Assembly: GCF_014648275.1 (NCBI RefSeq)
Contig: NZ_BMQU01000017.1
Coordinates: 60,808 to 124,807 of the forward strand
Reading direction: 5' to 3'
DNA length: 64,000 bases
DNA from: Pseudomonas laurentiana
GTDB taxonomy: Bacteria > Pseudomonadota > Gammaproteobacteria > Pseudomonadales > Pseudomonadaceae
Position numbers and translations under genes: made by a program. The notes below the pieces were generated by a model, which saw only the letters and a program-made list of their open reading frames with translations, was not told the origin of the DNA and searched no databases. This document shows, piece after piece, positions 1 through 64,000 of this stretch (positions are counted from its first letter, which is position 1; each line of letters starts with the position of its first letter).

Positions 1-11
1 GGAGTAATCCC

Positions 12-83
12 ATGTGGACCAAACCTGCATACACTGATCTGCGTATCGGCTTTGAAGTGACCATGTACTTCGCAAACCGCTGA
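12..83 (+). CDS. pqqA: PqqA, precursor peptide of pyrroloquinoline quinone
   Basis: This 23-residue peptide is the ribosomal precursor from which PQQ is made. It is too short for most gene finders but is identified by its sequence and by pqqB directly downstream. The substrate residues are visible: Glu15 and Tyr19, in the segment FEVTMYF, are the pair that PqqE crosslinks (established for the family). The start is ATG with GGAG at 1-4. The promoter lies outside the window. A GC-rich hairpin follows the stop and probably lets pqqA be made in excess over pqqB-E. Confidence 0.97.
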
Positions 84-98
84 GTTTGCGGTCAGTAC

Positions 99-130
99 AA
101 CGCCTCGGTCAGCCGGGGCGTTTTCATTTT
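99..130 (+). terminator. Attenuator-like hairpin between pqqA and pqqB
   Basis: The arms AACGCCTCGG (99-108) and CCGGGGCGTT (113-122) form a 10-bp stem with one U-G pair and a TCAG loop. The tract TTTTCATTTT follows. It looks like a leaky rho-independent terminator within the pqq operon. Read-through is required for pqqB-E because no other promoter is obvious in the short gap. Confidence 0.65.
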
Positions 131-150
131 CAGACGCGGCAGGAGTGGCC

Positions 151-1062
151 ATGTACATCCAGATTCTCGGTTCCGCCGCCGGTGGCGGTTTCCCCCAGTG
201 GAACTGCAACTGTGACAACTGCAGGGGCTTTCGTGACGGCACCCTGCGTGCCACGGCGCGAACCCAGTCGTCGATCGCCTTGTCCGATGACGGCGTTCAC
301 TGGGTACTCTGCAATGCTTCGCCAGACATCCGCGCCCAACTGCAAGGCTTTGCGCCGATGCAGCCGGCCCGGGCACTGCGCGACACGGGCATCAACGCAA
401 TCATCCTGCTCGACAGCCAGATCGACCATACCACCGGCCTGCTCAGCCTGCGCGAAGGCTGCCCTCATCAGGTCTGGTGCACCGACATGGTTCATCAGGA
501 CCTGAGCACCGGCTTTCCGCTGTTCAACATGCTCAGCCACTGGAACGGCGGGCTGGTCTGGAACCGTATCGAACTGGAAGGTAGCTTCGTTATCGACGCG
601 TGCCCGAACCTGCGCTTCAGCCCTTTCCCGCTGCGCAGCGCAGCACCGCCTTACTCGCCCCATCGTTTCGACCCGCATCCGGGGGACAACCTCGGGCTGA
701 TGGTCGAAGACCTGCGCACTGGCGGCACCTTGTTCTATGCCCCGGGCCTGGGGCAAGTCGATGACGGGCTGATGGCGAAAATGGCCAAGGCCGATTGCCT
801 GCTGGTCGACGGAACCTTATGGGACGATGATGAAATGCAACGCCGTGGCGTCGGCACCCGTACTGGCCGGGAGATGGGTCACCTGGCCCTGAACGGCCCG
901 GGTGGCATGCTTGAAGTGTTGGAACACCTGCCAACGCAGCGCAAGGTGCTCATCCACATCAACAACACCAACCCGATCCTCGATGAGGACTCGGTCGAAC
1001 GCGCCGAACTGAACCGCCGTGGCGTCGAAGTTGCCTTCGACGGCATGAGCATCGTGTTGTAG
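151..1062 (+). CDS. pqqB: PqqB, metallo-beta-lactamase-fold PQQ biosynthesis protein
   Basis: The product is 303 residues, the usual PqqB length. It has the metallo-beta-lactamase-like fold. In the family it acts late in PQQ synthesis, with hydroxylation of the tyrosine part of the precursor proposed. A CxCxxC cluster at residues 19-24, typical of PqqB, probably forms a structural zinc site. The start ATG at 151 is preceded by AGGAG at 141-145. A GTG two codons earlier (145) falls within that ribosome-binding site and is rejected. pqqC follows 8 nt after the stop. Confidence 0.97.
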
Positions 1063-1070
1063 GAGCAGAC

Positions 1071-1826
1071 ATGAACGACGCCAAAGCGCTGTCCCCCGCC
1101 GAGTTTGAACAGGCCCTGCGGGCAAAGGGTGCCTACTACCACATTCATCACCCTTATCACGTGGCCATGTACGAAGGTCGGGCCAGCCGCGAGCAGATCC
1201 AGGGCTGGGTTGCCAACCGCTTCTACTATCAGGTGAACATCCCGATGAAGGATGCAGCGATCCTGGCCAACTGCCCGGATCGCGAGATCCGTCGCGCGTG
1301 GATTCAACGCCTGCTGGACCATGATGGCGCGCCCGGCGAAGATGGCGGCATCGAAGCCTGGTTGCGTCTGGGCCAGGCCGTTGGCCTTGACCCCGAGCAA
1401 CTGCGTTCTCAAGAACTGGTGCTGCCCGGCGTGCGCTTTGCGGTAGACGCCTACGTCAACTTCGCCCGGCGCGCCTGCTGGCAGGAGGCCGCCAGCAGCT
1501 CCCTGACCGAACTGTTCGCACCACAGATCCACCAGTCACGCCTGGACAGCTGGCCGCAACACTACCCGTGGATCGACCCCGCCGGTTACACGTACTTCCG
1601 GACTCGCCTGGGCCAGGCACGCCGCGATGTCGAACATGGCTTGAGCATCACCCTACAGCACTACACTACAGTAGAAGGCCAGCAACGCATGCTGGAGATT
1701 CTCCAGTTCAAACTGGACATTCTCTGGAGCATGCTCGACGCCATGAGCATGGCCTATGAACTGAACCGCCCGCCCTATCACACCGTCACCCATGAGCGGG
1801 TCTGGCACAAGGGGATTGCCCTATGA
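1071..1826 (+). CDS. pqqC: PqqC, pyrroloquinoline-quinone synthase
   Basis: This 251-residue protein is the cofactor-free oxidase that closes the ring and carries out the final oxidation of AHQQ to PQQ. The His/Tyr-rich N-terminal segment ([10 protein letters not shown]) and the all-helical, heme-oxygenase-like composition match the family. The last four bases overlap pqqD as ATGA, so the two are translationally coupled. GGAG precedes the ATG. The neighbouring pqqB and pqqD make the assignment secure. Confidence 0.97.
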
Positions 1827-2098
1827 GCTTCGATCGCAACCTGACCCCGCGCTGGCGCCCGGGTTATCGCTTCCAGTACGAACCGGCACAGAAAGCCCAT
1901 GTACTGCTGTATCCGGAAGGCATGATCAAGCTCAACGAAAGCGCCTCGGCCATCGGCCAATTGATTGATGGTCAACGCACTGTCGCCGCGATCATCACCC
2001 ATCTGGACGAACAGTTTCCCGGCGTACCCGAACTCGGTGATGACATCGAGCAATTCATGGAGGTCGCCCGTGCCGAACACTGGATCGAGCTTGCCTGA
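1823..2098 (+). CDS. pqqD: PqqD, PqqA peptide chaperone
   Basis: At 91 residues this is a free-standing PqqD, the RiPP recognition element that binds PqqA and presents it to the radical-SAM enzyme PqqE (established for the family). The N-terminus reads [17 protein letters not shown], followed by the winged-helix-like segment with [15 protein letters not shown]. It overlaps pqqC by 4 nt and its 3' end overlaps the proposed pqqE start by 29 nt, consistent with coupled expression of two proteins that work as a complex. Confidence 0.96.
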
Positions 2099-3230
2099 CG
2101 TACCCGCCCCCCCACAGGTCGGCCTGCCGTTGTGGTTGCTGGCCGAGCTGACCTACCGCTGTCCGCTGCAGTGCCCGTACTGCTCCAACCCACTGGACTT
2201 CGCCGCCCAGGGTCAGGAACTGAACACTGAGCAGTGGTTCAAGGTGATGCGTGAAGCGCGGGAAATGGGCGCTGCGCAACTGGGCTTTTCCGGTGGTGAG
2301 CCGTTGGTTCGCCAGGACCTTGCCGAACTGATCGGCGAAGGCCGCCGCCTGGGCTACTACACCAACCTGATCACCTCAGGCATTGGCCTGACCGAACAGA
2401 AAATCGCCGACTTCAAGCACGCCGGGCTGGATCATATCCAGATCAGTTTCCAGGCCAGCGACGAAGAGGTGAACAACCTGTTGGCCGGCTCGAAGAAAGC
2501 CTTCACGCAGAAGCTGGAAATGGCCCGTGCAGTGAAAGCCCACGGCTACCCGATGGTGCTGAACTTCGTTACCCATCGGCACAACATCGACAAGATCGAC
2601 CGCATCATCGAGCTGTGTATTGCCCTGGAAGCGGATTTCGTCGAACTCGCCACGTGCCAGTTCTACGGCTGGGCCCACCTGAATCGACTCGGCCTGCTGC
2701 CAACTCGCGCCCAACTGGAGCGCGCCGAACGCATCACCAACGAGTACCGGGAAAAACTGCAGGCTGCCGGCAACCCCTGCAAACTGATCTTCGTTACCCC
2801 GGACTACTACGAAGAGCGCCCGAAAGCCTGCATGAACGGCTGGGGCAGTGTATTCCTCACGGTCACCCCGGACGGCACCGCGCTACCCTGCCACGGCGCA
2901 CGGCAACTGCCGGTGCAGTTTCCCAACGTGCGCGAACACAGCATGCAGCACATTTGGTACGACTCGTTCGGCTTCAACCGCTTTCGCGGTTACGACTGGA
3001 TGCCTGAACCGTGTCGCTCCTGCGACGAGAAAGAAAAAGACTTTGGCGGCTGCCGCTGCCAGGCCTTCATGCTCACCGGAGACGCCAGCAAGGCTGACCC
3101 GGTATGCGCCAAATCGGCCGATCACGGGATCATCCTTGACGCCCGAAGAGACGCAGAGCATGCCAACCTGTCCATCGACCAGATGACCTTCCGCAATGAT
3201 CGAAACTCCCGTGTCATCGCTCGCGGCTGA
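2070..3230 (+). CDS. pqqE: PqqE, radical-SAM PqqA Glu-Tyr cyclase
   Basis: PqqE forms the carbon-carbon bond between Glu15 and Tyr19 of PqqA. With the GTG start at 2070 it is 386 residues, close to the family length. The radical-SAM motif CPLQCPYC lies at residues 31-38, and C-terminal SPASM cysteines are present ([19 protein letters not shown]). The open frame runs further upstream inside pqqD, but GGAGG at 2059-2063, six bases before the GTG, decides the start. It overlaps the following peptidase gene by 35 nt. Confidence 0.95.
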
Positions 3231-5031
3231 CCGTTTCAGCGCCGAACAGGCCGTTGCCGCCGGCGCCGACTTTGCCGAACTCAAGGTCGGCCAGCACGGG
3301 CTGTTCTGGAATGCCTTTCGCCCTCAGGACGGTGCCTGCCGGATCTGGCATTGGCACAAGGGCCGCACCCGCTGCCTGACGCCCGATGGATTCAGCGTGC
3401 GCAGCCGGGTATACGAGTACGGCGGGGGCGCGTTCTGCCTTACACACAACGGCCTGGTGTTCGTTAACGAAACGGACCAGCAGCTGTATCGGCAAGGCCT
3501 CGATGGTGGTCAACCGCAAGCGCTCACCCACGGCCAGCGCCGTTACGGTGACGTGTACTGGGCCGACGGCAAGGTTGTGGCCGTAGAAGAAACGCACACG
3601 CCAGACCAGGTCGAACACCGCCTGGTCGCCATTGGCCAAGGCTCACGGGAAGTACTGGCCGAAGGTGCAGATTTCTATGCATCGCCAACCTTGAGCGAGG
3701 ATGGTTCCCGTCTGGCCTGGATCGAGTGGAATCGCCCCGACCAACCCTGGACCGCCACCCGCCTGCTGTGCTGCCAGCGTCTGGCAGATGGCCGCTGGAG
3801 CCCGGCACAGTGCATCGCGGGGGACGGCGAACAGGAGTCCCTGCAGCAGCCGCGTTTCGACCGTAGCGGCCATCTCTACTGTTTGTCTGACCGCGAAGGC
3901 TTCTGGCAACCCTGGGGCGAAACCGAACACGGCTGGCGGGCACTACCTGCCACTGCCGCCGACCATGCCGGCGCGCCCTGGCAACTCGGGGCCAGCACTT
4001 GGCGACCGCTGGACCATGGCTGCTACCTGGCCAGTTGGTTTGAAGACGGTTTCAGCCGCCTGGGCGTACGTCATCCCGATGGTACGCTGGAGGACTTCAG
4101 CGGCACGTTCACCCGCTTTCGCTGCCTGGACCTGGACAACACACACCTGTATGCCATCGCGTCATCGGCCACCCGCCCACCAGCGGTCATTGCCATCCAC
4201 CGGCGCAGCCACCATGTTGAGGTACTGAGCGGCGGTGCATTGCCGCTACCGGCCGAGCACATCAGCCGTCCACAAACCCTCCGCTACCCCAGCGGTGATG
4301 GTATTGCCCATGGTTTTTTCTACCCAGCCATGAACGGCACTTCACGCCCACCACTGGTAGTGTTCATCCATGGCGGCCCGACATCCGCATGCTACCCGGT
4401 GCTTGACCCGCGTATTCAATACTGGACCCAACGCGGCTTTGCCGTCGCTGACCTCAACTATCGAGGCAGCAGCGGCTATGGCCGCGCCTACCGTCAGGCG
4501 CTATGCGGGCGCTGGGGCGAAGTCGATGTGGAAGATGCCTGTGCCGTGGTCAGCTACCTGGCCGGGCGAGGCCTGATTGATCCAGCCCAGGCCTTTATTC
4601 GGGGAGGTAGCGCCGGTGGCTACACCACCCTGTGCGCGCTGGCCTTTCACGACGTGTTTCGCGCTGGCGCCAGCCTCTATGGGGTCAGTGATCCACTGGC
4701 ACTGACCCGCGCCACGCACAAGTTCGAAGGTGACTACCTTGACTGGCTGATCGGCGACCCCGTGCAGGACATCGAGCGCTACCGACAGCGCACACCGCTG
4801 CTGCACGCAGCACAAATCAAGGTGCCCGTGATCTTCTTCCAGGGAGAACTGGATGCGGTGGTCGTACCCGAACAAACCCGCAGCATGCTCGATGCCCTGA
4901 AACGCCGCGGTATTCACGCCGAAGGGCACTTCTACGCCAACGAACGCCATGGCTTTCGCACGGCGGCGAACCTCGCCCACGCGCTGGAAGAAGAATGGAA
5001 GTTCTACCGTAACGTCCTGAGCACGGCGTAG
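3196..5031 (+). CDS. S9 (prolyl oligopeptidase family) peptidase of the pqq operon
   Basis: This 611-residue protein has an N-terminal beta-propeller and a C-terminal alpha/beta-hydrolase domain (from about residue 370). The catalytic triad is visible: Ser472 in GGSAGG, Asp553 in GELDAV and His585 in NERHGF. No signal peptide is seen, so it is probably cytoplasmic. Its start lies inside the end of pqqE, so it belongs to the pqq operon. In pseudomonads this position is usually held by such a peptidase, and a role in trimming PqqA or the crosslinked peptide is inferred, not shown. The zinc peptidase pqqF is not in the window. Symbols for this gene vary, so none is given. Confidence 0.88.
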
Positions 5032-5093
5032 GGTGTCAGCCGTGCCAACAGCCAGCCCTTGCTCGATGTGCCATTGAGTACCTGACGACCGAT

Positions 5094-5132
5094 AAAAAAA
5101 CGCCCCGAGCCAAAATGATCAGGCCCAGGGCG
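5094..5132 (-). terminator. Rho-independent terminator for the 7431-5167 operon
   Basis: Read on the minus strand, an 11-bp stem (5132-5122 with 5111-5101) closes a 10-nt loop and is followed by seven T. Two positions pair only as G-U on the minus strand and would be mismatches on the plus strand, which fixes the direction. Confidence 0.8.
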
Positions 5133-5166
5133 ATGCGCAGGAACGCGAGACGGTTCGTAAAATTCG

Positions 5167-5454
5167 TTAGTGCAGCACGTTGCCAGAAAGAATCAGGTGG
5201 TCCAGTTGGTCCGCCACCAGCACTTGCTTGCCGGCACTCAAGGCCTTTTCAAGCAGGCGTCGCTCAGCATCACGCCAGGGCTCCAGAGCTTGCTCGGGCC
5301 CCAGGTCGATCAGTAGATCGAAGCTGTCCAGCCGTGGCATGCGGGCATGGGCGTAAAGGTGGCAGATGTGTACCGCTTCAGCGTTTTGCAACAGCCAGCG
5401 GTTGAGTGGCCCATGACGCTGGGCGGGCGAGTGTTGCAGGACAAGTACACGCAT
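5167..5454 (-). CDS. Truncated class I glutamine-amidotransferase-like protein
   Basis: A 95-residue protein begins one base after the aminotransferase stop. ATG at 5454 is preferred over TTG at 5463. The sequence resembles the first third of a class I glutamine amidotransferase: MRVLVLQHSP, a FDLLIDLG strand and RLLEKALSAGKQVL. At the point where family members carry the nucleophile (VLGxCLGxQ) this protein reads LVADQLDHLI, so the cysteine is replaced by aspartate. It ends about 15 residues later without the catalytic His and Glu. It cannot be an active amidotransferase. It may be a decayed gene or a retained small protein; its intact frame and terminator argue for expression. Confidence 0.6.
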   Translation of the reverse strand: MRVLVLQHSPAQRHGPLNRWLLQNAEAVHICHLYAHARMPRLDSFDLLIDLGPEQALEPWRDAERRLLEKALSAGKQVLVADQLDHLILSGNVLH

Positions 5455-5455
5455 C

Positions 5456-6736
5456 TCAGGCAATAGCCTCGCGACGACGGTTCAATTGCGCGGTATGCAC
5501 CCGGGCGAATGCCCGCGCCAGGCGCAGCAGCATTTCATCGATGTTGCCTTTGCTCACGGTCAGCGCTGGTGAAAAACGCAGCACGTTCGCTTGCGGTGCG
5601 TTCAACAGCAAGCCTTCCTGTAGCGCAGCCTTGACCACCGCTGCAGCCGAGTCATCCGCCAGCTCCAACCCCCAAAGCAAGCCCTGGCCACGGACTTCAC
5701 CTTGGCCGTAGCGTGCTGTCAGACGCCCCAAGCCATCACGCAGATGCCGTCCGGCCTCCTGCACATGCTCAAAGAACCCCGACTCGAGAACCGTTTGCAG
5801 AACGGCCAGGCCAGCAGCACTCATCAATGCGTTACCGTGATGGCTACCCTCCAACTCGCCCGGCTCGGCACAGCAGGCCGCGCCACGCGCCAGCAATGCG
5901 GCCAGCGGCACGCCGCCACCCAAACCTTTGCCGAGGGTCACGATATCGGCACGCACACCGTAGGTTTGCTCGGCGAGCAAGGCACCACAGCGACCGATAC
6001 CGGTTTGAACTTCATCGAGAATAAGCAGGATGCCCAACTCGCGGCACAGGCGCTCGACGCCCTGAAGATAGTCCTGGGTCGCCGGAATGACCCCGGCCTC
6101 TCCCTGGATCGGCTCCAGCATGATCGCAACCGTACGTGAGTCGACGGCGGCATGCAGGGCTGCCAGGTCGTTGTAGGGCACCTTGCTGAAACCTGGCAAG
6201 CCAGGTTCACAACGGTTGCACGGCGACGGATCAGAGGCCGACAACGCCCCGAGCGTGCGCCCATGGCAACTCTGGCTGGCAGTGATGATGTGATAGGCAC
6301 CATTGCGATGCAGTTGGCCCCACTTGCGCGCCAGCTTGATCGCACCCTCACAGGCTTCTGCGCCACTGTTGAGCAGGTAGGCCTGATCACTGCCTGTGCT
6401 TTCGCACAGGCGATTGACCAGTTGCAACAACCCACGGTTATGAAACCCTGCCCCTGGGTTAATCAGCGCCTGGGCCTGAGCACCCAGTGCTTGAACCAGT
6501 GCTTTGGGGCTGTGGCCAAGACTGTTGACCGCACAACCCTGGGTGAAATCAAGGTACGCCCGCCCGTCGCTGTCCCACAGCCAGGAGCCCTGCCCACGGA
6601 CAAAGACTTGTGCTGGGCGCTCTGCCACTGGCATCAGGTACTCACGCGACAACGACTCGACAGGTGCCGTGGCCACAGGAACGGGGTCGTGCTCTTCAGG
6701 TACAGCCGACGAACGACGCAGGTTGAACAGGTTCAT
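5456..6736 (-). CDS. Class III PLP aminotransferase (acetylornithine aminotransferase-like)
   Basis: The product is 426 residues. The fold-type I features are clear: ALINPGAGFHN, the cofactor-binding LLNSGAEACEGAIKLAR (about 121-137), ILDEVQTGIG (about 239-248) and the PLP-binding Lys270 in TLGKGLGGG. It is annotated in relatives as acetylornithine aminotransferase, but it is probably a paralogue of the arginine-pathway ArgD and the true substrate is not evident. The start ATG overlaps the stop of the upstream MOSC gene (ATGA), which excludes the longer frame. The 30-40 residues before the usual family start are poorly conserved. Confidence 0.85.
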   Translation of the reverse strand: MNLFNLRRSSAVPEEHDPVPVATAPVESLSREYLMPVAERPAQVFVRGQGSWLWDSDGRAYLDFTQGCAVNSLGHSPKALVQALGAQAQALINPGAGFHNRGLLQLVNRLCESTGSDQAYLLNSGAEACEGAIKLARKWGQLHRNGAYHIITASQSCHGRTLGALSASDPSPCNRCEPGLPGFSKVPYNDLAALHAAVDSRTVAIMLEPIQGEAGVIPATQDYLQGVERLCRELGILLILDEVQTGIGRCGALLAEQTYGVRADIVTLGKGLGGGVPLAALLARGAACCAEPGELEGSHHGNALMSAAGLAVLQTVLESGFFEHVQEAGRHLRDGLGRLTARYGQGEVRGQGLLWGLELADDSAAAVVKAALQEGLLLNAPQANVLRFSPALTVSKGNIDEMLLRLARAFARVHTAQLNRRREAIA

Positions 6737-7431
6737 GCGCGCAGCCCTTCCAGCGGCAAGCCGAGCAGACGCGAGGTCCAGTCTTCGACCTGGCCGGTAC
6801 GTAGACGCTTGATCGCGGTATCGCGCCAGCGTGACGACAGGGCCGGACAATCCACCAGCTTTTTCAAACCTGCATGCTCCAGGGGTTCACGAAAAAAAGC
6901 ATGTAACGCCCAGGCTACGGTGAGGCCTGGATAGCTACGCTGAATCAACTCAAAAGGCTCTTCGGCACTGACGAAACCTGGCTTGAGCACACGGTAAAAC
7001 CAGCCACAACGGCCCGTTTGCTGAGCCAGCTCTGGCAAATCCGGCAGGCCCCAGCGATGACTGAGCCGGTAGCAAGGCGAACGGGGTTGGCTGACCTGCA
7101 ACAACGCGCCCCCCCAACGAAACATGTCACCCAGGCACACAGACTCTTCGTTCATGCCGTGGGTAGAGAGGTTTTCGCCGAATGCCGGTGCACACCAGTC
7201 GATCTGCGGATAACGTTTGCGCCAATAGGCGTAGTGCTCGGCGGGGTAGTGATGCAAGGCCCGTTCAGGGCCGGTATGGAAGCGTGGGTCGCCGTGTTCA
7301 TCGCTGCCCAATCCCTGTGGCCATAACCACAGCCTTCTTGCAACCTGTTCCTTATCGATATCGGTCATTAAGCCATGACCGATGTTTTTAGCCTTGCCTA
7401 TGTAAACACCATCCACATACACGGTATTCAT
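6733..7431 (-). CDS. MOSC-domain protein (YiiM family)
   Basis: This 232-residue protein has a MOSC domain (beta-strand-rich, about 30-165) with FGENLSTHGM and the cysteine-containing QPRSPCYRLSHRWG, followed by a helical 3-alpha tail. In YiiM-type proteins the MOSC domain binds molybdenum cofactor and supports reduction of N-hydroxylated compounds. It is the first gene of a three-gene minus-strand operon with the aminotransferase, divergent from a LysR regulator 102 bp away that is the natural candidate to control it. Confidence 0.85.
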   Translation of the reverse strand: MNTVYVDGVYIGKAKNIGHGLMTDIDKEQVARRLWLWPQGLGSDEHGDPRFHTGPERALHHYPAEHYAYWRKRYPQIDWCAPAFGENLSTHGMNEESVCLGDMFRWGGALLQVSQPRSPCYRLSHRWGLPDLPELAQQTGRCGWFYRVLKPGFVSAEEPFELIQRSYPGLTVAWALHAFFREPLEHAGLKKLVDCPALSSRWRDTAIKRLRTGQVEDWTSRLLGLPLEGLRA

Positions 7432-7533
7432 CGCGCCCTATGGCCCTGTAAACCTTGTGAATACGGGATAGACTAGGCTTCTTGAGGGCTAACAGCCATT
7501 TCGTTTTTCGAGCTTTTTTGATAAGTATTCCTT

Positions 7534-8454
7534 ATGGATTTTCGCCAACTGCGTTATTTCGTCGCGGTCTACGAAGAAGGTCATGTCGGCCGGGCGGCCG
7601 AACGCCTTTCACTGTCCCAGCCGGCGCTGTCGCAACAGATCCGCCAGCTCGAACACAGCCTGGATGTCAGCCTGTTCGAGCGCGGTAACAAGCGCTTGCT
7701 GCCGACCTTGGCGGCACACACGCTGTACAACCATGCGCTGCCCCTGCTTGACGGCCTGCAGCGAGCGAGCGACGCCCTGCGCAATTTCAAGGGGCAGTCA
7801 TTGCGTACTCTGGCCATTGGCGTGCTGCAGACCGTACGCCCAAGCCTGGTACCCCAGCTGCTCGACCGAGTGCGCAAGGCCCAGCCGCACCTGGTGGTAC
7901 AGATCTACGAACTGTCAGGCATGGAAATCGAACGACGCTTGCTCAACGGCACGCTGGACATCGGTATCAGCTACCTGCCGCCGCGCCAGCCGGGCCTGCA
8001 CGGCCTGATGCTGTACGAAGATGAATTGCAATTGGTGATCCCCAACACGCACCCTTTGCGCGAATTCAAGAAAGTCTCGCTTAAACAGGCCGCTGAGCTA
8101 CCGATGCTGCTGCTGGGCGAAGAATTCCAAGTGCGTCAGATCTGGCAATCGCAACTGGCCAACCTCGGTCGGCGCCCGCAGGTACAAGCGGAAATGAACA
8201 ACATGGGCGGGATCCTCGACAGCCTGCCACATACCTCACTGGCCACGGTTTTACCCGGCCGGGCTCAAGAGGTAACCGATGATCAGGAACTGCTCTGGAA
8301 GCCGTTGAGCGAGCCACGGGTGCCGTTGAAAGTGGGGTTGGTATTCCGGGATGCACAGCGCCAGCAAGCCTCGATCGAGTTGCTGCGTACGCTATTGGAA
8401 GAAGAGATCGACCCACGGCACATCGGCGTATCGCCGCTTGATGTACTAGGCTGA
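7534..8454 (+). CDS. LysR-family transcriptional regulator
   Basis: The protein is 306 residues. The N-terminal winged helix-turn-helix (about 1-60) has the canonical FVAVYEEGHVGRAAERL and SQPALSQQIRQLE signatures. A periplasmic-binding-like effector domain follows (about 90-295). It is divergent from the MOSC-aminotransferase operon and probably regulates it, the usual LysR arrangement. No clear Shine-Dalgarno is visible; instead ATAAG-N5-CTTAT flanks the start codon, so initiation may be weak or structured. The effector is unknown. A strong hairpin terminator follows. Confidence 0.9.
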   Translation: MDFRQLRYFVAVYEEGHVGRAAERLSLSQPALSQQIRQLEHSLDVSLFERGNKRLLPTLAAHTLYNHALPLLDGLQRASDALRNFKGQSLRTLAIGVLQTVRPSLVPQLLDRVRKAQPHLVVQIYELSGMEIERRLLNGTLDIGISYLPPRQPGLHGLMLYEDELQLVIPNTHPLREFKKVSLKQAAELPMLLLGEEFQVRQIWQSQLANLGRRPQVQAEMNNMGGILDSLPHTSLATVLPGRAQEVTDDQELLWKPLSEPRVPLKVGLVFRDAQRQQASIELLRTLLEEEIDPRHIGVSPLDVLG

Positions 8455-8481
8455 CAGATCGCTGGAATAGCTGGAATAAGA

Positions 8482-8503
8482 AAACCCCGCCGAAGCGGGG
8501 TTT
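8482..8503. terminator. Terminator after the LysR gene
   Basis: AAACCCCGC and GCGGGGTTT form a perfect 9-bp stem closed by CGAA. A-rich and T-rich flanks are present on both strands, so it can work in both directions. Confidence 0.85.
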
Positions 8504-8650
8504 GCAGACTGTTTCCCTGACATCCATTTCACCCGCCATCCTGGCAGGAATCCTGCGTGTCCCTGTTCTGTACATTGCGCATCCTGCGCGACGTCCATGT
8601 GGCAAAGATTAGCAATGGATCCAATCTTTAGATAGAGGCTAAAAGTCACC

Positions 8651-8680
8651 ACGCCGTGTAAGCATTTTCCTACACGACGT
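8651..8680 (-). terminator. Probable terminator of the acyl-CoA dehydrogenase gene at 8689
   Basis: On the minus strand a 10-bp stem (one G-U pair) closes a 10-nt loop, with CTTTTAG a few bases beyond. The G-U pair is a mismatch on the plus strand, which favours minus-strand use. Confidence 0.5.
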
Positions 8681-8688
8681 AATACAAC

Positions 8689-10467
8689 TTAAAACTGTTC
8701 GGCACTGAGCAGGTAAAGCGACTCGCTACCGGCTTTTACCGAAGCACTCAAGGCATGGATACGCGGCAACAAACGGGCGAAGTAGAACTGTGCTGTGCCC
8801 AGTTTGCTGGCATAGAAATCATCCTGCCCTTGCTTGGCCAGCGCTGTACGCGCCATCAGCGCCCACATGTAGGCATAAGCAACGTAGCCGAACGCCTGCA
8901 AGTATTCCACCGACGCAGCCCCTATCTCGTTCGGATTGCTCTTGGCGCGGTCCAGCACCCAGTCGGTCAGCTCGTCGAGACTGTTCAAGGCGGCTTCCAG
9001 CGGCGTGCTGAATGCCTGCAAATCGCTGTCGGCCGAAGCGATGAACTGGCGGATTTCGTCGGCGAACAACCGATAAAACGCCCCGCCGCTACCAACAACC
9101 TTGCGACCGATCAAGTCCAGCGCCTGAATACCGTTGGTGCCTTCGTAGATCTGCGTGATACGCACATCGCGCACCAGTTGCTCCTGGCCCCACTCACGGA
9201 TGTAACCATGGCCACCGAACACCTGCTGCCCATGCACGGTCGCTTCCAGACCCAGGTCCGTGAGAAACGCCTTGGCCACCGGCGTCAGCAAGGCCACCAG
9301 GTCTTCGGCCCGTTTGCGCACCGCCGGGTCTTCGCTGTACTTGGCCGTGTCCAGTTGCATTGCTACATAGCTGGAAAACGCGCGCCCGCCCTCGTTAAAG
9401 GCCTTCATGGTCAGCAGCATGCGCCGAACATCCGGGTGAACGATGATCGGGTCAGCCGCCTTGTCTTTCGCTTGCGGGCCAGTCGGAGCACGACTTTGCA
9501 GGCGGTCACGGGCGTATTCAATAGCGTTCTGGTACGAGCGCTCTGCCGACGCCAGCCCCTGAATACCCACCCCCAGGCGTTCATAGTTCATCATGGTGAA
9601 CATGGCCGCCAGGCCCTTGTTTGGCTCACCGACCAGATACCCGACCGCTTCATCGAAATTCATCACGCAGGTAGCGGAACCCTGGATACCCATCTTGTGC
9701 TCGATGGAGCCGCAATTGACCGGGTTGCGTGCGCCGAGGCTACCGTCGGCATTGACCAGGAACTTTGGCACCAGAAACAATGAAATGCCTTTCGGCCCAG
9801 CGGGTGCATCTGGCAGCTTGGCCAACACCAGGTGAATGATGTTCTCGGTCAGGTCGTGCTCACCGCCAGTGATGAAGATCTTCGTGCCACTGACCTTGTA
9901 ACTGCCATCGGCCTGAGGTTCTGCACGGGTACGGATGATGCCCAGGTCGGTACCGGCATGGGGCTCGGTCAGGCACATTGAGCCAGCCCAGACACCGGCA
10001 TACATGTTCGGCAGGTAGGTCGCCTTGAGCGCCTCACTGGCGTGGGCATTGATCGACAGACAGGCGCCGGCGGTCAGCATCGGGTACAACCCAAACGCCA
10101 GGCTGGAGGCGTTGACCATCTCTTCGACCTGGGCAGAAATCACTTTGGGCATGCCCATGCCGCCAAACGCGGGGTCACCGCCAACACCTACCCAGCCGCC
10201 CTCGGCATAGGTGCGATACGCGTCGATAAAACCTGCTGGCGTACTGACGACGCCATTGTCCCAACGGCAACCCTCTTCGTCGGCGCCACGGTTCAGCGGT
10301 GCGATGCTTTTGCTGGTGACCTTTCCGGCCTCCTCGAGCACGGCCATGGCCGTCTCTTCATCAACGATTTCAGCCAAGCCGGGCAGCTGGGCCCACAGCT
10401 TGGCAACCTCGAAGACTTCATTGAGGACGAAGCGCATATCGCGCAAGGGCGCTTTATAGTCAGCCAT
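8689..10467 (-). CDS. Acyl-CoA dehydrogenase, long type with C-terminal extension
   Basis: The product is 592 residues, the long dehydrogenase class of about 600 residues found in pseudomonads. It contains the FAD/acyl-CoA binding core (MCLTEPHAGTDLG, about residues 165-177), ITGGEHDLTENI, and the catalytic-glutamate segment IYEGTNGIQALDLIGRK (about 425-440). A helical C-terminal domain follows. It would carry out the first step of fatty-acid beta-oxidation on acyl-CoA with an electron-transferring flavoprotein. It is a paralogue of the gene at 12075-13880. The 125-bp upstream gap shows no PsrA-type box, so the two paralogues may be regulated differently. Confidence 0.93.
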   Translation of the reverse strand: MADYKAPLRDMRFVLNEVFEVAKLWAQLPGLAEIVDEETAMAVLEEAGKVTSKSIAPLNRGADEEGCRWDNGVVSTPAGFIDAYRTYAEGGWVGVGGDPAFGGMGMPKVISAQVEEMVNASSLAFGLYPMLTAGACLSINAHASEALKATYLPNMYAGVWAGSMCLTEPHAGTDLGIIRTRAEPQADGSYKVSGTKIFITGGEHDLTENIIHLVLAKLPDAPAGPKGISLFLVPKFLVNADGSLGARNPVNCGSIEHKMGIQGSATCVMNFDEAVGYLVGEPNKGLAAMFTMMNYERLGVGIQGLASAERSYQNAIEYARDRLQSRAPTGPQAKDKAADPIIVHPDVRRMLLTMKAFNEGGRAFSSYVAMQLDTAKYSEDPAVRKRAEDLVALLTPVAKAFLTDLGLEATVHGQQVFGGHGYIREWGQEQLVRDVRITQIYEGTNGIQALDLIGRKVVGSGGAFYRLFADEIRQFIASADSDLQAFSTPLEAALNSLDELTDWVLDRAKSNPNEIGAASVEYLQAFGYVAYAYMWALMARTALAKQGQDDFYASKLGTAQFYFARLLPRIHALSASVKAGSESLYLLSAEQF

Positions 10468-10592
10468 GGCAACCTCTCACAGAACCAGTCAGGGGGCAGT
10501 CCCGGAGGACCGATACTCAGTTAGGAAACCAGTGTACCCGAACAACTTTTGTGAGACATAGGACCATCTTTTGACCATAAAGTCACATTCGG

Positions 10593-11876
10593 TCACGCAG
10601 TGCGCACGGCTCCTCGCTTGTTTTCCAAACCGTAGGCAACCACGCAGTTACGGCCCGCCCCCTTGGCGCTGTAGAGCGCCTGGTCGGCCGACTTGAGCAC
10701 TTCGTCAGGCGTGCGATGCTCCATCTGCCGCTCGGCGACACCGATACTGATCGTCACCGACACACTGGTGGCCGCAGCAGAGCCACGACGCTGGCGCCCC
10801 TGAGTATCGTCCTGCGGGCGGTTATCCGGGTTACGCAGCAGGATATTGTAGTTGGCGATCACCTCGCGCACCGCTTCCAGGTGAGGCATGCACTCCTCGA
10901 TACTCTTGCCGGCAAACACCAGGCAAAACTCCTCGCCACCATAGCGGTAAGCACGGCCTCCGCCGGTGACCTTGGACAGCTTGCTGGCCACCAGGCGCAA
11001 CACCTGATCACCCACATCGTGACCATGGGTGTCGTTGAATTTCTTGAAGTGATCGACGTCGGTCATCGCCAGCACATAGGTGCGCCCCAGACGCTGCATT
11101 CGCTCGTTCAATGCACGTCGTCCCGGCAACCCGGTCAACTCGTCGCGAAAAGCCATTTGATAGGCCTCGTGGGACACCGCCGCGGCAATCATCAACATCA
11201 CCTGACTGCACATGATGTTGAGGGTAAATGGCAGGATGAAAGTCTTGGGCAGCATCCAGAAAATGCCGAGCAGGCCAATGACCTGGGTCGCATGCAATGG
11301 CCGTGGCTGACGCAGGTACTGCACCACCAGCAGCCCGAAGGCAATCAGAAACACCGGGTACGCCATCTGGATCAGGCTCATCCATTGGCCATGCAGCGAC
11401 GGCCAGCGAATCTCCGCCAACCACGCCAGCAACGGTTGCGGGAAGCTCTGCTCAAGCCCCAGGGCGACACTGCCAACAGCCAGCAACACGGCAAAGCGCG
11501 CCACCATATCCTGGAACAGATGCGTACGCTCCTGCCAGGCGCCAAACAGCCCGAACAACATGGGCAATAACAAACACACTAAATGGAAGACAACGGCCGC
11601 ATCCTCGCGGACGCGACCATTGTCTCGATAAAAGTCGGTCTGGGTATCCAGCAGGAAGTAGGCGATATAGACCGTGACCATCAGAAACAGCTCACGCTGA
11701 CGTCGGTAAACCGCGCAGTAGGCTCCACCAAGCAGTAACACCAAGGTTGGCAGCACGTTGAACAGTGATGTGAAAAAAACACTCAGGTCCCGCACATAGG
11801 CCGCCGCCAATCCGCAGAGCAGAAGGAACAGTGATGGCAGAAAGTGGCTGAGGCGTACAGCAGATAAACGAAACAA
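10593..11876 (-). CDS. Membrane diguanylate cyclase (GGDEF)
   Basis: This 427-residue protein has about six to eight hydrophobic helices in residues 10-235 and a C-terminal GGDEF domain (about 245-405). The active-site motif is GGEEF at 313-317, a functional variant, with DVDHFKKFNDTHGHDVGD upstream. The inhibitory RxxD site expected nine residues before the motif is absent (TGGG is there), so product inhibition is probably lacking. It makes cyclic di-GMP at the inner membrane; the input signal is unknown. It lies between two acyl-CoA dehydrogenase genes, all on the same strand but separated by terminator-sized gaps. Confidence 0.9.
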   Translation of the reverse strand: MFRLSAVRLSHFLPSLFLLLCGLAAAYVRDLSVFFTSLFNVLPTLVLLLGGAYCAVYRRQRELFLMVTVYIAYFLLDTQTDFYRDNGRVREDAAVVFHLVCLLLPMLFGLFGAWQERTHLFQDMVARFAVLLAVGSVALGLEQSFPQPLLAWLAEIRWPSLHGQWMSLIQMAYPVFLIAFGLLVVQYLRQPRPLHATQVIGLLGIFWMLPKTFILPFTLNIMCSQVMLMIAAAVSHEAYQMAFRDELTGLPGRRALNERMQRLGRTYVLAMTDVDHFKKFNDTHGHDVGDQVLRLVASKLSKVTGGGRAYRYGGEEFCLVFAGKSIEECMPHLEAVREVIANYNILLRNPDNRPQDDTQGRQRRGSAAATSVSVTISIGVAERQMEHRTPDEVLKSADQALYSAKGAGRNCVVAYGLENKRGAVRTA

Positions 11877-12021
11877 GGGAATCTCCGACCCGGCAGATCA
11901 ACAATGGCATTGTGCCTTCACTGCATCGGCAACGCACATGAATAGATGAATATTTACCGGCACTTTCATTTAACGGCAGCACGAGACGAGGACTTGATGC
12001 CTCCTTCCCATTCGTACACAC

Positions 12022-12058
12022 AAAAAAAAACGCCTGCCGGTTAGGGCAGGCGGTTTTT
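12022..12058 (-). terminator. Terminator after the second acyl-CoA dehydrogenase
   Basis: CGCCTGCC (12031-12038) pairs with GGCAGGCG (12045-12052). Nine A precede the stem and five T follow it on the plus strand, so it is bidirectional. On the minus strand it lies 16-22 bp after the stop of the gene at 12075 and ends in nine T. Confidence 0.88.
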
Positions 12059-12074
12059 CAGCTCAGGCACGCTC

Positions 12075-13880
12075 TCAGTAAGCGAGGCCGAAGTCTTCTT
12101 CTTTCATGTCCATCAGGTTGTTGGCGCCCGACAGCATGGCTTCAACATGCACACGGGTACGCGGCAGGATGCGCTGGAAGTAGAAGCGTGCAGTCTGCAG
12201 CTTGGCGGTGTAGAACGCGGCTTCGCTGGTACCAGTTGCCAGTTTTTCCGCAGCCAGGCGCGCCATGTCGGCCCAGAAGTAGGCCAGGCAGGCGTAACCG
12301 GAGTACATGAGGTAGTCCACCGACGCGGCACCGACTTCCTCACGGTCTTTCATGGCGGCCATACCGACTTTCATGGTCAGCTCGCCCCACTCCTTGTTCA
12401 GCTTGATCAGCGGCTCGACGAACTCCTTGACCGCATCGTTGCCTTCCTGGGCCTGACAGAACTTGTGGACGATCTTGGTGAAGCCCTTCAGTGCTTCGCC
12501 TTGGGTCATCAGGACTTTGCGGCCCAGCAGGTCCAGTGCCTGGATACCCGTGGTGCCCTCATAAAGCATGGAGATACGGCTATCGCGCACGTTCTGTTCC
12601 ATGCCCCACTCGGCGATGAAACCGTGGCCACCATAGATCTGCACGCCATGGTTGGCGGCTTCGAAGCCGACTTCCGTCATGAACGCTTTGGCGATCGGGG
12701 TCATGAAGGCCAGCAGCGCGTCGGCTTTCTTCCGCTCTTCCGCGTCCTGGCTGTACTTGACGATATCGACCAGTTTGGCCGTGAAGTAGACCATCGCCCG
12801 GTTACCTTCGGCGAAGGCCTTCATGGTCAGCAGCATACGCCGCACATCCGGGTGAACGATGATCGGGTCAGCGGCTTTGTCCGGTGCTTTCGGGCCGGTC
12901 AGCGAGCGCATTTGCAGGCGGTCGCGGGCGTACTTCAAACCACCCTGGAAGGCCACTTCAGCATGGGCCAACCCTTGCAGCGCGGTACCCAGACGTGCGG
13001 TGTTCATGAAGGTGAACATGCAGTTCAGGCCCTTGTTCGCCGGGCCGATCAGGTAACCGGTCGCGGCATCGAAGTTCATCACGCAGGTGGCGTTGCCGTG
13101 GATACCCATCTTGTGTTCGATGGAACCGCAGGCAACAGCATTGCGTTCGCCCACCCCGCCGTCAGCGGTAGGCAGGAACTTCGGCACGATGAACAGGGAA
13201 ATCCCTTTAGTGCCAGCAGGTGCGTCGGGCAGGCGCGCCAGAACGATATGGACGATGTTGTCGGCCATGTCGTGCTCACCGGCGGAGATGAAGATCTTGG
13301 TGCCGGTGACTTTGTAGGAGCCGTCAGCCTGAGGCTCGGCCTTGGTGCGCAGCATGCCCAGATCAGTACCGCAGTGCGGCTCGGTCAGGCACATGGTGCC
13401 GGTCCACTCGCCGGAAACCAGCTTGGTCAGGTAGGTGTGCTGCTGCTCGGCAGTGCCGTGCTCGGAGATGGTGTTCATCGCACCGTGGGACAGGCCAGGG
13501 TACATGCCCCAGGACCAGTTGGACTCACCCACCATTTCGCTGATCGCCAGGCCCAGCGACTCAGGCAGGCCTTGGCCACCATGGTCGATGTCATGGGCCA
13601 GGCTCGGCCAGCCGCCTTCGACGAACTGCTTGTAGGCTTCCTTGAAACCGCTCGGGGTTTTCACGCCCGACTCGCTCCAGGTGCAACCCTCCAGATCACC
13701 AACACGGTTCAGCGGGGCCAGTACCTGTTCACAAAACTTGGCGCCTTCTTCAAGGATGGCATTCACCATGTCTGGTGTGGCGTCCTGACAAGCCGGCAGG
13801 CTCTGATAGTGCGCGTCGTAACCGAGCAACTCGTCACGAACAAAGCGAATATCACGCAAGGGGGCTTTGTAATCAGGCAT
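12075..13880 (-). CDS. Acyl-CoA dehydrogenase, long type, candidate PsrA target
   Basis: The product is 601 residues. Core motifs are [13 protein letters not shown] (about 163-175), [14 protein letters not shown] and the catalytic-glutamate segment [18 protein letters not shown]. It performs the alpha,beta-dehydrogenation of acyl-CoA in fatty-acid catabolism. From memory, the orthologous gene in P. aeruginosa (PA0506 type) is a known target of the fatty-acid-responsive repressor PsrA, and two PsrA-type boxes overlap the promoter here. It is the paralogue of the gene at 8689-10467 and shares the same C-terminal extension. Confidence 0.93.
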
Positions 13881-13953
13881 AGCGATAAACCTCTGCTGAT
13901 GAATCCTGGAAAGGGAGACCGTGACACACCGACCAGCTGTTGGCGACTTTCGG

Positions 13954-13981
13954 TCAAACAGTTGTTTGAAACATACGTTTA
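13954..13981. promoter_or_regulatory. Two abutting PsrA-type operators
   Basis: TCAAAC-AGTT-GTTTGA (13954-13969) is a perfect inverted repeat fitting the PsrA consensus (G/C)AAAC-N2-4-GTTT(G/C). A second, overlapping site GAAAC-ATAC-GTTTA (13968-13981) follows. Together they cover the -10 element and the start region of the promoter, as expected for repression relieved by long-chain acyl ligands. Confidence 0.75.
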
Positions 13982-13998
13982 CGCCAATGGGTTGTCAA
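13970..13998 (-). promoter_or_regulatory. Sigma-70 promoter of the acyl-CoA dehydrogenase gene
   Basis: On the minus strand TTGACA (13998-13993) is followed after exactly 17 bp by TATGTT (13975-13970). It lies about 90 bp upstream of the ATG at 13880. The -35 is a perfect match and the -10 matches at four of six positions. Confidence 0.7.
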
Positions 13999-14151
13999 GC
14001 ATCGTCCAGAGGGCAATTCCGCCATCTCAAACTGCTGCACGGCCCTCATTGCGCGCGCCATGCACACACGAACGAGCGCCTGGCGACAAGGCCAAGGCGC
14101 TGATACATAAAGCGTAGTAGAGGGGTAAAGCGCCGGTAGACCGAGGGCCGG

Positions 14152-14448
14152 TCAGGCGTAGGTGTCGATCAGGGTGCCGAGCATTTCGTCCGATGCTTTG
14201 GCGACTTTGACACCCAGTTCGACCTGGAACTTGCCCAGGGCCAATTCGACCGTGCTGGTAGCAAGGTCCTGTTGCTGGCTGCGATCGACTGAACGCAGAC
14301 GCTCAGCCTGATAGTCGCTGGACTGGCTGGTGGCGGCGCGCTCAACGGTGGTGTTGGCAATCTGGCTGGCGGCCTGATCGACACGGTTCTGCCCAGTCTG
14401 AATAGCGCCCAGACCGGCATAGAACGCTGAATTGCCCGAGATTTCCAT
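14152..14448 (-). CDS. Small protein resembling the ends of flagellar rod/hook proteins
   Basis: A 98-residue protein with GGAG seven bases before its ATG. I do not recognise a named family. The first 35 residues (GLGAIQTGQNRVDQAASQIAN) resemble the N-terminal helix of FlgB/FlgC/FlgG-type proteins, which read GLxAxQxxLDxxAxNIAN. The last 35 (DLATSTVELALGKFQVELG, then VAKASDEMLGTL) resemble their C-terminal helix. Nothing of the central domains is present. No flagellar genes are nearby. It sits between the fadE-type gene and bioD on the same strand. Function unknown; the resemblance is my inference from pattern alone. Confidence 0.7.
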   Translation of the reverse strand: MEISGNSAFYAGLGAIQTGQNRVDQAASQIANTTVERAATSQSSDYQAERLRSVDRSQQQDLATSTVELALGKFQVELGVKVAKASDEMLGTLIDTYA

Positions 14449-14555
14449 TTCGACACTCCATGACGCTAACGGCAGGTACTGCCTATTGAAGCAGACCCGA
14501 AGGGAAAAGGCCCGTCAAAAACACTAATAGCCTATTGCCTGCCAATAGCCTTCCG

Positions 14556-15236
14556 CTAGTCCAACAGGTCCAGTTGCAGGTACTCAGCCACCGCGTCAGC
14601 CGTCACGTTCTTGAGTTTGGGAACACGTCCCAGGCAAGGAGCCGGCAACCGCTCAGCCAGGGTTGCGAGGTTCTCTTCCAGGCGCGACGTGCGTGGGTCG
14701 ACGATGTTGGCCACCCAGCCGGCCAACTGCAGGCCGTCGCGTGCGATGGCTTCGGCGCTGAGCAAGGCATGGCTGATACAGCCCAGACGCACGCCGACCA
14801 CCAGGATCACCGGCAGTTGCAAGGCAATGGCCAGATCTGAAAGATTGGCCTGATCAGACAGCGGCACCCGCCAACCGCCAGCCCCTTCAATCAGGGTGAA
14901 ATCTGCCCGCTGCGCCAACACATGACGCATTGGCGCGAGCAGGCCCTGCACCGTCAATGCCACGCCCGCCTCACGTGCGGCCAAATGCGGTGCAATGGCC
15001 GGCTCGAAGGCGAAAGGGTTGATCTGCTCATAGGGCAATGCAATCGAACTTTGCGCCATCAGCGCCAGGGCGTCGGCATTGCGCAGGCCCTTGACGCTGA
15101 CCTCACAGCCCGAGGCGACCGGCTTGGCACCCAGTGTACTGAGCCCCGCCTGGCGCGCAGCCTGCAGCAACCCGGCAGCGATCGTGGTCTTGCCGACGTC
15201 GGTATCGGTACCGGCGATGAAATAGGCTGCGTTCAT
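14556..15236 (-). CDS. bioD: Dethiobiotin synthetase
   Basis: BioD makes dethiobiotin from DAPA, CO2 and ATP, the penultimate step of biotin synthesis. The 226-residue product has the P-loop GTDTDVGKT at residues 9-17 and VIEGAGG-type sequence (LIEGAGGWRVPL). ATG at 15236 is preferred: it lies one base after the bioC stop, and the longer open frame would overlap bioC. It is the last gene of the bioBFHCD operon. Confidence 0.95.
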   Translation of the reverse strand: MNAAYFIAGTDTDVGKTTIAAGLLQAARQAGLSTLGAKPVASGCEVSVKGLRNADALALMAQSSIALPYEQINPFAFEPAIAPHLAAREAGVALTVQGLLAPMRHVLAQRADFTLIEGAGGWRVPLSDQANLSDLAIALQLPVILVVGVRLGCISHALLSAEAIARDGLQLAGWVANIVDPRTSRLEENLATLAERLPAPCLGRVPKLKNVTADAVAEYLQLDLLD

Positions 15237-15237
15237 T

Positions 15238-16062
15238 TCAGACTCCACCTTCCAGAGGTTTCTGCAGCACCCCGTAGACCACCTGATAGGTCGCCGGCAG
15301 GCCTTGCGGCTCACGGAAACGCTCGTAAGCCTGTAGCAAGCCTTGCATACGCGCCCGCCCCGTCAAGCCGGTGGGCCGACCTGGGTTGAGATTGTGGGCG
15401 CCCAGGGCCTTGAGCTCATGGGTCAGGCTGCGCACATCCGGGTAGTGCAATACATGCGGACGGTTCTCCAATACCTGCACCTGCATGCCGCTGGCAATGC
15501 ACAGGCGCTGATACGCTTCCCATTGCCGAAAACGGTTAACGTGAACCAACCCGTCCACCGCCTGCCAGCTGTCGCGAAGCTCCTGGAGCGTACCGACACA
15601 CAGGCTGGCAAACGCCAGCACGCCGCCGGGCTGCAAGACCCGCCGCGCCTCGCTGAGCACGCCCGCAAAATCGCCGCACCACTGCACCGCCAGGCTGGAG
15701 AAGATCAGCCCGACGCTAGCCTCTCGCAGCGGCAAACGCTCGGCATCACCCGCGACATGGTAATGCGCACCACCCTGTTCGCGAGCATGACGAAGCATGC
15801 CTTCGGCAATGTCCACCGCCACACCGACACACTGTGGGTAACGCTGTTTCAGCATCCGACTGAAGTAGCCCGTGCCACTGCCCAGGTCGACCCAGTTCGA
15901 GGGCTCCAACGAGGCGGGCAACTGCTCCAGCAAGGTACTTCCTACATCGCGCTGCAACTGCGCAACGCTGTCATAGCTGACGGCCGCACGGGAAAACGAC
16001 GCCGCGACCTGGCGCTTGTCGGGCAAGGCGCCGGGCAAGCCCGGCTGGGATAGATCAGTCAT
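15238..16062 (-). CDS. bioC: Malonyl-ACP O-methyltransferase
   Basis: BioC methylates malonyl-ACP to start pimeloyl chain synthesis for biotin. The 274-residue protein has the SAM-binding motif [13 protein letters not shown] (about 57-69) in a class I methyltransferase fold, plus [13 protein letters not shown]. The start is ATG 16062 rather than GTG 16065 because GAGAG stands five bases before it. It overlaps the bioH stop by 8 nt. BioC plus BioH is the E. coli-type route to pimeloyl-ACP. Confidence 0.94.
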
Positions 16063-16786
16063 CACCGCTCTCGTGCAAAAACGCTTTAATCGCGCAGGCC
16101 AGCTCGTGGGGCGACTCCATCAGGAAGCCATGGGCACTGTCTTCGATCAGGCCAACCTCCACATCGGGCAGCACATTCAGCAACTCACGTGCAGCCTCTG
16201 CCGGCACCAACGCATCGCTCCCGGCAAACAAGTGCAACTGCGGGCCATCAAACGCCTGCAGCGCCGCACGGGTATCCAGTTGCGCCAGCAGTTCCAGGCC
16301 CGTCACCAGAAACTCCTCACGGGTCTGCGGCATGCCGGCCGTCAACAGCCGAGCCAAGGTGCGCGGTTCCTGCGCCCCCTGGCTGCACAGTGAAATGAAG
16401 CGTTTGAGGGTTACCTGCGGATGGTGGCGGCAGCCGTCGAGAAACGTCTCGAACGTGGCGGGCGCCATCCCTTGTGGCCAATCTGGACGGGCGACAAAAC
16501 TGAGGTTGCTGGCCAGGGTCAGAACGCCACAGCACTCATCGCCACGACGGGCGGCCAACTCAGCCGCCAGCATTCCACCCAGCGACCAGCCGCCCAACCA
16601 GGTATTGCGCGGCACGCTGCGATCCAGCGCCGAGAGCCAAGCGTCCAGATCACTGGTGTCGAGTTGTGGCAAGGCGTGCACCTCGACTTTGAGCGTCGGG
16701 TCCAATGCACGCAAGGCAGCAGCCAACGGCTCCAACGCCGAGGTCCCCAGCCCCCAACCCGGCAACAGTATCAGACGGTCACGCAT
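16055..16786 (-). CDS. bioH: Pimeloyl-ACP methyl ester carboxylesterase
   Basis: BioH removes the methyl group from pimeloyl-ACP methyl ester, ending chain elongation. The 243-residue alpha/beta hydrolase starts [21 protein letters not shown] and carries the nucleophile elbow GGWSLGGM (Ser about residue 77). The catalytic His is in [11 protein letters not shown] near the C-terminus. It overlaps bioF by 8 nt at its start and bioC by 8 nt at its end, so it is an internal member of the biotin operon. Confidence 0.93.
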
Positions 16787-17951
16787 CGACAGGCTCCAGC
16801 AGCGGGTAGCACTCGGCCAATGCAGTTAACAATAGCTGCACCTGTTCCTGACTGTGGGCCGCGGTCAGGGTGACACGCAACCGCGCCCCTCCCGCCGGAA
16901 CCGTTGGAGGCCGAATGGCAGTGACCAGCAGGCCGCGCGCGCGCAGCAACTGCGACAACCGCACAGCCCGTGCGCTGTCACCGATCATGATCGGTTGGAT
17001 CGGGGTGAAGCTGTCCATCAGCGTCAAACCGATCTGCTCGGCGCCACTGCGAAATTGTTGGATCAAGGCGGCCAGGTGCTCTCTGCGCCAGGTCTCAGTA
17101 CGCAGCAGCTCAAGGCTTTTCAAGGTTGCACACGCCAGCGCCGGTGGCTGACTGGTGGTGTAGATATAAGGGCGGGCGAACTGGATCAGGCACTCGATCA
17201 GCTCTTCGCTGCCCGCAACAAATGCGCCCCCGGTGCCGAAGGCCTTACCCAGGGTGCCGACCAACACCGGAACGTCCTCCAGACCCAGACCGAAATGCTC
17301 GACCACCCCACCGCCTTGTCGGCCAAGGGTGCCAAAACCATGCGCATCGTCGACCATCAACCAGGCGCCTCGCGCCTTTGCCGCCTTGGCCAATGCGGGC
17401 AGGTCGGCCACATCGCCGTCCATGCTGAACACCCCGTCGGTGACCACCAGGGTGTTGCCTTGGGCTTTTTCCAGACGGCTGCTCAGGCTCAGGGCATCGT
17501 TATGCAGGTAGCGATTGAAACGCGCGCCGCTGAGTAGCCCGGCATCAAGCAATGATGCGTGGTTGAGCCGGTCTTGCAAGACCGTATCGCCCTGCCCGAC
17601 CAATGCTGTCACGGCCCCCAGGTTGGCCATGTAACCTGTGGTGAACAGCAACGCCCTGGGGCGCCCGGTGAACTCGGCCAACGCCTCTTCCAGCGCGTGA
17701 TGCGGGCCGCTATGGCCGATCACCAAGTGCGAAGCACCGCCGCCGACACCCCAGCGCTCGGCACCGTCGCGCCAGGCAGCAATCACATCCGGGTGATTGG
17801 CCAGGCCCAGGTAGTCGTTGCTGCAAAAGGCCAACAGCGGTTGGCCATCGACCACCACGCTGGGGCCTTGCGGGCTCTCCAGCAAAGGTCGTTGCCGGTA
17901 CAGGGAGGCCGCGCGCCGTTCTTCCAGGCGCGCACGAAGATCGAAGCTCAT
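16779..17951 (-). CDS. bioF: 8-amino-7-oxononanoate synthase
   Basis: BioF is the PLP enzyme that condenses pimeloyl-ACP with alanine. The 390-residue product shows the family features [23 protein letters not shown] and the PLP lysine in [16 protein letters not shown] at 17951 has GAGG five bases upstream and begins 7 bases after the bioB stop; a GTG two codons earlier is less likely. Internal gene of bioBFHCD. Confidence 0.95.
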
Positions 17952-17958
17952 CCGCACC

Positions 17959-19017
17959 TCAGACCGAGGCGGCGTTGTAGAACAACTCGTTGCTTTTCTG
18001 CTCGATCAAGGCCTGTTCGATCGCCGCTTGATGGACCTCATCGGCATGTTCTTCGCGGGCTTCAGGCTGGATACCAAGGCGCGCGAACAATTGCATGTCC
18101 TTGTCGGCTTGCGGGTTGGCAGTGGTCAGCAGCTTCTCGCCGTAGAAAATCGAGTTGGCGCCGGCGAAGAAGGCCAAGGCCTGCATTTCTTCATTCATGG
18201 CTTCACGGCCGGCCGACAGACGGACATGGGACTTCGGCATCAGAATGCGGGCAACGGCGAGCATGCGAATAAAGTCGAACGGATCGACAGCGTCAGCGTT
18301 CTCCAGCGGCGTACCGGCCACTTTTACCAGCATGTTGATCGGGACCGACTCCGGGTGTTCTGGCAGGTTGGCCAGTTGAATCAGCAGGCCTGCGCGGTCG
18401 TCCAGCGACTCGCCCATACCGAGAATACCGCCTGAACAGATCTTCATCCCGGCATCGCGCACGTAGGCCAGGGTTTCCAGGCGTTCGCCGTAGGTACGGG
18501 TGGTGATGATGTTGCCGTAGAACTCCGGCGAGGTATCGAGGTTGTGGTTGTAGTAGTCCAGCCCGGCTTCGGCCAGAGCCTGGGTCTGCTCACGGTCGAG
18601 CTTGCCCAGGGTCATGCAGGTTTCCAGGCCCATCGCCTTGACCCCTTTGACCATCTCCAGCACGTACGGCATGTCCTTGGCTGACGGGTGTTTCCAGGCG
18701 GCACCCATGCAGAACCGGGTAGAGCCGATAGCCTTGGCCCGTGCGGCTTCTTCCAGCACCTTCTGCACTTCCATCAGCTTCTGCTTGTCCAGGCCGGTGT
18801 TGTAGTGACCGGACTGTGGACAATATTTGCAATCTTCCGGGCACGCACCGGTCTTGATCGACAGCAAGGTCGATACCTGGACGCGGTTAGCGTTGAAGTG
18901 CGCGCGATGTACGGTTTGCGCCTGGAACAGCAAGTCGTTGAACGGCTGTTGGAACAGGGCTTTGACCTCAGCCAGGGTCCAGTCGTGACGAAGAGTTGCA
19001 GTTGTGCTGGCGCTCAT
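17959..19017 (-). CDS. bioB: Biotin synthase
   Basis: BioB is the radical-SAM enzyme that inserts sulfur into dethiobiotin. The 352-residue product has the cluster motif [10 protein letters not shown] (CxxxCxxC, about residues 57-64) and the downstream conserved segments [13 protein letters not shown] and SGGILGMGE. The start ATG at 19017 fits family length; the extension to 19077 is out of family. It is the first gene of the biotin operon, with a promoter and BirA-type operator about 75-125 bp upstream. Confidence 0.96.
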
Positions 19018-19088
19018 GGGCGATTCCTTGTTTAGGCTTGACTGGCGCCGGGACAGGAAAGCCCGCCAGCGCATCACGGAGTGTTTGC

Positions 19089-19117
19089 ATGATTAAGGAA
19101 GCCCCATGCACTGTCAA
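19089..19117 (-). promoter_or_regulatory. Promoter of the bioBFHCD operon
   Basis: On the minus strand TTGACA (19117-19112) is followed after 17 bp by AATCAT (19094-19089). The -35 is a perfect match and lies inside the left half of the BirA-type operator. The -10 is 72 bp upstream of the bioB ATG. Confidence 0.7.
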
Positions 19118-19843
19118 CCGAAGCTTAAACAATGGGTTTACAAGTGGTTAAATAATAACCACGCGTGTTTATTGTGCGATGAGCCCACTCACGCCCCCAT
19201 CCCTATCTGTATTGCCTGCGAGACTGAGCTGCCATGGCTTGATGAACGCTGCCGGGTATGCGCACTGCCCTTGCCCATGCAAGGGCTGCTCTGCGGGCAA
19301 TGCAATCGCCGCCGCCCGGCCTTCCAACAGGTTGAGGCCCCCTGGCACTATGGGTTTCCAGTAGATGCGTTGATCACCCGGTTCAAGTATCACCGCCAGT
19401 GGCCATTGGGTCGGCTGCTCGCCGAACTGCTCGGCAACTGGCTGGCTTACCGATTCGCCGAGGGCCTGACACCGCCAGCACTTCTGCTGCCTGTACCGAT
19501 GGCCGCCCGCCGGTTGCGTGAGCGCGGCTACAACCAGGCCGGGATGCTGGCCAACTGGCTTGGCACACAACTGAAGATCACCTGCGATGAGCGCCTGTTG
19601 GTGCGCACACTCGATACGCCGCCACAACAGGGCCAGAATGCCCGGACCCGCAAGCGCAACCTGCACCACGCCTTCGCGGTGACGGATGTGAACGCCGTGG
19701 CCGGCCGGCATCTGGCCTTGATCGATGACGTACTGACCACCGGCGCTACCGCACAGGCCTTGGCGAGCCTGCTGCTCAAGGCCGGCGCTCGACGGGTTGA
19801 TGTGTACTGCCTGGCGCGCACGCCAAAGCCGGGCCGCGCTTGA
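19106..19843 (+). CDS. comF: ComF family protein (phosphoribosyltransferase fold)
   Basis: The product is 245 residues. An N-terminal four-cysteine zinc-ribbon part (CLLC, then CIAC, CRVC, CGQC) is followed by a phosphoribosyltransferase-like domain with the PRPP-loop signature HLALIDDVLTTGATAQAL near the C-terminus. In competent bacteria ComF takes part in DNA uptake; in pseudomonads the role is unclear. It is divergent from bioB. ATG 19106 is the only good start upstream of the conserved CLLC motif, though the first dozen codons double as the bio operator, so the exact start is less certain. Confidence 0.88.
   Translation: MHCQPKLKQWVYKWLNNNHACLLCDEPTHAPIPICIACETELPWLDERCRVCALPLPMQGLLCGQCNRRRPAFQQVEAPWHYGFPVDALITRFKYHRQWPLGRLLAELLGNWLAYRFAEGLTPPALLLPVPMAARRLRERGYNQAGMLANWLGTQLKITCDERLLVRTLDTPPQQGQNARTRKRNLHHAFAVTDVNAVAGRHLALIDDVLTTGATAQALASLLLKAGARRVDVYCLARTPKPGRA
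19111..19143. promoter_or_regulatory. BirA-type biotin operator
   Basis: CTGTCAACC (19111-19119) and GGTTTACAA (19135-19143) are separated by 15 bp. The bacterial BirA box is TTGTAAACC-N14/15-GGTTTACAA: the right half is perfect and the left half matches at seven of nine positions. It covers the -35 of bioB and also lies within the first codons of comF. Confidence 0.78.
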
Positions 19844-19901
19844 CTTGGCACCCGTGGGCGGGCACTTTCGCAGCGATCACCGTCACCCTGCGTAGCCATT
19901 C

Positions 19902-20666
19902 ATGTCCCTGCCCGCCCTGCTCAACCAGTACCTCGTCAAACGCCCGCAACGCATCGCCCTGCTGCAGCACATCGGCGAGCAAGGCTCGATCACGCGGGCG
20001 GCCAAAAGCGCCGGCATCAGCTACAAGGCCGCCTGGGACGCTATCGACGAGCTGAACAATCTGGCTGGCACGCCGCTGGTCGAACGCAGCGTCGGCGGCC
20101 GGGGGGGTGGCGGCGCGAAACTGACCGAGGAAGGCGCTCGTGTGCTGCGCCTGTATCAACGCCTGCAAGCTTTGCAGGCGCAGATTCTCGAAGCCACTGA
20201 AGACGCCGCCGACCTCGACCTCCTCGGTCGGCTGATGCTGCGCACCAGCGCACGCAACCAGTTGTATGGCAAGGTCCGGGCCGTCAATGCGCAGGGCCGC
20301 AATGACCTGATCGAGTTGGCGCTGGCCGACAACCTGAGCCTCACCGCGCAGATCACCCACGACAGCACGTTGCGCCTGGAACTGGCTCCAGGTGACACCG
20401 TCGTTGCGCTGATAAAGGCTGGCTGGTTGACGCTGCTGGCAACCACTGTGCAACCCACGCCGGGCTACAACTGCCTTCAGGCGACCGTCGAAGAACGCCT
20501 CGACGATAGCGAAGGCCCCAGCGAAGTGCGTTTGGTGCTCAGCAACGGCCAGACCCTTTGCGCCCTCGCCGAAGCCCAGTGGCTGGATGAACTGCGCGTA
20601 GCACCTGGAAGCCTGCTGCAGGTTCAGTTCCCGCCGTCCCACGTACTGCTCGGAACCCCAGTCTAA
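19902..20666 (+). CDS. ModE-like molybdate-responsive regulator
   Basis: This 254-residue protein has an N-terminal LysR/ModE-type winged helix (RIALLQHIGEQGSITRAAKSAGISYKAAW, about 17-45) with the ModE-specific RSVGGRGGGGAKLTEEG stretch. Two TOBE (mop) domains follow at about 125-190 and 195-252. In the family oxyanion binding to the TOBE domains drives DNA binding and represses molybdate uptake genes. No mod transport genes are present in the window. The MOSC protein at 6733 is another molybdenum-related gene but is distant. Confidence 0.88.
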   Translation: MSLPALLNQYLVKRPQRIALLQHIGEQGSITRAAKSAGISYKAAWDAIDELNNLAGTPLVERSVGGRGGGGAKLTEEGARVLRLYQRLQALQAQILEATEDAADLDLLGRLMLRTSARNQLYGKVRAVNAQGRNDLIELALADNLSLTAQITHDSTLRLELAPGDTVVALIKAGWLTLLATTVQPTPGYNCLQATVEERLDDSEGPSEVRLVLSNGQTLCALAEAQWLDELRVAPGSLLQVQFPPSHVLLGTPV

Positions 20667-20730
20667 AATTCGACACATTACCGTCATATAGGCTGACTAA
20701 GGTGACTGCCAAAACAGCAGGAAGCCGATC

Positions 20731-22632
20731 ATGACCCTCTTAGACGAAAACCAGCCTACCGACCTCGAACAGATGGTCGGCCTCAGCCGGCGCCGTTTCA
20801 TCGGCGCCGGCGCCTTGTGTGGTGCCGCGCTGTTTCTTGGCGGCAGCCTGCTGAGCCGCAGCACACTGGCGCAGAGCGTCAAGGCCGCCAACGATAGCCT
20901 GCTGGGTTTTCCGTCGATCCCTGCCGCAACCACTGACAGCATCAGCCTGCCGCCAGGCTACAACGCCTCGGTGCTGATCAGTTGGGGCCAGCCGCTTCAT
21001 GCCGATAGCCCGGCCTTCGACGCCTCGGGCAATGGCAGCGCCAAAGCGCAGGAACTGCAGTTTGGCGACAACAACGATGGCATGAGCCTGTTCCCCTTCC
21101 CTGGCGATGAAAACCGGGCGTTGATGGCCATCAACAACGAGTACACCAACTACCGCTACCTGTTCCCTCACGGTGGCCAGCCAACGTCCGCCGAAGACGT
21201 GCACAAAGCCCAGGCAGCCGAAGGTGTGTCGGTAATCGAAGTGCAACGCAACAATAGCCAGTGGCAGTTCGTCCAGGGCTCGCCCTACAACCGCAGGATT
21301 CACGGCAATACGCCGATCCGCATGAGTGGCCCGGCCAGCGGCGATGCGTGGCTCAAGACCACTGCCGACAACAGCGGCAGCAAGGTACTGGGCACTTTCC
21401 AGAACTGTGCCAATGGCAAGACGCCGTGGGGCACCTACCTGACCTGCGAAGAAAACTTCACTGACTGCTTCGGCAGCAGCAACCCTCAGCAAACGTTCGA
21501 TGCTGGCCAGAAACGCTACGGTGCCTCGATAGCCAGCAAGGACATTGGTTGGCACCCGCACGACCCGCGTTTCGATTTGGCGAAAAACCCCAACGAACTC
21601 AACCGGCATGGCTGGGTGGTCGAAATCGACCCCTTCGACCCACATTCGACACCGGTCAAACGCACCGCACTGGGCCGCTTCAAACATGAAAATGCGGCGC
21701 TTGGCGAAACCCGCGACGGCCGGGCGGTGGTCTACATGGGCGACGACGAACGCGGGGAGTTCATCTACAAATTCATCAGCCGCGACCGCATCGACCACAA
21801 GCACCCCAACGCCAACCGTAACCTGCTCGACCATGGCACCCTGTATGTCGCCCGCTTCGATAACGGCGACGGCAACCCTGACCAGCCGAAAGGCAAAGGC
21901 CAGTGGCTGGAACTGACCCACGGCAAGAACAGCCTGAACGCGGCCAATGGCTTCGCCAATCAGGCTCAGGTGCTGATTCATGCGCGCCTGGCAGCCAGCC
22001 TGCTCGGCGCCACACGCATGGACCGCCCGGAATGGATTGTGGTCAGCCCCAAGGATGGCCAGGTCTATTGCACCCTGACCAACAACGTCAAACGTGGTGA
22101 GGAAGGTCAACCCGTGAACGGGCCGAACCCCCGCGAGAAGAACATTTACGGACAGATACTGCGCTGGCGGGAAAGCGCCGACGACCAGGGCGCCATGACC
22201 TTCAACTGGGACCTGTTCCTGATTGCCGGCAACCCGGGTGTTCATCCCGGCGACGCGAAAGCCGGCTCTGCCAACATCAACCCGCAGAACATGTTCAACA
22301 GCCCGGATGGACTGGGTTTCGATGCCGACGGGCGGCTGTTGATTCTCACTGATGGCGACTACAGCAACCGTGGCGATTTTGCCGGCATGGGCAACAACCA
22401 GATGCTCTGCGCCCACCCGACGACCGGCGAGATTCGCCGTTTCATGGTCGGCCCCGTCGGCTGTGAAGTCACCGGCATCGCCTTTGCGCCAGACCAGCGC
22501 ACACTATTCGTGGGCATCCAGCACCCAGGCGAGAGCGGCGGCTCGACGTTTCCCGAGCACCTGCCCAACGGCAAGCCACGTTCGTCAGTCATGGCGATCC
22601 GCCGGGAGGACGGCGGTATCATCGGTGCATGA
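20731..22632 (+). CDS. PhoX-like (DUF839) exported protein with Tat signal
   Basis: The 633-residue product has a twin-arginine signal: SRRRFIGAGA at about residues 19-28, followed by a hydrophobic stretch ending near ALA. The mature part is the PhoX/DUF839 beta-propeller (DKHPNANRN-, TCEENFTDCFG and SPDGLGFDADGRLLILTDGD segments). PhoX enzymes are calcium- and iron-dependent alkaline phosphatases folded before Tat export. Whether this subgroup is a true phosphatase cannot be told from sequence, and I see no clear Pho box upstream. Confidence 0.88.
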   Translation: MTLLDENQPTDLEQMVGLSRRRFIGAGALCGAALFLGGSLLSRSTLAQSVKAANDSLLGFPSIPAATTDSISLPPGYNASVLISWGQPLHADSPAFDASGNGSAKAQELQFGDNNDGMSLFPFPGDENRALMAINNEYTNYRYLFPHGGQPTSAEDVHKAQAAEGVSVIEVQRNNSQWQFVQGSPYNRRIHGNTPIRMSGPASGDAWLKTTADNSGSKVLGTFQNCANGKTPWGTYLTCEENFTDCFGSSNPQQTFDAGQKRYGASIASKDIGWHPHDPRFDLAKNPNELNRHGWVVEIDPFDPHSTPVKRTALGRFKHENAALGETRDGRAVVYMGDDERGEFIYKFISRDRIDHKHPNANRNLLDHGTLYVARFDNGDGNPDQPKGKGQWLELTHGKNSLNAANGFANQAQVLIHARLAASLLGATRMDRPEWIVVSPKDGQVYCTLTNNVKRGEEGQPVNGPNPREKNIYGQILRWRESADDQGAMTFNWDLFLIAGNPGVHPGDAKAGSANINPQNMFNSPDGLGFDADGRLLILTDGDYSNRGDFAGMGNNQMLCAHPTTGEIRRFMVGPVGCEVTGIAFAPDQRTLFVGIQHPGESGGSTFPEHLPNGKPRSSVMAIRREDGGIIGA

Positions 22633-22653
22633 CGCACCCAGCAGGCGCCGGTT

Positions 22654-22695
22654 GTGCGGGGGACAGGGCCGTCAGCCGTAACCCGCCCCCTGCAC
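22654..22695. terminator. Possible hairpin after the PhoX-like gene
   Basis: GTGCGGGGG (22654-22662) pairs with CCCCCTGCAC (22686-22695) with one bulged base. The loop is long and no T tract follows, so termination is only possible. Confidence 0.3.
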
Positions 22696-22771
22696 TTCGG
22701 CGCACGCCTCGGGTGGATTGCGATACCATGCCAGACATGATGCGGCTGTCTGCCGCACGGCAGGAGCGCGT

Positions 22772-23746
22772 ATGTCACACCCCTTCGATACCCTCACCCC
22801 CGACCTGGTACTGGATGCCGTAGAAAGCACCGGGTTTCTCAGCGATGCCCGGGTATTGGCCCTCAACAGCTACGAGAACCGCGTCTATCAAGTCGGCATC
22901 GAAGACGCCGAGCCGTTGATCGTCAAGTTCTACCGGCCCGGTCGCTGGAGCAACGAGGCCATTCTCGAAGAGCACGCCTTCACCGCCGAGCTGGCCGATT
23001 GCGATGTACCTGTGGTCGCACCACTGGTCCACAACGGCGCCACCCTGTTCGAACACGCCGGCTTTCGTTTCACCCTGTTCCCACGACGTGGCGGGCGAGC
23101 GCCCGAGCCGGGCAATCTTGACCAGCTCTATCGCCTTGGCCAACTGCTGGGACGCTTGCATGCTGTAGGCGCAACCCGCCCATTCCAACACCGTGAAACC
23201 CTCGCGGTGGATAACTTCGGCCATGCTTCGCTCGCCACCTTGCTCGAAGGCAACTTCGTCCCCAAGAGCCTGCTGCCAGCCTATGAGTCCGTCGCCCGCG
23301 ACCTGCTCAAGCGCGTCGAGGCCATCTATGCGCAAACGCCGCATACGCTCATCCGCCTGCACGGCGACTGCCACCCCGGCAACCTGATGTGCCGGGATGA
23401 CGTGTTCCATATCGTCGACCTGGACGATTGCCGCATGGGGCCAGCCGTTCAAGACCTGTGGATGATGCTTGCTGGCAGCCGACAGGAGCGCCTGGGGCAA
23501 CTGGCCGAGCTGATGGACGGCTACAACGAATTCCACGATTTCGATCCGAGGGAACTGGCCCTGATTGAACCGCTGCGCGCCCTGCGCCTGCTGCACTACA
23601 GCGCCTGGCTGGCACGTCGCTGGGATGACCCGGCCTTCCCCCGCAGTTTCCCCTGGTTCGGTCAGGAGCGTTACTGGGGCGACCAGATCCTCGCACTACG
23701 TGAACAACGGGCCGCACTGGATGAAGAACCGCTGAAATTGTTCTGA
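22772..23746 (+). CDS. srkA: Stress response serine/threonine kinase SrkA (YihE/RdoA)
   Basis: This 324-residue protein has a kinase-like fold of the choline-kinase/YihE type. N-terminal NSYENRVYQVGIEDAEPLIVKFYRPGRW supplies the ATP-binding lysine; the catalytic loop is LHGDCHPGNLM (about 206-216) followed by IVDLDDCRMGP. In E. coli SrkA counteracts lethal stress signalling upstream of MazF. The ATG at 22772 has AGGAG at 22762-22766; the longer frame from 22718 is rejected. Confidence 0.92.
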   Translation: MSHPFDTLTPDLVLDAVESTGFLSDARVLALNSYENRVYQVGIEDAEPLIVKFYRPGRWSNEAILEEHAFTAELADCDVPVVAPLVHNGATLFEHAGFRFTLFPRRGGRAPEPGNLDQLYRLGQLLGRLHAVGATRPFQHRETLAVDNFGHASLATLLEGNFVPKSLLPAYESVARDLLKRVEAIYAQTPHTLIRLHGDCHPGNLMCRDDVFHIVDLDDCRMGPAVQDLWMMLAGSRQERLGQLAELMDGYNEFHDFDPRELALIEPLRALRLLHYSAWLARRWDDPAFPRSFPWFGQERYWGDQILALREQRAALDEEPLKLF

Positions 23747-23810
23747 CATCCGAAGCCGTCTGTCTACAATGGCAGCTGCTTTTAGTTAGCTGCCTAAGCA
23801 AGGAATCTGC

Positions 23811-24698
23811 ATGCACGCCGCCAACCCGCGCCGCGGGTACATCCTGGGCCTGACCGCCTATATAATCTGGGGCCTGTTTCCCCTCTACTTCAAAGCCCTG
23901 CAGGCCGTTCCCGCAGTCGAAATCATTGTTCACCGGGTGCTCTGGTCAGCCTTGTTCGGCGCCCTGTTGCTACTGGTCTGGAAACACCCCGGCTGGTGGC
24001 GCGAGCTCCGCGAAAACCCTGGTCGGCTGGCGACCCTGGCCCTGAGTGGCGCGCTGATCGCCGGTAACTGGTTGACCTATGTCTGGGCCGTGAACAACGG
24101 TCGTATGCTCGAAGCCAGCCTGGGCTACTACATCAATCCGCTGGTCAACGTACTGCTGGGCATGCTTCTGCTGGGCGAACGCCTGCGTCGCCTGCAATGG
24201 CTCGCCGTGGGCCTTGCGGGACTGGGAGTGGCACAGCAGGTATGGCAGGTCGGCAGCCTGCCGTGGGTCTCGCTGACACTGGCATTGAGTTTCGGTTTCT
24301 ACGGCCTGATCCGCAAAAGGGCACCTGTTGCGGCGCTGCCAGGGCTAGTGGTGGAAACCTGGATGCTGGTGCCGCTGGCCCTCGGCTGGCTGCTGCTCAA
24401 CCCGCAAGCCAACAGTGCTCAGGCCAGCTTCTACAGCAGCAGCGAAGCGCTCTGGCTGATTGCCGCCGGGCCAGTCACGCTGGTACCACTGGTCTGCTTT
24501 AACGCCGCTGCGCGCCACCTGCCCTACACCACCTTGGGCTTCCTGCAGTACCTGGCGCCGACGCTGGTCCTGCTGCAGGCGGTGTGGTTGTTTGGTGAGC
24601 ACCTGTCGAGCAGTACGCTGGTCGCGTTCATCTTCATTTGGACGGGCCTGGCGCTGTACAGCCTCGAAAGCTGGCTACGCCTGCGCAAAAACAACTGA
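23811..24698 (+). CDS. rarD: EamA-family transporter RarD
   Basis: The product is 295 residues with about ten hydrophobic helices in two EamA/DMT repeats. It opens GYILGLTAYIIWGLFPLYFKAL, the RarD N-terminal signature. It is an inner-membrane permease of unknown substrate; the name comes from an old chloramphenicol-resistance observation. A small stem (GGCAGCT/AGCTGCC, about 23770-23793) lies just upstream in the gap after srkA. A hairpin follows the stop. Confidence 0.9.
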   Translation: MHAANPRRGYILGLTAYIIWGLFPLYFKALQAVPAVEIIVHRVLWSALFGALLLLVWKHPGWWRELRENPGRLATLALSGALIAGNWLTYVWAVNNGRMLEASLGYYINPLVNVLLGMLLLGERLRRLQWLAVGLAGLGVAQQVWQVGSLPWVSLTLALSFGFYGLIRKRAPVAALPGLVVETWMLVPLALGWLLLNPQANSAQASFYSSSEALWLIAAGPVTLVPLVCFNAAARHLPYTTLGFLQYLAPTLVLLQAVWLFGEHLSSSTLVAFIFIWTGLALYSLESWLRLRKNN

Positions 24699-24720
24699 TC
24701 AAAAAATACACAAATCACTG

Positions 24721-24743
24721 CAGGCCACATAGCACGTGGCCTG
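24721..24743 (+). terminator. Hairpin after rarD
   Basis: CAGGCCAC and GTGGCCTG form a perfect 8-bp stem with a 7-nt loop, 23 bp beyond the rarD stop. There is no T tract after it on the plus strand, so it may terminate weakly. Confidence 0.45.
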
Positions 24744-24761
24744 TAGTAACCTCTCCCAAGG

Positions 24762-24770
24762 TTATCCACA
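24762..24770 (+). promoter_or_regulatory. Consensus DnaA box
   Basis: TTATCCACA, the perfect DnaA box, lies in the gap between rarD and the gcvR-like gene. A second identical box in the same orientation is at 24874-24882. Confidence 0.55.
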
Positions 24771-24873
24771 AGCTGATCCCCGTGCTTTGTGAACAAGCCC
24801 TTGAATGTGCTCATTTTTTGCTCAAACCTCTGCACGCCCCAGCCAGCCTGGCGTTGCCATGAGGCTCCCCAGG

Positions 24874-24882
24874 TTATCCACA
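24874..24882 (+). promoter_or_regulatory. Second consensus DnaA box
   Basis: TTATCCACA again, preceded and followed by the same flanks as the first (GG before, AG after). It is 112 bp downstream of the first and 27 bp before the stop of the gcvR-like gene. Confidence 0.55.
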
Positions 24883-24908
24883 AGGGCATCCCCGGTAAAA
24901 CGGGATAA

Positions 24909-25427
24909 CTATTCTTCCGCTCGCAAGGTGAGTTCTACCATCAGGTCGTCTGCCAACGCTTCCAGGTGTTTCTGCAACTGTTCGAGCGACAAGGTCAACG
25001 GCAGCGCCAGCAGCGCTTCGGCGTAGAACAGTGGCTCACTGCTCATTGGCGCCGGTCTTACATCGGTGTTCAAGCGTTCGACGTTGATTCCCAGCTCGGC
25101 CAACAGACGCGTGATATCGCGAACGATGCCTGGCCGGTCATTGCCCACCAACTCCATCGCGATAGGCTTCCAGGTACAGGAAGGTTCGATGCCGCTTTCG
25201 GCGATCAGCACGCGAATACCCTGGCTGGCCAGCGCCTGCAGGGCTTCGACCAACTCATCATAAGACTCGGCCGGCACGGCCACGCGCAAAATCCCGGCAA
25301 ACTGACCGGCCATCCGCGCCATGCGGCTCTCAAGCCAGTTGCCGTTATGCTCGGCAATGCACTCTGCGATGCGCTCCACCTGGCCCGCCTTGTCGGCGGC
25401 AATCACTGTCAATACGAGATGATTCAC
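24909..25427 (-). CDS. Glycine cleavage system transcriptional repressor-like ACT protein
   Basis: With GTG at 25427 this is 172 residues, made of two ACT domains (about 3-80 and 88-165). The first opens LVLTVIAADKAGQVERIAECI; the second contains GNDRPGIVRDITRLLAELGINVE. This is the GcvR family, in which the protein binds glycine and antagonises GcvA. GAGGG seven bases upstream supports the GTG start; the 26-residue extension is poorly conserved in style. No gcv genes are adjacent, so a role elsewhere is possible. Confidence 0.85.
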   Translation of the reverse strand: MNHLVLTVIAADKAGQVERIAECIAEHNGNWLESRMARMAGQFAGILRVAVPAESYDELVEALQALASQGIRVLIAESGIEPSCTWKPIAMELVGNDRPGIVRDITRLLAELGINVERLNTDVRPAPMSSEPLFYAEALLALPLTLSLEQLQKHLEALADDLMVELTLRAEE

Positions 25428-25865
25428 GCGGCAGCCCTCTGCGTTTAACGGTTCGATTCGCCCGAATTGCCAAGGCGCGGAGAAAGTATAGGCAAGGCGC
25501 GGCAACCTGCCGCAGTCGTCTGGAAAGACAAATCGTGTACCGTTTTAAGATTTATCTGGAACAATCTCTCTGTTTTTTGAGAACATGCTGTCTTCCAGCG
25601 TGACCCCATGCGACCAAACGGTCGCAGAACGACGTATTTAGTCTAATTTTCACAACCGCCGCGCATCATGTAGTATGCCGCAGCGCGGACTACATAACGT
25701 TGATTCGATGTCTGCCAAGGCGCCTGTGAAAATACGCAACCGCCCACCAGCACGCCTGGTTGGCGGCACCCAGCCGCCCTCCGGGCAAGTTCTGGTGCCG
25801 TGTTTAGAGAAGCGCTACAGGCTTTAAATAGAAGAGCTGAATAGCTGAGCAGAGTGAGGCAAGCA
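25428..25865. other. Intergenic region upstream of glcB
   Basis: This 438-bp divergent gap is more AT-rich than its neighbours. It holds an interrupted inverted repeat at 25668-25695, a 6-bp hairpin GGCGGC/GCCGCC at about 25762-25778 and the glcB ribosome-binding region (GAGG near 25855). A weak TTTTCA-18-TAGTAT promoter candidate overlaps the first repeat. No gene was found in it. Confidence 0.5.
25668..25695. repeat. Interrupted inverted repeat in the glcB leader
   Basis: ATGTAGT (25668-25674) and ACTACAT (25689-25695) enclose a nested CCGC-AGC-GCGG. It can form a hairpin in RNA or serve as a dyad operator. The half-sites TGTAGT/ACTACA are the same as in the aceE operators but with 14 rather than 3 bp between them. 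Confidence 0.45.
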
Positions 25866-28043
25866 ATGACTGAACACGTTCAAGTCGGTGGCCTTCAGGT
25901 CGCCAAAGTCCTGTTCGACTTCGTGAACAACGAAGCCATTCCTGGAACCGGCGTCAACGCCGAACAGTTCTGGGTGGGTGCGGAAAAGATCATCAACGAC
26001 CTCGCTCCAAAGAACAAAGCCCTCCTGGCCAAACGTGACGACCTGCAGGCGAAGATTGACGCCTGGCACCAGGCACGCAAAGGCCAGGCACACGATGCTA
26101 CGGCCTACAAAGCCTTCCTTCAGGAAATCGGCTATCTGCTGCCAGAAGCGGCAGATTTCCAGATCTCCACCGAAAACGTCGATGACGAAATCGCTCGCAT
26201 GGCCGGCCCACAACTGGTGGTTCCGGTAATGAATGCGCGCTTTGCCCTGAACGCATCCAACGCCCGCTGGGGCTCGCTGTACGACGCCCTGTATGGCACC
26301 GACGCCATCAGCGAAGCTGGCGGCGCGGAAAAAGGCAAAGGCTACAACAAGGTCCGTGGCGACAAGGTCATTGCCTTCGCCCGCGCCTTCCTCGATGAAT
26401 CCGCGCCACTGGCAGCCGGCTCCCATGTCGACTCCACCGCCTACCGTATCGAAGGCGGCAAACTGTTGGTCGCCCTCAAGGGTGGCAGCAACAGCGGCTT
26501 GCGTGATGACGCACAACTGATTGGCTTCCAGGGTGATGCGGCGAAACCGACCGCCATCCTGCTCAAGCACAACGGCCTGCACTTCGAGATCCAGATCGAC
26601 GCCAGCACCCCTGTCGGCCAAACCGACGCTGCGGGCGTGAAGGACATTCTGGTCGAAGCCGCCCTGACCACCATCATGGACTGCGAAGACTCCGTCGCAG
26701 CAGTCGATGCCGATGACAAAGTGGTGATCTACCGCAACTGGCTCGGCCTGATGAAGGGCGACCTGTCTGAAAGCGTCAGCAAAGGCGGTCAAAGCTTCAC
26801 CCGCACCATGAACCCGGACCGCGAGTACAGCACACCTGAAGGCGGTTCGTTGAGCCTGCACGGTCGTTCGCTGCTGTTTGTGCGCAACGTTGGTCACCTG
26901 ATGACCATCGACGCCATTCTCGACAAAGACGGCAACGAAGTGCCTGAAGGCATCCTCGACGGCCTGATCACCAACCTGGCGGCGATGCACAACCTCAACG
27001 GCAACACCAGCCGCAGGAACAGCCGTACCGGTTCGGTGTACATCGTGAAACCGAAAATGCACGGTCCTGAAGAGGCCGCGTTTACCAATGAACTGTTCGG
27101 CCGTATCGAAGATGTTCTGGGCTTGAAGCGCAACACGCTGAAAGTCGGCATCATGGACGAAGAGCGCCGCACCACGGTCAACCTGAAGGCCTGCATCAAG
27201 GCTGCCAGCGAGCGTGTAGTGTTCATCAACACCGGCTTCCTCGACCGTACCGGTGACGAAATCCATACCTCCATGGAAGCGGGCGCCATGGTGCGCAAAG
27301 GCGCCATGAAAGCCGAGAAGTGGATTGGTGCCTACGAGAACTCCAACGTCGATATCGGTCTGGCCACTGGCCTGTCAGGTCGTGCACAGATCGGTAAAGG
27401 CATGTGGGCCATGCCGGACCTGATGGCTGGCATGCTTGAACAGAAGATCGCTCACCCGATGGCCGGTGCCAACACCGCCTGGGTGCCGTCGCCAACAGCC
27501 GCTGCACTGCACGCGCTGCATTATCACAAGGTCGACGTCTTCGCCCGCCAGGCGGAGCTGGCCAAGCGTACGCCGGCTTCGGTCGACGATATCCTGACCA
27601 TCCCGCTGGCAACCCATACCAACTGGTCCGAAGAAGAGATCCGTAACGAGCTGGACAACAACGCCCAGGGCATCCTCGGCTATGTTGTGCGCTGGATCGA
27701 CCAAGGCGTTGGCTGCTCGAAAGTGCCGGACATCAACGATGTCGGCCTGATGGAAGACCGCGCCACCCTGCGGATTTCCAGCCAACTGCTGGCCAACTGG
27801 TTGCGTCATGGCATTGTCAGCGAAGCCCAGGTCATGGAAAGCCTCAAACGCATGGCCCCAGTGGTCGACCGGCAGAATGCCAACGACCCGCTGTATCGCC
27901 CACTGGCACCAGACTTCGACAACAACATCGCGTTCCAGGCGGCAGTCGAACTGGTGGTAGAAGGCACCAAGCAGCCAAACGGCTACACCGAGCCGGTCCT
28001 GCACCGCCGTCGTCGCGAGTTCAAAGCGCGTAACGGCCTGTAA
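25866..28043 (+). CDS. glcB: Malate synthase G
   Basis: The 725-residue enzyme condenses glyoxylate with acetyl-CoA to malate in the glyoxylate bypass and glycolate use. The length identifies the G isoform. Conserved stretches include [15 protein letters not shown] (about 271-285), [13 protein letters not shown], the catalytic-region [17 protein letters not shown] and [12 protein letters not shown]. The ATG at 25866 ([11 protein letters not shown]) is chosen over an ATG four codons earlier because of the GAGG spacing. The gene stands alone and ends in a strong hairpin. Confidence 0.97.
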
Positions 28044-28049
28044 TGCAAT

Positions 28050-28090
28050 CGCCAGCAACACGGCCTTTCAACAGGCCCGTGTTGCTGGCG
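28050..28090. terminator. Long hairpin between convergent glcB and the receiver gene
   Basis: CGCCAGCAACACGG (28050-28063) pairs perfectly over 14 bp with CCGTGTTGCTGGCG (28077-28090). There is no T tract, but position and stability suggest bidirectional termination or 3'-end protection. Confidence 0.6.
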
Positions 28091-28110
28091 GCGGCACGCG
28101 TGGTTGCCCG

Positions 28111-28557
28111 TCAGCACATACCCAGTTCCCGCCGCACCAAGACCAGCAACGTCTCCATATCGATTGGCCTGAGCAGAAAGTCCACCACGCCCAGGTGCAT
28201 CGCCGAAATCGCATCCTGCACCTCAGCCTCGCCCGCAATGATTACAACGGGCAAAGCCGCACGTTCCGACGCCCGAATCAATCGAATCAGTTCCAGGCCT
28301 TCCACCGGCGCCATATGCAGGCCGGTGATCAACAGACCTATCGTCCGGTCCGTCTGCAATCGCTCAAGTGCGGCATTACCGTTATCCAGCACCTGGCACT
28401 GGAAGCCATGCGCGCAAAGCTGCTCAGCCACATGGTTCGCGGCATCGCGCTGATCATCAACGATCAATACGCTGAGGACCGTCGCCACCGGAGCGTGCAT
28501 GACCGCACTGAGCGCTTCACGCTCGGCATCGCTCAAAATGTTTTCATGATCGGTCAT
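28111..28557 (-). CDS. Pseudo-receiver protein lacking the phosphorylation residues
   Basis: With ATG 28557 (GGAG five bases before it) the protein is 148 residues: a short N-terminal helix and one CheY-like receiver domain (about 27-145). The acidic pair is present (LIVDDQ, Asp34/Asp35). The other three signature residues are changed. The phospho-accepting Asp is Gly79 (LLITGLHM in place of LLxTDLxM). The Thr/Ser is Ala108 (VVIIAGEAE). The Lys is Arg130 (LLRPID). It cannot be phosphorylated in the usual way and probably works by constitutive or protein-protein signalling. It is convergent with glcB and divergent from the CBS-domain gene. Confidence 0.85.
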   Translation of the reverse strand: MTDHENILSDAEREALSAVMHAPVATVLSVLIVDDQRDAANHVAEQLCAHGFQCQVLDNGNAALERLQTDRTIGLLITGLHMAPVEGLELIRLIRASERAALPVVIIAGEAEVQDAISAMHLGVVDFLLRPIDMETLLVLVRRELGMC

Positions 28558-28802
28558 GGCCGCTCCGTGCGCTGTGAAATTGCCCACCTCATCAAGTTCA
28601 GACTGCATTACGACGCCTTGCAACCTGCCTTTCGTCGCTCAATGGATGACCGACAACCCACTCCTGACGCCAATCAGCCTGCCTACACCGCGCTTTTTAG
28701 ACTTACGTCCAATGGGCACTGCCGTGCCTGCGACCGACCATGGAGGCAGACAAGAACAATCTTCGGCGCTGCGCCGCCGAGCCCAGAGATTTGGTCGAAC
28801 AC

Positions 28803-30740
28803 ATGAGTAAAATGGACGCCTTCGCCCAAGCCGGCAAGACGGCAGTCATGCAGAACATTCAGGGAACCATGCAGTTTTTGCAACGTTTCCCTCCGTTCAA
28901 CCAGATGGAGAACACCCATCTGGCCTTTCTGGTGGAACAGTGCCAGCTGCGTTTCTATGCTGCCGACGAAAGCATCATCAAGCCCGCTGACGGGCCGGTG
29001 GAGCATTTCTACATCGTCAAACAAGGCCGTGTGGTCGGCGAACGCCCACACACGGCCAAGCGCGGCACTGAAACCACCTTTGAAATCACCAGCGGTGAGT
29101 GCTTCCCACTGGCGGCACTGCTGGGTGAGCGAGCGACTCGCACTGAGCATCTGGCAGCCGAGGACACCTTCTGCCTGCGCCTGCCGAAAGCGGCGTTCAT
29201 TCGCCTGTTCACCCTGTCCGACGTGTTCCGGGACTTCGCCCTGCGCGGTGTCAGCAGCCTGCTCGACCAGGTGAACCAGCAAGTTCAGCGCAAGGCCGTC
29301 GAAACCCTCGGCACCCAGTACTCGCTGAACACGCGCCTGGGTGAACTGGCGATGCGTCACCCAGTGGTCTGCGGCCCCGAAACAGCCCTGCGCGAAGCCG
29401 TCCGGCTGATGCATGAACAGCAGGTTGGCAGTATTGTCATCGTCGACCCGCAGCGCGCGCCCATTGGTATCTTCACCCTGCGCGACCTGCGTCAGGTAGT
29501 GGCCGACGCCAGCGCCGACTTTTCGGCGCCGATCGAACAACACATGACCCATGCGCCGTTCTTCCTCAGCCCCGAGGCCAGTGCCTTCGATGCGGCCATT
29601 GCGATGACCGAACGGCACATCGCCCATGTCTGCCTGGTGGAAGACAAACGCCTGTGCGGCGTGGTGTCCGAACGTGACCTGTTCTCCCTGCAGCGGGTAG
29701 ACCTGGTACACCTGGCCCGTACCATTCGCAACGCTCCGCGCATCGAGAACCTGGTATCGATGCGCGGCGAGATCGGCCAACTGGTCGAACGCATGCTTGC
29801 CCACGGGGCATCCTCGACCCAGATCACCCAGATCATCACCCTGCTGAATGACCATACCGTCTGCCGGGTCATCGAACTGGCGATTCAGGACAAGGGCGAT
29901 CCGGGCGTGCCGTTCAGTTGGCTGTGTTTTGGCAGCGAAGGACGACGCGAACAAACCCTGCATACCGATCAGGACAACGGCATTCTCTTTGAAGCACGCG
30001 ATGCAGCTGACGCCGAAGAGATACGCAGCAAGCTGTTGCCACTGGCACTGCACATCAACCAAGGCCTGGCCCAGTGTGGTTTCACCCTGTGCAAAGGCAA
30101 CATCATGGCCAGTAATCCGCAACTGTGCTTGTCGCGCGCCGAATGGGCCCGTCGCTTCGCCGCCTTCATTCGTGAGGCCACGCCGGAGAACCTGCTGGCC
30201 TCAAGCATCTACTTCGACCTTCGGGTGGTCTGGGGCGACGAGAGTGCCTGCGAGCAACTGCGTCAGGGCATTCTTGAGCAAGTGGCCGACAACCGTCTGT
30301 TCCAGCGCATGATGGCCGAAAATGCCTTGCGTCAGCGTCCACCGGTTGGCCGCTTCCGTGACTTCGTTCTGACTCGCCAGGGCGACGACAAGGCCGCGAC
30401 GCTCGACCTCAAGGTCCAGGGCCTGACGCCGTTCGTCGACGGCGCACGCCTGCTGGCGCTGTCCAACGGCATTGGCGCCAACAACACCCTGGAGCGTCTG
30501 CGCCAACTGGTCACCAAGGATGTCATCGACCCACTGGACGGTGCAGCCTATGAAGAGGCCTACCACTTCATCCAGCAGACCCGGATGCAACAACACCAGT
30601 TGCAAACCCGGCATAACCTGCCCTACTCCAACCGCGTCGACCCAGACAGCCTGAACCATCTGGACCGACGCATCCTGCGTGAATCCCTGCGCCAGGCCCA
30701 ACGCCTGCAAGCCAGCCTGACCCTGCGGTATCAGTTATGA
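28803..30740 (+). CDS. cNMP-binding/CBS/DUF294 nucleotidyltransferase-like signalling protein
   Basis: The 645-residue protein has a Crp-type cyclic-nucleotide-binding domain (about 20-140), two CBS repeats (about 170-285, MRHPVVCGPETALREAVRLM and FDAAIAMTERHIAHVCLVE), a GlnD-like DUF294 nucleotidyltransferase domain with GSEGRREQTLHTDQDNGILF (about 375-395), and a C-terminal substrate-binding helical domain. The domain set suggests a sensor of adenine nucleotides. ATG 28803 is chosen because conserved-looking sequence begins there; an in-frame ATG at 28740 also exists and neither has a strong ribosome-binding site. It overlaps the exonuclease gene by ATGA. Confidence 0.88.
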   Translation: MSKMDAFAQAGKTAVMQNIQGTMQFLQRFPPFNQMENTHLAFLVEQCQLRFYAADESIIKPADGPVEHFYIVKQGRVVGERPHTAKRGTETTFEITSGECFPLAALLGERATRTEHLAAEDTFCLRLPKAAFIRLFTLSDVFRDFALRGVSSLLDQVNQQVQRKAVETLGTQYSLNTRLGELAMRHPVVCGPETALREAVRLMHEQQVGSIVIVDPQRAPIGIFTLRDLRQVVADASADFSAPIEQHMTHAPFFLSPEASAFDAAIAMTERHIAHVCLVEDKRLCGVVSERDLFSLQRVDLVHLARTIRNAPRIENLVSMRGEIGQLVERMLAHGASSTQITQIITLLNDHTVCRVIELAIQDKGDPGVPFSWLCFGSEGRREQTLHTDQDNGILFEARDAADAEEIRSKLLPLALHINQGLAQCGFTLCKGNIMASNPQLCLSRAEWARRFAAFIREATPENLLASSIYFDLRVVWGDESACEQLRQGILEQVADNRLFQRMMAENALRQRPPVGRFRDFVLTRQGDDKAATLDLKVQGLTPFVDGARLLALSNGIGANNTLERLRQLVTKDVIDPLDGAAYEEAYHFIQQTRMQQHQLQTRHNLPYSNRVDPDSLNHLDRRILRESLRQAQRLQASLTLRYQL

Positions 30741-31447
30741 GCCTGTTTGCCTGGCTGCGTCCCCGCCAGCCCCGTCTCAATGAACACCAAGCCCGACGCC
30801 TGGCGCAATTGCCTGGCGCGGTCGCACTGGACGAGCGCCCGTTAAACGCACAACGCTGGGTTGTTCTCGACCTGGAAACCAGCGGGCTGAACGTCAACCG
30901 TGACCAGGTGCTGTCCATTGGTGCGGTGGTCATTGAGGACGGCGCTATCGACTTAGGCCAACAGTTTGAGCGCACCCTGCACCGGCATGACCACAAGCTC
31001 AGCCCCAGCGTGCTGATCCACGGCCTTGGCCCAAGCGCCATTGCTGCCGGTTGCGACCCGGTCGAAGCCTTGCTCGACCTCATGGAGTTCATCGGCGAAA
31101 GCCCGATACTGGCGTTCCATGCGCCTTTTGATCAGCGCATGCTCAGCCGCGCCCTGAAAGACAGCCTGGGTTATCGCCTGCAACACCCCTTCATCGACGT
31201 GGCCGAACTGGCTCCCCAGCTCAACCCCAACGCCACCTTGCGTGAAGCTGGGCTCGACGACTGGACCTATTACTTCGGCCTTGAAGCCAGCGAGCGCCAC
31301 CATGCCAGCGCTGACGCCCTGGTCACTGCCGAACTGGCACTGATCCTGTTCAGCCAGGCCAAACGGCAACACATCGACAGCCCCTTGGCACTTGAACAGC
31401 GGTTAAGCGGCTGGCGTCGGCGCCAGCAGCAGCGTCAGCTCTTCTAA
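30737..31447 (+). CDS. DnaQ-like 3'-5' exonuclease
   Basis: This 236-residue protein has the DEDDh exonuclease fold. ExoI is VVLDLETSGLN (about 38-48, with the D-x-E pair), ExoII is in LAFHAPFDQRML (about 124-135) and ExoIII is HHASADALVTAEL (about 196-208, with His and Asp). It is translationally coupled (ATGA) to the CBS/DUF294 gene, a pairing seen in many pseudomonads and suggesting a joint role in nucleotide or nucleic-acid signalling. The substrate is unknown; it is not the replicative proofreading subunit. Confidence 0.88.
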   Translation: MSLFAWLRPRQPRLNEHQARRLAQLPGAVALDERPLNAQRWVVLDLETSGLNVNRDQVLSIGAVVIEDGAIDLGQQFERTLHRHDHKLSPSVLIHGLGPSAIAAGCDPVEALLDLMEFIGESPILAFHAPFDQRMLSRALKDSLGYRLQHPFIDVAELAPQLNPNATLREAGLDDWTYYFGLEASERHHASADALVTAELALILFSQAKRQHIDSPLALEQRLSGWRRRQQQRQLF

Positions 31448-31464
31448 GCGAGCACGCTGACGCT
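31431..31464. terminator. Hairpin spanning the convergent gene ends
   Basis: AGCGTCAGC (31431-31439) and GCTGACGCT (31456-31464) form a perfect 9-bp stem with a 16-nt loop. It includes the end of the exonuclease gene and reaches the stop codon of the opposing LPS gene. No T tract; termination function is possible only. Confidence 0.4.
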
Positions 31465-32903
31465 CAGACAAGCGTTGGCAGTTCTCGATCCAGCCGCTGG
31501 TACAGGGCGCTGCCCGTTGGCCAGTTGCGCAGCAAACGCGCACGGTCGCGGGCAAATGCCGGTGCGAAGCTGAGCTGGGTGGCATGGTGGCTCATCGCAT
31601 CAAGGTCAATCAGCGCCCAGTTGCCATCCTGCCAGAACAGATTATGCCCCTTGAGGTCACCGTGGCTGATGCGCTCGTGGATCAAGCGCTCCAGCAGGTG
31701 CTGCAAGGCATGCAACTGCTCCTGAGGCACGTCGCCGCTTTCGACATACGGCGCAAAGCACTCGACCAGATCAGGACCACCGAGGTACTCGGTCACCAGG
31801 TACGCACGGCCACGCAAGCCACAGGTGCGCCGCTCCAGTACCGCTAGCGGCTTTGGCGTGGCGATATCCAGAAACGCCAGGCGATGCCCTTCGATCCACG
31901 AATGCCAGGCTCGGCTAGGGCGCCAGAAGCGCTTGAGCCAGTGTGTGGCATTCTTGATGTTGTAGCGTTTGATCACCAGACGGCGACCATCGACCTCAAC
32001 CCGCGCGACGCTGGCTGCCCCGCCGGTCTTGTACATATGCCCCTGCTCGATCAACGTATCGGCCTGCTCCAGCACGGCACTCATCGCGGCCAACTCATCG
32101 CGGCGAATTGCCCTCAGCCCGGAAAGCCCACGTTCGACGCTGAACAGCGTGCATTCACGGCCCGCCTTGTCCAGGTAGTCCTTCAGGCGCCAGGCACGCA
32201 CCTTGTCGATCTGCTTCTGCAGCGCTTCCAGCACCAGCGCATGCTCGCCGTTAGCCAACAGGTAATGCACCAGCAACTCTTCGATGTAGGGTTCAAGGCG
32301 CTTGGGCAGTTGCGCAAACAACACCCCAAGGTTCTGCTGCACCTGATCACGCGACAGCGGCTGCCCTGGGGTTTCGGCCTTGATGCCGGCGCCATCGATC
32401 AGGTACAGCTGACCGTTATGGCGCAGCAGGTTGTCCAGGTGCAGGTCTTCCTGCCAGAGGCCCTTGGCATGCATCTGCGCCACGGCAGCCAATGCATCAC
32501 CGAGCACGTGTTGTTGTTCATCGGCCAACAACGGCAGGTTTTCCACCTCGGCCCACGCATCGGCCAGGCTGGTAGCGCCTTCAAGAAACTCGAACAGCAA
32601 CCAGCCACCTTCGCCCTCGCGCAGGCCATCGGCCAATAGCTGTGGCGTGGTCAGCCCTTGCCCGGCAAGCAAGCGCACGCCTTCCAGCTCACGCTGAAAG
32701 TGCCGTGCAGCGCTGCTGCCCACCAACAGCTTGGCCAGCACGGGCTTACCACGCCAGACTCCGGCACCGACATAGCGCTGCCCAGGCAGCACCCTCAACA
32801 GCGTCAGCAGTTGCAAATCGGCAGCACCGGCCGCATCGGCCAGGGAAATGCTCAGTGGCAGCGTCGGGCTGCGTCCGGCGCTCTTGAGTTCAGACAATTG
32901 CAT
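31464..32903 (-). CDS. Tandem-kinase-fold LPS core protein
   Basis: The 479-residue protein contains two kinase-like modules of the LPS-kinase/InaA type. The first (about 60-190) has AKGLWQEDLHLDNLLRHNG and LYLIDGAGIK. The second (about 290-460) has RLVIKRYN, LVTEYLGGPDL, ISHGDLKGHNLFW and ALIDLDAM. It corresponds by position to the last kinase gene of the P. aeruginosa core cluster, which together with WaaP and WapP is needed for complete core phosphorylation. Which heptose position it modifies is not evident. Its start overlaps the preceding stop by one base, in a seven-gene operon. Confidence 0.85.
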   Translation of the reverse strand: MQLSELKSAGRSPTLPLSISLADAAGAADLQLLTLLRVLPGQRYVGAGVWRGKPVLAKLLVGSSAARHFQRELEGVRLLAGQGLTTPQLLADGLREGEGGWLLFEFLEGATSLADAWAEVENLPLLADEQQHVLGDALAAVAQMHAKGLWQEDLHLDNLLRHNGQLYLIDGAGIKAETPGQPLSRDQVQQNLGVLFAQLPKRLEPYIEELLVHYLLANGEHALVLEALQKQIDKVRAWRLKDYLDKAGRECTLFSVERGLSGLRAIRRDELAAMSAVLEQADTLIEQGHMYKTGGAASVARVEVDGRRLVIKRYNIKNATHWLKRFWRPSRAWHSWIEGHRLAFLDIATPKPLAVLERRTCGLRGRAYLVTEYLGGPDLVECFAPYVESGDVPQEQLHALQHLLERLIHERISHGDLKGHNLFWQDGNWALIDLDAMSHHATQLSFAPAFARDRARLLRNWPTGSALYQRLDRELPTLV

Positions 32904-33655
32904 CAGCGGGCCTCTTTATTACTGCGGCGGCGCATCAGGCGCTGCAACCAATTATCGACCAAGACGCTGTCCGCAGCCTGCTCCAGATAAGCGGCCAGCA
33001 ACGCGCGCACATCGCCATCACTCCAGGACCGGGCACGCCGAAACAGCGGCTCCAGGTCTTTCAGGCGGTCACGCATGCCAAACAACAGCGGTCGTGTTTT
33101 CTCCAGATCGATCAGTTGCGCCTGCCAGGCCTCGCGGCGTTCACGCAGGAAAATATGCTTGGGATAGAAGCAGCCGTGCACCTGACCGGCACGGTGTAAC
33201 GTACGCGCCAATAGGCCACAGGCCTGAAGAATGGCATGACGCTTCGACACCTGCAGTTGCGGCCATTGTGCCAGCAGGCTTTCCAGGTCGCTCCAGTCAT
33301 CCAGTGCGCGGGTCATCAGGATCGCACGGCGCTCACCCTCGATACGCCGCTCACCATAATAAACCGCCTGTAACGCCGGAATGTGCAGGGTCTGGTAACG
33401 GCTGATGTTACGAAACTCGCGGGCAAAGGTCGGCTCACCGAGCGGCCGGTGCAGCGTGCGGGTCAAGTAATTGCTCTGACGCTTGAGGTAGTAGCCCTTG
33501 CCCTCCAGCTCCAGGCGATAAACGCTGCTCCAGCCGCCACGCCCGGTGTTGGGTTCATCGACCGCATCGAGCTGCAACGCCCAGAGCTGGTCGAAGGTGT
33601 TCAGGCCATGGCGGTCGAGCAATGCCGACTCGGCGCTGGCCAGAAAATCGCTCAT
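32903..33655 (-). CDS. LPS core kinase-fold protein (InaA family)
   Basis: This 250-residue InaA/LPS-kinase family protein has GGWSSVYRLELEGKGYYLKRQ (ATP-binding lysine, about 40-60), ILMTRALDDWSDLESLL and the catalytic-loop region GQVHGCFYPKHIFLR followed by QLIDLEKTRP. The usual HxD of the catalytic loop reads HGCFYPKH, so Asp is replaced by Cys at the key point; activity is therefore uncertain. Overlaps the upstream gene by 4 nt and the downstream gene by 1 nt. Confidence 0.83.
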   Translation of the reverse strand: MSDFLASAESALLDRHGLNTFDQLWALQLDAVDEPNTGRGGWSSVYRLELEGKGYYLKRQSNYLTRTLHRPLGEPTFAREFRNISRYQTLHIPALQAVYYGERRIEGERRAILMTRALDDWSDLESLLAQWPQLQVSKRHAILQACGLLARTLHRAGQVHGCFYPKHIFLRERREAWQAQLIDLEKTRPLLFGMRDRLKDLEPLFRRARSWSDGDVRALLAAYLEQAADSVLVDNWLQRLMRRRSNKEAR

Positions 33656-34386
33656 TCGCGCCCCTCAAAAAACCTTACAACATGCCGAATGCGCCGCTTG
33701 TCTGCCGCATTCAGCCGTTTGCACCCACGGTACTGCAGGTAGAAACGCAGCCGTTGGGTCGCAGACAATTGATACTTGGCCACTTTGTCCAGGCATGCCA
33801 AATCCTTTGTAATCCGGTAGCGCAACATGAAGCCCCACCAGAAATCACCCGTCGGGCAGTCGATCAGGAACAACGTACCCTGATCGTCGACCAGCAGGTT
33901 GCGCCACTTCAAGTCATTGTGGGTAAAGCGCTGGTCATGCATGCAGCGGGTATGCCGCGCCAGTTGCCGACTCAGGTGGTCAACCCAGGCGCGGTCACGC
34001 AAGCGAGGATCACCGCGCTCGGCCAGCACAGACAGGTCTTCGGTATGCGGCAACTCACGGGTAATCATTGCCCCGCGACTGAAACTCAGGCCATTACGCT
34101 CCAGGCCCCAGGCGATCACTTCGGCAGTAGGAATGTTCCATTTGGCAAACAGCCGGAGGTTCTGCCATTCCGCTTTGATCCGTGGTCGCCCGAGGTAGCG
34201 GCGCAAGCCTTTGCCAGCACCGACATAGCGTTTGACGTAGTAGTTGATACCGTCGCGCTGAACCCGGATCACCTCACTCAACAGGTCATGAGTCAAACGC
34301 TCACCCTGAAGTGCGAAGACCGCCTCGATACTGCCAAAATCGGCTGCAAGTGCCGCATAGGCAGGGTCAAGTGTCCAACCCGCCAT
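33652..34386 (-). CDS. LPS core heptose kinase (WapP-like, InaA family)
   Basis: The 244-residue protein has a compact kinase fold: NYYVKRYVGAGKGLRRYLG (Lys about 52), MITRELPHTEDLSVL, the catalytic loop QRFTHNDLKWRNLLVDDQG (HND..N, about 157-175) and LIDCPTGDFWWG. Directly after waaP and in the same operon, it occupies the position of wapP in P. aeruginosa, which phosphorylates inner-core heptose. Start overlaps the waaP stop by one base (TGATG). Confidence 0.87.
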   Translation of the reverse strand: MAGWTLDPAYAALAADFGSIEAVFALQGERLTHDLLSEVIRVQRDGINYYVKRYVGAGKGLRRYLGRPRIKAEWQNLRLFAKWNIPTAEVIAWGLERNGLSFSRGAMITRELPHTEDLSVLAERGDPRLRDRAWVDHLSRQLARHTRCMHDQRFTHNDLKWRNLLVDDQGTLFLIDCPTGDFWWGFMLRYRITKDLACLDKVAKYQLSATQRLRFYLQYRGCKRLNAADKRRIRHVVRFFEGRE

Positions 34387-35192
34387 CAGAGCGCATCCCC
34401 ATACCGTTGTTTGCGCGCATAGAGCTTCTGGGCCTTGCCCTCCAGCCAGCGCAGCAAGGCTGCTTCTTCAGCCAGGACCTGACGCAACGGCTGCTGGAAG
34501 TAGCCGCGCAGGAAACGCAACTTGTCGCGCGGGGTCAGGCCAATATCCAGTGCGGAGAAGTACAGGGCCGCCAGGTCTTTGTCGCGCCAGCGCCGGGAGA
34601 TCTGCGCACGGGTTTGGGCGCGGTGCAGGTCGATCACCGAAAGCTTGAAGTCGTCCGCCGTCACTGGACGGTCGGTATGCAGCAGGAAGTGACAGATGTA
34701 ACAGTCACGGTGATTGACCCCCGCGCGGTGCATGGTTCCGGTCATGCGTGCCACTTCGGCAATCAACGCCCTTTTCAGACGCGGCGCGGGTGGCTGCTGG
34801 ACCCAGTTCAGGCTGAAATCTTCCAGGCTGACAGTGGGTGCCAGTTCCTCGGTCACGATGAACGAGTGCTGGGTCGCCGGGTTGCTGCCGCGCTCACCGT
34901 AGGCGACCGCGGTCATGGTCGGTACGCCTGCCTGATGCAAGCGCTCGATGGCGCGCCATTCCTGGCCGGCACCAAGCACCGGCAGCTTGGCGGTGAACAG
35001 GTTCTTGAAGATCTCACCCCAGCCAATGCCACGGTGAATCTTGACGAAATACCCCCGCCCCTCGACCTCGGTGCGCAGGGTACGGCGGCCTTCCAGCTCG
35101 CGGTACACCTGACCTTGCAGGGCTTCAACAGCCTCGAAGGCATCACACCCGGCCCACAGGCGCTTGAAGGGTTCAGCCAGTTTCAGTTTCAT
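34386..35192 (-). CDS. waaP: LPS core heptose I kinase
   Basis: WaaP (RfaP) phosphorylates heptose I of the LPS inner core, a modification needed for outer-membrane integrity. The 268-residue product carries KIHRGIGWGEIFKNL (glycine-rich loop with lysine), FIVTEELAPTVSLEDF, GVNHRDCYICHFLLH (catalytic HRD, about 158-172) and SVIDLHRAQTRAQISRRW. These match the eukaryotic-kinase-like WaaP family closely. It overlaps waaG by 4 nt. Confidence 0.94.
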   Translation of the reverse strand: MKLKLAEPFKRLWAGCDAFEAVEALQGQVYRELEGRRTLRTEVEGRGYFVKIHRGIGWGEIFKNLFTAKLPVLGAGQEWRAIERLHQAGVPTMTAVAYGERGSNPATQHSFIVTEELAPTVSLEDFSLNWVQQPPAPRLKRALIAEVARMTGTMHRAGVNHRDCYICHFLLHTDRPVTADDFKLSVIDLHRAQTRAQISRRWRDKDLAALYFSALDIGLTPRDKLRFLRGYFQQPLRQVLAEEAALLRWLEGKAQKLYARKQRYGDAL

Positions 35193-36313
35193 GCGCGCTC
35201 CTGCGCCAGAATCACATCGGCGGCATGCTGCGGCATGCTGTACAGGTCGGCGCTGTCGGCAAACGCCAGGCCATTACGCGCCCAAGCGGCCCGAGCGCTG
35301 CTGTCTTCGAGCATGCGCTGCAGGTACTGATTGAGTTGTTCCTGCTCGAATGGCTCATCGAGCACCAGGCCGCTGTCGGCCTCGGCAATGTAGTGGGCAT
35401 AACCGCAGACCGCCGAGACCAACACCGGCAGGCCGGCCACCAGGGCTTCCAGCAACACCGTCCCGGTGTTCTCGTTGTAAGCCGGGTGAATCAGCAGGTC
35501 GGCCCCAAGCAGAAAGCGCGGAATATCGCTGCGCCCCTTGAGAAACTGCACGTGATCGCCCAGCCCCAGCGCAGTGCTCTGCAGCTGGAAGACCTTGGGG
35601 TCGTCCTGACCGATGACCATCAGTCGAGTACGTTTGCGTAACTCAGAAGGCAGCGCCGCCAAGGCTTTCAGGCTGCGGTCAACGCCTTTGGTCTTGAACC
35701 CCGAGCCGATCTGGACCAGCAACAGGTCATCATCGGACAACGCGAATTCACGGCGAAACGCCGCACGAACTTCAGCCGCATTGGCCGGTGCCCGACGGTC
35801 CTGGGAGATGCCGGGTGGCAGCAAGTGGAAACGTTGCAGCGGCGTGCCGTAGTGCTTGATGAACAGCGGCTGCTGCACTTCGGAGATCATCAGGACTTCG
35901 GTCTTGGACTCTGGTGCGAACACCGCCCGCTCATACTCGGCGAAGTGCCGGTAGCGTCCCCAGCGCCGGTACAGCGAGTTACGCAAGGTCTGCGCCTTGT
36001 CCTCGAAGCACCCATCAGCCGCATAGTAAACGTCCAGGCCAGGCATCTTGTTGAAACCGATCAACCGATCGACTGGGCGTTTGGCCAGGTCGGCGGCCAT
36101 CCAGGCACTGAGCTTTTCATTACGCCGGTGATTGAACAGCGCCTTGACCGGCGCCACCAATACTTCAAAGCCTGGCGGCACATCGCCTTCCCAGATCAAC
36201 GTATAGACACGAATCTGGTGCCCGCGCCGCTGGCACTCCAACGCAATACGCATGAAGTCGCGCTGCAGACCACCGAAGGGGAAATACTTGTAGAGCACAA
36301 AAGCCAGTTGCAT
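35189..36313 (-). CDS. waaG: LPS core glucosyltransferase I
   Basis: WaaG (RfaG) adds the first outer-core hexose to the heptose region (glucose in enterics; galactosamine has been assigned in P. aeruginosa). The 374-residue GT-B enzyme begins MQLAFVLYKYFPFGGLQRDFMRIA and has the GT4 signature HPAYNENTGTVLLEALVAGLPVLVSAVCGYAHY (about 278-310, split here). ATG 36313 is preferred to the TTG one codon earlier; it overlaps the waaC stop by one base. Confidence 0.93.
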   Translation of the reverse strand: MQLAFVLYKYFPFGGLQRDFMRIALECQRRGHQIRVYTLIWEGDVPPGFEVLVAPVKALFNHRRNEKLSAWMAADLAKRPVDRLIGFNKMPGLDVYYAADGCFEDKAQTLRNSLYRRWGRYRHFAEYERAVFAPESKTEVLMISEVQQPLFIKHYGTPLQRFHLLPPGISQDRRAPANAAEVRAAFRREFALSDDDLLLVQIGSGFKTKGVDRSLKALAALPSELRKRTRLMVIGQDDPKVFQLQSTALGLGDHVQFLKGRSDIPRFLLGADLLIHPAYNENTGTVLLEALVAGLPVLVSAVCGYAHYIAEADSGLVLDEPFEQEQLNQYLQRMLEDSSARAAWARNGLAFADSADLYSMPQHAADVILAQERA

Positions 36314-37371
36314 CAACGAACATCCTCAGCCAGCAGCAGCGCGCTCAGTCGGCCCGCTACGTGCTCGGGATTCAAGCGAGTGAAGCACAGCGGCCACTCG
36401 CGTTTGAGATCGAACCGACGCTGATCCTCTGCGCTCGGTTTGTAGGTGCATTTCTTCTGCAGGCACGGCGCACAGGGGAAATTGCTGCCCAGGTGTATCT
36501 GCGCCTTGCCATAGGCACCGGTCAGCCCGGGGTTGGTTGGTCCGAACAACGACAGGGTGGGCACATCCAGCGCTGCGGCCAGGTGACCAAGCCCAGTGTC
36601 GACCGCCACACAGGCCTTGGCCGAAGCCAGCACCCGGGCGACACCGGCAAGATTCAATTTCGGCAAGACCTTGGCATTGGCCAGTCCTTGGGCAATACGC
36701 TCGGCGCGCGCGCGCTCAGCCGGGTTACCCCACGGCAGACGTACCTCGACACGCAAGCGGCCCATACGCTCGGCCAACTCACGCCAGTAGGCTTCAGGCC
36801 AGTGCTTGGTGTCCCAGGTGGTGCCATGGAGAAACACCACGAACGGTGCGGCCGGGCCTTCCTGCAAACGCGAGCGGTCCAGGCCGTAATCACCTAGCCC
36901 GGAAGGCAGGTCGTACCCCAGCGACAGGGCGAACAACTGACGCACCCGCTCCACCGCGTGCTGGCCGTTGGCAACCGACAGTCGGCGGTCATAAAACCGG
37001 CTCGACAGGCCTTCACGTGCCGAATAGCGGTCAAGTCCGGCCACCGGCGCCTTGACGTAACGGGTCAACCAGGCGCTCTTGACCAGGCCTTGGGCATCGA
37101 TCACCAGGTCGTACTGGCGCTCACGCAGACGCTGCTTGAACTGGCGCCATTCGCCGTTCTTGAAGGTCTGCCAGAGGTTCTTGCGCCAACGGCGGATGGC
37201 CACCGGAATGACCTTGTCCACCGCAGGGTGCCAGCTGGGGATCTCCGCGAACCCCTCTTCGACCACCCAGTCGAAGCGGATGCCGGGAATCGCCCGGGAA
37301 GCATCGGTCAGCGCTGGCAGCGCGTGAATCACGTCACCCAGCGAGGACGTCTTGATCAGCAATACCCGCAC
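36313..37371 (-). CDS. waaC: LPS heptosyltransferase I
   Basis: WaaC (RfaC) transfers the first L-glycero-D-manno-heptose to Kdo of lipid A. The 352-residue GT9 protein starts MRVLLIKTSSLGDVIHALPAL and ends with KACVAVDTGLGHLAAALDVPTLSLFGPTNP, the ADP-heptose-binding signature, plus a cysteine-containing CAPCLQKKC segment. It follows waaF with no gap and overlaps waaG, in the order usual for Pseudomonas. Confidence 0.95.
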   Translation of the reverse strand: MRVLLIKTSSLGDVIHALPALTDASRAIPGIRFDWVVEEGFAEIPSWHPAVDKVIPVAIRRWRKNLWQTFKNGEWRQFKQRLRERQYDLVIDAQGLVKSAWLTRYVKAPVAGLDRYSAREGLSSRFYDRRLSVANGQHAVERVRQLFALSLGYDLPSGLGDYGLDRSRLQEGPAAPFVVFLHGTTWDTKHWPEAYWRELAERMGRLRVEVRLPWGNPAERARAERIAQGLANAKVLPKLNLAGVARVLASAKACVAVDTGLGHLAAALDVPTLSLFGPTNPGLTGAYGKAQIHLGSNFPCAPCLQKKCTYKPSAEDQRRFDLKREWPLCFTRLNPEHVAGRLSALLLAEDVR

Positions 37372-38421
37372 TTAGTCGACCTCGGCCATGACATCGATCA
37401 GCGTTGGACCGTTCAGCCGCTGCAGCGCGGCAGCCACGGCCTCCGGCTCCAGCTGGCGCAGGCAGTTGTAATGGCCAAAGCGGCAGGTACGCTCGAAACA
37501 CGGGCTGCACTCCAGGCCCAGGCGAACAATTTCCACCTGGTCGGCCAACGGCGGAGTGAAGCCCGGCGAGGTCGAACCATAAACCGCCACCAGCGGACGG
37601 TTCAGGGCCGCAGCCACATGCATCAGGCCAGAGTCGTTGGACACCACGGCGTCACTGCAGGACAGCAGGTCGATCGCCTCGGCCAAGGAGGTTTCGCCAC
37701 TGAGGTTGGTCGACTCTTCGCGCAGCCCAGGGATCAGCCGCTCACGGATTGACTCGCCCACGGCATGGTCGTTCTTCGAGCCAAACAGCCATACCTGCCA
37801 GCCTTCACGGATCTTGATCTCGGCGACCTTGGCGTAATGCTCGGACGGCCAACGCTTGGCCTCACCGAACTCGGCGCCTGGGCACAACGCCAATACCGGG
37901 CGATCCAGTGCCAGGCCGAATTTGGCCAAGGCGGCATCACGGCTTTCGGCCTCGATGCGCAGGTTCGGACGCGGGTATGGCGTGGGCAACTCGGCGCCAG
38001 CCGGGTACGCCAGGGCCATGAAGCGCTCGATCATCAATGGATAACGCGCCTTGTCGAGCGTGCGCACGTCATTGAGCAGGCCATAGCGAAACTCGCCACG
38101 CCAGCCCGTACGCCGAGCGATCCCGGCAAAGAACGGCACCAGCGCCGACTTCATCGAATTGGGCAGCAGGATCGCCTGATCGTACTCGCCCACCAGGGAC
38201 TTGCCGATGCGTCGACGGGTCGCCAACTCCAGCGCGCCGTGGCCAAGCGGAAAGCTCAAGGCCTTGCGCACTTCAGGCATGCGCTCAAGGATCGGCCGGC
38301 TCCACTCAGGTGCCAGCACATCGATCACACACTCGGGGTGATGCTGCTTCAGGCAATGGAACAGGGTCTGTGCCATTACCATATCGCCCACCCAGCTGGG
38401 CCCAATGATCAAAATTCTCAT
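37372..38421 (-). CDS. waaF: LPS heptosyltransferase II
   Basis: WaaF (RfaF) adds the second heptose of the inner core. The 349-residue GT9 enzyme starts MRILIIGPSWVGDMVMAQTLF and contains LCPGAEFGEAKRWPSEHYA, DAVVSNDSGLMHVAAALNRP and VAVYGSTSPGFTPP. It is the first gene of the seven-gene core operon. ilvE, which in P. aeruginosa lies between waaF and glnE, is absent; only 144 bp separate them, holding a hairpin with arms GGGAGGC (38442-38448) and GCCTCCC (38473-38479). Confidence 0.95.
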   Translation of the reverse strand: MRILIIGPSWVGDMVMAQTLFHCLKQHHPECVIDVLAPEWSRPILERMPEVRKALSFPLGHGALELATRRRIGKSLVGEYDQAILLPNSMKSALVPFFAGIARRTGWRGEFRYGLLNDVRTLDKARYPLMIERFMALAYPAGAELPTPYPRPNLRIEAESRDAALAKFGLALDRPVLALCPGAEFGEAKRWPSEHYAKVAEIKIREGWQVWLFGSKNDHAVGESIRERLIPGLREESTNLSGETSLAEAIDLLSCSDAVVSNDSGLMHVAAALNRPLVAVYGSTSPGFTPPLADQVEIVRLGLECSPCFERTCRFGHYNCLRQLEPEAVAAALQRLNGPTLIDVMAEVD

Positions 38422-38565
38422 GCTTTATCCAGAAACGATCAGGGAGGCTGCAGCCTGTTCATCAACAGCCTGGCCTCCCCTCTTTATAATCAGGCTTGAT
38501 CCGACCAGTGTACGCCATGTGGTCGCAGCAGGCCTTCCATCGCCTGAATCAACGGCTCGAACCCC

Positions 38566-41496
38566 TCACTTCAGACCCAGCTCAGCCCAGATACGTCGCA
38601 CCTCGCGACGCTCGCTGACGAACTGCCCCGCATCGATGACCCCGGCCTGTTTCTGCAAGGCCTGGCGATGCGCAGCCGAGCGGAATGCCTTATAGACCTC
38701 ACGCAGCAGCACGGCATCGCTGACCGGCATCAATCCAGCCTCCTCAAGCCCTTCGAGGATACGGATGTTATCGGTGTAGCGGAGCAAGGCCGGATGCTTG
38801 TCAGACCAGGCCAAAGCGGCGTATTGCACCATAAATTCGATATCGACGATACCACCGGCGTCCTGCTTGATATCGAAGGGCACGCCGGTTTCATAGGCAT
38901 TGGTCGCCGTACCGGCGGCTGTCGCCTTGGTCCCCAGGTTGTCGCGCATCTTGGCGCGCATCTCACTGACCTCGGTCTGCAGTTTCTCCAGGTCACGGTG
39001 CTGACCAAGGATCCGGGCACGTACGGCCTCAAATGCTGCGCCGACCTGCGGGCACCCGACCAACACACGGGCACGTACCAGCGCCTGATGCTCCCAGGTC
39101 CAGGCCTCATTCTGCTGATAACGCTCGAACGCACCCAGTGAACTGACCAGCAACCCCGAAGCGCCGGACGGACGCAGGCGCATGTCGACATCGTACAACT
39201 GACCAGAGTTGGTCTGCGTGGTCAGCAGGTGAATGATCCGCTGCCCCAGACGCGTGAAAAACTGCGCGCTGTCGATCGGCTTGGCACCATCGGTCTCCGC
39301 CTGCGGGTCACCGTCATGAATAAACACCAGGTCCAGGTCCGAGCCATGACCCAGCTCGATACCGCCCACCTTGCCGTAACCCACAATAATGAAGCCCGGG
39401 TCGCACAGGCTGCCGTCGCTACGCTTGGGCTGGCCATGCCGGGCCACCGTCTGGCGCCAAGCCAAGGCCAGTACCTGATCGAGGATCGCTTCAGCCAACC
39501 AGGTCAGGTAGTCACTGACCTTCATCAGCGGCAGGTTGCCGGCAATTTCCGACGCGGCAACACGCAGACTGTGCGCCAGCTTGAAGTGCCGCAGCGCCTC
39601 CATCTGCTGCTCCAGATCGTCTTCGGGAATACGCGTCAGCCGCTCGCGCAGCTCGGCCGCCAGCTCCGGCGCGTGGGGCGGGCTGAACAGGCGACCTTCG
39701 TTAAGCAATTCATCAAGCAGCAGCGGGAAGCGCGCAATCTGCTCGGCAATCCAGGGACTGGCGGCGCAGAGGGTCAACAAGCGCCGCAAGGCACCCGGGT
39801 TTTCCGTCAGCAGAACCAGATAGGCGGAACGCCGGGCTACCGCCTCGACCAGCGGCAGTACCCGCTCCAGTACCAGATCAGGATTGGCATGCTCCACCGC
39901 TTGAGCCAGCAGGCGTGGAATAAAGGCATCAAGACGCTCACGACCGAGGCGTTGCATGGCGCGCAACTGCGGGCTGGCGCGCAGCCCGGCCAGTTGTTTC
40001 AGCGCCTTGGGCCCGTCAACAAACCCAGCATCCTGCAACTGGCGGCACGCGGCCTCTTCATCCTGAACCTCTTCCCACAACGGCAGCCATTCACCACCGA
40101 CAACCTCTTCACCGGCTTCGCTGTCTTCGTCAGGGTCGGCAATGACCTGGCGGAAATGCCAGTCGATTCGCCCACGCCAGTACATCAACTGTTCATGGAA
40201 GGCTGCCCAGTCGGCAAAACCAAGCATGAAGGCGATACGCACACGGTCCTGCTCGCTGTCAGGCAGCATTTGAGTCTGGCGGTCGGCAATCGCCTGAATG
40301 GCATGCTCGGTGTAGCGCAGAAACTCATAACCCTCACGTAGCTCAGCGACCACCGCCGGCGGCAGATAACCCTGCCCTTCGAGCGTCGCGAGCACTTTGA
40401 GCAACGGCCGTTGCTGCAGGCTCAGGTCGCGCCCGCCGTGAATCAACTGGAATGCCTGGGCGATAAACTCCACCTCGCGGATACCGCCGGCCCCCAGTTT
40501 TATATTGTCGGCCATCCCTTTGCGCCGAACTTCCTGCTGGATCAACTGCTTCATGGTGCGCAGCGCTTCGATCGCCGAGAAGTCCAGATAGCGCCGGTAA
40601 ACGAACGGTCGCAGCATTTCCTGCAACTGCGCGCCAGTGGTCTGATCGCCAGCCACTACCCGCGCCTTGATCATCGCGTAGCGTTCCCAGTCGCGCCCCT
40701 GGTCCTGGTAGTACTGCTCAAGGGCATTGAAGCTGAGCACCAGCGCGCCAGCCGAGCCATAAGGGCGTAAACGCATGTCGACGCGGAACACGAAGCCATC
40801 GACGGTGACCGGGTCCAACGCCTTGATCAGACGCTGGCCAAGGCGGGTAAAGAACTCCTGGTTGTCCAGGGAACGCTTGACCCCCTCGGTTTCCCCACCT
40901 TCCGGGTAGGCGAAGATCAGGTCAATGTCCGAGGACAGGTTCAGCTCGACCGCACCGAGCTTGCCCATGCCAAGGACCACCATGTGCTGCGGTTCGCCGC
41001 TGCGGTGGCCCATGGGGGTACCGAACTGTTGGCACTGGCGCGGGTACAGCCATTGATAGGCCTGATCGATAGCCGCGTCGGCCAGGTCGGAAAGGTCGCG
41101 GCAGGTTTGTACCAGATCCGCCTGGCGATTCAGGTCGCGCCAGATTATCCGCACCTGCTGGCGCGTGCGCTGACGACGCAGGTTGCGCGCCAATTCGTCT
41201 TCGGTCGTAGCCGCCTGGGCGACGGCAGCCACCTGCGCGCACAGCTCGCCAGCGGCGAACGGGCGGTCCAGCTCGCCACTGGCCAGCAGGTCCAGGAGCA
41301 TCTGTGGGTCACGCAGCGACTGCTGCAGTACGAAGTCACTGGCCGCACAGACCCGGTCGAACTGCTGCCAGCGCTCGGCGCTCCAGTCGTCCAGTTGCAG
41401 GCAAGCGTCTGCGACAGCACTGCGCAATGACTGTTTATTGCGCTCGACCAGCGGCGCGAGGGTGGCGGGAAACTCGGCCAGCGGAGGCAAGCTCAT
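38566..41496 (-). CDS. glnE: Bifunctional glutamine synthetase adenylyltransferase/deadenylase
   Basis: GlnE adds and removes AMP on glutamine synthetase under control of PII proteins. The 976-residue product has two nucleotidyltransferase domains: the N-terminal adenylyl removase with NLSSDIDLIFAYPEGG (about 185-200) and the C-terminal adenylyl transferase with ELGHGSDLDLVFIHDGD (about 705-720). Each is followed by a helical GlnD-type domain. It is divergent from aceE and upstream of the waa operon on the same strand. Confidence 0.96.
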   Translation of the reverse strand: MSLPPLAEFPATLAPLVERNKQSLRSAVADACLQLDDWSAERWQQFDRVCAASDFVLQQSLRDPQMLLDLLASGELDRPFAAGELCAQVAAVAQAATTEDELARNLRRQRTRQQVRIIWRDLNRQADLVQTCRDLSDLADAAIDQAYQWLYPRQCQQFGTPMGHRSGEPQHMVVLGMGKLGAVELNLSSDIDLIFAYPEGGETEGVKRSLDNQEFFTRLGQRLIKALDPVTVDGFVFRVDMRLRPYGSAGALVLSFNALEQYYQDQGRDWERYAMIKARVVAGDQTTGAQLQEMLRPFVYRRYLDFSAIEALRTMKQLIQQEVRRKGMADNIKLGAGGIREVEFIAQAFQLIHGGRDLSLQQRPLLKVLATLEGQGYLPPAVVAELREGYEFLRYTEHAIQAIADRQTQMLPDSEQDRVRIAFMLGFADWAAFHEQLMYWRGRIDWHFRQVIADPDEDSEAGEEVVGGEWLPLWEEVQDEEAACRQLQDAGFVDGPKALKQLAGLRASPQLRAMQRLGRERLDAFIPRLLAQAVEHANPDLVLERVLPLVEAVARRSAYLVLLTENPGALRRLLTLCAASPWIAEQIARFPLLLDELLNEGRLFSPPHAPELAAELRERLTRIPEDDLEQQMEALRHFKLAHSLRVAASEIAGNLPLMKVSDYLTWLAEAILDQVLALAWRQTVARHGQPKRSDGSLCDPGFIIVGYGKVGGIELGHGSDLDLVFIHDGDPQAETDGAKPIDSAQFFTRLGQRIIHLLTTQTNSGQLYDVDMRLRPSGASGLLVSSLGAFERYQQNEAWTWEHQALVRARVLVGCPQVGAAFEAVRARILGQHRDLEKLQTEVSEMRAKMRDNLGTKATAAGTATNAYETGVPFDIKQDAGGIVDIEFMVQYAALAWSDKHPALLRYTDNIRILEGLEEAGLMPVSDAVLLREVYKAFRSAAHRQALQKQAGVIDAGQFVSERREVRRIWAELGLK

Positions 41497-41702
41497 GGTC
41501 TATCCTTGATCGGCGTGAAAAGAGGGAGGGCTGCGAGGCAGGTAAAACACGACCTCGGGCAGACTGTCGTACAAAAGTTATAAATAGCTGAAAAAGTCGA
41601 TTTCTTGGTAGAAAACATCACGGCGACCCCTTTGGTGACGGAGCTTTTACCACCCATATCGATTTTTCCCACAACCCGAGCAGAGGCCACGAGCCATTTT
41701 CA

Positions 41703-41716
41703 TGTAGTTTTACTAC
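41703..41716. promoter_or_regulatory. aceE operator 1 (GntR/FadR-type half-sites)
   Basis: TGTAGT-TTT-ACTAC contains TAGT-TTT-ACTA, which fits the TnGT-N3-ACnA core bound by FadR-subfamily GntR regulators such as PdhR. It lies 180 bp before the aceE ATG, and its centre is 52 bp from operator 2. Confidence 0.65.
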
Positions 41717-41754
41717 TGTCATTTCGCCTCAAAAGCATGAAATGCCGATTGATT

Positions 41755-41769
41755 TGTAGTAAAACTACA
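41755..41769. promoter_or_regulatory. aceE operator 2 (perfect palindrome)
   Basis: TGTAGT-AAA-ACTACA is a perfect 15-bp palindrome with the same core as operator 1 read on the opposite strand. Two near-identical sites five helical turns apart suggest cooperative binding by a pyruvate- or acyl-responsive GntR repressor. Confidence 0.7.
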
Positions 41770-41882
41770 CAGCGCCGGGACCCACTCCGGTAATCCAAGA
41801 ATTCATGTCGCCTGCCCACAAGGCCAGGCGCAAAAAAACTCAGGCCACCGATTCTGGTAGCCTTTCCGCCCTGGAGCAAGCC

Positions 41883-44528
41883 ATGCAAGACCTCGATCCC
41901 GTCGAAACCCAGGAATGGCTGGACGCCCTGGAGTCGGTTCTCGACAAAGAAGGCGAAGACCGCGCTCACTACCTGATGACCCGTATGGGCGAGCTGGCAA
42001 CCCGCAGTGGTTCGCAGCTGCCATATGCCATCACCACGCCATACCGCAATACCATCCCCGTCACCCACGAAGCACGCATGCCTGGCGACCTGTTCATGGA
42101 ACGCCGCATCCGCTCGCTGGTGCGCTGGAACGCGCTGGCCATGGTAATGCGTACAAACCTGAAAGACTCGGATCTGGGCGGCCACATCTCCAGCTTCGCC
42201 TCCAGCGCCACCCTGTATGACATTGGCTTCAACTACTTCTTCCAGGCCCCGACCGATGAACACGGCGGCGACCTGATCTTCTTCCAGGGTCACGCCTCGC
42301 CTGGCGTCTACGCCCGCGCCTTCATGGAAGGCCGCATCAACGAAGACCAGATGAACAACTTCCGTCAGGAAGTCGATGGCAATGGCCTGTCGTCGTACCC
42401 GCACCCTTGGTTGATGCCTGACTTCTGGCAGTTCCCGACCGTTTCGATGGGCCTGGGCCCAATCCAGGCGATCTACCAGGCACGCTTCATGAAGTACCTG
42501 GAAAGCCGCGGCTACATCCCTGAAGGCAAGCAGAAAGTCTGGTGCTTCATGGGCGACGGCGAGTGCGACGAGCCGGAATCCCTGGGCGCAATCGCCTTGG
42601 CAGGCCGCGAGAAGCTGGACAACCTGATCTTCGTCATCAACTGCAACCTGCAGCGCCTCGATGGCCCGGTTCGCGGCAACGGCAAGATCATCCAGGAACT
42701 CGAAGGCGTGTTCCGTGGCGGTGGCTGGAACGTCAACAAAGTCGTCTGGGGCCGTTTCTGGGACCCACTGCTGGCCAAGGACACCCACGGTATCCTGCAG
42801 CGCCGCATGGACGAAGTCATCGACGGCGAGTACCAGAACTACAAGGCCAAGGACGGCGCGTTCGTCCGTGAGCACTTCTTCAACACCCCGGAACTCAAGG
42901 CCATGGTCGAAGACCTGTCCGACGACGAGATCTGGAAGCTCAACCGTGGTGGTCACGACCCGTACAAGGTCTATGCGGCCTACCATCAGGCGGTCAACCA
43001 CAAAGACCAGCCGACTGTCATCCTGGCCAAGACCATCAAGGGTTACGGTACCGGTGCAGGCGAAGCCAAGAACACCGCGCACAACACCAAGAAGGTCGAC
43101 ATCGACAGCCTGCGGCTGTTCCGCGACCGCTTCGACATCCCGGTCAAGGATGACGAGCTGGAAAATCTGCCGTTCTTCAAACCGGAAGAAGGCAGCGCCG
43201 AAGCCCGTTACCTGAGCGAGCGTCGTGCCGCCCTGGGTGGTTTCGTGCCTCAGCGTCGCGCCAAGAGCTTCAGCATCCCGACGCCGCCACTGGAAACCCT
43301 CAAGGCCATCCTGGACGGCTCGGGCGACCGCGAAATCTCCACCACCATGGCGTTCGTGCGGATCCTCGCGCAACTGGTCAAGGACAAGGAAATCGGCCAG
43401 CGCATCGTTCCGATCATCCCGGACGAAGCCCGTACCTTCGGTATGGAAGGCATGTTCCGCCAGCTGGGCATCTACTCCTCGGTCGGCCAGCTCTACGAGC
43501 CAGTCGATAAAGACCAGGTGATGTTCTACCGCGAAGACAAGAAGGGCCAGATCCTCGAGGAAGGCATCAACGAAGCAGGCGCCATGTCCTCCTTCATCGC
43601 TGCCGGTACCTCGTACAGCTGCCATAACCAGCCGATGCTGCCGTTCTACATCTTCTATTCGATGTTCGGCTTCCAGCGTATCGGCGACTTGGCCTGGGCC
43701 GCTGGCGACAGCCGCACCCGTGGCTTCCTGATCGGCGGTACCGCCGGCCGTACCACCCTCAACGGTGAAGGCCTGCAGCACGAAGACGGTCACAGCCACA
43801 TGCTGGCCGCGACCATCCCGAACTGCCGCACCTACGATCCGACCTACGGCTACGAGCTGGCGGTGATCATTCAGGACGGCATGAAGAAGATGACCGAAGA
43901 GCAACAGGACGTCTTCTACTACATCACCGTGATGAACGAAGCCTACACCCAGCCAGCCATGCCGGCCGGTGTCGAGGAAGGCATCATCAAGGGTATGTAC
44001 CTGCTCGAGGAAGACACCCGCGAAGCGGCGCACCACGTTCAGTTGATGGGCTCCGGTACCATCCTGCGTGAAGTCCGCGAAGCGGCGAAGATCCTGCGTG
44101 AAGAGTTCAACGTCGGTGCCGACGTCTGGAGCGTTACCAGCTTCAACGAACTGCGTCGCGACGGCCTGGCCGTAGAGCGCAGCAACCGCCTGCACCCTGG
44201 CCAGAAACCACAGCGTACCTACATCGAAGAGTGCCTGACTGGCCGTAAGGGCCCGGTCATTGCCTCCACCGACTACATGAAACTGTTCGCCGAGCAGATT
44301 CGTCAGTGGGTACCGAGCAAAGAATTCAAAGTCCTGGGTACCGATGGCTTCGGTCGCAGCGACAGCCGCAAGAAACTGCGTCACTTCTTCGAAGTCGACC
44401 GCAATTTCGTTGTGCTGGCTGCCCTGGAAGCCTTGGCTGACCGTGGCGATATCGAACCGAAAGTGGTGGCTGAAGCCATCGCCCGTTTCGGCATCGACCC
44501 GGAAAAACGCAACCCACTGGACTGCTGA
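41883..44528 (+). CDS. aceE: Pyruvate dehydrogenase E1 component, homodimeric type
   Basis: AceE decarboxylates pyruvate with thiamine diphosphate and passes the acetyl group to AceF. With ATG 41883 it is 881 residues, the normal length. The ThDP motif is visible as [16 protein letters not shown] through [17 protein letters not shown] (about 222-260), with the E1 signature [16 protein letters not shown] near the N-terminus. GGAG lies six bases upstream. ATG 41805 would add a basic segment and is less likely. aceF follows 13 nt after the stop. Confidence 0.96.
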
Positions 44529-44541
44529 GGAGTATTTCTAA

Positions 44542-46170
44542 GTGAGCGAACTCATTCGCGTACCTGACATCGGCAGCGGTGAAGGTGAAATCATTGAGCT
44601 GTTCGTCAAAGTTGGCGACCGCATTGAAGCAGACCAGAGCCTGCTGACCCTGGAGTCCGACAAGGCCTCCATGGAAATCCCGGCCCCGAAAGCCGGCGTG
44701 ATCAAGGCACTGAAGGTCAAGCTGGGTGATCGCCTGAAAGAAGGCGACGAGCTGATGGAACTGGAAGTCGAGGGCGCCGCTGCGGCGCCTGAGGCTCCGG
44801 CCGCTGCGCCTGCAGCCGCCCCGGCACCTGTTGCAGCGCCAGTCGCTGCAGCTGCGCCAGCGGCTGCCCCTGCGGCTGCCACTGTTCAGGACATCCATGT
44901 TCCGGACATCGGCTCCTCGGGCAAGGCCAAGATCATCGAAGTACTGGTCAAGGTCGGCGACAGCGTCGAAGCTGACCAGTCGCTGATCACCCTGGAATCG
45001 GACAAGGCAAGCATGGAAATTCCATCGCCTGCCGCTGGCGTGGTCGAAGCGATCATTGCCAAGCTGGACGACGAAGTCGGCACTGGCGACCTGATTCTGA
45101 AGCTGAAGGTTGCAGGCGCAGCTCCGGCTGCGGCGCCTGCCCCTGCCAAGGCCGAAGCGGCTCCAGCAGCTCCAGCGGCCGCACCTGCTGCAGCACCAGT
45201 CGCAGCGGCCAAGGTTGAAGTAGCGCCAGTCGCAGCTCCAGCCGCCAACAACGGTGCCAAGGTTCACGCCGGTCCTGCCGTTCGTCAGCTGGCCCGCGAG
45301 TTCGGCGTCGAGCTGAGCGCTGTTTCGGCAAGCGGCCCGCACGGTCGTGTGCTCAAGGAAGACGTGCAGGCCTACGTCAAGGCCATGATGCAGAAGGCCA
45401 AGGAAGCTCCGGCCGCCGGTGCTACCGGTGGTGCAGGCATCCCGCCGATCCCGGAAGTCGACTTCAGCCGTTTCGGCGAAGTCGAAGAAGTGGCGATGAC
45501 CCGTCTGATGCAGGTCGGTGCTACCAACCTGCACCGCAGCTGGCTGAACGTGCCTCACGTTACCCAGTTCGATTCGGCCGACATCACCGAACTGGAAGCC
45601 TTCCGTGTTGCACAGAAAGCCGTTGCCGAGAAAGCTGGCGTCAAGCTGACCGTGCTGCCACTGCTGCTCAAGGCCTGCGCACACCTGCTCAAGGAACTGC
45701 CAGACTTCAACAGCTCGCTGGCTCCAAGCGGCAAGGCCATCATCCGCAAGAAGTACGTGAACATCGGCTTCGCCGTGGACACCCCGGATGGTCTGCTGGT
45801 TCCGGTCATCAAGAACGTCGACCAGAAGAGCCTGCTGCAACTGGCTGGTGAGGCTGCGGCCCTGGCTGAAAAAGCCCGGACCAAGAAGCTCTCGGCTGAC
45901 GACATGCAAGGCGCCTGCTTCACCATCTCCAGCCTCGGACACATTGGCGGCACCGGCTTCACGCCGATCGTCAACGCGCCGGAAGTGGCGATCCTTGGTG
46001 TCTCCAAGGCCACCATCCAGCCAGTCTGGGATGGTAAAGCCTTCCAGCCGAAGCTGATGCTGCCGCTGTCGCTGTCCTACGACCACCGCGTGATCAACGG
46101 CGCCGCAGCAGCACGCTTCACCAAGCGTCTGAGCGACCTGCTGGCCGACATCCGCACCATGCTGCTGTAA
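44542..46170 (+). CDS. aceF: Pyruvate dehydrogenase E2, dihydrolipoamide acetyltransferase
   Basis: AceF transfers the acetyl group to CoA and forms the core of the pyruvate dehydrogenase complex. The 542-residue product starts at GTG. It has two lipoyl domains with lipoylated lysines in ESDKASMEIP (Lys41 and Lys155), each followed by an Ala/Pro-rich flexible linker, then a peripheral subunit-binding domain (AGPAVRQLAREFGVELSAV) and the catalytic domain ending SYDHRVINGAAAARF. The linkers are composed almost wholly of Ala and Pro. E3 (lpd) is not in the window. Confidence 0.97.
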   Translation: MSELIRVPDIGSGEGEIIELFVKVGDRIEADQSLLTLESDKASMEIPAPKAGVIKALKVKLGDRLKEGDELMELEVEGAAAAPEAPAAAPAAAPAPVAAPVAAAAPAAAPAAATVQDIHVPDIGSSGKAKIIEVLVKVGDSVEADQSLITLESDKASMEIPSPAAGVVEAIIAKLDDEVGTGDLILKLKVAGAAPAAAPAPAKAEAAPAAPAAAPAAAPVAAAKVEVAPVAAPAANNGAKVHAGPAVRQLAREFGVELSAVSASGPHGRVLKEDVQAYVKAMMQKAKEAPAAGATGGAGIPPIPEVDFSRFGEVEEVAMTRLMQVGATNLHRSWLNVPHVTQFDSADITELEAFRVAQKAVAEKAGVKLTVLPLLLKACAHLLKELPDFNSSLAPSGKAIIRKKYVNIGFAVDTPDGLLVPVIKNVDQKSLLQLAGEAAALAEKARTKKLSADDMQGACFTISSLGHIGGTGFTPIVNAPEVAILGVSKATIQPVWDGKAFQPKLMLPLSLSYDHRVINGAAAARFTKRLSDLLADIRTMLL

Positions 46171-46180
46171 TCGCTGTTCC

Positions 46181-46215
46181 CTGTCTCCCTCTGCCGGGGG
46201 AGACAGCCCCTTTTT
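46181..46215 (+). terminator. First aceEF terminator
   Basis: CTGTCTCCC (46181-46189) pairs with GGGAGACAG (46198-46206), followed by CCCC and five T. It begins 10 bp after the aceF stop. Confidence 0.85.
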
Positions 46216-46239
46216 CGAGCTGCCACGCTCGTACCTCAA

Positions 46240-46267
46240 CCCCGCCAATTTGGCGGGGCTTTTTTTT
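46240..46267 (+). terminator. Second aceEF terminator
   Basis: CCCCGCCAATTTGGCGGGG is a perfect 8-bp stem (46240-46258) followed by C and eight T. It is a second strong terminator in tandem, giving tight insulation of the opposing gene at 46273. Confidence 0.88.
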
Positions 46268-46272
46268 GCCTG

Positions 46273-46512
46273 TTATTTGTGCTTTGCAATACACGCCAGT
46301 TGGATGATGTTATTCGACCCGGCTAATTGCGTACCTGTCCATTCTTCAATTCGGTGCAATTGCTCAGGGGACAGGTCATATACATAAATGGCATCTTCAG
46401 GCTCTTTCCAACCCATCAGAGCAACGAGCTCGGCTTGCCGAGCAAATGGGATTTCAACGGTTTTTAGGAGCTCTTCTGTTTCGCGATCAAACACTTCAAT
46501 GACGTGATTCAT
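46273..46512 (-). CDS. Small AT-rich acidic protein, unknown function
   Basis: A 79-residue acidic protein opening MNHVIEVFDRETEELLKTVEI. No domain is recognised with confidence. Base composition is clearly lower in GC (by eye just under half) than the surrounding genes, suggesting recent acquisition. Its ATG overlaps a TGA that ends an open frame reading in from upstream (ATGA), as if it had been the second gene of a coupled pair whose first member is lost. Size, acidity and this arrangement resemble orphan immunity genes of polymorphic toxin systems, but this is inference. Only a weak ribosome-binding site (TAGAG) is seen. Confidence 0.6.
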   Translation of the reverse strand: MNHVIEVFDRETEELLKTVEIPFARQAELVALMGWKEPEDAIYVYDLSPEQLHRIEEWTGTQLAGSNNIIQLACIAKHK

Positions 46513-46826
46513 TTCTCTACTGTCCTTGCCGGGTTCTCAGGCTTGGTTTGCTCGCCGATATTGGACCGTACTCCCCTTGTCGCGAAACTAGCAGGTGAAC
46601 GGCGCCAAGCATGGGCAAAAGCATGCCTCGGTGGAAATTCGGCCCCCTCAAACCAAACAAGGCCCACGCCCATTAACTTCAGAAACTGTCGATCCGGCCG
46701 ATAACCTGAAAAGTCGTAACCTCGTGTTGCGCTTGTAAGCCAGCACGGCATGATGCAACCTTGCGGGACGCATTTTTCCACGAGTTCCAGGCCACTGCGC
46801 ATTCGTACTTTTGAAGCGAGCTCTCC
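46513..46826. other. Intergenic region with possible remnant reading frame
   Basis: No complete gene is supported in this 314-bp gap. On the minus strand the frame ending at 46509 stays open across it, including the stretch LVWFEGAEFPPRHAFAHAW, and overlaps the start of the small gene at 46512. That frame continues into the antisense of the GGDEF/EAL gene, so only the part within this gap could be a gene remnant. Confidence 0.35.
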
Positions 46827-49520
46827 ATGAAAAGCCAACCCGATGCCGCCAGCCGTATGGTGGCCGAGGTAGTGACGCAATTGCCCGTGCCTTCGCGGCT
46901 CGGGATGCTGCGTTTCGAGCGGCTGAATGAAGCCAGTTGGGCCATGCTGTTTCTCGATCCAGGCTGCGAACGCCAATTCGGCATACCCGCTGTCGACCTC
47001 TGCGCGCTGATCGGCTCCCCTTACGCGAGCCTGATGGAGCCTGAGGCGCGCTACAAACTGCATGACACGATTGAGCTGCAGCTGAGCCAGCGCAGCCATT
47101 ACCTGGTGCGCTACACGCTGCATACAAGCGAAGGGCCACTGCACCTGCTGGAAGTCGGCGAGGCTTACAAACAGCACAATCGCCAGCTGCTGCGCGGGTA
47201 TCTGCTGGTGATCGACGGGCAGCCGGGCGATAGCCCTGAGCTTTCGGCCAACGAACTGGAAAACCGTAACAACCGCTTGCAGATCGCCCTGCAACTCAAC
47301 CAGCAAGCGCAGCAGGAACAACTTGAGCACCTCGAGCGGGTACGTGCCCAGCAAGACCTGATCCTGCGCCTGGCCCGTCAGCGCTACAGCGCAGACAACT
47401 CGCTGCAGGAAGCTGCCGAACTGATTACCCGCAGCGCCTGCGAGATCTACAAGGTCGACTGTGCAAGTATCTGGAACCTGGAAGACCAACGCCTGGTACC
47501 CATCTCGGCCTACTACCGCGAAACCCAGGAATACCGCTTGCCCGAGGCGCTCGAAATCAGCCGGTTTCCCAACTACCTTGAGGCCCTGCACACCAGCCGC
47601 GCCATCGACGCCCACAACGCCAACCACGACCCGCGCACACGCGAACTGGTTGATCACCTGCGTCAGCGCAACATCAGCGCCATGCTCGATGCCAGTATCC
47701 GCATCGATGGCCAGGTAGTCGGTGTGCTGTGCCTGGAGCACGGCGGCTCGACACGCACCTGGCAGTCGGATGAGCTGGCGTTTGCCGGTGAGCTGGCCGA
47801 CCAGTTTGCTCAGGTCATCAACAACCACAACCGCCGTACCGCCACCAGCGCACTGCACCTGTTCCAACGCGCCGTGGAGCAAAGCGCCAACGCCTTCCTG
47901 CTGGTCAACCGCGATGGCGTGGTCGAATACGTAAACCCCAGTTTCACGGCGATCACCCAGTACAGCGCCGAAGAGGTTCATGGCCACCGGCTGTCAGAGC
48001 TGCCGGCCCTGGAAAACCTCAACGACCTGCTCTTCGATGCGCCCTCCAGCCTGGCCATGAACAACAGCTGGCAAGGCGAGTTCAAGAGCCGACGCAAGAA
48101 CCTCGAACCGTACTGGGGGCAGTTGTCGATTTCCAAGGTCTATGGCGATAACCGCGAACTGACCCACTACATCGGCATCTACGAAGACATCACCCAGAGC
48201 AAGCTGGCACAACAGCGCATTGAACGCCTGGCCTACACCGACAACCTGACCACCCTGGGCAACCGCCCTTCGTTCATCCGCAACCTCGACGAACGCTTTA
48301 CCAGCGACAGCGACCGCAAGATCAGCCTGTTGCTGGTGGACATCGACAACTTCAAGCGGATCAACGACAGCCTCGGCCATCAGACGGGTGACAAACTGCT
48401 GATCAGCCTGGCCCGGCGCCTGCGCAACAGCCTGAGCCCCGGTGGCAGCCTGGCGCGGTTTGCCAGTAACGAATTTGCCGTACTGCTCGACGATACCGAC
48501 ATGGAGGGTGGCCAGCAGGTTGCCCAACAGTTGCTCAAGACCCTCGACAAGCCACTCTTTGTCGATAACCAGCTGATCAACGTCACCGCGTCGGTCGGCC
48601 TGGCCTGCGCACCGCTGCACGGGCGTGATCCACAAACCCTGATGAAGAACGCCGGGCTTGCGTTGCACAAGGCCAAGGCCAATGGCAAGCACCAGGTCCA
48701 GGTCTTCACCGAAGCGCTCAACGCCGAAGCCAGTTACAAACTGTTCGTCGAAAACAACCTGCGTCGTGCGCTGACCCAAAACGAACTGGAAGTGTTCTAT
48801 CAGCCTAAACTCTGCCTGCGCAGCGGTCGCCTGCTGGGCATGGAGGCGCTGCTGCGCTGGAACCACCCGGAAAAGGGCATGATCCGCCCAGACCAGTTCA
48901 TCAGTGTCGCCGAAGAAACCGGCCTGATCATTCCAATCGGCAAGTGGATCGCGCGTCAGGCCTGCCGCATGAGCCAGGAACTCGCAAGTGAAGGCCTCGG
49001 CAACCTGCAGGTGGCAATCAACCTGTCACCCAAGCAGTTCTCCGACCCGGACCTGGTTGCCTCGATAGCCAAGATCCTCAAGGAAGAAGCCCTGCCGCCA
49101 CATCTGCTGGAACTGGAGCTGACCGAGGGCCTGTTGCTCGAAGCCACTGAAGACACTCACCGTCAGCTCGACGAGCTCAAGCAGTTGGGCCTGACCCTGG
49201 CCATGGACGACTTCGGTACCGGCTACTCGTCCCTGAGCTACCTGAAGAAGTTTCCGATCGACATCATCAAGATCGACCGCAGCTTCATCAACGAAATTCC
49301 CGACAACCAGGACGACATGGAAATCACGTCGGCGGTGGTCGCCATGGCTCACAACCTCAAGCTCAAGGTGGTTGCCGAGGGCATCGAGACCGCTGCGCAA
49401 CTGGCATTCCTGCGCAGGCACCGTTGCGATGTCGGCCAAGGCTACCTGTTCGACCGGCCAATCTCCGGTCACGAGTTGGTGGACAAGCTCAAGCGCTATC
49501 CGCGTGGCCCAATCGCCTGA
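46827..49520 (+). CDS. GAF-PAS-GGDEF-EAL protein, probable c-di-GMP phosphodiesterase
   Basis: The 897-residue protein has an N-terminal PAS-like segment, a short coiled coil, a GAF domain (about 180-335), a PAS domain (about 345-460), GGDEF (about 465-625) and EAL (about 635-890). The GGDEF motif is degenerate (FASNEF), so cyclase activity is unlikely. The EAL domain is intact: MEALLRWNHPEKG, LELTEGLLLEATED and DDFGTGYSSLSYLKKFP. It therefore probably hydrolyses cyclic di-GMP, with the GGDEF domain perhaps sensing GTP. No membrane segments are seen. Confidence 0.92.
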   Translation: MKSQPDAASRMVAEVVTQLPVPSRLGMLRFERLNEASWAMLFLDPGCERQFGIPAVDLCALIGSPYASLMEPEARYKLHDTIELQLSQRSHYLVRYTLHTSEGPLHLLEVGEAYKQHNRQLLRGYLLVIDGQPGDSPELSANELENRNNRLQIALQLNQQAQQEQLEHLERVRAQQDLILRLARQRYSADNSLQEAAELITRSACEIYKVDCASIWNLEDQRLVPISAYYRETQEYRLPEALEISRFPNYLEALHTSRAIDAHNANHDPRTRELVDHLRQRNISAMLDASIRIDGQVVGVLCLEHGGSTRTWQSDELAFAGELADQFAQVINNHNRRTATSALHLFQRAVEQSANAFLLVNRDGVVEYVNPSFTAITQYSAEEVHGHRLSELPALENLNDLLFDAPSSLAMNNSWQGEFKSRRKNLEPYWGQLSISKVYGDNRELTHYIGIYEDITQSKLAQQRIERLAYTDNLTTLGNRPSFIRNLDERFTSDSDRKISLLLVDIDNFKRINDSLGHQTGDKLLISLARRLRNSLSPGGSLARFASNEFAVLLDDTDMEGGQQVAQQLLKTLDKPLFVDNQLINVTASVGLACAPLHGRDPQTLMKNAGLALHKAKANGKHQVQVFTEALNAEASYKLFVENNLRRALTQNELEVFYQPKLCLRSGRLLGMEALLRWNHPEKGMIRPDQFISVAEETGLIIPIGKWIARQACRMSQELASEGLGNLQVAINLSPKQFSDPDLVASIAKILKEEALPPHLLELELTEGLLLEATEDTHRQLDELKQLGLTLAMDDFGTGYSSLSYLKKFPIDIIKIDRSFINEIPDNQDDMEITSAVVAMAHNLKLKVVAEGIETAAQLAFLRRHRCDVGQGYLFDRPISGHELVDKLKRYPRGPIA

Positions 49521-49607
49521 CAGCCGCGTAACACTCGGGCACACTACAGGTCTAAGCCTTATCGACGCCGCTAGGCGGCCGTCCCATCTGACAAGAGGAG
49601 TGGGTTC

Positions 49608-50270
49608 ATGGTCTTGCGCTCTGAAATCCTGGTAAACAAAAGCAATCTACCGACTGAAGAACAGGCCCTGCCGGGTCGCGAGCAACCAGTGACCGTCCCC
49701 GAGAAGCACTTCGTCAACGGCAATCCACTGCTTGGGCCATTCCCAGGCAATGTGGAATTCGCCATTTTCGGCCTGGGCTGTTTCTGGGGCGCAGAGCGCC
49801 GTTTCTGGCAGCGCGAGGGTGTGTACAGTACATCGGTAGGTTATGCCGGTGGCTTCACACCGAACCCGACCTACGAGGAAGTCTGCTCAGGCCTGACCGG
49901 CCACACTGAAGTCGTGCTGGTTGTCTATGAGCCGGAAACCGTCAGCTACCAGGAACTGCTGGCAATGTTCTGGGAACTGCATGACCCAACGCAGGGGATG
50001 CGCCAGGGCAATGACATCGGCACGCAATACCGTTCGGTGATCTATACCACTATCCCTAGCCAGCTGGAGCAGGCCCTGGCCAGCAAGGAAGTGTTCCAGG
50101 CCGAACTGACCAAGGCCGGCCTGGGCACCATCACCACCGAAATTGCCGAAGCCCCGACCTTGTATTTCGCTGAGGCCTACCACCAGCAGTACCTGGCCAA
50201 GAACCCGGATGGTTACTGCGGCATCGGCGGTACTGGCATCTGCATGCCGCCCAGCCTGCAAAACAACTGA
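49608..50270 (+). CDS. msrA: Peptide methionine sulfoxide reductase A
   Basis: MsrA reduces methionine-S-sulfoxide in proteins. The 220-residue product has an N-terminal extension of about 50 residues, then the catalytic [13 protein letters not shown] (Cys about residue 60), [17 protein letters not shown], and C-terminal resolving cysteines in [14 protein letters not shown]. The start has GAGGAG seven to twelve bases before ATG 49608. A GST-like gene follows 9 nt later, and both may serve oxidative-stress defence. Confidence 0.95.
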
Positions 50271-50279
50271 GGAATCGAC

Positions 50280-50912
50280 ATGTCCGCACCGAGCATGACG
50301 TTGTTTTATTCGCCGTTTTCGCCGTTCGTACGCAAGATCATGGTCTTGCTGCATGAAACCGGGCAACTGGACCGGGTTGCGCTGCAGAGCGTCAACATCA
50401 GCCCGACCCAGCCCGACGCGACGCTGAACCAGGGCAACCCGGCCGGGAAAATCCCGGCCCTGCGCCTGGCAGACGGCTCGGTGCTGCATGACAGCCGAGT
50501 GATTTTCGAGTACCTCGACCTGCAGCATGTCGGCAACCCGCTGATTCCGCGTGAGGGTTCCTCACGCTGGCAGCGCCTGACCGTTGCCTCACTGGCCGAT
50601 GCAATCGCCGAGTCTGCCGTCCTGACGCGCTACGAGACCTTCCTGCGCCCGGAAGAAAAGCGCTGGGATGCCTGGATCGACGCGCAACAGGAGAAAATCC
50701 GCCGAGGCCTGGCCCAACTGGAAGAGGCGCACATCGCCGAACTCAGCGCCGCGTTCGATGTAGCCGCCATTGGTGTCGCCTGTGCCCTGGGCTACATCGA
50801 CCTGCGCATGCCGCAGTTCGGCTGGCGCGATGCTCAGCCGAAACTGGCGGCCTGGTACGCTGAAGTCAGCCAGCGGCCATCACTCCGGGCCACTGAACCG
50901 CCCAAGGCCTGA
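50280..50912 (+). CDS. Glutathione S-transferase family protein
   Basis: This 210-residue protein has an N-terminal thioredoxin-like domain beginning LFYSPFSPFVRKIMVLLHETG, where SPFSPFVRK is the glutathione-site segment, followed by NPAGKIPALRLADGSVLHDSRVIFEYLD (about 45-75), and a helical C-terminal domain. The substrate is not evident. It lies close behind msrA and is probably cotranscribed with it. The gap after it contains REP sequences. Confidence 0.88.
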   Translation: MSAPSMTLFYSPFSPFVRKIMVLLHETGQLDRVALQSVNISPTQPDATLNQGNPAGKIPALRLADGSVLHDSRVIFEYLDLQHVGNPLIPREGSSRWQRLTVASLADAIAESAVLTRYETFLRPEEKRWDAWIDAQQEKIRRGLAQLEEAHIAELSAAFDVAAIGVACALGYIDLRMPQFGWRDAQPKLAAWYAEVSQRPSLRATEPPKA

Positions 50913-50940
50913 TCGACGGCCTGCCTGCGATGCAATACGG

Positions 50941-51016
50941 GTGGGAGCAGGTCTTGCCTGCGATGCAGACGCCGCACACTCACGGCCCCCATCAATCCCA
51001 TCGCAGGCAAGCCTGC
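50941..51016. repeat. REP pair in inverted orientation
   Basis: A REP-like unit (GGAGCAGGTCTTGCCTGCGA, 50944-50963) faces another (CATCGCAGGCAAGCCTGC, 50999-51016). These belong to the same family as the units around the transposase at 60717, in the usual intergenic, convergent setting. Confidence 0.75.
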
Positions 51017-51119
51017 CTCAACAAAAGCCTCGCATGACTGCGGGCACGCTCCTGATCGAACAGCCTGGCGATTTTCATCGCCAGCACTGTCCCTGCACAA
51101 CGCTCCTCACGCAGGCCGC

Positions 51120-52460
51120 TCATTGCAGCTTGCCCTGCCCTACCCGGTACCAATCCAGGCGCCGGGTCAGGATCATGAACACACCCAGCAGGCCAAACAG
51201 CAGCAGCGACCCCATCAGCAGCGCGTAGTCTTCTGCGCTGAGCAAGCCATAGAGCATGCCGTACAGCACTGCCAACCCCACACTGAAGCTCAGCGCACGG
51301 CCCAGGCTGTGCAAGACATGGCTCAGGTAGAAACCAATCAACAACACACAGGCACTGGCCGAAATCGCATAGGCCGGACCAAAGCCCACGTGCTCGGACA
51401 ACGACAGCAACAGCAGGTAGAAGAACGCCAGGGCAACCCCCACCAACAAGTACTGGATCGGGTGAACACTGAGGCTTTTCAGCACCTCGAAGAGGAAGAA
51501 ACCGGCAAAGGTCAGGGCAATGAACAACAACGCATACTTGATCGCCCGTTCACTCTTGAGGTACTGGTCCACCGGGTCGATGAAGCTCACGCCAAAAGCA
51601 CGCTCCTTGAACTCCAGGCAAGACTCGCTATTCACACACTGGCTCAAAGCGTCTTCCATGTTGGTGGAAAAGAACGAGGTTTTCCAATTGGCAGTGAAGC
51701 TCTGGCTGTCGATCAGACGACTGCTCGGCAGGTAGTTACCGACAAAACTGGGGTGTGGCCAGTTGGCTGCCATGGTCACATTGCTGCTTCTCCCAACCGG
51801 CAAGACTTGCAGTTTCCCGGTGCCTTGCAGGCTCAGGTCGAAGGCGTAGTTCAGAACAACCTCATTGCTACTATCCAGCGCTGGCAGTGCCACATGCACC
51901 CCGGCACTCAGCCAGCTCAGGCCTGTGCCCGGCTGGAAATCCATCAATTGGCCGTTCAGGTCCAGCTTCAGGCCTTTCTCGATACCGCGGATGTCGCTGA
52001 TCGCCACCGCCAGGAACGGTGCATCGAAGGTGTAGTCCTCAAAATCGCTGCCCAACCCCAGCTTCACCGGGATCTGGAACTGCCCGCTGATACGGTTTTC
52101 AGCGTGGTACAGGCGTGCTTCATAGATGCCACGCGAGCGCAGTTCAGTGTCAATCCTGGCGTTCAGGTCGAAGGTTTCCGGCAGAAAATACAGGTGACCG
52201 TTGACCGTTTTCACGTCCTGATAAAGCGCGCCACCACCCTCCGGGGTCTTCCATTGGCGCTCAATCTTGCGGTACGGCACCACCAGTAACGGGCCGCTGA
52301 GGGTCTGGCTGAAGCTGGAGCTCTGGGCAATTTCCCGCACTACGCCGTCGCGCAGTTCCTGACGCTCCTGGATCAGCCCGCCAATCATCAGCAACGGCAC
52401 CAGCAACAACACAATCAAAAAGGCGATAGCGCCCAGTTTCACGCTTAGGTTTCGGTTCAT
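51120..52460 (-). CDS. creD: Inner-membrane protein CreD
   Basis: The 446-residue product starts with a signal-anchor (LGAIAFLIVLLLVPLLMIGGLI), has a large periplasmic beta-rich region (about 40-300) and five to six membrane helices near the C-terminus. CreD is the most strongly CreBC-dependent gene in enterics and pseudomonads and is linked to beta-lactam response and envelope integrity; its molecular function is unknown. ATG 52460 has GGAG upstream; TTG 52466 is rejected. A Cre tag lies 78-93 bp upstream of the start. Confidence 0.92.
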   Translation of the reverse strand: MNRNLSVKLGAIAFLIVLLLVPLLMIGGLIQERQELRDGVVREIAQSSSFSQTLSGPLLVVPYRKIERQWKTPEGGGALYQDVKTVNGHLYFLPETFDLNARIDTELRSRGIYEARLYHAENRISGQFQIPVKLGLGSDFEDYTFDAPFLAVAISDIRGIEKGLKLDLNGQLMDFQPGTGLSWLSAGVHVALPALDSSNEVVLNYAFDLSLQGTGKLQVLPVGRSSNVTMAANWPHPSFVGNYLPSSRLIDSQSFTANWKTSFFSTNMEDALSQCVNSESCLEFKERAFGVSFIDPVDQYLKSERAIKYALLFIALTFAGFFLFEVLKSLSVHPIQYLLVGVALAFFYLLLLSLSEHVGFGPAYAISASACVLLIGFYLSHVLHSLGRALSFSVGLAVLYGMLYGLLSAEDYALLMGSLLLFGLLGVFMILTRRLDWYRVGQGKLQ

Positions 52461-52537
52461 GCTCAAGGCTCCGGTTTCGATGCCACAGAGTGTGTGTCAG
52501 CGTTATGGAGCCTTGAGGGAGCGTATGTGGAGACACT

Positions 52538-52553
52538 GTGTAGATGCGGTGAA
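52538..52553 (-). promoter_or_regulatory. Cre tag upstream of creD
   Basis: On the minus strand TTCAC-CGCATC-TACAC lies between creC and creD. The CreB binding tag is TTCAC-N6-TTCAC: the first half is perfect, the spacing is exact and the second half has one mismatch. Direct activation of creD by the CreB encoded just upstream is the natural reading. Confidence 0.75.
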
Positions 52554-52556
52554 GCT

Positions 52557-53990
52557 TCAGTTCAAACGGTTGGCCGGCAGCCACAGGCGAACCCGCACGC
52601 CACCCTCGACATTGCCAACGTCCAACGTGCCGCCGTGCAACTGCAGCACTTCCTCGACAAAGTTCAGCCCAAGACCGGTGCTCTTGCGCCCAGTGCTCGG
52701 CCGCGGCAAGGAATAGAAGCGCTCACTCAGGCGCCCCAGCGCATAATCGGGAATCGCCTCGCCCTGGTTGAACAGGCTCAAGGCGACACGCGGCCCATCC
52801 CGCTCCAGTTCGAACAGCAACACCCCGCCTGGTGGCGTGAAATCCAGTGCGTTATCCAGCAGGTTGGCGATAGCCTGGTGCATCAGGAACGGCTCGCAGA
52901 GCAACTGCAGGTCGTGCGGCAAGCGCTGCCGCACCTGTAGGCCGGCACTCTCGATACGGGCACTGTGGGCCAGTAACAAGTCGTCGACCATCCGCGCCAG
53001 TGGCACCCAATCCTGCGCATCAAGGCTTTGCAGCTGTTCGACCTGAGCAAGGTTGAGCAGCCGCTCGATCAGTTGCTGCATACGTGCGCTTTCGCTTTCT
53101 ATATTGCCGGCGAAGCGTTGGCGTTGTGCCTCAGGCATGGGCCCTTGAAGCAACTCGCTGGCACCACGAATAGCCGCCAGCGGGCTTTTCAATTCGTGGG
53201 TCAAGGTGTGTACATAGCGCTCGACATACGCTTTGCCTTCAAGCTGAGTACGCATCCGCTCAACCGCCCCGGCCAGTTGCGCCAACTCGCCACCGCGGTA
53301 GTGTGGCAGCTCCGCACGCTCACCCTCGCTGACGGCCAGGGCATAACGGGTGAGGCGCCGCAATGAAGTCGCCAACCACCAGGACAGCCCCGCCCCCACC
53401 AGCAACCCGAGGGCGATCAGACCAATACCCAGGTACAGCAAACGGCGTTCGGAGCGGTCGATGTAGGGCTGCAGCGAGCTGTTGGGCTTGGCCACCGTGA
53501 CCACACCAATGATCTTGCCGTTATCCAGAATCGGCGCACCGACATGCATCACCGACGATGCCGGATCGTCCGGGTCGCTGCGGGTCGAACGGGCACCGTA
53601 TTGCCCGCGCAGGGTCAGGTAGACATCGTTCCAGCGCGAATAGTCCTGGCCCACCGCCAGATCACTGGAGTCGAGCAGCACGATACCCTTGGCATCCGTC
53701 ACGTAGATACGGTGGTTGACCTCCGTCTTGGGCAACCCCCAGATCTGCGCTTGCGGCTGACGCTGGCCATACGCCTGGAGCACCTGTGGCAACTGGCTCT
53801 GGCCCAAGGTGCCGGCCTTGACGTCGGCACGCAGGATTTCAGCCAGCAGGTTGGCAGTGTCCACCAGGGTTTCCTCGGCCGACTGACGTACACCGGGGCG
53901 AATCTCCTCGCGCACGGTATTGATCAGAAAGTAGCCGGTCAGGCCGACAAACAGGAAGTAGACCAGGAAAATCCGTATCCCCAGGCGCAT
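52557..53990 (-). CDS. creC: Sensor histidine kinase CreC
   Basis: This 477-residue kinase has a membrane helix (about 7-27), a periplasmic sensor (about 30-180), a second helix (about 185-205), HAMP, and the kinase core. The phosphorylated His is in THELKSPLAAIRG (about 265). The N box is NLLDNALDFTPPGG and the G box is GRKSTGLGLNFVEEV. It phosphorylates CreB, responding in enterics to carbon/metabolic state and in pseudomonads to penicillin-binding-protein inhibition. It overlaps creB by one base. Confidence 0.93.
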   Translation of the reverse strand: MRLGIRIFLVYFLFVGLTGYFLINTVREEIRPGVRQSAEETLVDTANLLAEILRADVKAGTLGQSQLPQVLQAYGQRQPQAQIWGLPKTEVNHRIYVTDAKGIVLLDSSDLAVGQDYSRWNDVYLTLRGQYGARSTRSDPDDPASSVMHVGAPILDNGKIIGVVTVAKPNSSLQPYIDRSERRLLYLGIGLIALGLLVGAGLSWWLATSLRRLTRYALAVSEGERAELPHYRGGELAQLAGAVERMRTQLEGKAYVERYVHTLTHELKSPLAAIRGASELLQGPMPEAQRQRFAGNIESESARMQQLIERLLNLAQVEQLQSLDAQDWVPLARMVDDLLLAHSARIESAGLQVRQRLPHDLQLLCEPFLMHQAIANLLDNALDFTPPGGVLLFELERDGPRVALSLFNQGEAIPDYALGRLSERFYSLPRPSTGRKSTGLGLNFVEEVLQLHGGTLDVGNVEGGVRVRLWLPANRLN

Positions 53991-54670
53991 CAGCTATGGC
54001 TCGGGCTGTAGCTGTAACCCAGCCCGCGGTGGGTCTGGATCGGCTCTGCCTCGCCAGCCACCTGACGCAACTTGGCCCGCACGCTCTTGATGTGGGTATC
54101 GATACTGCGCTCATACCCGGCATCGGCCGCGACACCGACGGCGTCGAGCAACTGCTCGCGACTGAAAACCCGTTCTGGTTGCTCCAGCAGGCACTGCAAC
54201 AGGCGGAACTCGTGACGAGTCAGGCTCAGCGGCTGACCACGGTAATTGATCTGCATACGCACGGTGTCGAGCACAAAGGGCTCAAGGCTGCCCAACGCCT
54301 CGGTGCGTGGTGCCATGCGTTTGAGAATCGCCCGAACCCGGGCCGCGACTTCACGCGGGCTGAAGGGTTTGACCACATAATCATCGGCACCGATCTCCAG
54401 CCCGACCACACGGTCGATCTCACCATCGCGGGCGCTGAGAAACATCACCGGCACCTCACTGAAACGACGCAACTGGCGACAGGTTTCAAAGCCACTGATG
54501 TCCGGCAGGCCGATATCCAGAATTACCAGATCGGCCGGGCGCAGCCGTTGCTGCTCCAGCGCGGCGCTGCCCAAGGCCACCCATTCAGTGCTGTGACCTT
54601 CGCCCTGCAGGGCGTAGATCAGGGTATCGGCAATGGCCGCTTCGTCTTCGACAATCAAGATATGGGGCAT
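53990..54670 (-). CDS. creB: Response regulator CreB
   Basis: The 226-residue OmpR/PhoB-type regulator has a receiver domain (about 3-115, phospho-Asp in LVILDIGLPD, with LSARDGEIDRV and YVVKPF) and a winged-helix DNA-binding domain (about 130-225, LTRHEFRLLQCLLEQPERVFSR). It binds Cre tags (TTCAC direct repeats), one of which is upstream of creD. ATG 54670 gives family length; the longer frame to 54793 is not supported. Confidence 0.93.
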   Translation of the reverse strand: MPHILIVEDEAAIADTLIYALQGEGHSTEWVALGSAALEQQRLRPADLVILDIGLPDISGFETCRQLRRFSEVPVMFLSARDGEIDRVVGLEIGADDYVVKPFSPREVAARVRAILKRMAPRTEALGSLEPFVLDTVRMQINYRGQPLSLTRHEFRLLQCLLEQPERVFSREQLLDAVGVAADAGYERSIDTHIKSVRAKLRQVAGEAEPIQTHRGLGYSYSPSHS

Positions 54671-55008
54671 GGCATCCAGGCCTGGCGGTAATCGGTCGCC
54701 CCTTGTAAGAGATTCAGGTGTGCCTGACAAGGCCCATTGATTGAGAACCTCTGCGCATACAGCCCCCCCACAACGCGCATGCCGCTCCAGCAATGCGTTT
54801 CAGAAGACAGAACACGGCAGCATCCCCATGGGCCAGTGCCCGAGAAGCCTGGACGCTAACAGATCTCCTTAGGAGGTGGCTGTAGGACCGTTCTGAAACT
54901 CCGTTGCTTGCACGAGGGCCAGCGTTGCCGGCGATAGGGTCGCGGTGGTGTCAGCCATTAACCCTGCGTCCTATCGCCGGCAAGGCCGGCTTGTACAAGG
55001 CTAGACTA
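54671..55008. other. Intergenic region upstream of creB with REP pair
   Basis: No gene is seen in this 338-bp gap. It contains a REP pair (next entry) and a palindrome CTCCTTAGGAG near 54867. The creB promoter should lie in the first 150 bp but no clear -35/-10 was found. Confidence 0.5.
54925..54983. repeat. REP-type inverted repeat
   Basis: TTGCCGGCGATAGG (54925-54938) and CCTATCGCCGGCAA (54970-54983) are perfect 14-bp complements. The second is followed by GGCCGGCTTGTAC, typical of pseudomonad REP units. This is a different REP subfamily from the ones at 50941 and 60661. Confidence 0.75.
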
Positions 55009-55512
55009 TCAACACGCCGGCTTGCCGGCCGTGAAGCGCCGTGCCGGGTTCACCGCTGCGCCAAGTTCGCGCAGGGCTTTGGCACCGATCAGCAACGGGT
55101 AGTTGAAGCTACTGCGGTCAGCAAGGTTCACCTCAACGGTGCGCTTGGTATCGCCAAGGCACACCTCAAGGTCGATCACTGGGCGCTTGGTCACATCGAC
55201 GCCTTCGCCACCATCGTCCTCTTCTTCCGCACGGTTCTTGATTTTGCTCATGCGCGCCAGCTTGTGCTCGTAGACCTTGCCATCTGAATCCTTGGTGGCC
55301 AGGCGGAAGCGCACCCAATCCTCACCGTTGCGCTGGAAGCGCTCGATGTCCTTGGCCGACAGAGACGCGGTCAATGCCCCGGTGTCCATCTTGGCCTTCA
55401 GGGTTTCGCCGATCTCCGGCAAGGCGATGTATTCATAACGGCCATACAGGGTCGGCTCGGCAGCCATCACCGGCAGGGCCAACAGGGAAAGCAGTGCAAG
55501 TAAGGGTTTCAC
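55009..55512 (-). CDS. Retropepsin-like aspartic protease family protein (RimK-associated type)
   Basis: This 167-residue protein has a Sec signal peptide (residues 1-17, ending VMA-A) and a domain of the family often annotated as ATP-dependent zinc protease but now seen as retropepsin-like. The active-site-like triad is DTGALTASL (about 43-51). The conserved end GAKALRELGAAVNPARRF and the acidic EEEDDGGEG insert are also present. It is probably periplasmic. Substrate unknown. Confidence 0.85.
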   Translation of the reverse strand: MKPLLALLSLLALPVMAAEPTLYGRYEYIALPEIGETLKAKMDTGALTASLSAKDIERFQRNGEDWVRFRLATKDSDGKVYEHKLARMSKIKNRAEEEDDGGEGVDVTKRPVIDLEVCLGDTKRTVEVNLADRSSFNYPLLIGAKALRELGAAVNPARRFTAGKPAC

Positions 55513-55690
55513 CAGGCGGGCTTCCTTGAAAAAGACAGTGGTTAGACTGCCGAGGCAGCATAGGTTCGGTGTAACAGGGTATTAAAGACGATGTGAAACA
55601 TTTGTCTGTCTGGACCGGGCCGCCATATTTGGCGTAAACCCCGCGTCTGCTTATCATTACCGACCGCTTAGCCAAGAATAAGAGTTTTTT

Positions 55691-56590
55691 ATGCGCCGCC
55701 TGCTGACCGGCAGTCTCGTGACCCTACTGCTATTGCTCAACACCCTGGTGCTGATTGGCCCCCTCACCGTATTTGCCCTGCTCAAGCTGGTGCTCCCAGG
55801 CCACTACCGCGATTACGCCTCAACGGCGGTGAAGTGGATTGCCGAAACCTGGGCCGAAATCGACAAACTGATCTTCGCGTTGTGCATCCCGACCCAATGG
55901 GACGTGCGAGGTACAGCCGACTTGCGCCTGGACACCTCGTACCTGGCCGTCAGTAACCATCAGACCTGGGTCGATATTCCGGCGTTGATCCAGGCCTTGA
56001 ACCGGCGCATTCCGTTCTTCAAGTTCTTCCTGAAAAAGGAGCTGATCTGGGTGCCGTTACTGGGCCTGGCCTGGTGGGCGCTGGACTACCCGTTCATGAA
56101 GCGCTACAGCAAGGCCTTCCTCGCCAAGCACCCGCACCTCAAGGGCCATGACCTGGAAATCACCAAGGCCGCCTGCGAGCTGTTCAAGCGCCAGCCGGTC
56201 ACTGTGGTCAATTATCTGGAAGGCACCCGGTTCAGCGAAGCCAAGCGCCTCGAACAGCACTCCCCCTTCCGCCACTTGCTCAAGCCCAAGGCAGGCGGTG
56301 TTGCATTCGTGCTGGCTGCACTGGGCGAGCAACTCGACGCCCTACTCGACGTCACGCTGGTCTACCCCGGGGATAAAGCACCCGGCTTCTGGGACCTGCT
56401 CAGCGGTTCAGTGCCCAAGGTGATCATCGATATACAGGTGCGCGAGCTTGATCCCGCCCTGTGGGCCGGCGACTACGAGAACGACCCTATGTTCCGCCAG
56501 ACGATACAGGACTGGGTCAACCAGCTCTGGCACGACAAGGACGCCCGCATCGAGGCCCTGCGCGCCGAGCTGCGCGGATTCAACCGATGA
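55691..56590 (+). CDS. PlsC-type acyltransferase (YihG-like)
   Basis: The 299-residue membrane protein has an N-terminal hydrophobic helix pair (about 5-38) and the acyltransferase motifs SNHQTWVDIPAL (HxxxxD, about 89-100), FFLKKELIWVPLLGLAWWAL and YLEGTRFSEAKR (glycerolipid acyltransferase motif III). This is the YihG/AGPAT group, which acylates lysophosphatidic acid; the acyl preference cannot be read from the sequence. Its last 11 bases overlap the convergent gene at 56580. Confidence 0.9.
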   Translation: MRRLLTGSLVTLLLLLNTLVLIGPLTVFALLKLVLPGHYRDYASTAVKWIAETWAEIDKLIFALCIPTQWDVRGTADLRLDTSYLAVSNHQTWVDIPALIQALNRRIPFFKFFLKKELIWVPLLGLAWWALDYPFMKRYSKAFLAKHPHLKGHDLEITKAACELFKRQPVTVVNYLEGTRFSEAKRLEQHSPFRHLLKPKAGGVAFVLAALGEQLDALLDVTLVYPGDKAPGFWDLLSGSVPKVIIDIQVRELDPALWAGDYENDPMFRQTIQDWVNQLWHDKDARIEALRAELRGFNR

Positions 56591-57737
56591 TCGCGTGGGG
56601 CAGGAAGCGGCTACTGTCCTTGGTGATCAGCGAGTTGTCCTCGCGAATACCGATACCGGCCGGTTGATCACCGACCATCCAGCTGCCGATTACCGTGTAG
56701 TTGTCACCAAAGCGTGGCAACGCCTGGAACTGTTGGATGATGCTCGGCCCGCCGCCATACGGGCCGTCTTCGACGATGCGCTGCCCCTGGCCGGTATGAA
56801 TCTCCACGTTCGCCCCCTCACGGGAAAAGAACGGCTTGCGCACCCAACCCTTTTCCAACGGCGTGGCCGGTGTCGGCTCGATAAACGCCGGCAGCAGGTT
56901 CGGGTGGCCCTCGTGGCACTCCCAGAGCAACGCCAACATGCCCTTGTTGGAAAGGATCGCTTTCCACGGCGGCTCGACGAACAGGGTACCGCTGCCAGCA
57001 ATGGCCGGGCCGAACGGGTCGTTGAAGATCTCTTCCCAAGGGTAGAGCTTGAACAAGCTTGGAATCGGCGCGCCGAGCGCATCGACAAACTGCCCGCCCC
57101 GGCTCAGGCCGATGTCTTCCATGTCGACCAGACGCGCATCAAGCCCGGAACCGGCGGCGATATCGCGCAAGTACTCCACCGTTCCACGGTCTTCCACCGA
57201 GCCCTTCACCGAGGCGAAATAGAAGGGTTCCGCAAAGCGATTGGCCGTCATTACCTGAGTCAGTTTCTCTTCCAGGCTGTTGAACTGGTCGGCATCGCCA
57301 GGCAATACACCACGGCGCATCTGCTCCTCCAGCCAGAGGTACTGGAAGAAACTCGCCTCGTACAACGAGGTAGGCGTGTCGTAGTTGGCTTCCAACAATT
57401 TGGCCGGCCCAGAACCGTCATAGCAGAGGTCCATGCGCCCATAAAAATGTGGGTGCCCATCGCGCCAGGAACGGCGAATCAGCTCACGGTAGGCTGACGG
57501 GATCGCCAAACGGTCAAGCAAGACGTCGCTGTCCACCACCTCGGCCACCAGCGCCATGCACAGCTCATGCAACACACGGGTCGGCTCTTCCAGGTCATCC
57601 TCGATCTGCCGCAGGCTGAACTGGTAATAGGCGCTTTCATCCCAGTACGGCTCGCCGTCAAAGGTATGGAAATTGAAGCCGAAATGCTCGGCGGTGGCTT
57701 TCCAGCCCGGGCGCGGGGTAACCGCTATACGCTTCAT
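56580..57737 (-). CDS. Glutathionylspermidine-synthase-like ATP-grasp protein (YgiC/YjfC)
   Basis: The 385-residue product is a stand-alone synthetase domain of the glutathionylspermidine synthase fold: MDLCYDGSGPAKLLEANYDTPTSLYEAS (about 104-130), LYPWEEIFNDPF, WKAILSNKGMLALLW and GREGANVEIHTG-like sequence near the C-terminus (FSREGANVEIHTG). E. coli YgiC and YjfC lack glutathionylspermidine synthetase activity, so the ligated substrates are unknown. It follows the DUF1190 and DUF350 genes, the same trio as E. coli yjfL-yjfM-yjfC. Confidence 0.88.
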   Translation of the reverse strand: MKRIAVTPRPGWKATAEHFGFNFHTFDGEPYWDESAYYQFSLRQIEDDLEEPTRVLHELCMALVAEVVDSDVLLDRLAIPSAYRELIRRSWRDGHPHFYGRMDLCYDGSGPAKLLEANYDTPTSLYEASFFQYLWLEEQMRRGVLPGDADQFNSLEEKLTQVMTANRFAEPFYFASVKGSVEDRGTVEYLRDIAAGSGLDARLVDMEDIGLSRGGQFVDALGAPIPSLFKLYPWEEIFNDPFGPAIAGSGTLFVEPPWKAILSNKGMLALLWECHEGHPNLLPAFIEPTPATPLEKGWVRKPFFSREGANVEIHTGQGQRIVEDGPYGGGPSIIQQFQALPRFGDNYTVIGSWMVGDQPAGIGIREDNSLITKDSSRFLPHAIIG

Positions 57738-57746
57738 CCACGCACC

Positions 57747-58451
57747 TCAGGAGCTAAAGCCACCGCGCGCCGATGCACGCGATACAAAACCAGTGTGACT
57801 GCCGATGGCGAATGGCCGGGGCGATGGTGCCAATGCTGTGGGGTGGAGCGCACTGCCAGCCGGCACGGTCGCCGGGTGGGCACCGTCCAGCCCATGCGGC
57901 AGGGAACTGAAGGGAGTCGACGTCGAGTGGTTCGGATCAAGCCCGGCGTACTGGTTGCCTGCGGCGACCTGCTCGGTCAACGAAGTGACCTTGAACGCAT
58001 TGCGGCCATCACGCTCGTGGTAGATCGCCTCAGTGGAGTAATGCGGCTCGGTGTCGGTGTAGTCATAGAATCGGGTACTGCCCGTCGACGTCCAGCCAGC
58101 GCCTGAGGTGTCGTCATTACCATCGGCATACACCTGCCGGTCGACGGTCAAGGCGAACCCTTCCATCCGTGGCACGAAATTGCCGGCAAAGTTACGCGTA
58201 TCGCACTCTTGGAAAACCGCCTCACAGGCCTCCAGGCTCACGAAGCGCGGCGCATTGGCGTAATGGTGCTGTTGCGCACCCAACCAGGCCTGCAGACAGA
58301 CCTGGCGGTTGATCCCGGCCATGGCGCAATAGTCGACGTCCTGAAAGCGCTTCACCTCGCTGACCACACGAGTCGGTCGTTCGCCACAGGCAGACAGCAC
58401 CAGCGGCAGACTGCCCAGTGCAATCAGCCGTACACGTTTACTGCGTTTCAT
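57747..58451 (-). CDS. DUF1190 lipoprotein (YgiB/YjfM-like)
   Basis: This 234-residue protein has a lipoprotein signal with lipobox LSAC (Cys22) and a DUF1190 domain with four later cysteines (DVDYCAMAGINRQVCLQAW, EACEAVFQECD), which could form disulfides. The C-terminal 60 residues are low-complexity, rich in Ser, His, Gly and Pro. It probably sits in the envelope and works with the ATP-grasp enzyme encoded 9 bp downstream; that link is from conserved neighbourhood only. Confidence 0.87.
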   Translation of the reverse strand: MKRSKRVRLIALGSLPLVLSACGERPTRVVSEVKRFQDVDYCAMAGINRQVCLQAWLGAQQHHYANAPRFVSLEACEAVFQECDTRNFAGNFVPRMEGFALTVDRQVYADGNDDTSGAGWTSTGSTRFYDYTDTEPHYSTEAIYHERDGRNAFKVTSLTEQVAAGNQYAGLDPNHSTSTPFSSLPHGLDGAHPATVPAGSALHPTALAPSPRPFAIGSHTGFVSRASARGGFSS

Positions 58452-58466
58452 CGCGGCGCTCCCTGA

Positions 58467-58895
58467 TCAGGCGGCGGGGGTCATGCAGGCGGCATTGAGC
58501 AGCCCGATACTGATCGAGACAGCGGCCAGCAGGATGGCCGAGGCCATCTCCTGACGGGCAATGCGCTCGGCCATGCCTTTGACACAGCGGTTCACCACCA
58601 CGAATGCCAGCAATTGCACCACAGCGGCGATCACCGCCCAGAGCAGGAAGTCCAGCAGCGAGATGGAGTGCGAGATAGCACTGGCCACCGGAATGGCAAA
58701 GCCCACCAGCGCACCAGCCAGGGCAACAGCGGCAGGCGTGTTGCCTTCGCAAATCAGGCGCAGTTCGTTATAGGGCGTAAGGCGGGTATAGATCAGCGCA
58801 TAGAGCGCGAACAGCGCAGCCGCGCCCCCCATGTAGACGACGAAACCGAGCACGGCCTCGGCCGGCAGGGACATCTTCAAAGCATCCATGAACAT
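58467..58895 (-). CDS. DUF350 membrane protein (YjfL-like)
   Basis: The 142-residue protein has four hydrophobic helices in two internally similar pairs (about 15-35, 50-70, 75-98 and 115-138), the DUF350 pattern. The segment ICEGNTPAAVALAGALVGFAIPVA is typical. It is the first gene of the yjfL-yjfM-yjfC-like trio. The function of the family is unknown. ATG 58895 is used; ATG 58889 is equally possible. Confidence 0.87.
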   Translation of the reverse strand: MFMDALKMSLPAEAVLGFVVYMGGAAALFALYALIYTRLTPYNELRLICEGNTPAAVALAGALVGFAIPVASAISHSISLLDFLLWAVIAAVVQLLAFVVVNRCVKGMAERIARQEMASAILLAAVSISIGLLNAACMTPAA

Positions 58896-58969
58896 TGCGG
58901 TTACCTATCCTTGTAAAACGGCTCGGGAGGCTACCACAGCCCCCCTCACTCGCAAACCGCGTCAGCCGG

Positions 58970-59539
58970 TCAGGCCGAAGGCAGCGCCGCCTGGCTGCCC
59001 CAGATGTTGCCCAGGTTCTGCAACAGTGAATTGGCCACGCCTTGCTGGCCAAGGAACTGCAGCAACAGCGGGGCGAATTGGCCGATCAGGCCGGTGTCCA
59101 TGCCCAACAGATTGAAGGCATTGTTCAGGTCGTTGGTGTCTTTGACATTGCCCAAGGCATTGCTCAGCGCCGATTGCTGGCCGTCGCTCTTGCCCATCAG
59201 CGCGATCAAGCCATTCAAGCCGCCCAGCGCGTTGTCACCGGTAAGCAGGCCGAGGCCGGGGACGGCTTGGGTCAACTGCGAGAACTCGTCGCCACTCAGT
59301 TGGTTTTTCGCCAGGCCAAGCAAGGCCCCCGTGCCACCCACGGCTTGTTCGGGGGTGATGCTCAACTGGCTGCCCAGGGTGTTGAGCAGGTTCGCCGACG
59401 CAGGCGCAGCAATGACGGCAGGGCCCTCGCTGTCGGTGCCCTGCATGGCCGAAACGGCATTGGCGGCATCGCTGAGGTTAAAGGCAAAGACCGGGCTGGC
59501 GGCCAGGGTCATCAGGGTTACCAGGGCAAAGCGCTTCAT
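58970..59539 (-). CDS. DUF2780 family secreted protein
   Basis: This 189-residue protein has a Sec signal peptide (residues 1-19, ending VFA) and a DUF2780-like region rich in Leu, Gly, Asn and Gln (LSITPEQAVGGTGALLGLAKNQLS). Relatives are called VcgC/VcgE-like. No catalytic motif is visible. It lies 74 bp upstream of the DUF350 gene on the same strand and could be cotranscribed with it. Confidence 0.85.
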   Translation of the reverse strand: MKRFALVTLMTLAASPVFAFNLSDAANAVSAMQGTDSEGPAVIAAPASANLLNTLGSQLSITPEQAVGGTGALLGLAKNQLSGDEFSQLTQAVPGLGLLTGDNALGGLNGLIALMGKSDGQQSALSNALGNVKDTNDLNNAFNLLGMDTGLIGQFAPLLLQFLGQQGVANSLLQNLGNIWGSQAALPSA

Positions 59540-59636
59540 CGAATGACCTCTTGAGCCTTAACGGCGGGAAACGGTCATTTGACTGACCGGCCACAGGATT
59601 GTTCCGTACTGATTGACCGCCAGTGGTCGGGTGTTC

Positions 59637-59951
59637 TCAGCCTGAGCGTTCGCTTATGGCGCGCGCCTCGATCCCGTCGAGCAAGGCATCGACCAGGCCC
59701 TTGGCCATCTCAACCGAATGCATCGTGGACCAGAGAAAGCCCTTGGCCGAATCGTCGGCGGTTTCGCTGGCCTGATGGGCAGTGTCGTAGGCACCACGCA
59801 GGAACAGAGAGACATGCACCAGCGCGTCATGGGGTTCGATACCGGGGCGTACGAGGAACATCGGGTCGTGGCCGGCACCGCAGAGGCCGAAAAGTGTATT
59901 GGCGGTTGGGGCAAGGGTTTCGTGGGGTGGATCTGGAACGATTTTCTTCAT
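59637..59951 (-). CDS. DUF3077/DUF6124 family small protein
   Basis: A 104-residue cytoplasmic protein with the pattern of the pseudomonad DUF3077/DUF6124 family: an N-terminal PDPPHETL, then helix-forming sequence (DALVHVSLFLRGAYDTAHQASE and VEMAKGLVDALLDGIEARA). The function is unknown; pseudomonads often carry several copies. GGGAG stands six bases before the ATG and is part of a conserved structured leader (59952-60081). A truncated copy of its start lies at 60274-60345. Confidence 0.85.
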   Translation of the reverse strand: MKKIVPDPPHETLAPTANTLFGLCGAGHDPMFLVRPGIEPHDALVHVSLFLRGAYDTAHQASETADDSAKGFLWSTMHSVEMAKGLVDALLDGIEARAISERSG

Positions 59952-60081
59952 GGAAAGCTCCCATTACGGTTGAGCTGGACACATCCCGTTTCCACACGAA
60001 GAGGTGGCAGCTGTACGCGGGGTGGAAAACCAGGGTAATGGGTAACCCGGCAGACCCGAAGGTCTCCCACGTACAGCCGCC
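59952..60081 (-). promoter_or_regulatory. Structured mRNA leader of the DUF3077 gene, copy 1
   Basis: On the sense (minus) strand GGCGGCUGUACGUGGG (60081-60066) pairs with CCCGCGUACAGCUGCC (60021-60006), a 16-bp helix with two G-U pairs that would be mismatches on the other strand. It encloses hairpin A, AGACC-UUCG-GGUCU (60065-60052), a stable C(UUCG)G tetraloop, and hairpin B, CCGGG/CCCUGG with loop UUACCCAUUA (60050-60030). Loop segment CCCAUUAC (60042-60035) is exactly complementary to GUAAUGGG (59967-59960), which contains the Shine-Dalgarno GGGAG. The pairing could hide the ribosome-binding site. I recognise no named RNA family. Confidence 0.75.
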
Positions 60082-60203
60082 ATAACGACAGCCACCACAT
60101 TACCGGTCCGGGTTTCCACGCCCGTTCGCCGAATTGTCAGCGACACAAGCAGCGTAGGTGGGCAACATTTCCAAGACAAGCCAATGGGTGCCGACAGCGT
60201 TCG

Positions 60204-60217
60204 TAGGATATTTCCTA
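60204..60217. promoter_or_regulatory. Conserved palindrome upstream of leader 1
   Basis: TAGGA-TATT-TCCTA, extended by GTTC(G) and GAAC on the flanks, is preserved in both copies. It lies about 125 bp before the leader helix, where an upstream activator or operator would be expected. A weak TTGTCT-17-TACGCT promoter candidate follows on the minus strand. Confidence 0.5.
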
Positions 60218-60273
60218 GAACAGGTGATCTGCCAGCAATTTCAATTTCATGCCCTCAGGCACTATCGCAGCGC

Positions 60274-60345
60274 TCATGCAGTACCTGAGGAAGCAGGCAT
60301 GCCTGCGATGGTTTCGTGGGGTGGATCTGGAACGACGTTCTTCAT
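60274..60345 (-). pseudogene. Truncated DUF3077 gene start
   Basis: From the ATG at 60345 the frame reads MKNVVPDPPHET, matching the first 12 residues of the intact gene (MKKIVPDPPHET). It then runs into REP sequence and stops at 60274 after 23 codons. The break falls exactly where the REP begins (ATCGCAGGCATGCCTGC). Confidence 0.8.
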
Positions 60346-60477
60346 GGAAAGCTCCTGATGCAGGTGTGGCTGCAACCTTCCGTTTCTACACGAAGAGGTG
60401 GCAGCTGTACGCGGGGTGGAAAACCGGATGCATCAGGTAACCCCGGCAGACCCGAAGGCCTCCCACGTACAGCCGCC
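60346..60477 (-). promoter_or_regulatory. Structured mRNA leader, copy 2
   Basis: The same architecture as copy 1. The 16-bp helix is identical (60477-60462 with 60415-60400). Hairpin A is AGGCC-UUCG-GGUCU, an A-U to G-U change that keeps the pair. Hairpin B has CCGG/CCGG. Its loop segment UGCAUCAGG-complement pairs here too: CCUGAUGC (60437-60430) is exactly complementary to GCAUCAGG (60361-60354), next to the Shine-Dalgarno AGGAG. Four of eight bases differ from copy 1 on each strand, all compensated. It precedes only a truncated reading frame. Confidence 0.72.
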
Positions 60478-60599
60478 ATAACTAAAGCCACCACATTACC
60501 AGTCCGGGTTTCCACGCCCGTTCGCCGAATTGTCAGCGACACGGGCAGCGTAGGTAGGCAACATTTCCAAGACAAGCCAATGGGTGCTGACAGCGTTCG

Positions 60600-60613
60600 T
60601 AGGATGTTTCCTA
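60600..60613. promoter_or_regulatory. Conserved palindrome upstream of leader 2
   Basis: TAGGA-TGTT-TCCTA, the equivalent of the site at 60204-60217. The arms are unchanged while the spacer and outer flank have mutated. Confidence 0.5.
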
Positions 60614-60657
60614 AAACGGGTTATCTGTCAGCAATTTCAATTTAATGCCCTCAGGCA

Positions 60658-60684
60658 CTATCGCAGGCAAGCCTGCTCCCACAG
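60658..60684. repeat. REP unit downstream of the transposase gene
   Basis: ATCGCAGGCAAGCCTGCTCC followed by CACAGG is the standard pseudomonad REP of this subfamily. It abuts duplication copy 2 on one side and lies 33 bp beyond the transposase stop on the other. Confidence 0.8.
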
Positions 60685-60716
60685 GAAAAGCAGTGTTCTC
60701 TGTAAGCCCAAGGTAT

Positions 60717-61172
60717 TCAGAGCCAGACGGCATCCCAATGAGGGTAGTCGCCAATTTTTTGAACCAGCCCGGCGCGCAGTGGGTTGGCGACGATATAGCG
60801 AGCAATGGCCCGGATATCCTCTTCGCGCCGCAATGCCCGGTCATGGAAGCCCACTTGCCATAGCCGCCCCGAACGTAGGCAAGCCCTGTTTATTGCACAG
60901 GTGCTTCGCGACTTGAGCTGTCGCATTACACTGCTCAACGTTGCCTGTTGCAGTTCCATCAGCCAATGGAAGTGATCGGGCATTACCACCCAGGCAAGTG
61001 ATCGCGCAGTGCTTTCCTGTTGTGCGTGGCGGAACTCCGCGACCAACAGTCGAGCAAGCCTCCAGTCTGTGAGGATAGGTGTTCGATGCTCTGTGACGCT
61101 GGTCAACAGATACAGCCTGCCAGGTTCGGAAACCCTACCACGGCGAAGGCGATGGGAGCTTGGACGGTCCAT
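60717..61172 (-). CDS. REP-associated tyrosine transposase (RAYT)
   Basis: The 151-residue protein is an IS200-like Y1 transposase of the RAYT type. The HUH motif is MPDHFHWLME (about 63-72). The catalytic-tyrosine helix is DIRAIARYIVANPLRAGLV (Tyr about 125), which is the RAYT C-terminal signature. RAYTs process REP hairpins and appear as single domesticated genes. AAGGAG six bases before ATG 61172 fixes the start, rejecting the ATG seven codons earlier. REP units flank the gene on both sides. Confidence 0.93.
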   Translation of the reverse strand: MDRPSSHRLRRGRVSEPGRLYLLTSVTEHRTPILTDWRLARLLVAEFRHAQQESTARSLAWVVMPDHFHWLMELQQATLSSVMRQLKSRSTCAINRACLRSGRLWQVGFHDRALRREEDIRAIARYIVANPLRAGLVQKIGDYPHWDAVWL

Positions 61173-61261
61173 GTCTATCTCCTTGGAAGTCATGACTCAA
61201 GGTAGATGGCAGAGGATTTACGGGGAGGGCATCAATGGCACTGGATGTTTCTGGACAAAGG

Positions 61262-61304
61262 CATCGCAGGCAAGCCTTTTGTGGGAGCAGGCTTGCCTGC
61301 GATG
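61262..61304. repeat. REP inverted pair upstream of the transposase gene
   Basis: CATCGCAGGCAAGCC (61262-61276) and GGCTTGCCTGCGATG (61290-61304) are perfect 15-bp complements around TTTTGTGGGAGCA. It is the same subfamily as the unit at 60658 and completes a REP-RAYT-REP block. The rest of the gap to 61343 shows nothing else. Confidence 0.85.
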
Positions 61305-61343
61305 GCTTCGCGCCTGCAGCGCCACAGGGTTTGGGCTTTAAAT

Positions 61344-61373
61344 GCCACCCCCCGCTAAAAAGCGGGGGGTGGC
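61344..61373 (-). terminator. Terminator-like hairpin after fdhA
   Basis: GCCACCCCCCGCT and AGCGGGGGGTGGC form a perfect 13-bp stem with an AAAA/TTTT loop, 14 bp beyond the fdhA stop. Only a short ATTT follows on the minus strand. Confidence 0.7.
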
Positions 61374-61387
61374 AGGAGGGGGAATGA

Positions 61388-62587
61388 TCAGGCGGCGCTG
61401 AACAGTTTGTGCGGGTCGATCACGAATTTCTTCGGCACGCCGGCATCGAACTCGCCATAACCTTCCGGCGCCTGATCCAGGCTGATGACTTGCACACCCA
61501 CCACCTCAGCGATGTTGATGCGGTCCCACATGATGGCCTGCATCAAGGCGCGGTTGTATTTCATCACCGGGGTCTGGCCGGTGTGGAAGCTATGGGACTT
61601 GGCCCAACCAAGACCAAAGCGAATGCTCAGGCTGCCGATCTTCGCTGCGGCATCCACGGCGCCCGGGTCTTCGGTGACGTAGAGGCCAGGGATACCGATC
61701 TTGCCGGCTACCCGCACCACACCCATCAACGAGTTCAGCACCGTGGCCGGCGCTTCGTGCTGGGCACCGGAATGGCCGTGACCACGGGCTTCGAAGCCCA
61801 CCGCATCCACCGCACAGTCCACTTCTGGCTCACCCAGCAGGTTGGCGATCTGTTCGTGCAGCGGGGTGTCCTGGGACAAGTCAGCGATCTCGAAACCCTG
61901 GGCCTTGGCGTGCGCCAGACGTACCGGGTTCACGTCACCGACGATGACCACCGCCGCACCCAGCAGGCGCGCCGAAGCCGCTGCCGCCAGGCCGACCGGG
62001 CCGGCACCGGCGATGTACACCGAACTGCCCGGCCCAACGCCTGCGGTGACCGCACCGTGGTAACCGGTTGGCAGGATGTCCGAAAGGCAGGTCAGGTCGC
62101 GGATCTTCTCCATGGCCTTGTCACGGTTCGGCAGTTTCAGCAGGTTGAAGTCGGCATAGGGCACCAGCACGTACTCGGCCTGGCCGCCGGTCCAGTCACC
62201 CATGTCCACGTAGCCGTAAGCACCGCCGGCCCGTGCCGGGTTGACCGTCAGGCAGACGCCGGTGTGTTGTTCCTTGCAGGAGCGGCAACGACCGCAGGCA
62301 ACGTTGAACGGTACCGAAACCAGATCACCAATCTGCAGGTTCTCGACATCACGGCCCTTCTCGATCACCTCGCCGGTGATCTCATGCCCCAGTACCAGGC
62401 CGACCTGGGCGGTGGTACGGCCGCGCACCATGTGCTGGTCGGAGCCACAGATATTGGTCGACACTACCCGCAGGATGACACCGTGCTCGATCTTGCGGCC
62501 TCGCGGGTCCTGCATTTTCGGATAGGGGATTGTTTGTACCTCGACCTTACCGGCGCCGAGATACACCACACCACGATTACCAGACAT
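61388..62587 (-). CDS. fdhA: Glutathione-independent formaldehyde dehydrogenase
   Basis: FdhA oxidises formaldehyde to formate with tightly bound NAD, without glutathione. The 399-residue zinc alcohol dehydrogenase family protein has the catalytic-zinc segment NICGSDQHMVRGRT and GHEITGEVIEKGRDV (about 45-80), the structural-zinc cluster CGRCRSCKEQHTGVC (about 97-111) and the Rossmann GAGPVGLAAAASARLLGA (about 193-210). It detoxifies formaldehyde released by sarcosine oxidase, whose gamma subunit gene lies just upstream. Confidence 0.95.
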   Translation of the reverse strand: MSGNRGVVYLGAGKVEVQTIPYPKMQDPRGRKIEHGVILRVVSTNICGSDQHMVRGRTTAQVGLVLGHEITGEVIEKGRDVENLQIGDLVSVPFNVACGRCRSCKEQHTGVCLTVNPARAGGAYGYVDMGDWTGGQAEYVLVPYADFNLLKLPNRDKAMEKIRDLTCLSDILPTGYHGAVTAGVGPGSSVYIAGAGPVGLAAAASARLLGAAVVIVGDVNPVRLAHAKAQGFEIADLSQDTPLHEQIANLLGEPEVDCAVDAVGFEARGHGHSGAQHEAPATVLNSLMGVVRVAGKIGIPGLYVTEDPGAVDAAAKIGSLSIRFGLGWAKSHSFHTGQTPVMKYNRALMQAIMWDRINIAEVVGVQVISLDQAPEGYGEFDAGVPKKFVIDPHKLFSAA

Positions 62588-62684
62588 GCTTTCACCTCGC
62601 TGATTGTTTTTATGTAGCGGTGCAAAGTGCGCTGCCGGGAGGCAGCGCTGAGTTACTGGATTTCTTTGTGAGCAGCAGTGTTCG

Positions 62685-63542
62685 TCAGAGCACTACCGTG
62701 CGGTTGGCGTTCAAAAACACCCGCCGCTCAATGTGGTAACCCACCGCCCGGGCCAGGGTCAGGCATTCGATGTCGCGGCCTTTGGCGATGAGGTCTTCGG
62801 GATAATGGCTGTGATCGACCGCTTCGACGCCCTGGGCAATGATCGGGCCTTCGTCGAGGTCGTTGTTGATGTAGTGCGCCGTGGCACCTACCAGTTTCAC
62901 ACCCTTGTTGTAGGCCTGGTGATAAGGCTTGGCGCCTTTGAAGCCGGGCAGCAGGGAGTGGTGGATATTGATCGCCCAGCCATCGAGCTTGCGGCACAAC
63001 TCTGGCGACAGCACCTGCATGTAGCGGGCGAGAATCACCAGCTCTGCACCGGACGCCTCGATGACCTGCAAGACCTTGCGCTCTTGCGCCGGCTTGTCAT
63101 GGGGATCAAGGGCAAAGTGGTAGTACGGAATACGGTGCCACTGGGCCAGCGGTTCCAGGTCCGGGTGGTTGGAAATCACCGCCACCACGTCCATGGACAG
63201 TTGGCCTATACGCTGGCGATAGAGCAAGTCGTTCAGGCAGTGGTCGGCCTTGGAGACCATGATCACGACCTTAGGGCGGTGGTTCGGTGCCGTCAGCTCG
63301 AAGACCATGCCGAAGGCCTCACCGCGCTCGGTCAGGCCCGTGCGGAAAGCGGCTTCGTCAAAGTCATCAGGCTGGCGGAACTCCACGCGAATGAAAAACC
63401 GCCCGGACAACCGGTCATCGAACGAGTGGTGTTCGGTGACGTAGCAGCGCTGCTCGTAGAGGTAACGCGTCACCGCATCCACAGTGCCGAGCATGCTCGG
63501 GCAGTCGGCGGTGAGAATCCAGGTATCCGGGGCTCGGCTCAT
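62685..63542 (-). CDS. purU: Formyltetrahydrofolate deformylase
   Basis: PurU releases formate from 10-formyl-THF, balancing the folate pool. The 285-residue protein has an N-terminal ACT domain (about 5-85) and a C-terminal formyltransferase-like domain with ISNHPDLEPLA, NIHHSLLPGFKGAKPYHQA (catalytic His, about 225-243) and DLDEGPIIAQGVEAVDH. Position between soxG and fdhA ties it to sarcosine-derived one-carbon metabolism. Confidence 0.94.
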   Translation of the reverse strand: MSRAPDTWILTADCPSMLGTVDAVTRYLYEQRCYVTEHHSFDDRLSGRFFIRVEFRQPDDFDEAAFRTGLTERGEAFGMVFELTAPNHRPKVVIMVSKADHCLNDLLYRQRIGQLSMDVVAVISNHPDLEPLAQWHRIPYYHFALDPHDKPAQERKVLQVIEASGAELVILARYMQVLSPELCRKLDGWAINIHHSLLPGFKGAKPYHQAYNKGVKLVGATAHYINNDLDEGPIIAQGVEAVDHSHYPEDLIAKGRDIECLTLARAVGYHIERRVFLNANRTVVL

Positions 63543-63561
63543 GCTAACGCTCCTGTCAGGT

Positions 63562-64000
63562 TCAGGCCTGGATGCTCAAGCCATATTCTGCGGCGGCATC
63601 CTGCAACCACAGCCACCAGTAATCGGAGAAACTGCGACGAATCAGCAGTTCCCAGGTGTCTTCGCTGCTGCGACGGATCACCAGTTGCGACTTGGCGAAC
63701 ACCGTACTGACGGCCTTGCCGACCGGAAAATTGTTCGGGTGCACGTCGTAGCTGGTGGACTTCATCAGCACTTCACGTACATTCGGGCCGCTCAGCTCCA
63801 GCAGGGTCTGGCCGCCGCTGACGTTGACCACCTGGATGTGCTGGTCCTTGAGGGCCTCACGCAGTTTTTGCTCGACGGCAAACTCCTGGCCACCCGGGAC
63901 GATCAACAGCCACTCATCCGGGCCGAGCCATTGCAGCGACATGTCGCCATTGGCGACCACGGTCAGGGCCACTGGCAGCTCAAGGCCGATGGCCTTGAAT
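63562..64000 (-). CDS. soxG: Sarcosine oxidase gamma subunit, 5' end outside window
   Basis: The C-terminal 145 residues are present and the frame runs off the window end. The sequence has the gamma-subunit pattern LGPDEWLLIVPGG, VSGGQTLLELSGPNVREVLMKSTSYDVHP and the end RRSFSDYWWLWLQDAAAEYG. SoxG is part of the heterotetrameric enzyme that oxidises sarcosine to glycine, producing 5,10-methylene-THF or formaldehyde and peroxide. An internal GTG at 63972 is not the true start. It is 19 bp upstream of purU. Confidence 0.93.
   Translation of the reverse strand, partial: FKAIGLELPVALTVVANGDMSLQWLGPDEWLLIVPGGQEFAVEQKLREALKDQHIQVVNVSGGQTLLELSGPNVREVLMKSTSYDVHPNNFPVGKAVSTVFAKSQLVIRRSSEDTWELLIRRSFSDYWWLWLQDAAAEYGLSIQA

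Follow-up and report, generated by a model that had tools for sequence, protein, structure and literature searches.

Tandem C4 antisense RNA leaders precede a DUF3077 gene in Pseudomonas laurentiana

Results

Two C4 RNAs lie upstream of a DUF3077 gene

The window, that is, the whole 64,000-nucleotide stretch of Pseudomonas laurentiana DNA analysed here, contains on its minus strand a gene encoding a 104-aa DUF3077 protein (59637..59951; PF11275, 26.4 bits against a cut-off of 21) and a truncated 23-codon ORF (MKNVVPDPPHETIAGMPASSGTA, 60274..60345), each preceded by its own leader. A gene for a Y1_Tnp (IS200-like) transposase (60717-61193, minus strand) is located directly upstream of this tandem pair, and a scan of 59560-60760 detected no promoter- or terminator-like site. 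We scanned the whole window against Rfam 15 at gathering threshold and obtained three RNAs, two of which are the DUF3077 leaders; the window also holds the RsmY regulatory RNA (8481-8598, minus strand; RF00195, 114.3 bits). Both leaders (copy 1, 60000..60087; copy 2, 60394..60483; minus strand) match the C4 antisense RNA family RF01695 over its full length (1-87), with 76.1 and 74.6 bits, respectively, against a gathering score of 45, and are members of the family by its covariance model. C4 was the sole match at the locus at gathering threshold among 4,227 Rfam families, and no riboswitch was matched. The pairings that characterise the family are present as well, with b' complementary to b2 at the ribosome-binding site in both copies and a' to a2 just after C4.

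Both leaders are C4 antisense RNAs, a known family in a new setting. The first-pass annotation had read the loop complementarity as a cis-acting switch of no described RNA family, and had itself named a match to a known family as a result that would count against it. The pairing is real and the claim of a helix holds, whereas the claim of a new RNA class falls: an unknown family is ruled out by the RF01695 matches of both leaders, and a ligand-opened riboswitch finds neither a riboswitch family match nor other supporting evidence.

Each hairpin-B loop is complementary to its own Shine-Dalgarno segment

In the terms used for P1, the helix between the loop of hairpin B and the Shine-Dalgarno segment corresponds to b'/b2, and a' is the junction that connects hairpin B to the closing stem; in copy 1 it pairs with a2 (GUGGAAA). 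We confirmed the proposed complements by reading the minus strand and aligning the two copies. In copy 1, b' (CCCATTAC, 60035..60042) faces b2 (GTAATGGG, 59960..59967), which overlaps the Shine-Dalgarno, so that loop CCCAUUAC and segment GUAAUGGG form an exact 8-bp complement. The corresponding elements of copy 2, b' (CCTGATGCA, 60429..60437) and b2 (TGCATCAGG, 60354..60362, likewise overlapping the Shine-Dalgarno), provide an exact 9-bp complement of loop CCUGAUGCA and segment UGCAUCAGG. Between the copies, four of the eight paired positions are changed on each side and all four changes are compensated, as the first-pass annotation had stated. The calculated duplex energies agree with this: the copy 1 loop gives -14.6 kcal/mol with its own Shine-Dalgarno segment versus -5.0 with that of copy 2, and the copy 2 loop -18.8 kcal/mol versus -8.1 with that of copy 1, so that each loop prefers its own target over the other by ~10 kcal/mol.

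The description of the two copies as otherwise highly similar is accurate for four segments, namely the region upstream (13/174 columns differing), the 5' portion of C4 (1/36), the stretch after the loop (2/30) and the start of the ORF (2/42); it does not extend to the loop itself (8/18) or to the leader segment between C4 and the Shine-Dalgarno (15/47), both of which have diverged strongly. As judged from these column counts, the differences between the copies are concentrated at the pairing sites.

The earlier set of pairings captured b'/b2 and missed both the a'/a2 helix and the upstream copies a1 and b1. In copy 1, a' (TTTCCAC, 60022..60028) is the exact 7-nt complement of a2 (GTGGAAA, 59989..59995), whereas in copy 2 a' (TTTCCAC, 60416..60422) faces a2 with one mismatch (GTAGAAA, 60383..60389), leaving six of seven pairs and a weaker a-duplex (-5.2 versus -8.7 kcal/mol in copy 1). 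On the 5' side of C4, as in P1, copy 1 carries both a1 (GTGGAAA, 60113..60119), an exact complement of a', and b1 (GGTAATG, 60098..60104), a 7-nt complement to its loop region. Copy 2 has this upstream element in part: its a1 (GTGGAAA, 60509..60515) is complementary to a', and the sequence at its b1 position (GGTAATG, 60494..60500) retains the copy 1 code and misfits the copy 2 loop.

The leaders share the architecture of the P1 C4 system

The P1 record annotates a1, b1, c4 (48343-48419), a2 (48423-48429), b2 (48452-48459) and the start of icd (48470), and the same order, a1-b1-C4-a2-b2-ORF, is found in the leaders described here. Counted from the CACC end of C4, a2, b2 and the ATG begin at +8, +36 and +52 in copy 1 and at +4, +33 and +51 in P1, a spacing that is similar but not identical. 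The P1/P7 C4 RNAs and the leaders further have in common a three-stem fold with a UUCG tetraloop, a' and b' placed in the junction and the loop, a2 and b2 ahead of the following ORF, b2 lying at its ribosome-binding site, and a1 and b1 upstream. All 43 C4 sequences compared, P1 among them, carry ATGG near the 5' end and CACC at the 3' end.

The systems differ in what lies downstream and in their number. C4 in the P1 immI region (c4-icd-ant) targets icd/ant; the P1-type succession of icd and then the antirepressor gene ant is absent here, the target being a DUF3077 gene. P1 Icd matches NF033153, and the target protein of the window had no NCBIfam match at E 0.1. Unlike the P1/P7 system, up to 42 C4 matches occur in a Pseudomonas genome.

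Pairing codes differ between loci and remain matched

We collected relatives with a single pattern, MxK[IV]VPDPP, which yielded at least 592 matching stretches, 265 of them encoding relatives, and kept the best 80 loci, several of which come from the same genomes; by record name, 77 are Pseudomonas, two Paucimonas and one Pantoea. Among 68 scanned proteins, a set that took in 57 of the best 80, cut to 90 residues, 61 matched Pfam DUF3077 at E 0.001. C4 was located in these loci with a covariance model built from the 43 C4 sequences (25 of the 26 copies of the P. laurentiana genome, 17 of 30 copies from elsewhere in the genus, and that of P1), none of which belongs to the 80 test loci. In all of the best 80 of at least 265 relatives, a same-strand C4 ends 40-51 nt upstream of the start codon. 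Since the search was tied to a single N-terminal motif, the result speaks for one type of DUF3077 gene and not for all.

Among the same best 80 of at least 265 relatives, a' and a2 match exactly over at least 7 nt in 77 loci, with a mean match of 7.05 within a locus versus 4.28 between loci, and the longest b'/b2 match averages 7.40 within a locus versus 4.10 between loci; neither observed mean was reached in any of 10,000 permutations, which do not correct for the relatedness of the loci. For other DUF3077 leaders, which the first-pass annotation had proposed as a check on its pairing, the b'/b2 complementarity reaches at least 6 nt in 70 of these best 80 of at least 265 relatives and only 3-5 nt in the other ten, and 66 different b' loops are present among them. 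When the best-pairing window was taken for each leader in the 77 loci with a full junction match, all 539 of 539 cells were Watson-Crick pairs, and all seven a'/a2 positions were changed on both sides. The upstream elements follow the same pattern in the best 80 of at least 265 relatives, with an a1 match of at least 7 nt in 74 and a mean b1 match of 6.63 within a locus versus 4.72 between loci. Taken together, the strong covariation supports a long-range helix that would cover the Shine-Dalgarno, as originally suggested.

In many of the loci L027-L056 and L107-L186, a terminator-like stretch (GGCGCTTTTTTT) lies between b1 and C4, with b1 abutting a GGCGC arm, and in many of them a1 is found inside a CGGG-loop-CCCG hairpin. 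Judging by this layout, the stretch and the a1 hairpin could form an attenuator that is read by C4 itself.

C4 modules of the P. laurentiana genome are largely insulated from each other

This genome contains 26 C4 matches above the gathering score, several of them in tandem, and 14 DUF3077 genes, of which 12 have a C4 upstream; the two without are L057 and L059. L057 (G000:C8:229323-229544) is the best DUF3077 match of the genome, with 82.2 bits, and has no C4 nearby. We judged 16 C4 copies to have their leader in place, including copy 2, with its truncated gene, and L012, in which the ATG is lost. For 14 of the 16, the own leader gave the best combined a+b duplex energy; the cognate leaders of L001 and L012, which have one code in common, each ranked second of the 16. 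The observed mean was reached in 0 of 20,000 permutations. Cognate a+b energies range from -21.1 to -30.3, and the best non-cognate value is -25.9. These calculations suggest that the modules are largely, not fully, insulated from each other. L012 (G000:C16:32093-32179) keeps the L001 pairing code intact, has CGG at the site of the start codon, and its frame stops early.

C4 and DUF3077 are widespread in the genus

Counting that of the window, 32 of 36 Pseudomonas genomes carry C4, with 1-42 matches each and 588 matches in total at E 0.001 over the 36 genomes. Under stricter filters, with at most ten matches taken per genome, it was found in 368 of 399 genomes of the genus; class-wide, under stricter filters, the count was 18 of 274 genomes including the window's own, i.e., 17 of 273 others. 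Within the genus, DUF3077 was found for 76 of 99 genomes; class-wide it occurs in one of 248, which is the window's own. Searches of 50,697 phage records and 72,556 plasmid records at E 1e-3 gave no match to the window protein, and its profile recovered six weak relatives in viral contigs, whereas C4-like DNA is present in 26 phage records, of which 25 bear the name of a Pseudomonas phage. On account of this absence of the protein from phage and plasmid records, the C4-DUF3077 pair looks chromosomal.

The nearest precedent is the set of C4-like RNAs of Acinetobacter baumannii, where, in the available part of the report, 21 chromosomal C4-like sRNAs (Group 1) are described in one genome, the a' loop is the variable part, and RNA-seq coverage suggests processing at a GGW site (PMC5320573). 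That system resembles the present one in having many chromosomal C4 copies per genome; it differs in that its targets are not identified in that part of the report, whereas here the matching target lies directly downstream of the gene-bearing copies. The c4 and c4-a1b1 motifs have also been catalogued, the latter for gammaproteobacteria and phages (Weinberg et al. 2010, PMC2864571); judged by its name, c4-a1b1 is the upstream a1/b1 element, and the available part of its entry carries no link to DUF3077. A search of the open-access literature recognised no paper that links C4 with DUF3077. The later C4 literature cites Citron and Schuster (1990) and Hartmann (1995).

Copy 2 resembles a tandem duplicate, and a palindrome precedes both copies

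Copy 2 is probably a tandem duplicate whose b code differs from that of copy 1 and in which only 23 codons of a target frame are left. As read by eye, the repeat unit ends at codon 12 of DUF3077 and is followed by REP-like sequence, near the Y1_Tnp transposase gene; the REP-like palindromes mark the duplication junction of the tandem pair. L200, a related locus from a different genome of the genus, has one C4 with a third matching code (loop TTTTCCAATGCC, b2 GCATTGGA) and adjoins a gene that reads by eye like a Y1_Tnp transposase. Should L200 be orthologous, the two sides of the code have changed together between relatives.

A perfect palindrome lies on the minus strand upstream of copy 1 (TAGGAAATATCCTA, 60204..60217) and of copy 2 (TAGGAAACATCCTA, 60600..60613). 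Seven of the 12 perfect sites in the genome are upstream of a C4, and a reversed control pattern has four sites. A looser TAGG..CCTA pattern, allowed up to 450 nt upstream, precedes 8 of this genome's 26 copies, 23 of 80 named loci and 0 of 30 C4 copies from other genomes of the genus, versus 3.4% of shuffles. A common operator for all modules was dropped, since the palindrome is present in a subset only, for which it remains a candidate operator; the P1 record places a C1 operator at the c4 promoter, which offers a parallel.

Target protein and gene arrangement

In the AlphaFold2 model of the window protein (pLDDT 88.9), a pair of short strands precedes two long helices. Foldseek returned no match at E<=0.001 for this model in the PDB (473 at E<=10) or among viral models (936 at E<=10), and a PDB sequence search gave one match, with E 0.5. 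Because of this lack of significant structure and sequence matches, we assign no function to the DUF3077 protein.

Some of the C4 loci in the genus have a two-ORF arrangement, in which the end of an initial small-peptide ORF is overlapped by another ORF of at least 70 aa. Among 21 picked loci, the overlap is exactly 4 nt in 13 (first ORF 28-54 aa), 8 or 20 nt in four, and absent in four; icd and ant1 of P1 overlap by 4 nt as well (48691/48688). The loci with the 4-nt overlap include L002, L009 and some of L028-L056, like icd-ant in P1. The second gene is DUF3077 beside L002 and L009, and that beside L052 reads like DUF3077 by eye. The overlaps and the P1 parallel suggest translational coupling as in P1, and in the window's gene a leader peptide of this kind (MKKIVPDPP) may have become fused to DUF3077.

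Discussion

We consider it probable (roughly 0.87) that each leader is a P1-type C4 module, carried on the chromosome, matched to its own downstream small gene and repressing DUF3077. It is most likely, by analogy with P1, that a C4 RNA cut from the common transcript represses translation of DUF3077 without any ligand. The leader and the DUF3077 gene would be co-transcribed, the transcript running through C4 into the gene, and RNase P would then free a C4 of ~77 nt with its 5' end at the invariant GG. In the freed RNA, the junction a' would pair with a2 and the loop b' with b2; such pairing should cover the Shine-Dalgarno, block ribosome entry and stop DUF3077 translation, with C4 presumably acting in trans. 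Because their a'/b' codes differ, the modules would be largely insulated from one another, as P1 and P7 are. Several observations weigh against this P1-type reading: the b'/b2 match is short (3-5 nt) in ten of the best 80 of at least 265 relatives, two of the 14 DUF3077 genes of the genome have no C4, insulation is incomplete, the icd/ant target of P1 is missing, the scan of 59560-60760 gave neither a promoter- nor a terminator-like site, and copy 2 lacks a complete gene, one of its a2 pairs and a b1 that fits its loop.

The same pairings could be made within an uncut leader, with a' and b' binding a2 and b2 as a pseudoknot that is opened by a factor or ligand, which is close to the switch that the first-pass annotation had envisaged. 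Pairing in cis is feasible, since C4 and its target lie on one strand with a C4-to-start gap of 40-51 nt in all of the best 80 of at least 265 relatives and C4 copies mostly fit their own leader. Against a purely cis-acting device, RF01695 is curated as an antisense family, the 5' ATGG and 3' CACC are retained throughout the 43 sequences, and the available text on P1/P7 describes C4 as an antisense RNA that is processed by RNase P and acts on target leaders (PMC5320573, PMC8198154); opening by a ligand is unsupported. We therefore regard a switch confined to cis as unlikely. It is rather improbable, and not favoured here, that copies without an intact gene, copy 2 for example, serve as trans regulators of other modules in a C4 network. 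Five of the ten remaining C4 copies, those judged to be without a gene start, do reach cognate-range energy with the leader of another module among the 16, and copy 2 retains a perfect 9-bp b'/b2 despite its truncated gene; yet copy 2 binds its own leader best among the 16, and several of the ten have decayed leaders, as judged by eye, and resemble remnants of tandem duplication.

Decay bears also on the notion that the similarity stems from old, decaying prophage immunity regions that no longer serve a function. In its favour, C4 is a phage family with relatives in the phage records noted above, and some copies are indeed remnants, such as L012 with its lost start codon and others without a gene. 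However, the pairing codes vary between loci and yet stay complementary, which needs selection, and the protein that is absent from the phage and plasmid records belongs to a family that 76 of 99 Pseudomonas genomes encode. The maintained pairing thus disfavours neutrality of the gene-bearing set, and we hold prophage decay to be very improbable.

Beyond the P1-type module at single loci, we tentatively propose that Pseudomonas chromosomes harbour domesticated and greatly amplified P1-type C4 modules, each with a two-part code, which as largely insulated pairs may diversify in the manner of phage immunity specificity and control small proteins restricted, as seen here, to the genus, possibly in host regulation, phage sensing or defence. 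The findings extend one phage antisense RNA known from textbooks to a genus-wide family with hundreds of copies and many natural antisense/target pairs, and the C4 set offers ready data on how RNA-RNA specificity diverges while staying matched. DUF3077, a family with no assigned function, gains a testable candidate regulator, and C4 copies elsewhere, for example in Acinetobacter, merit a look for a target directly downstream. In a furfural-tolerant evolved P. putida, according to the available part of the report, a one-base insertion reportedly turns the DUF3077 pseudogene PP_RS01475 into a normal gene (PMC9630843).
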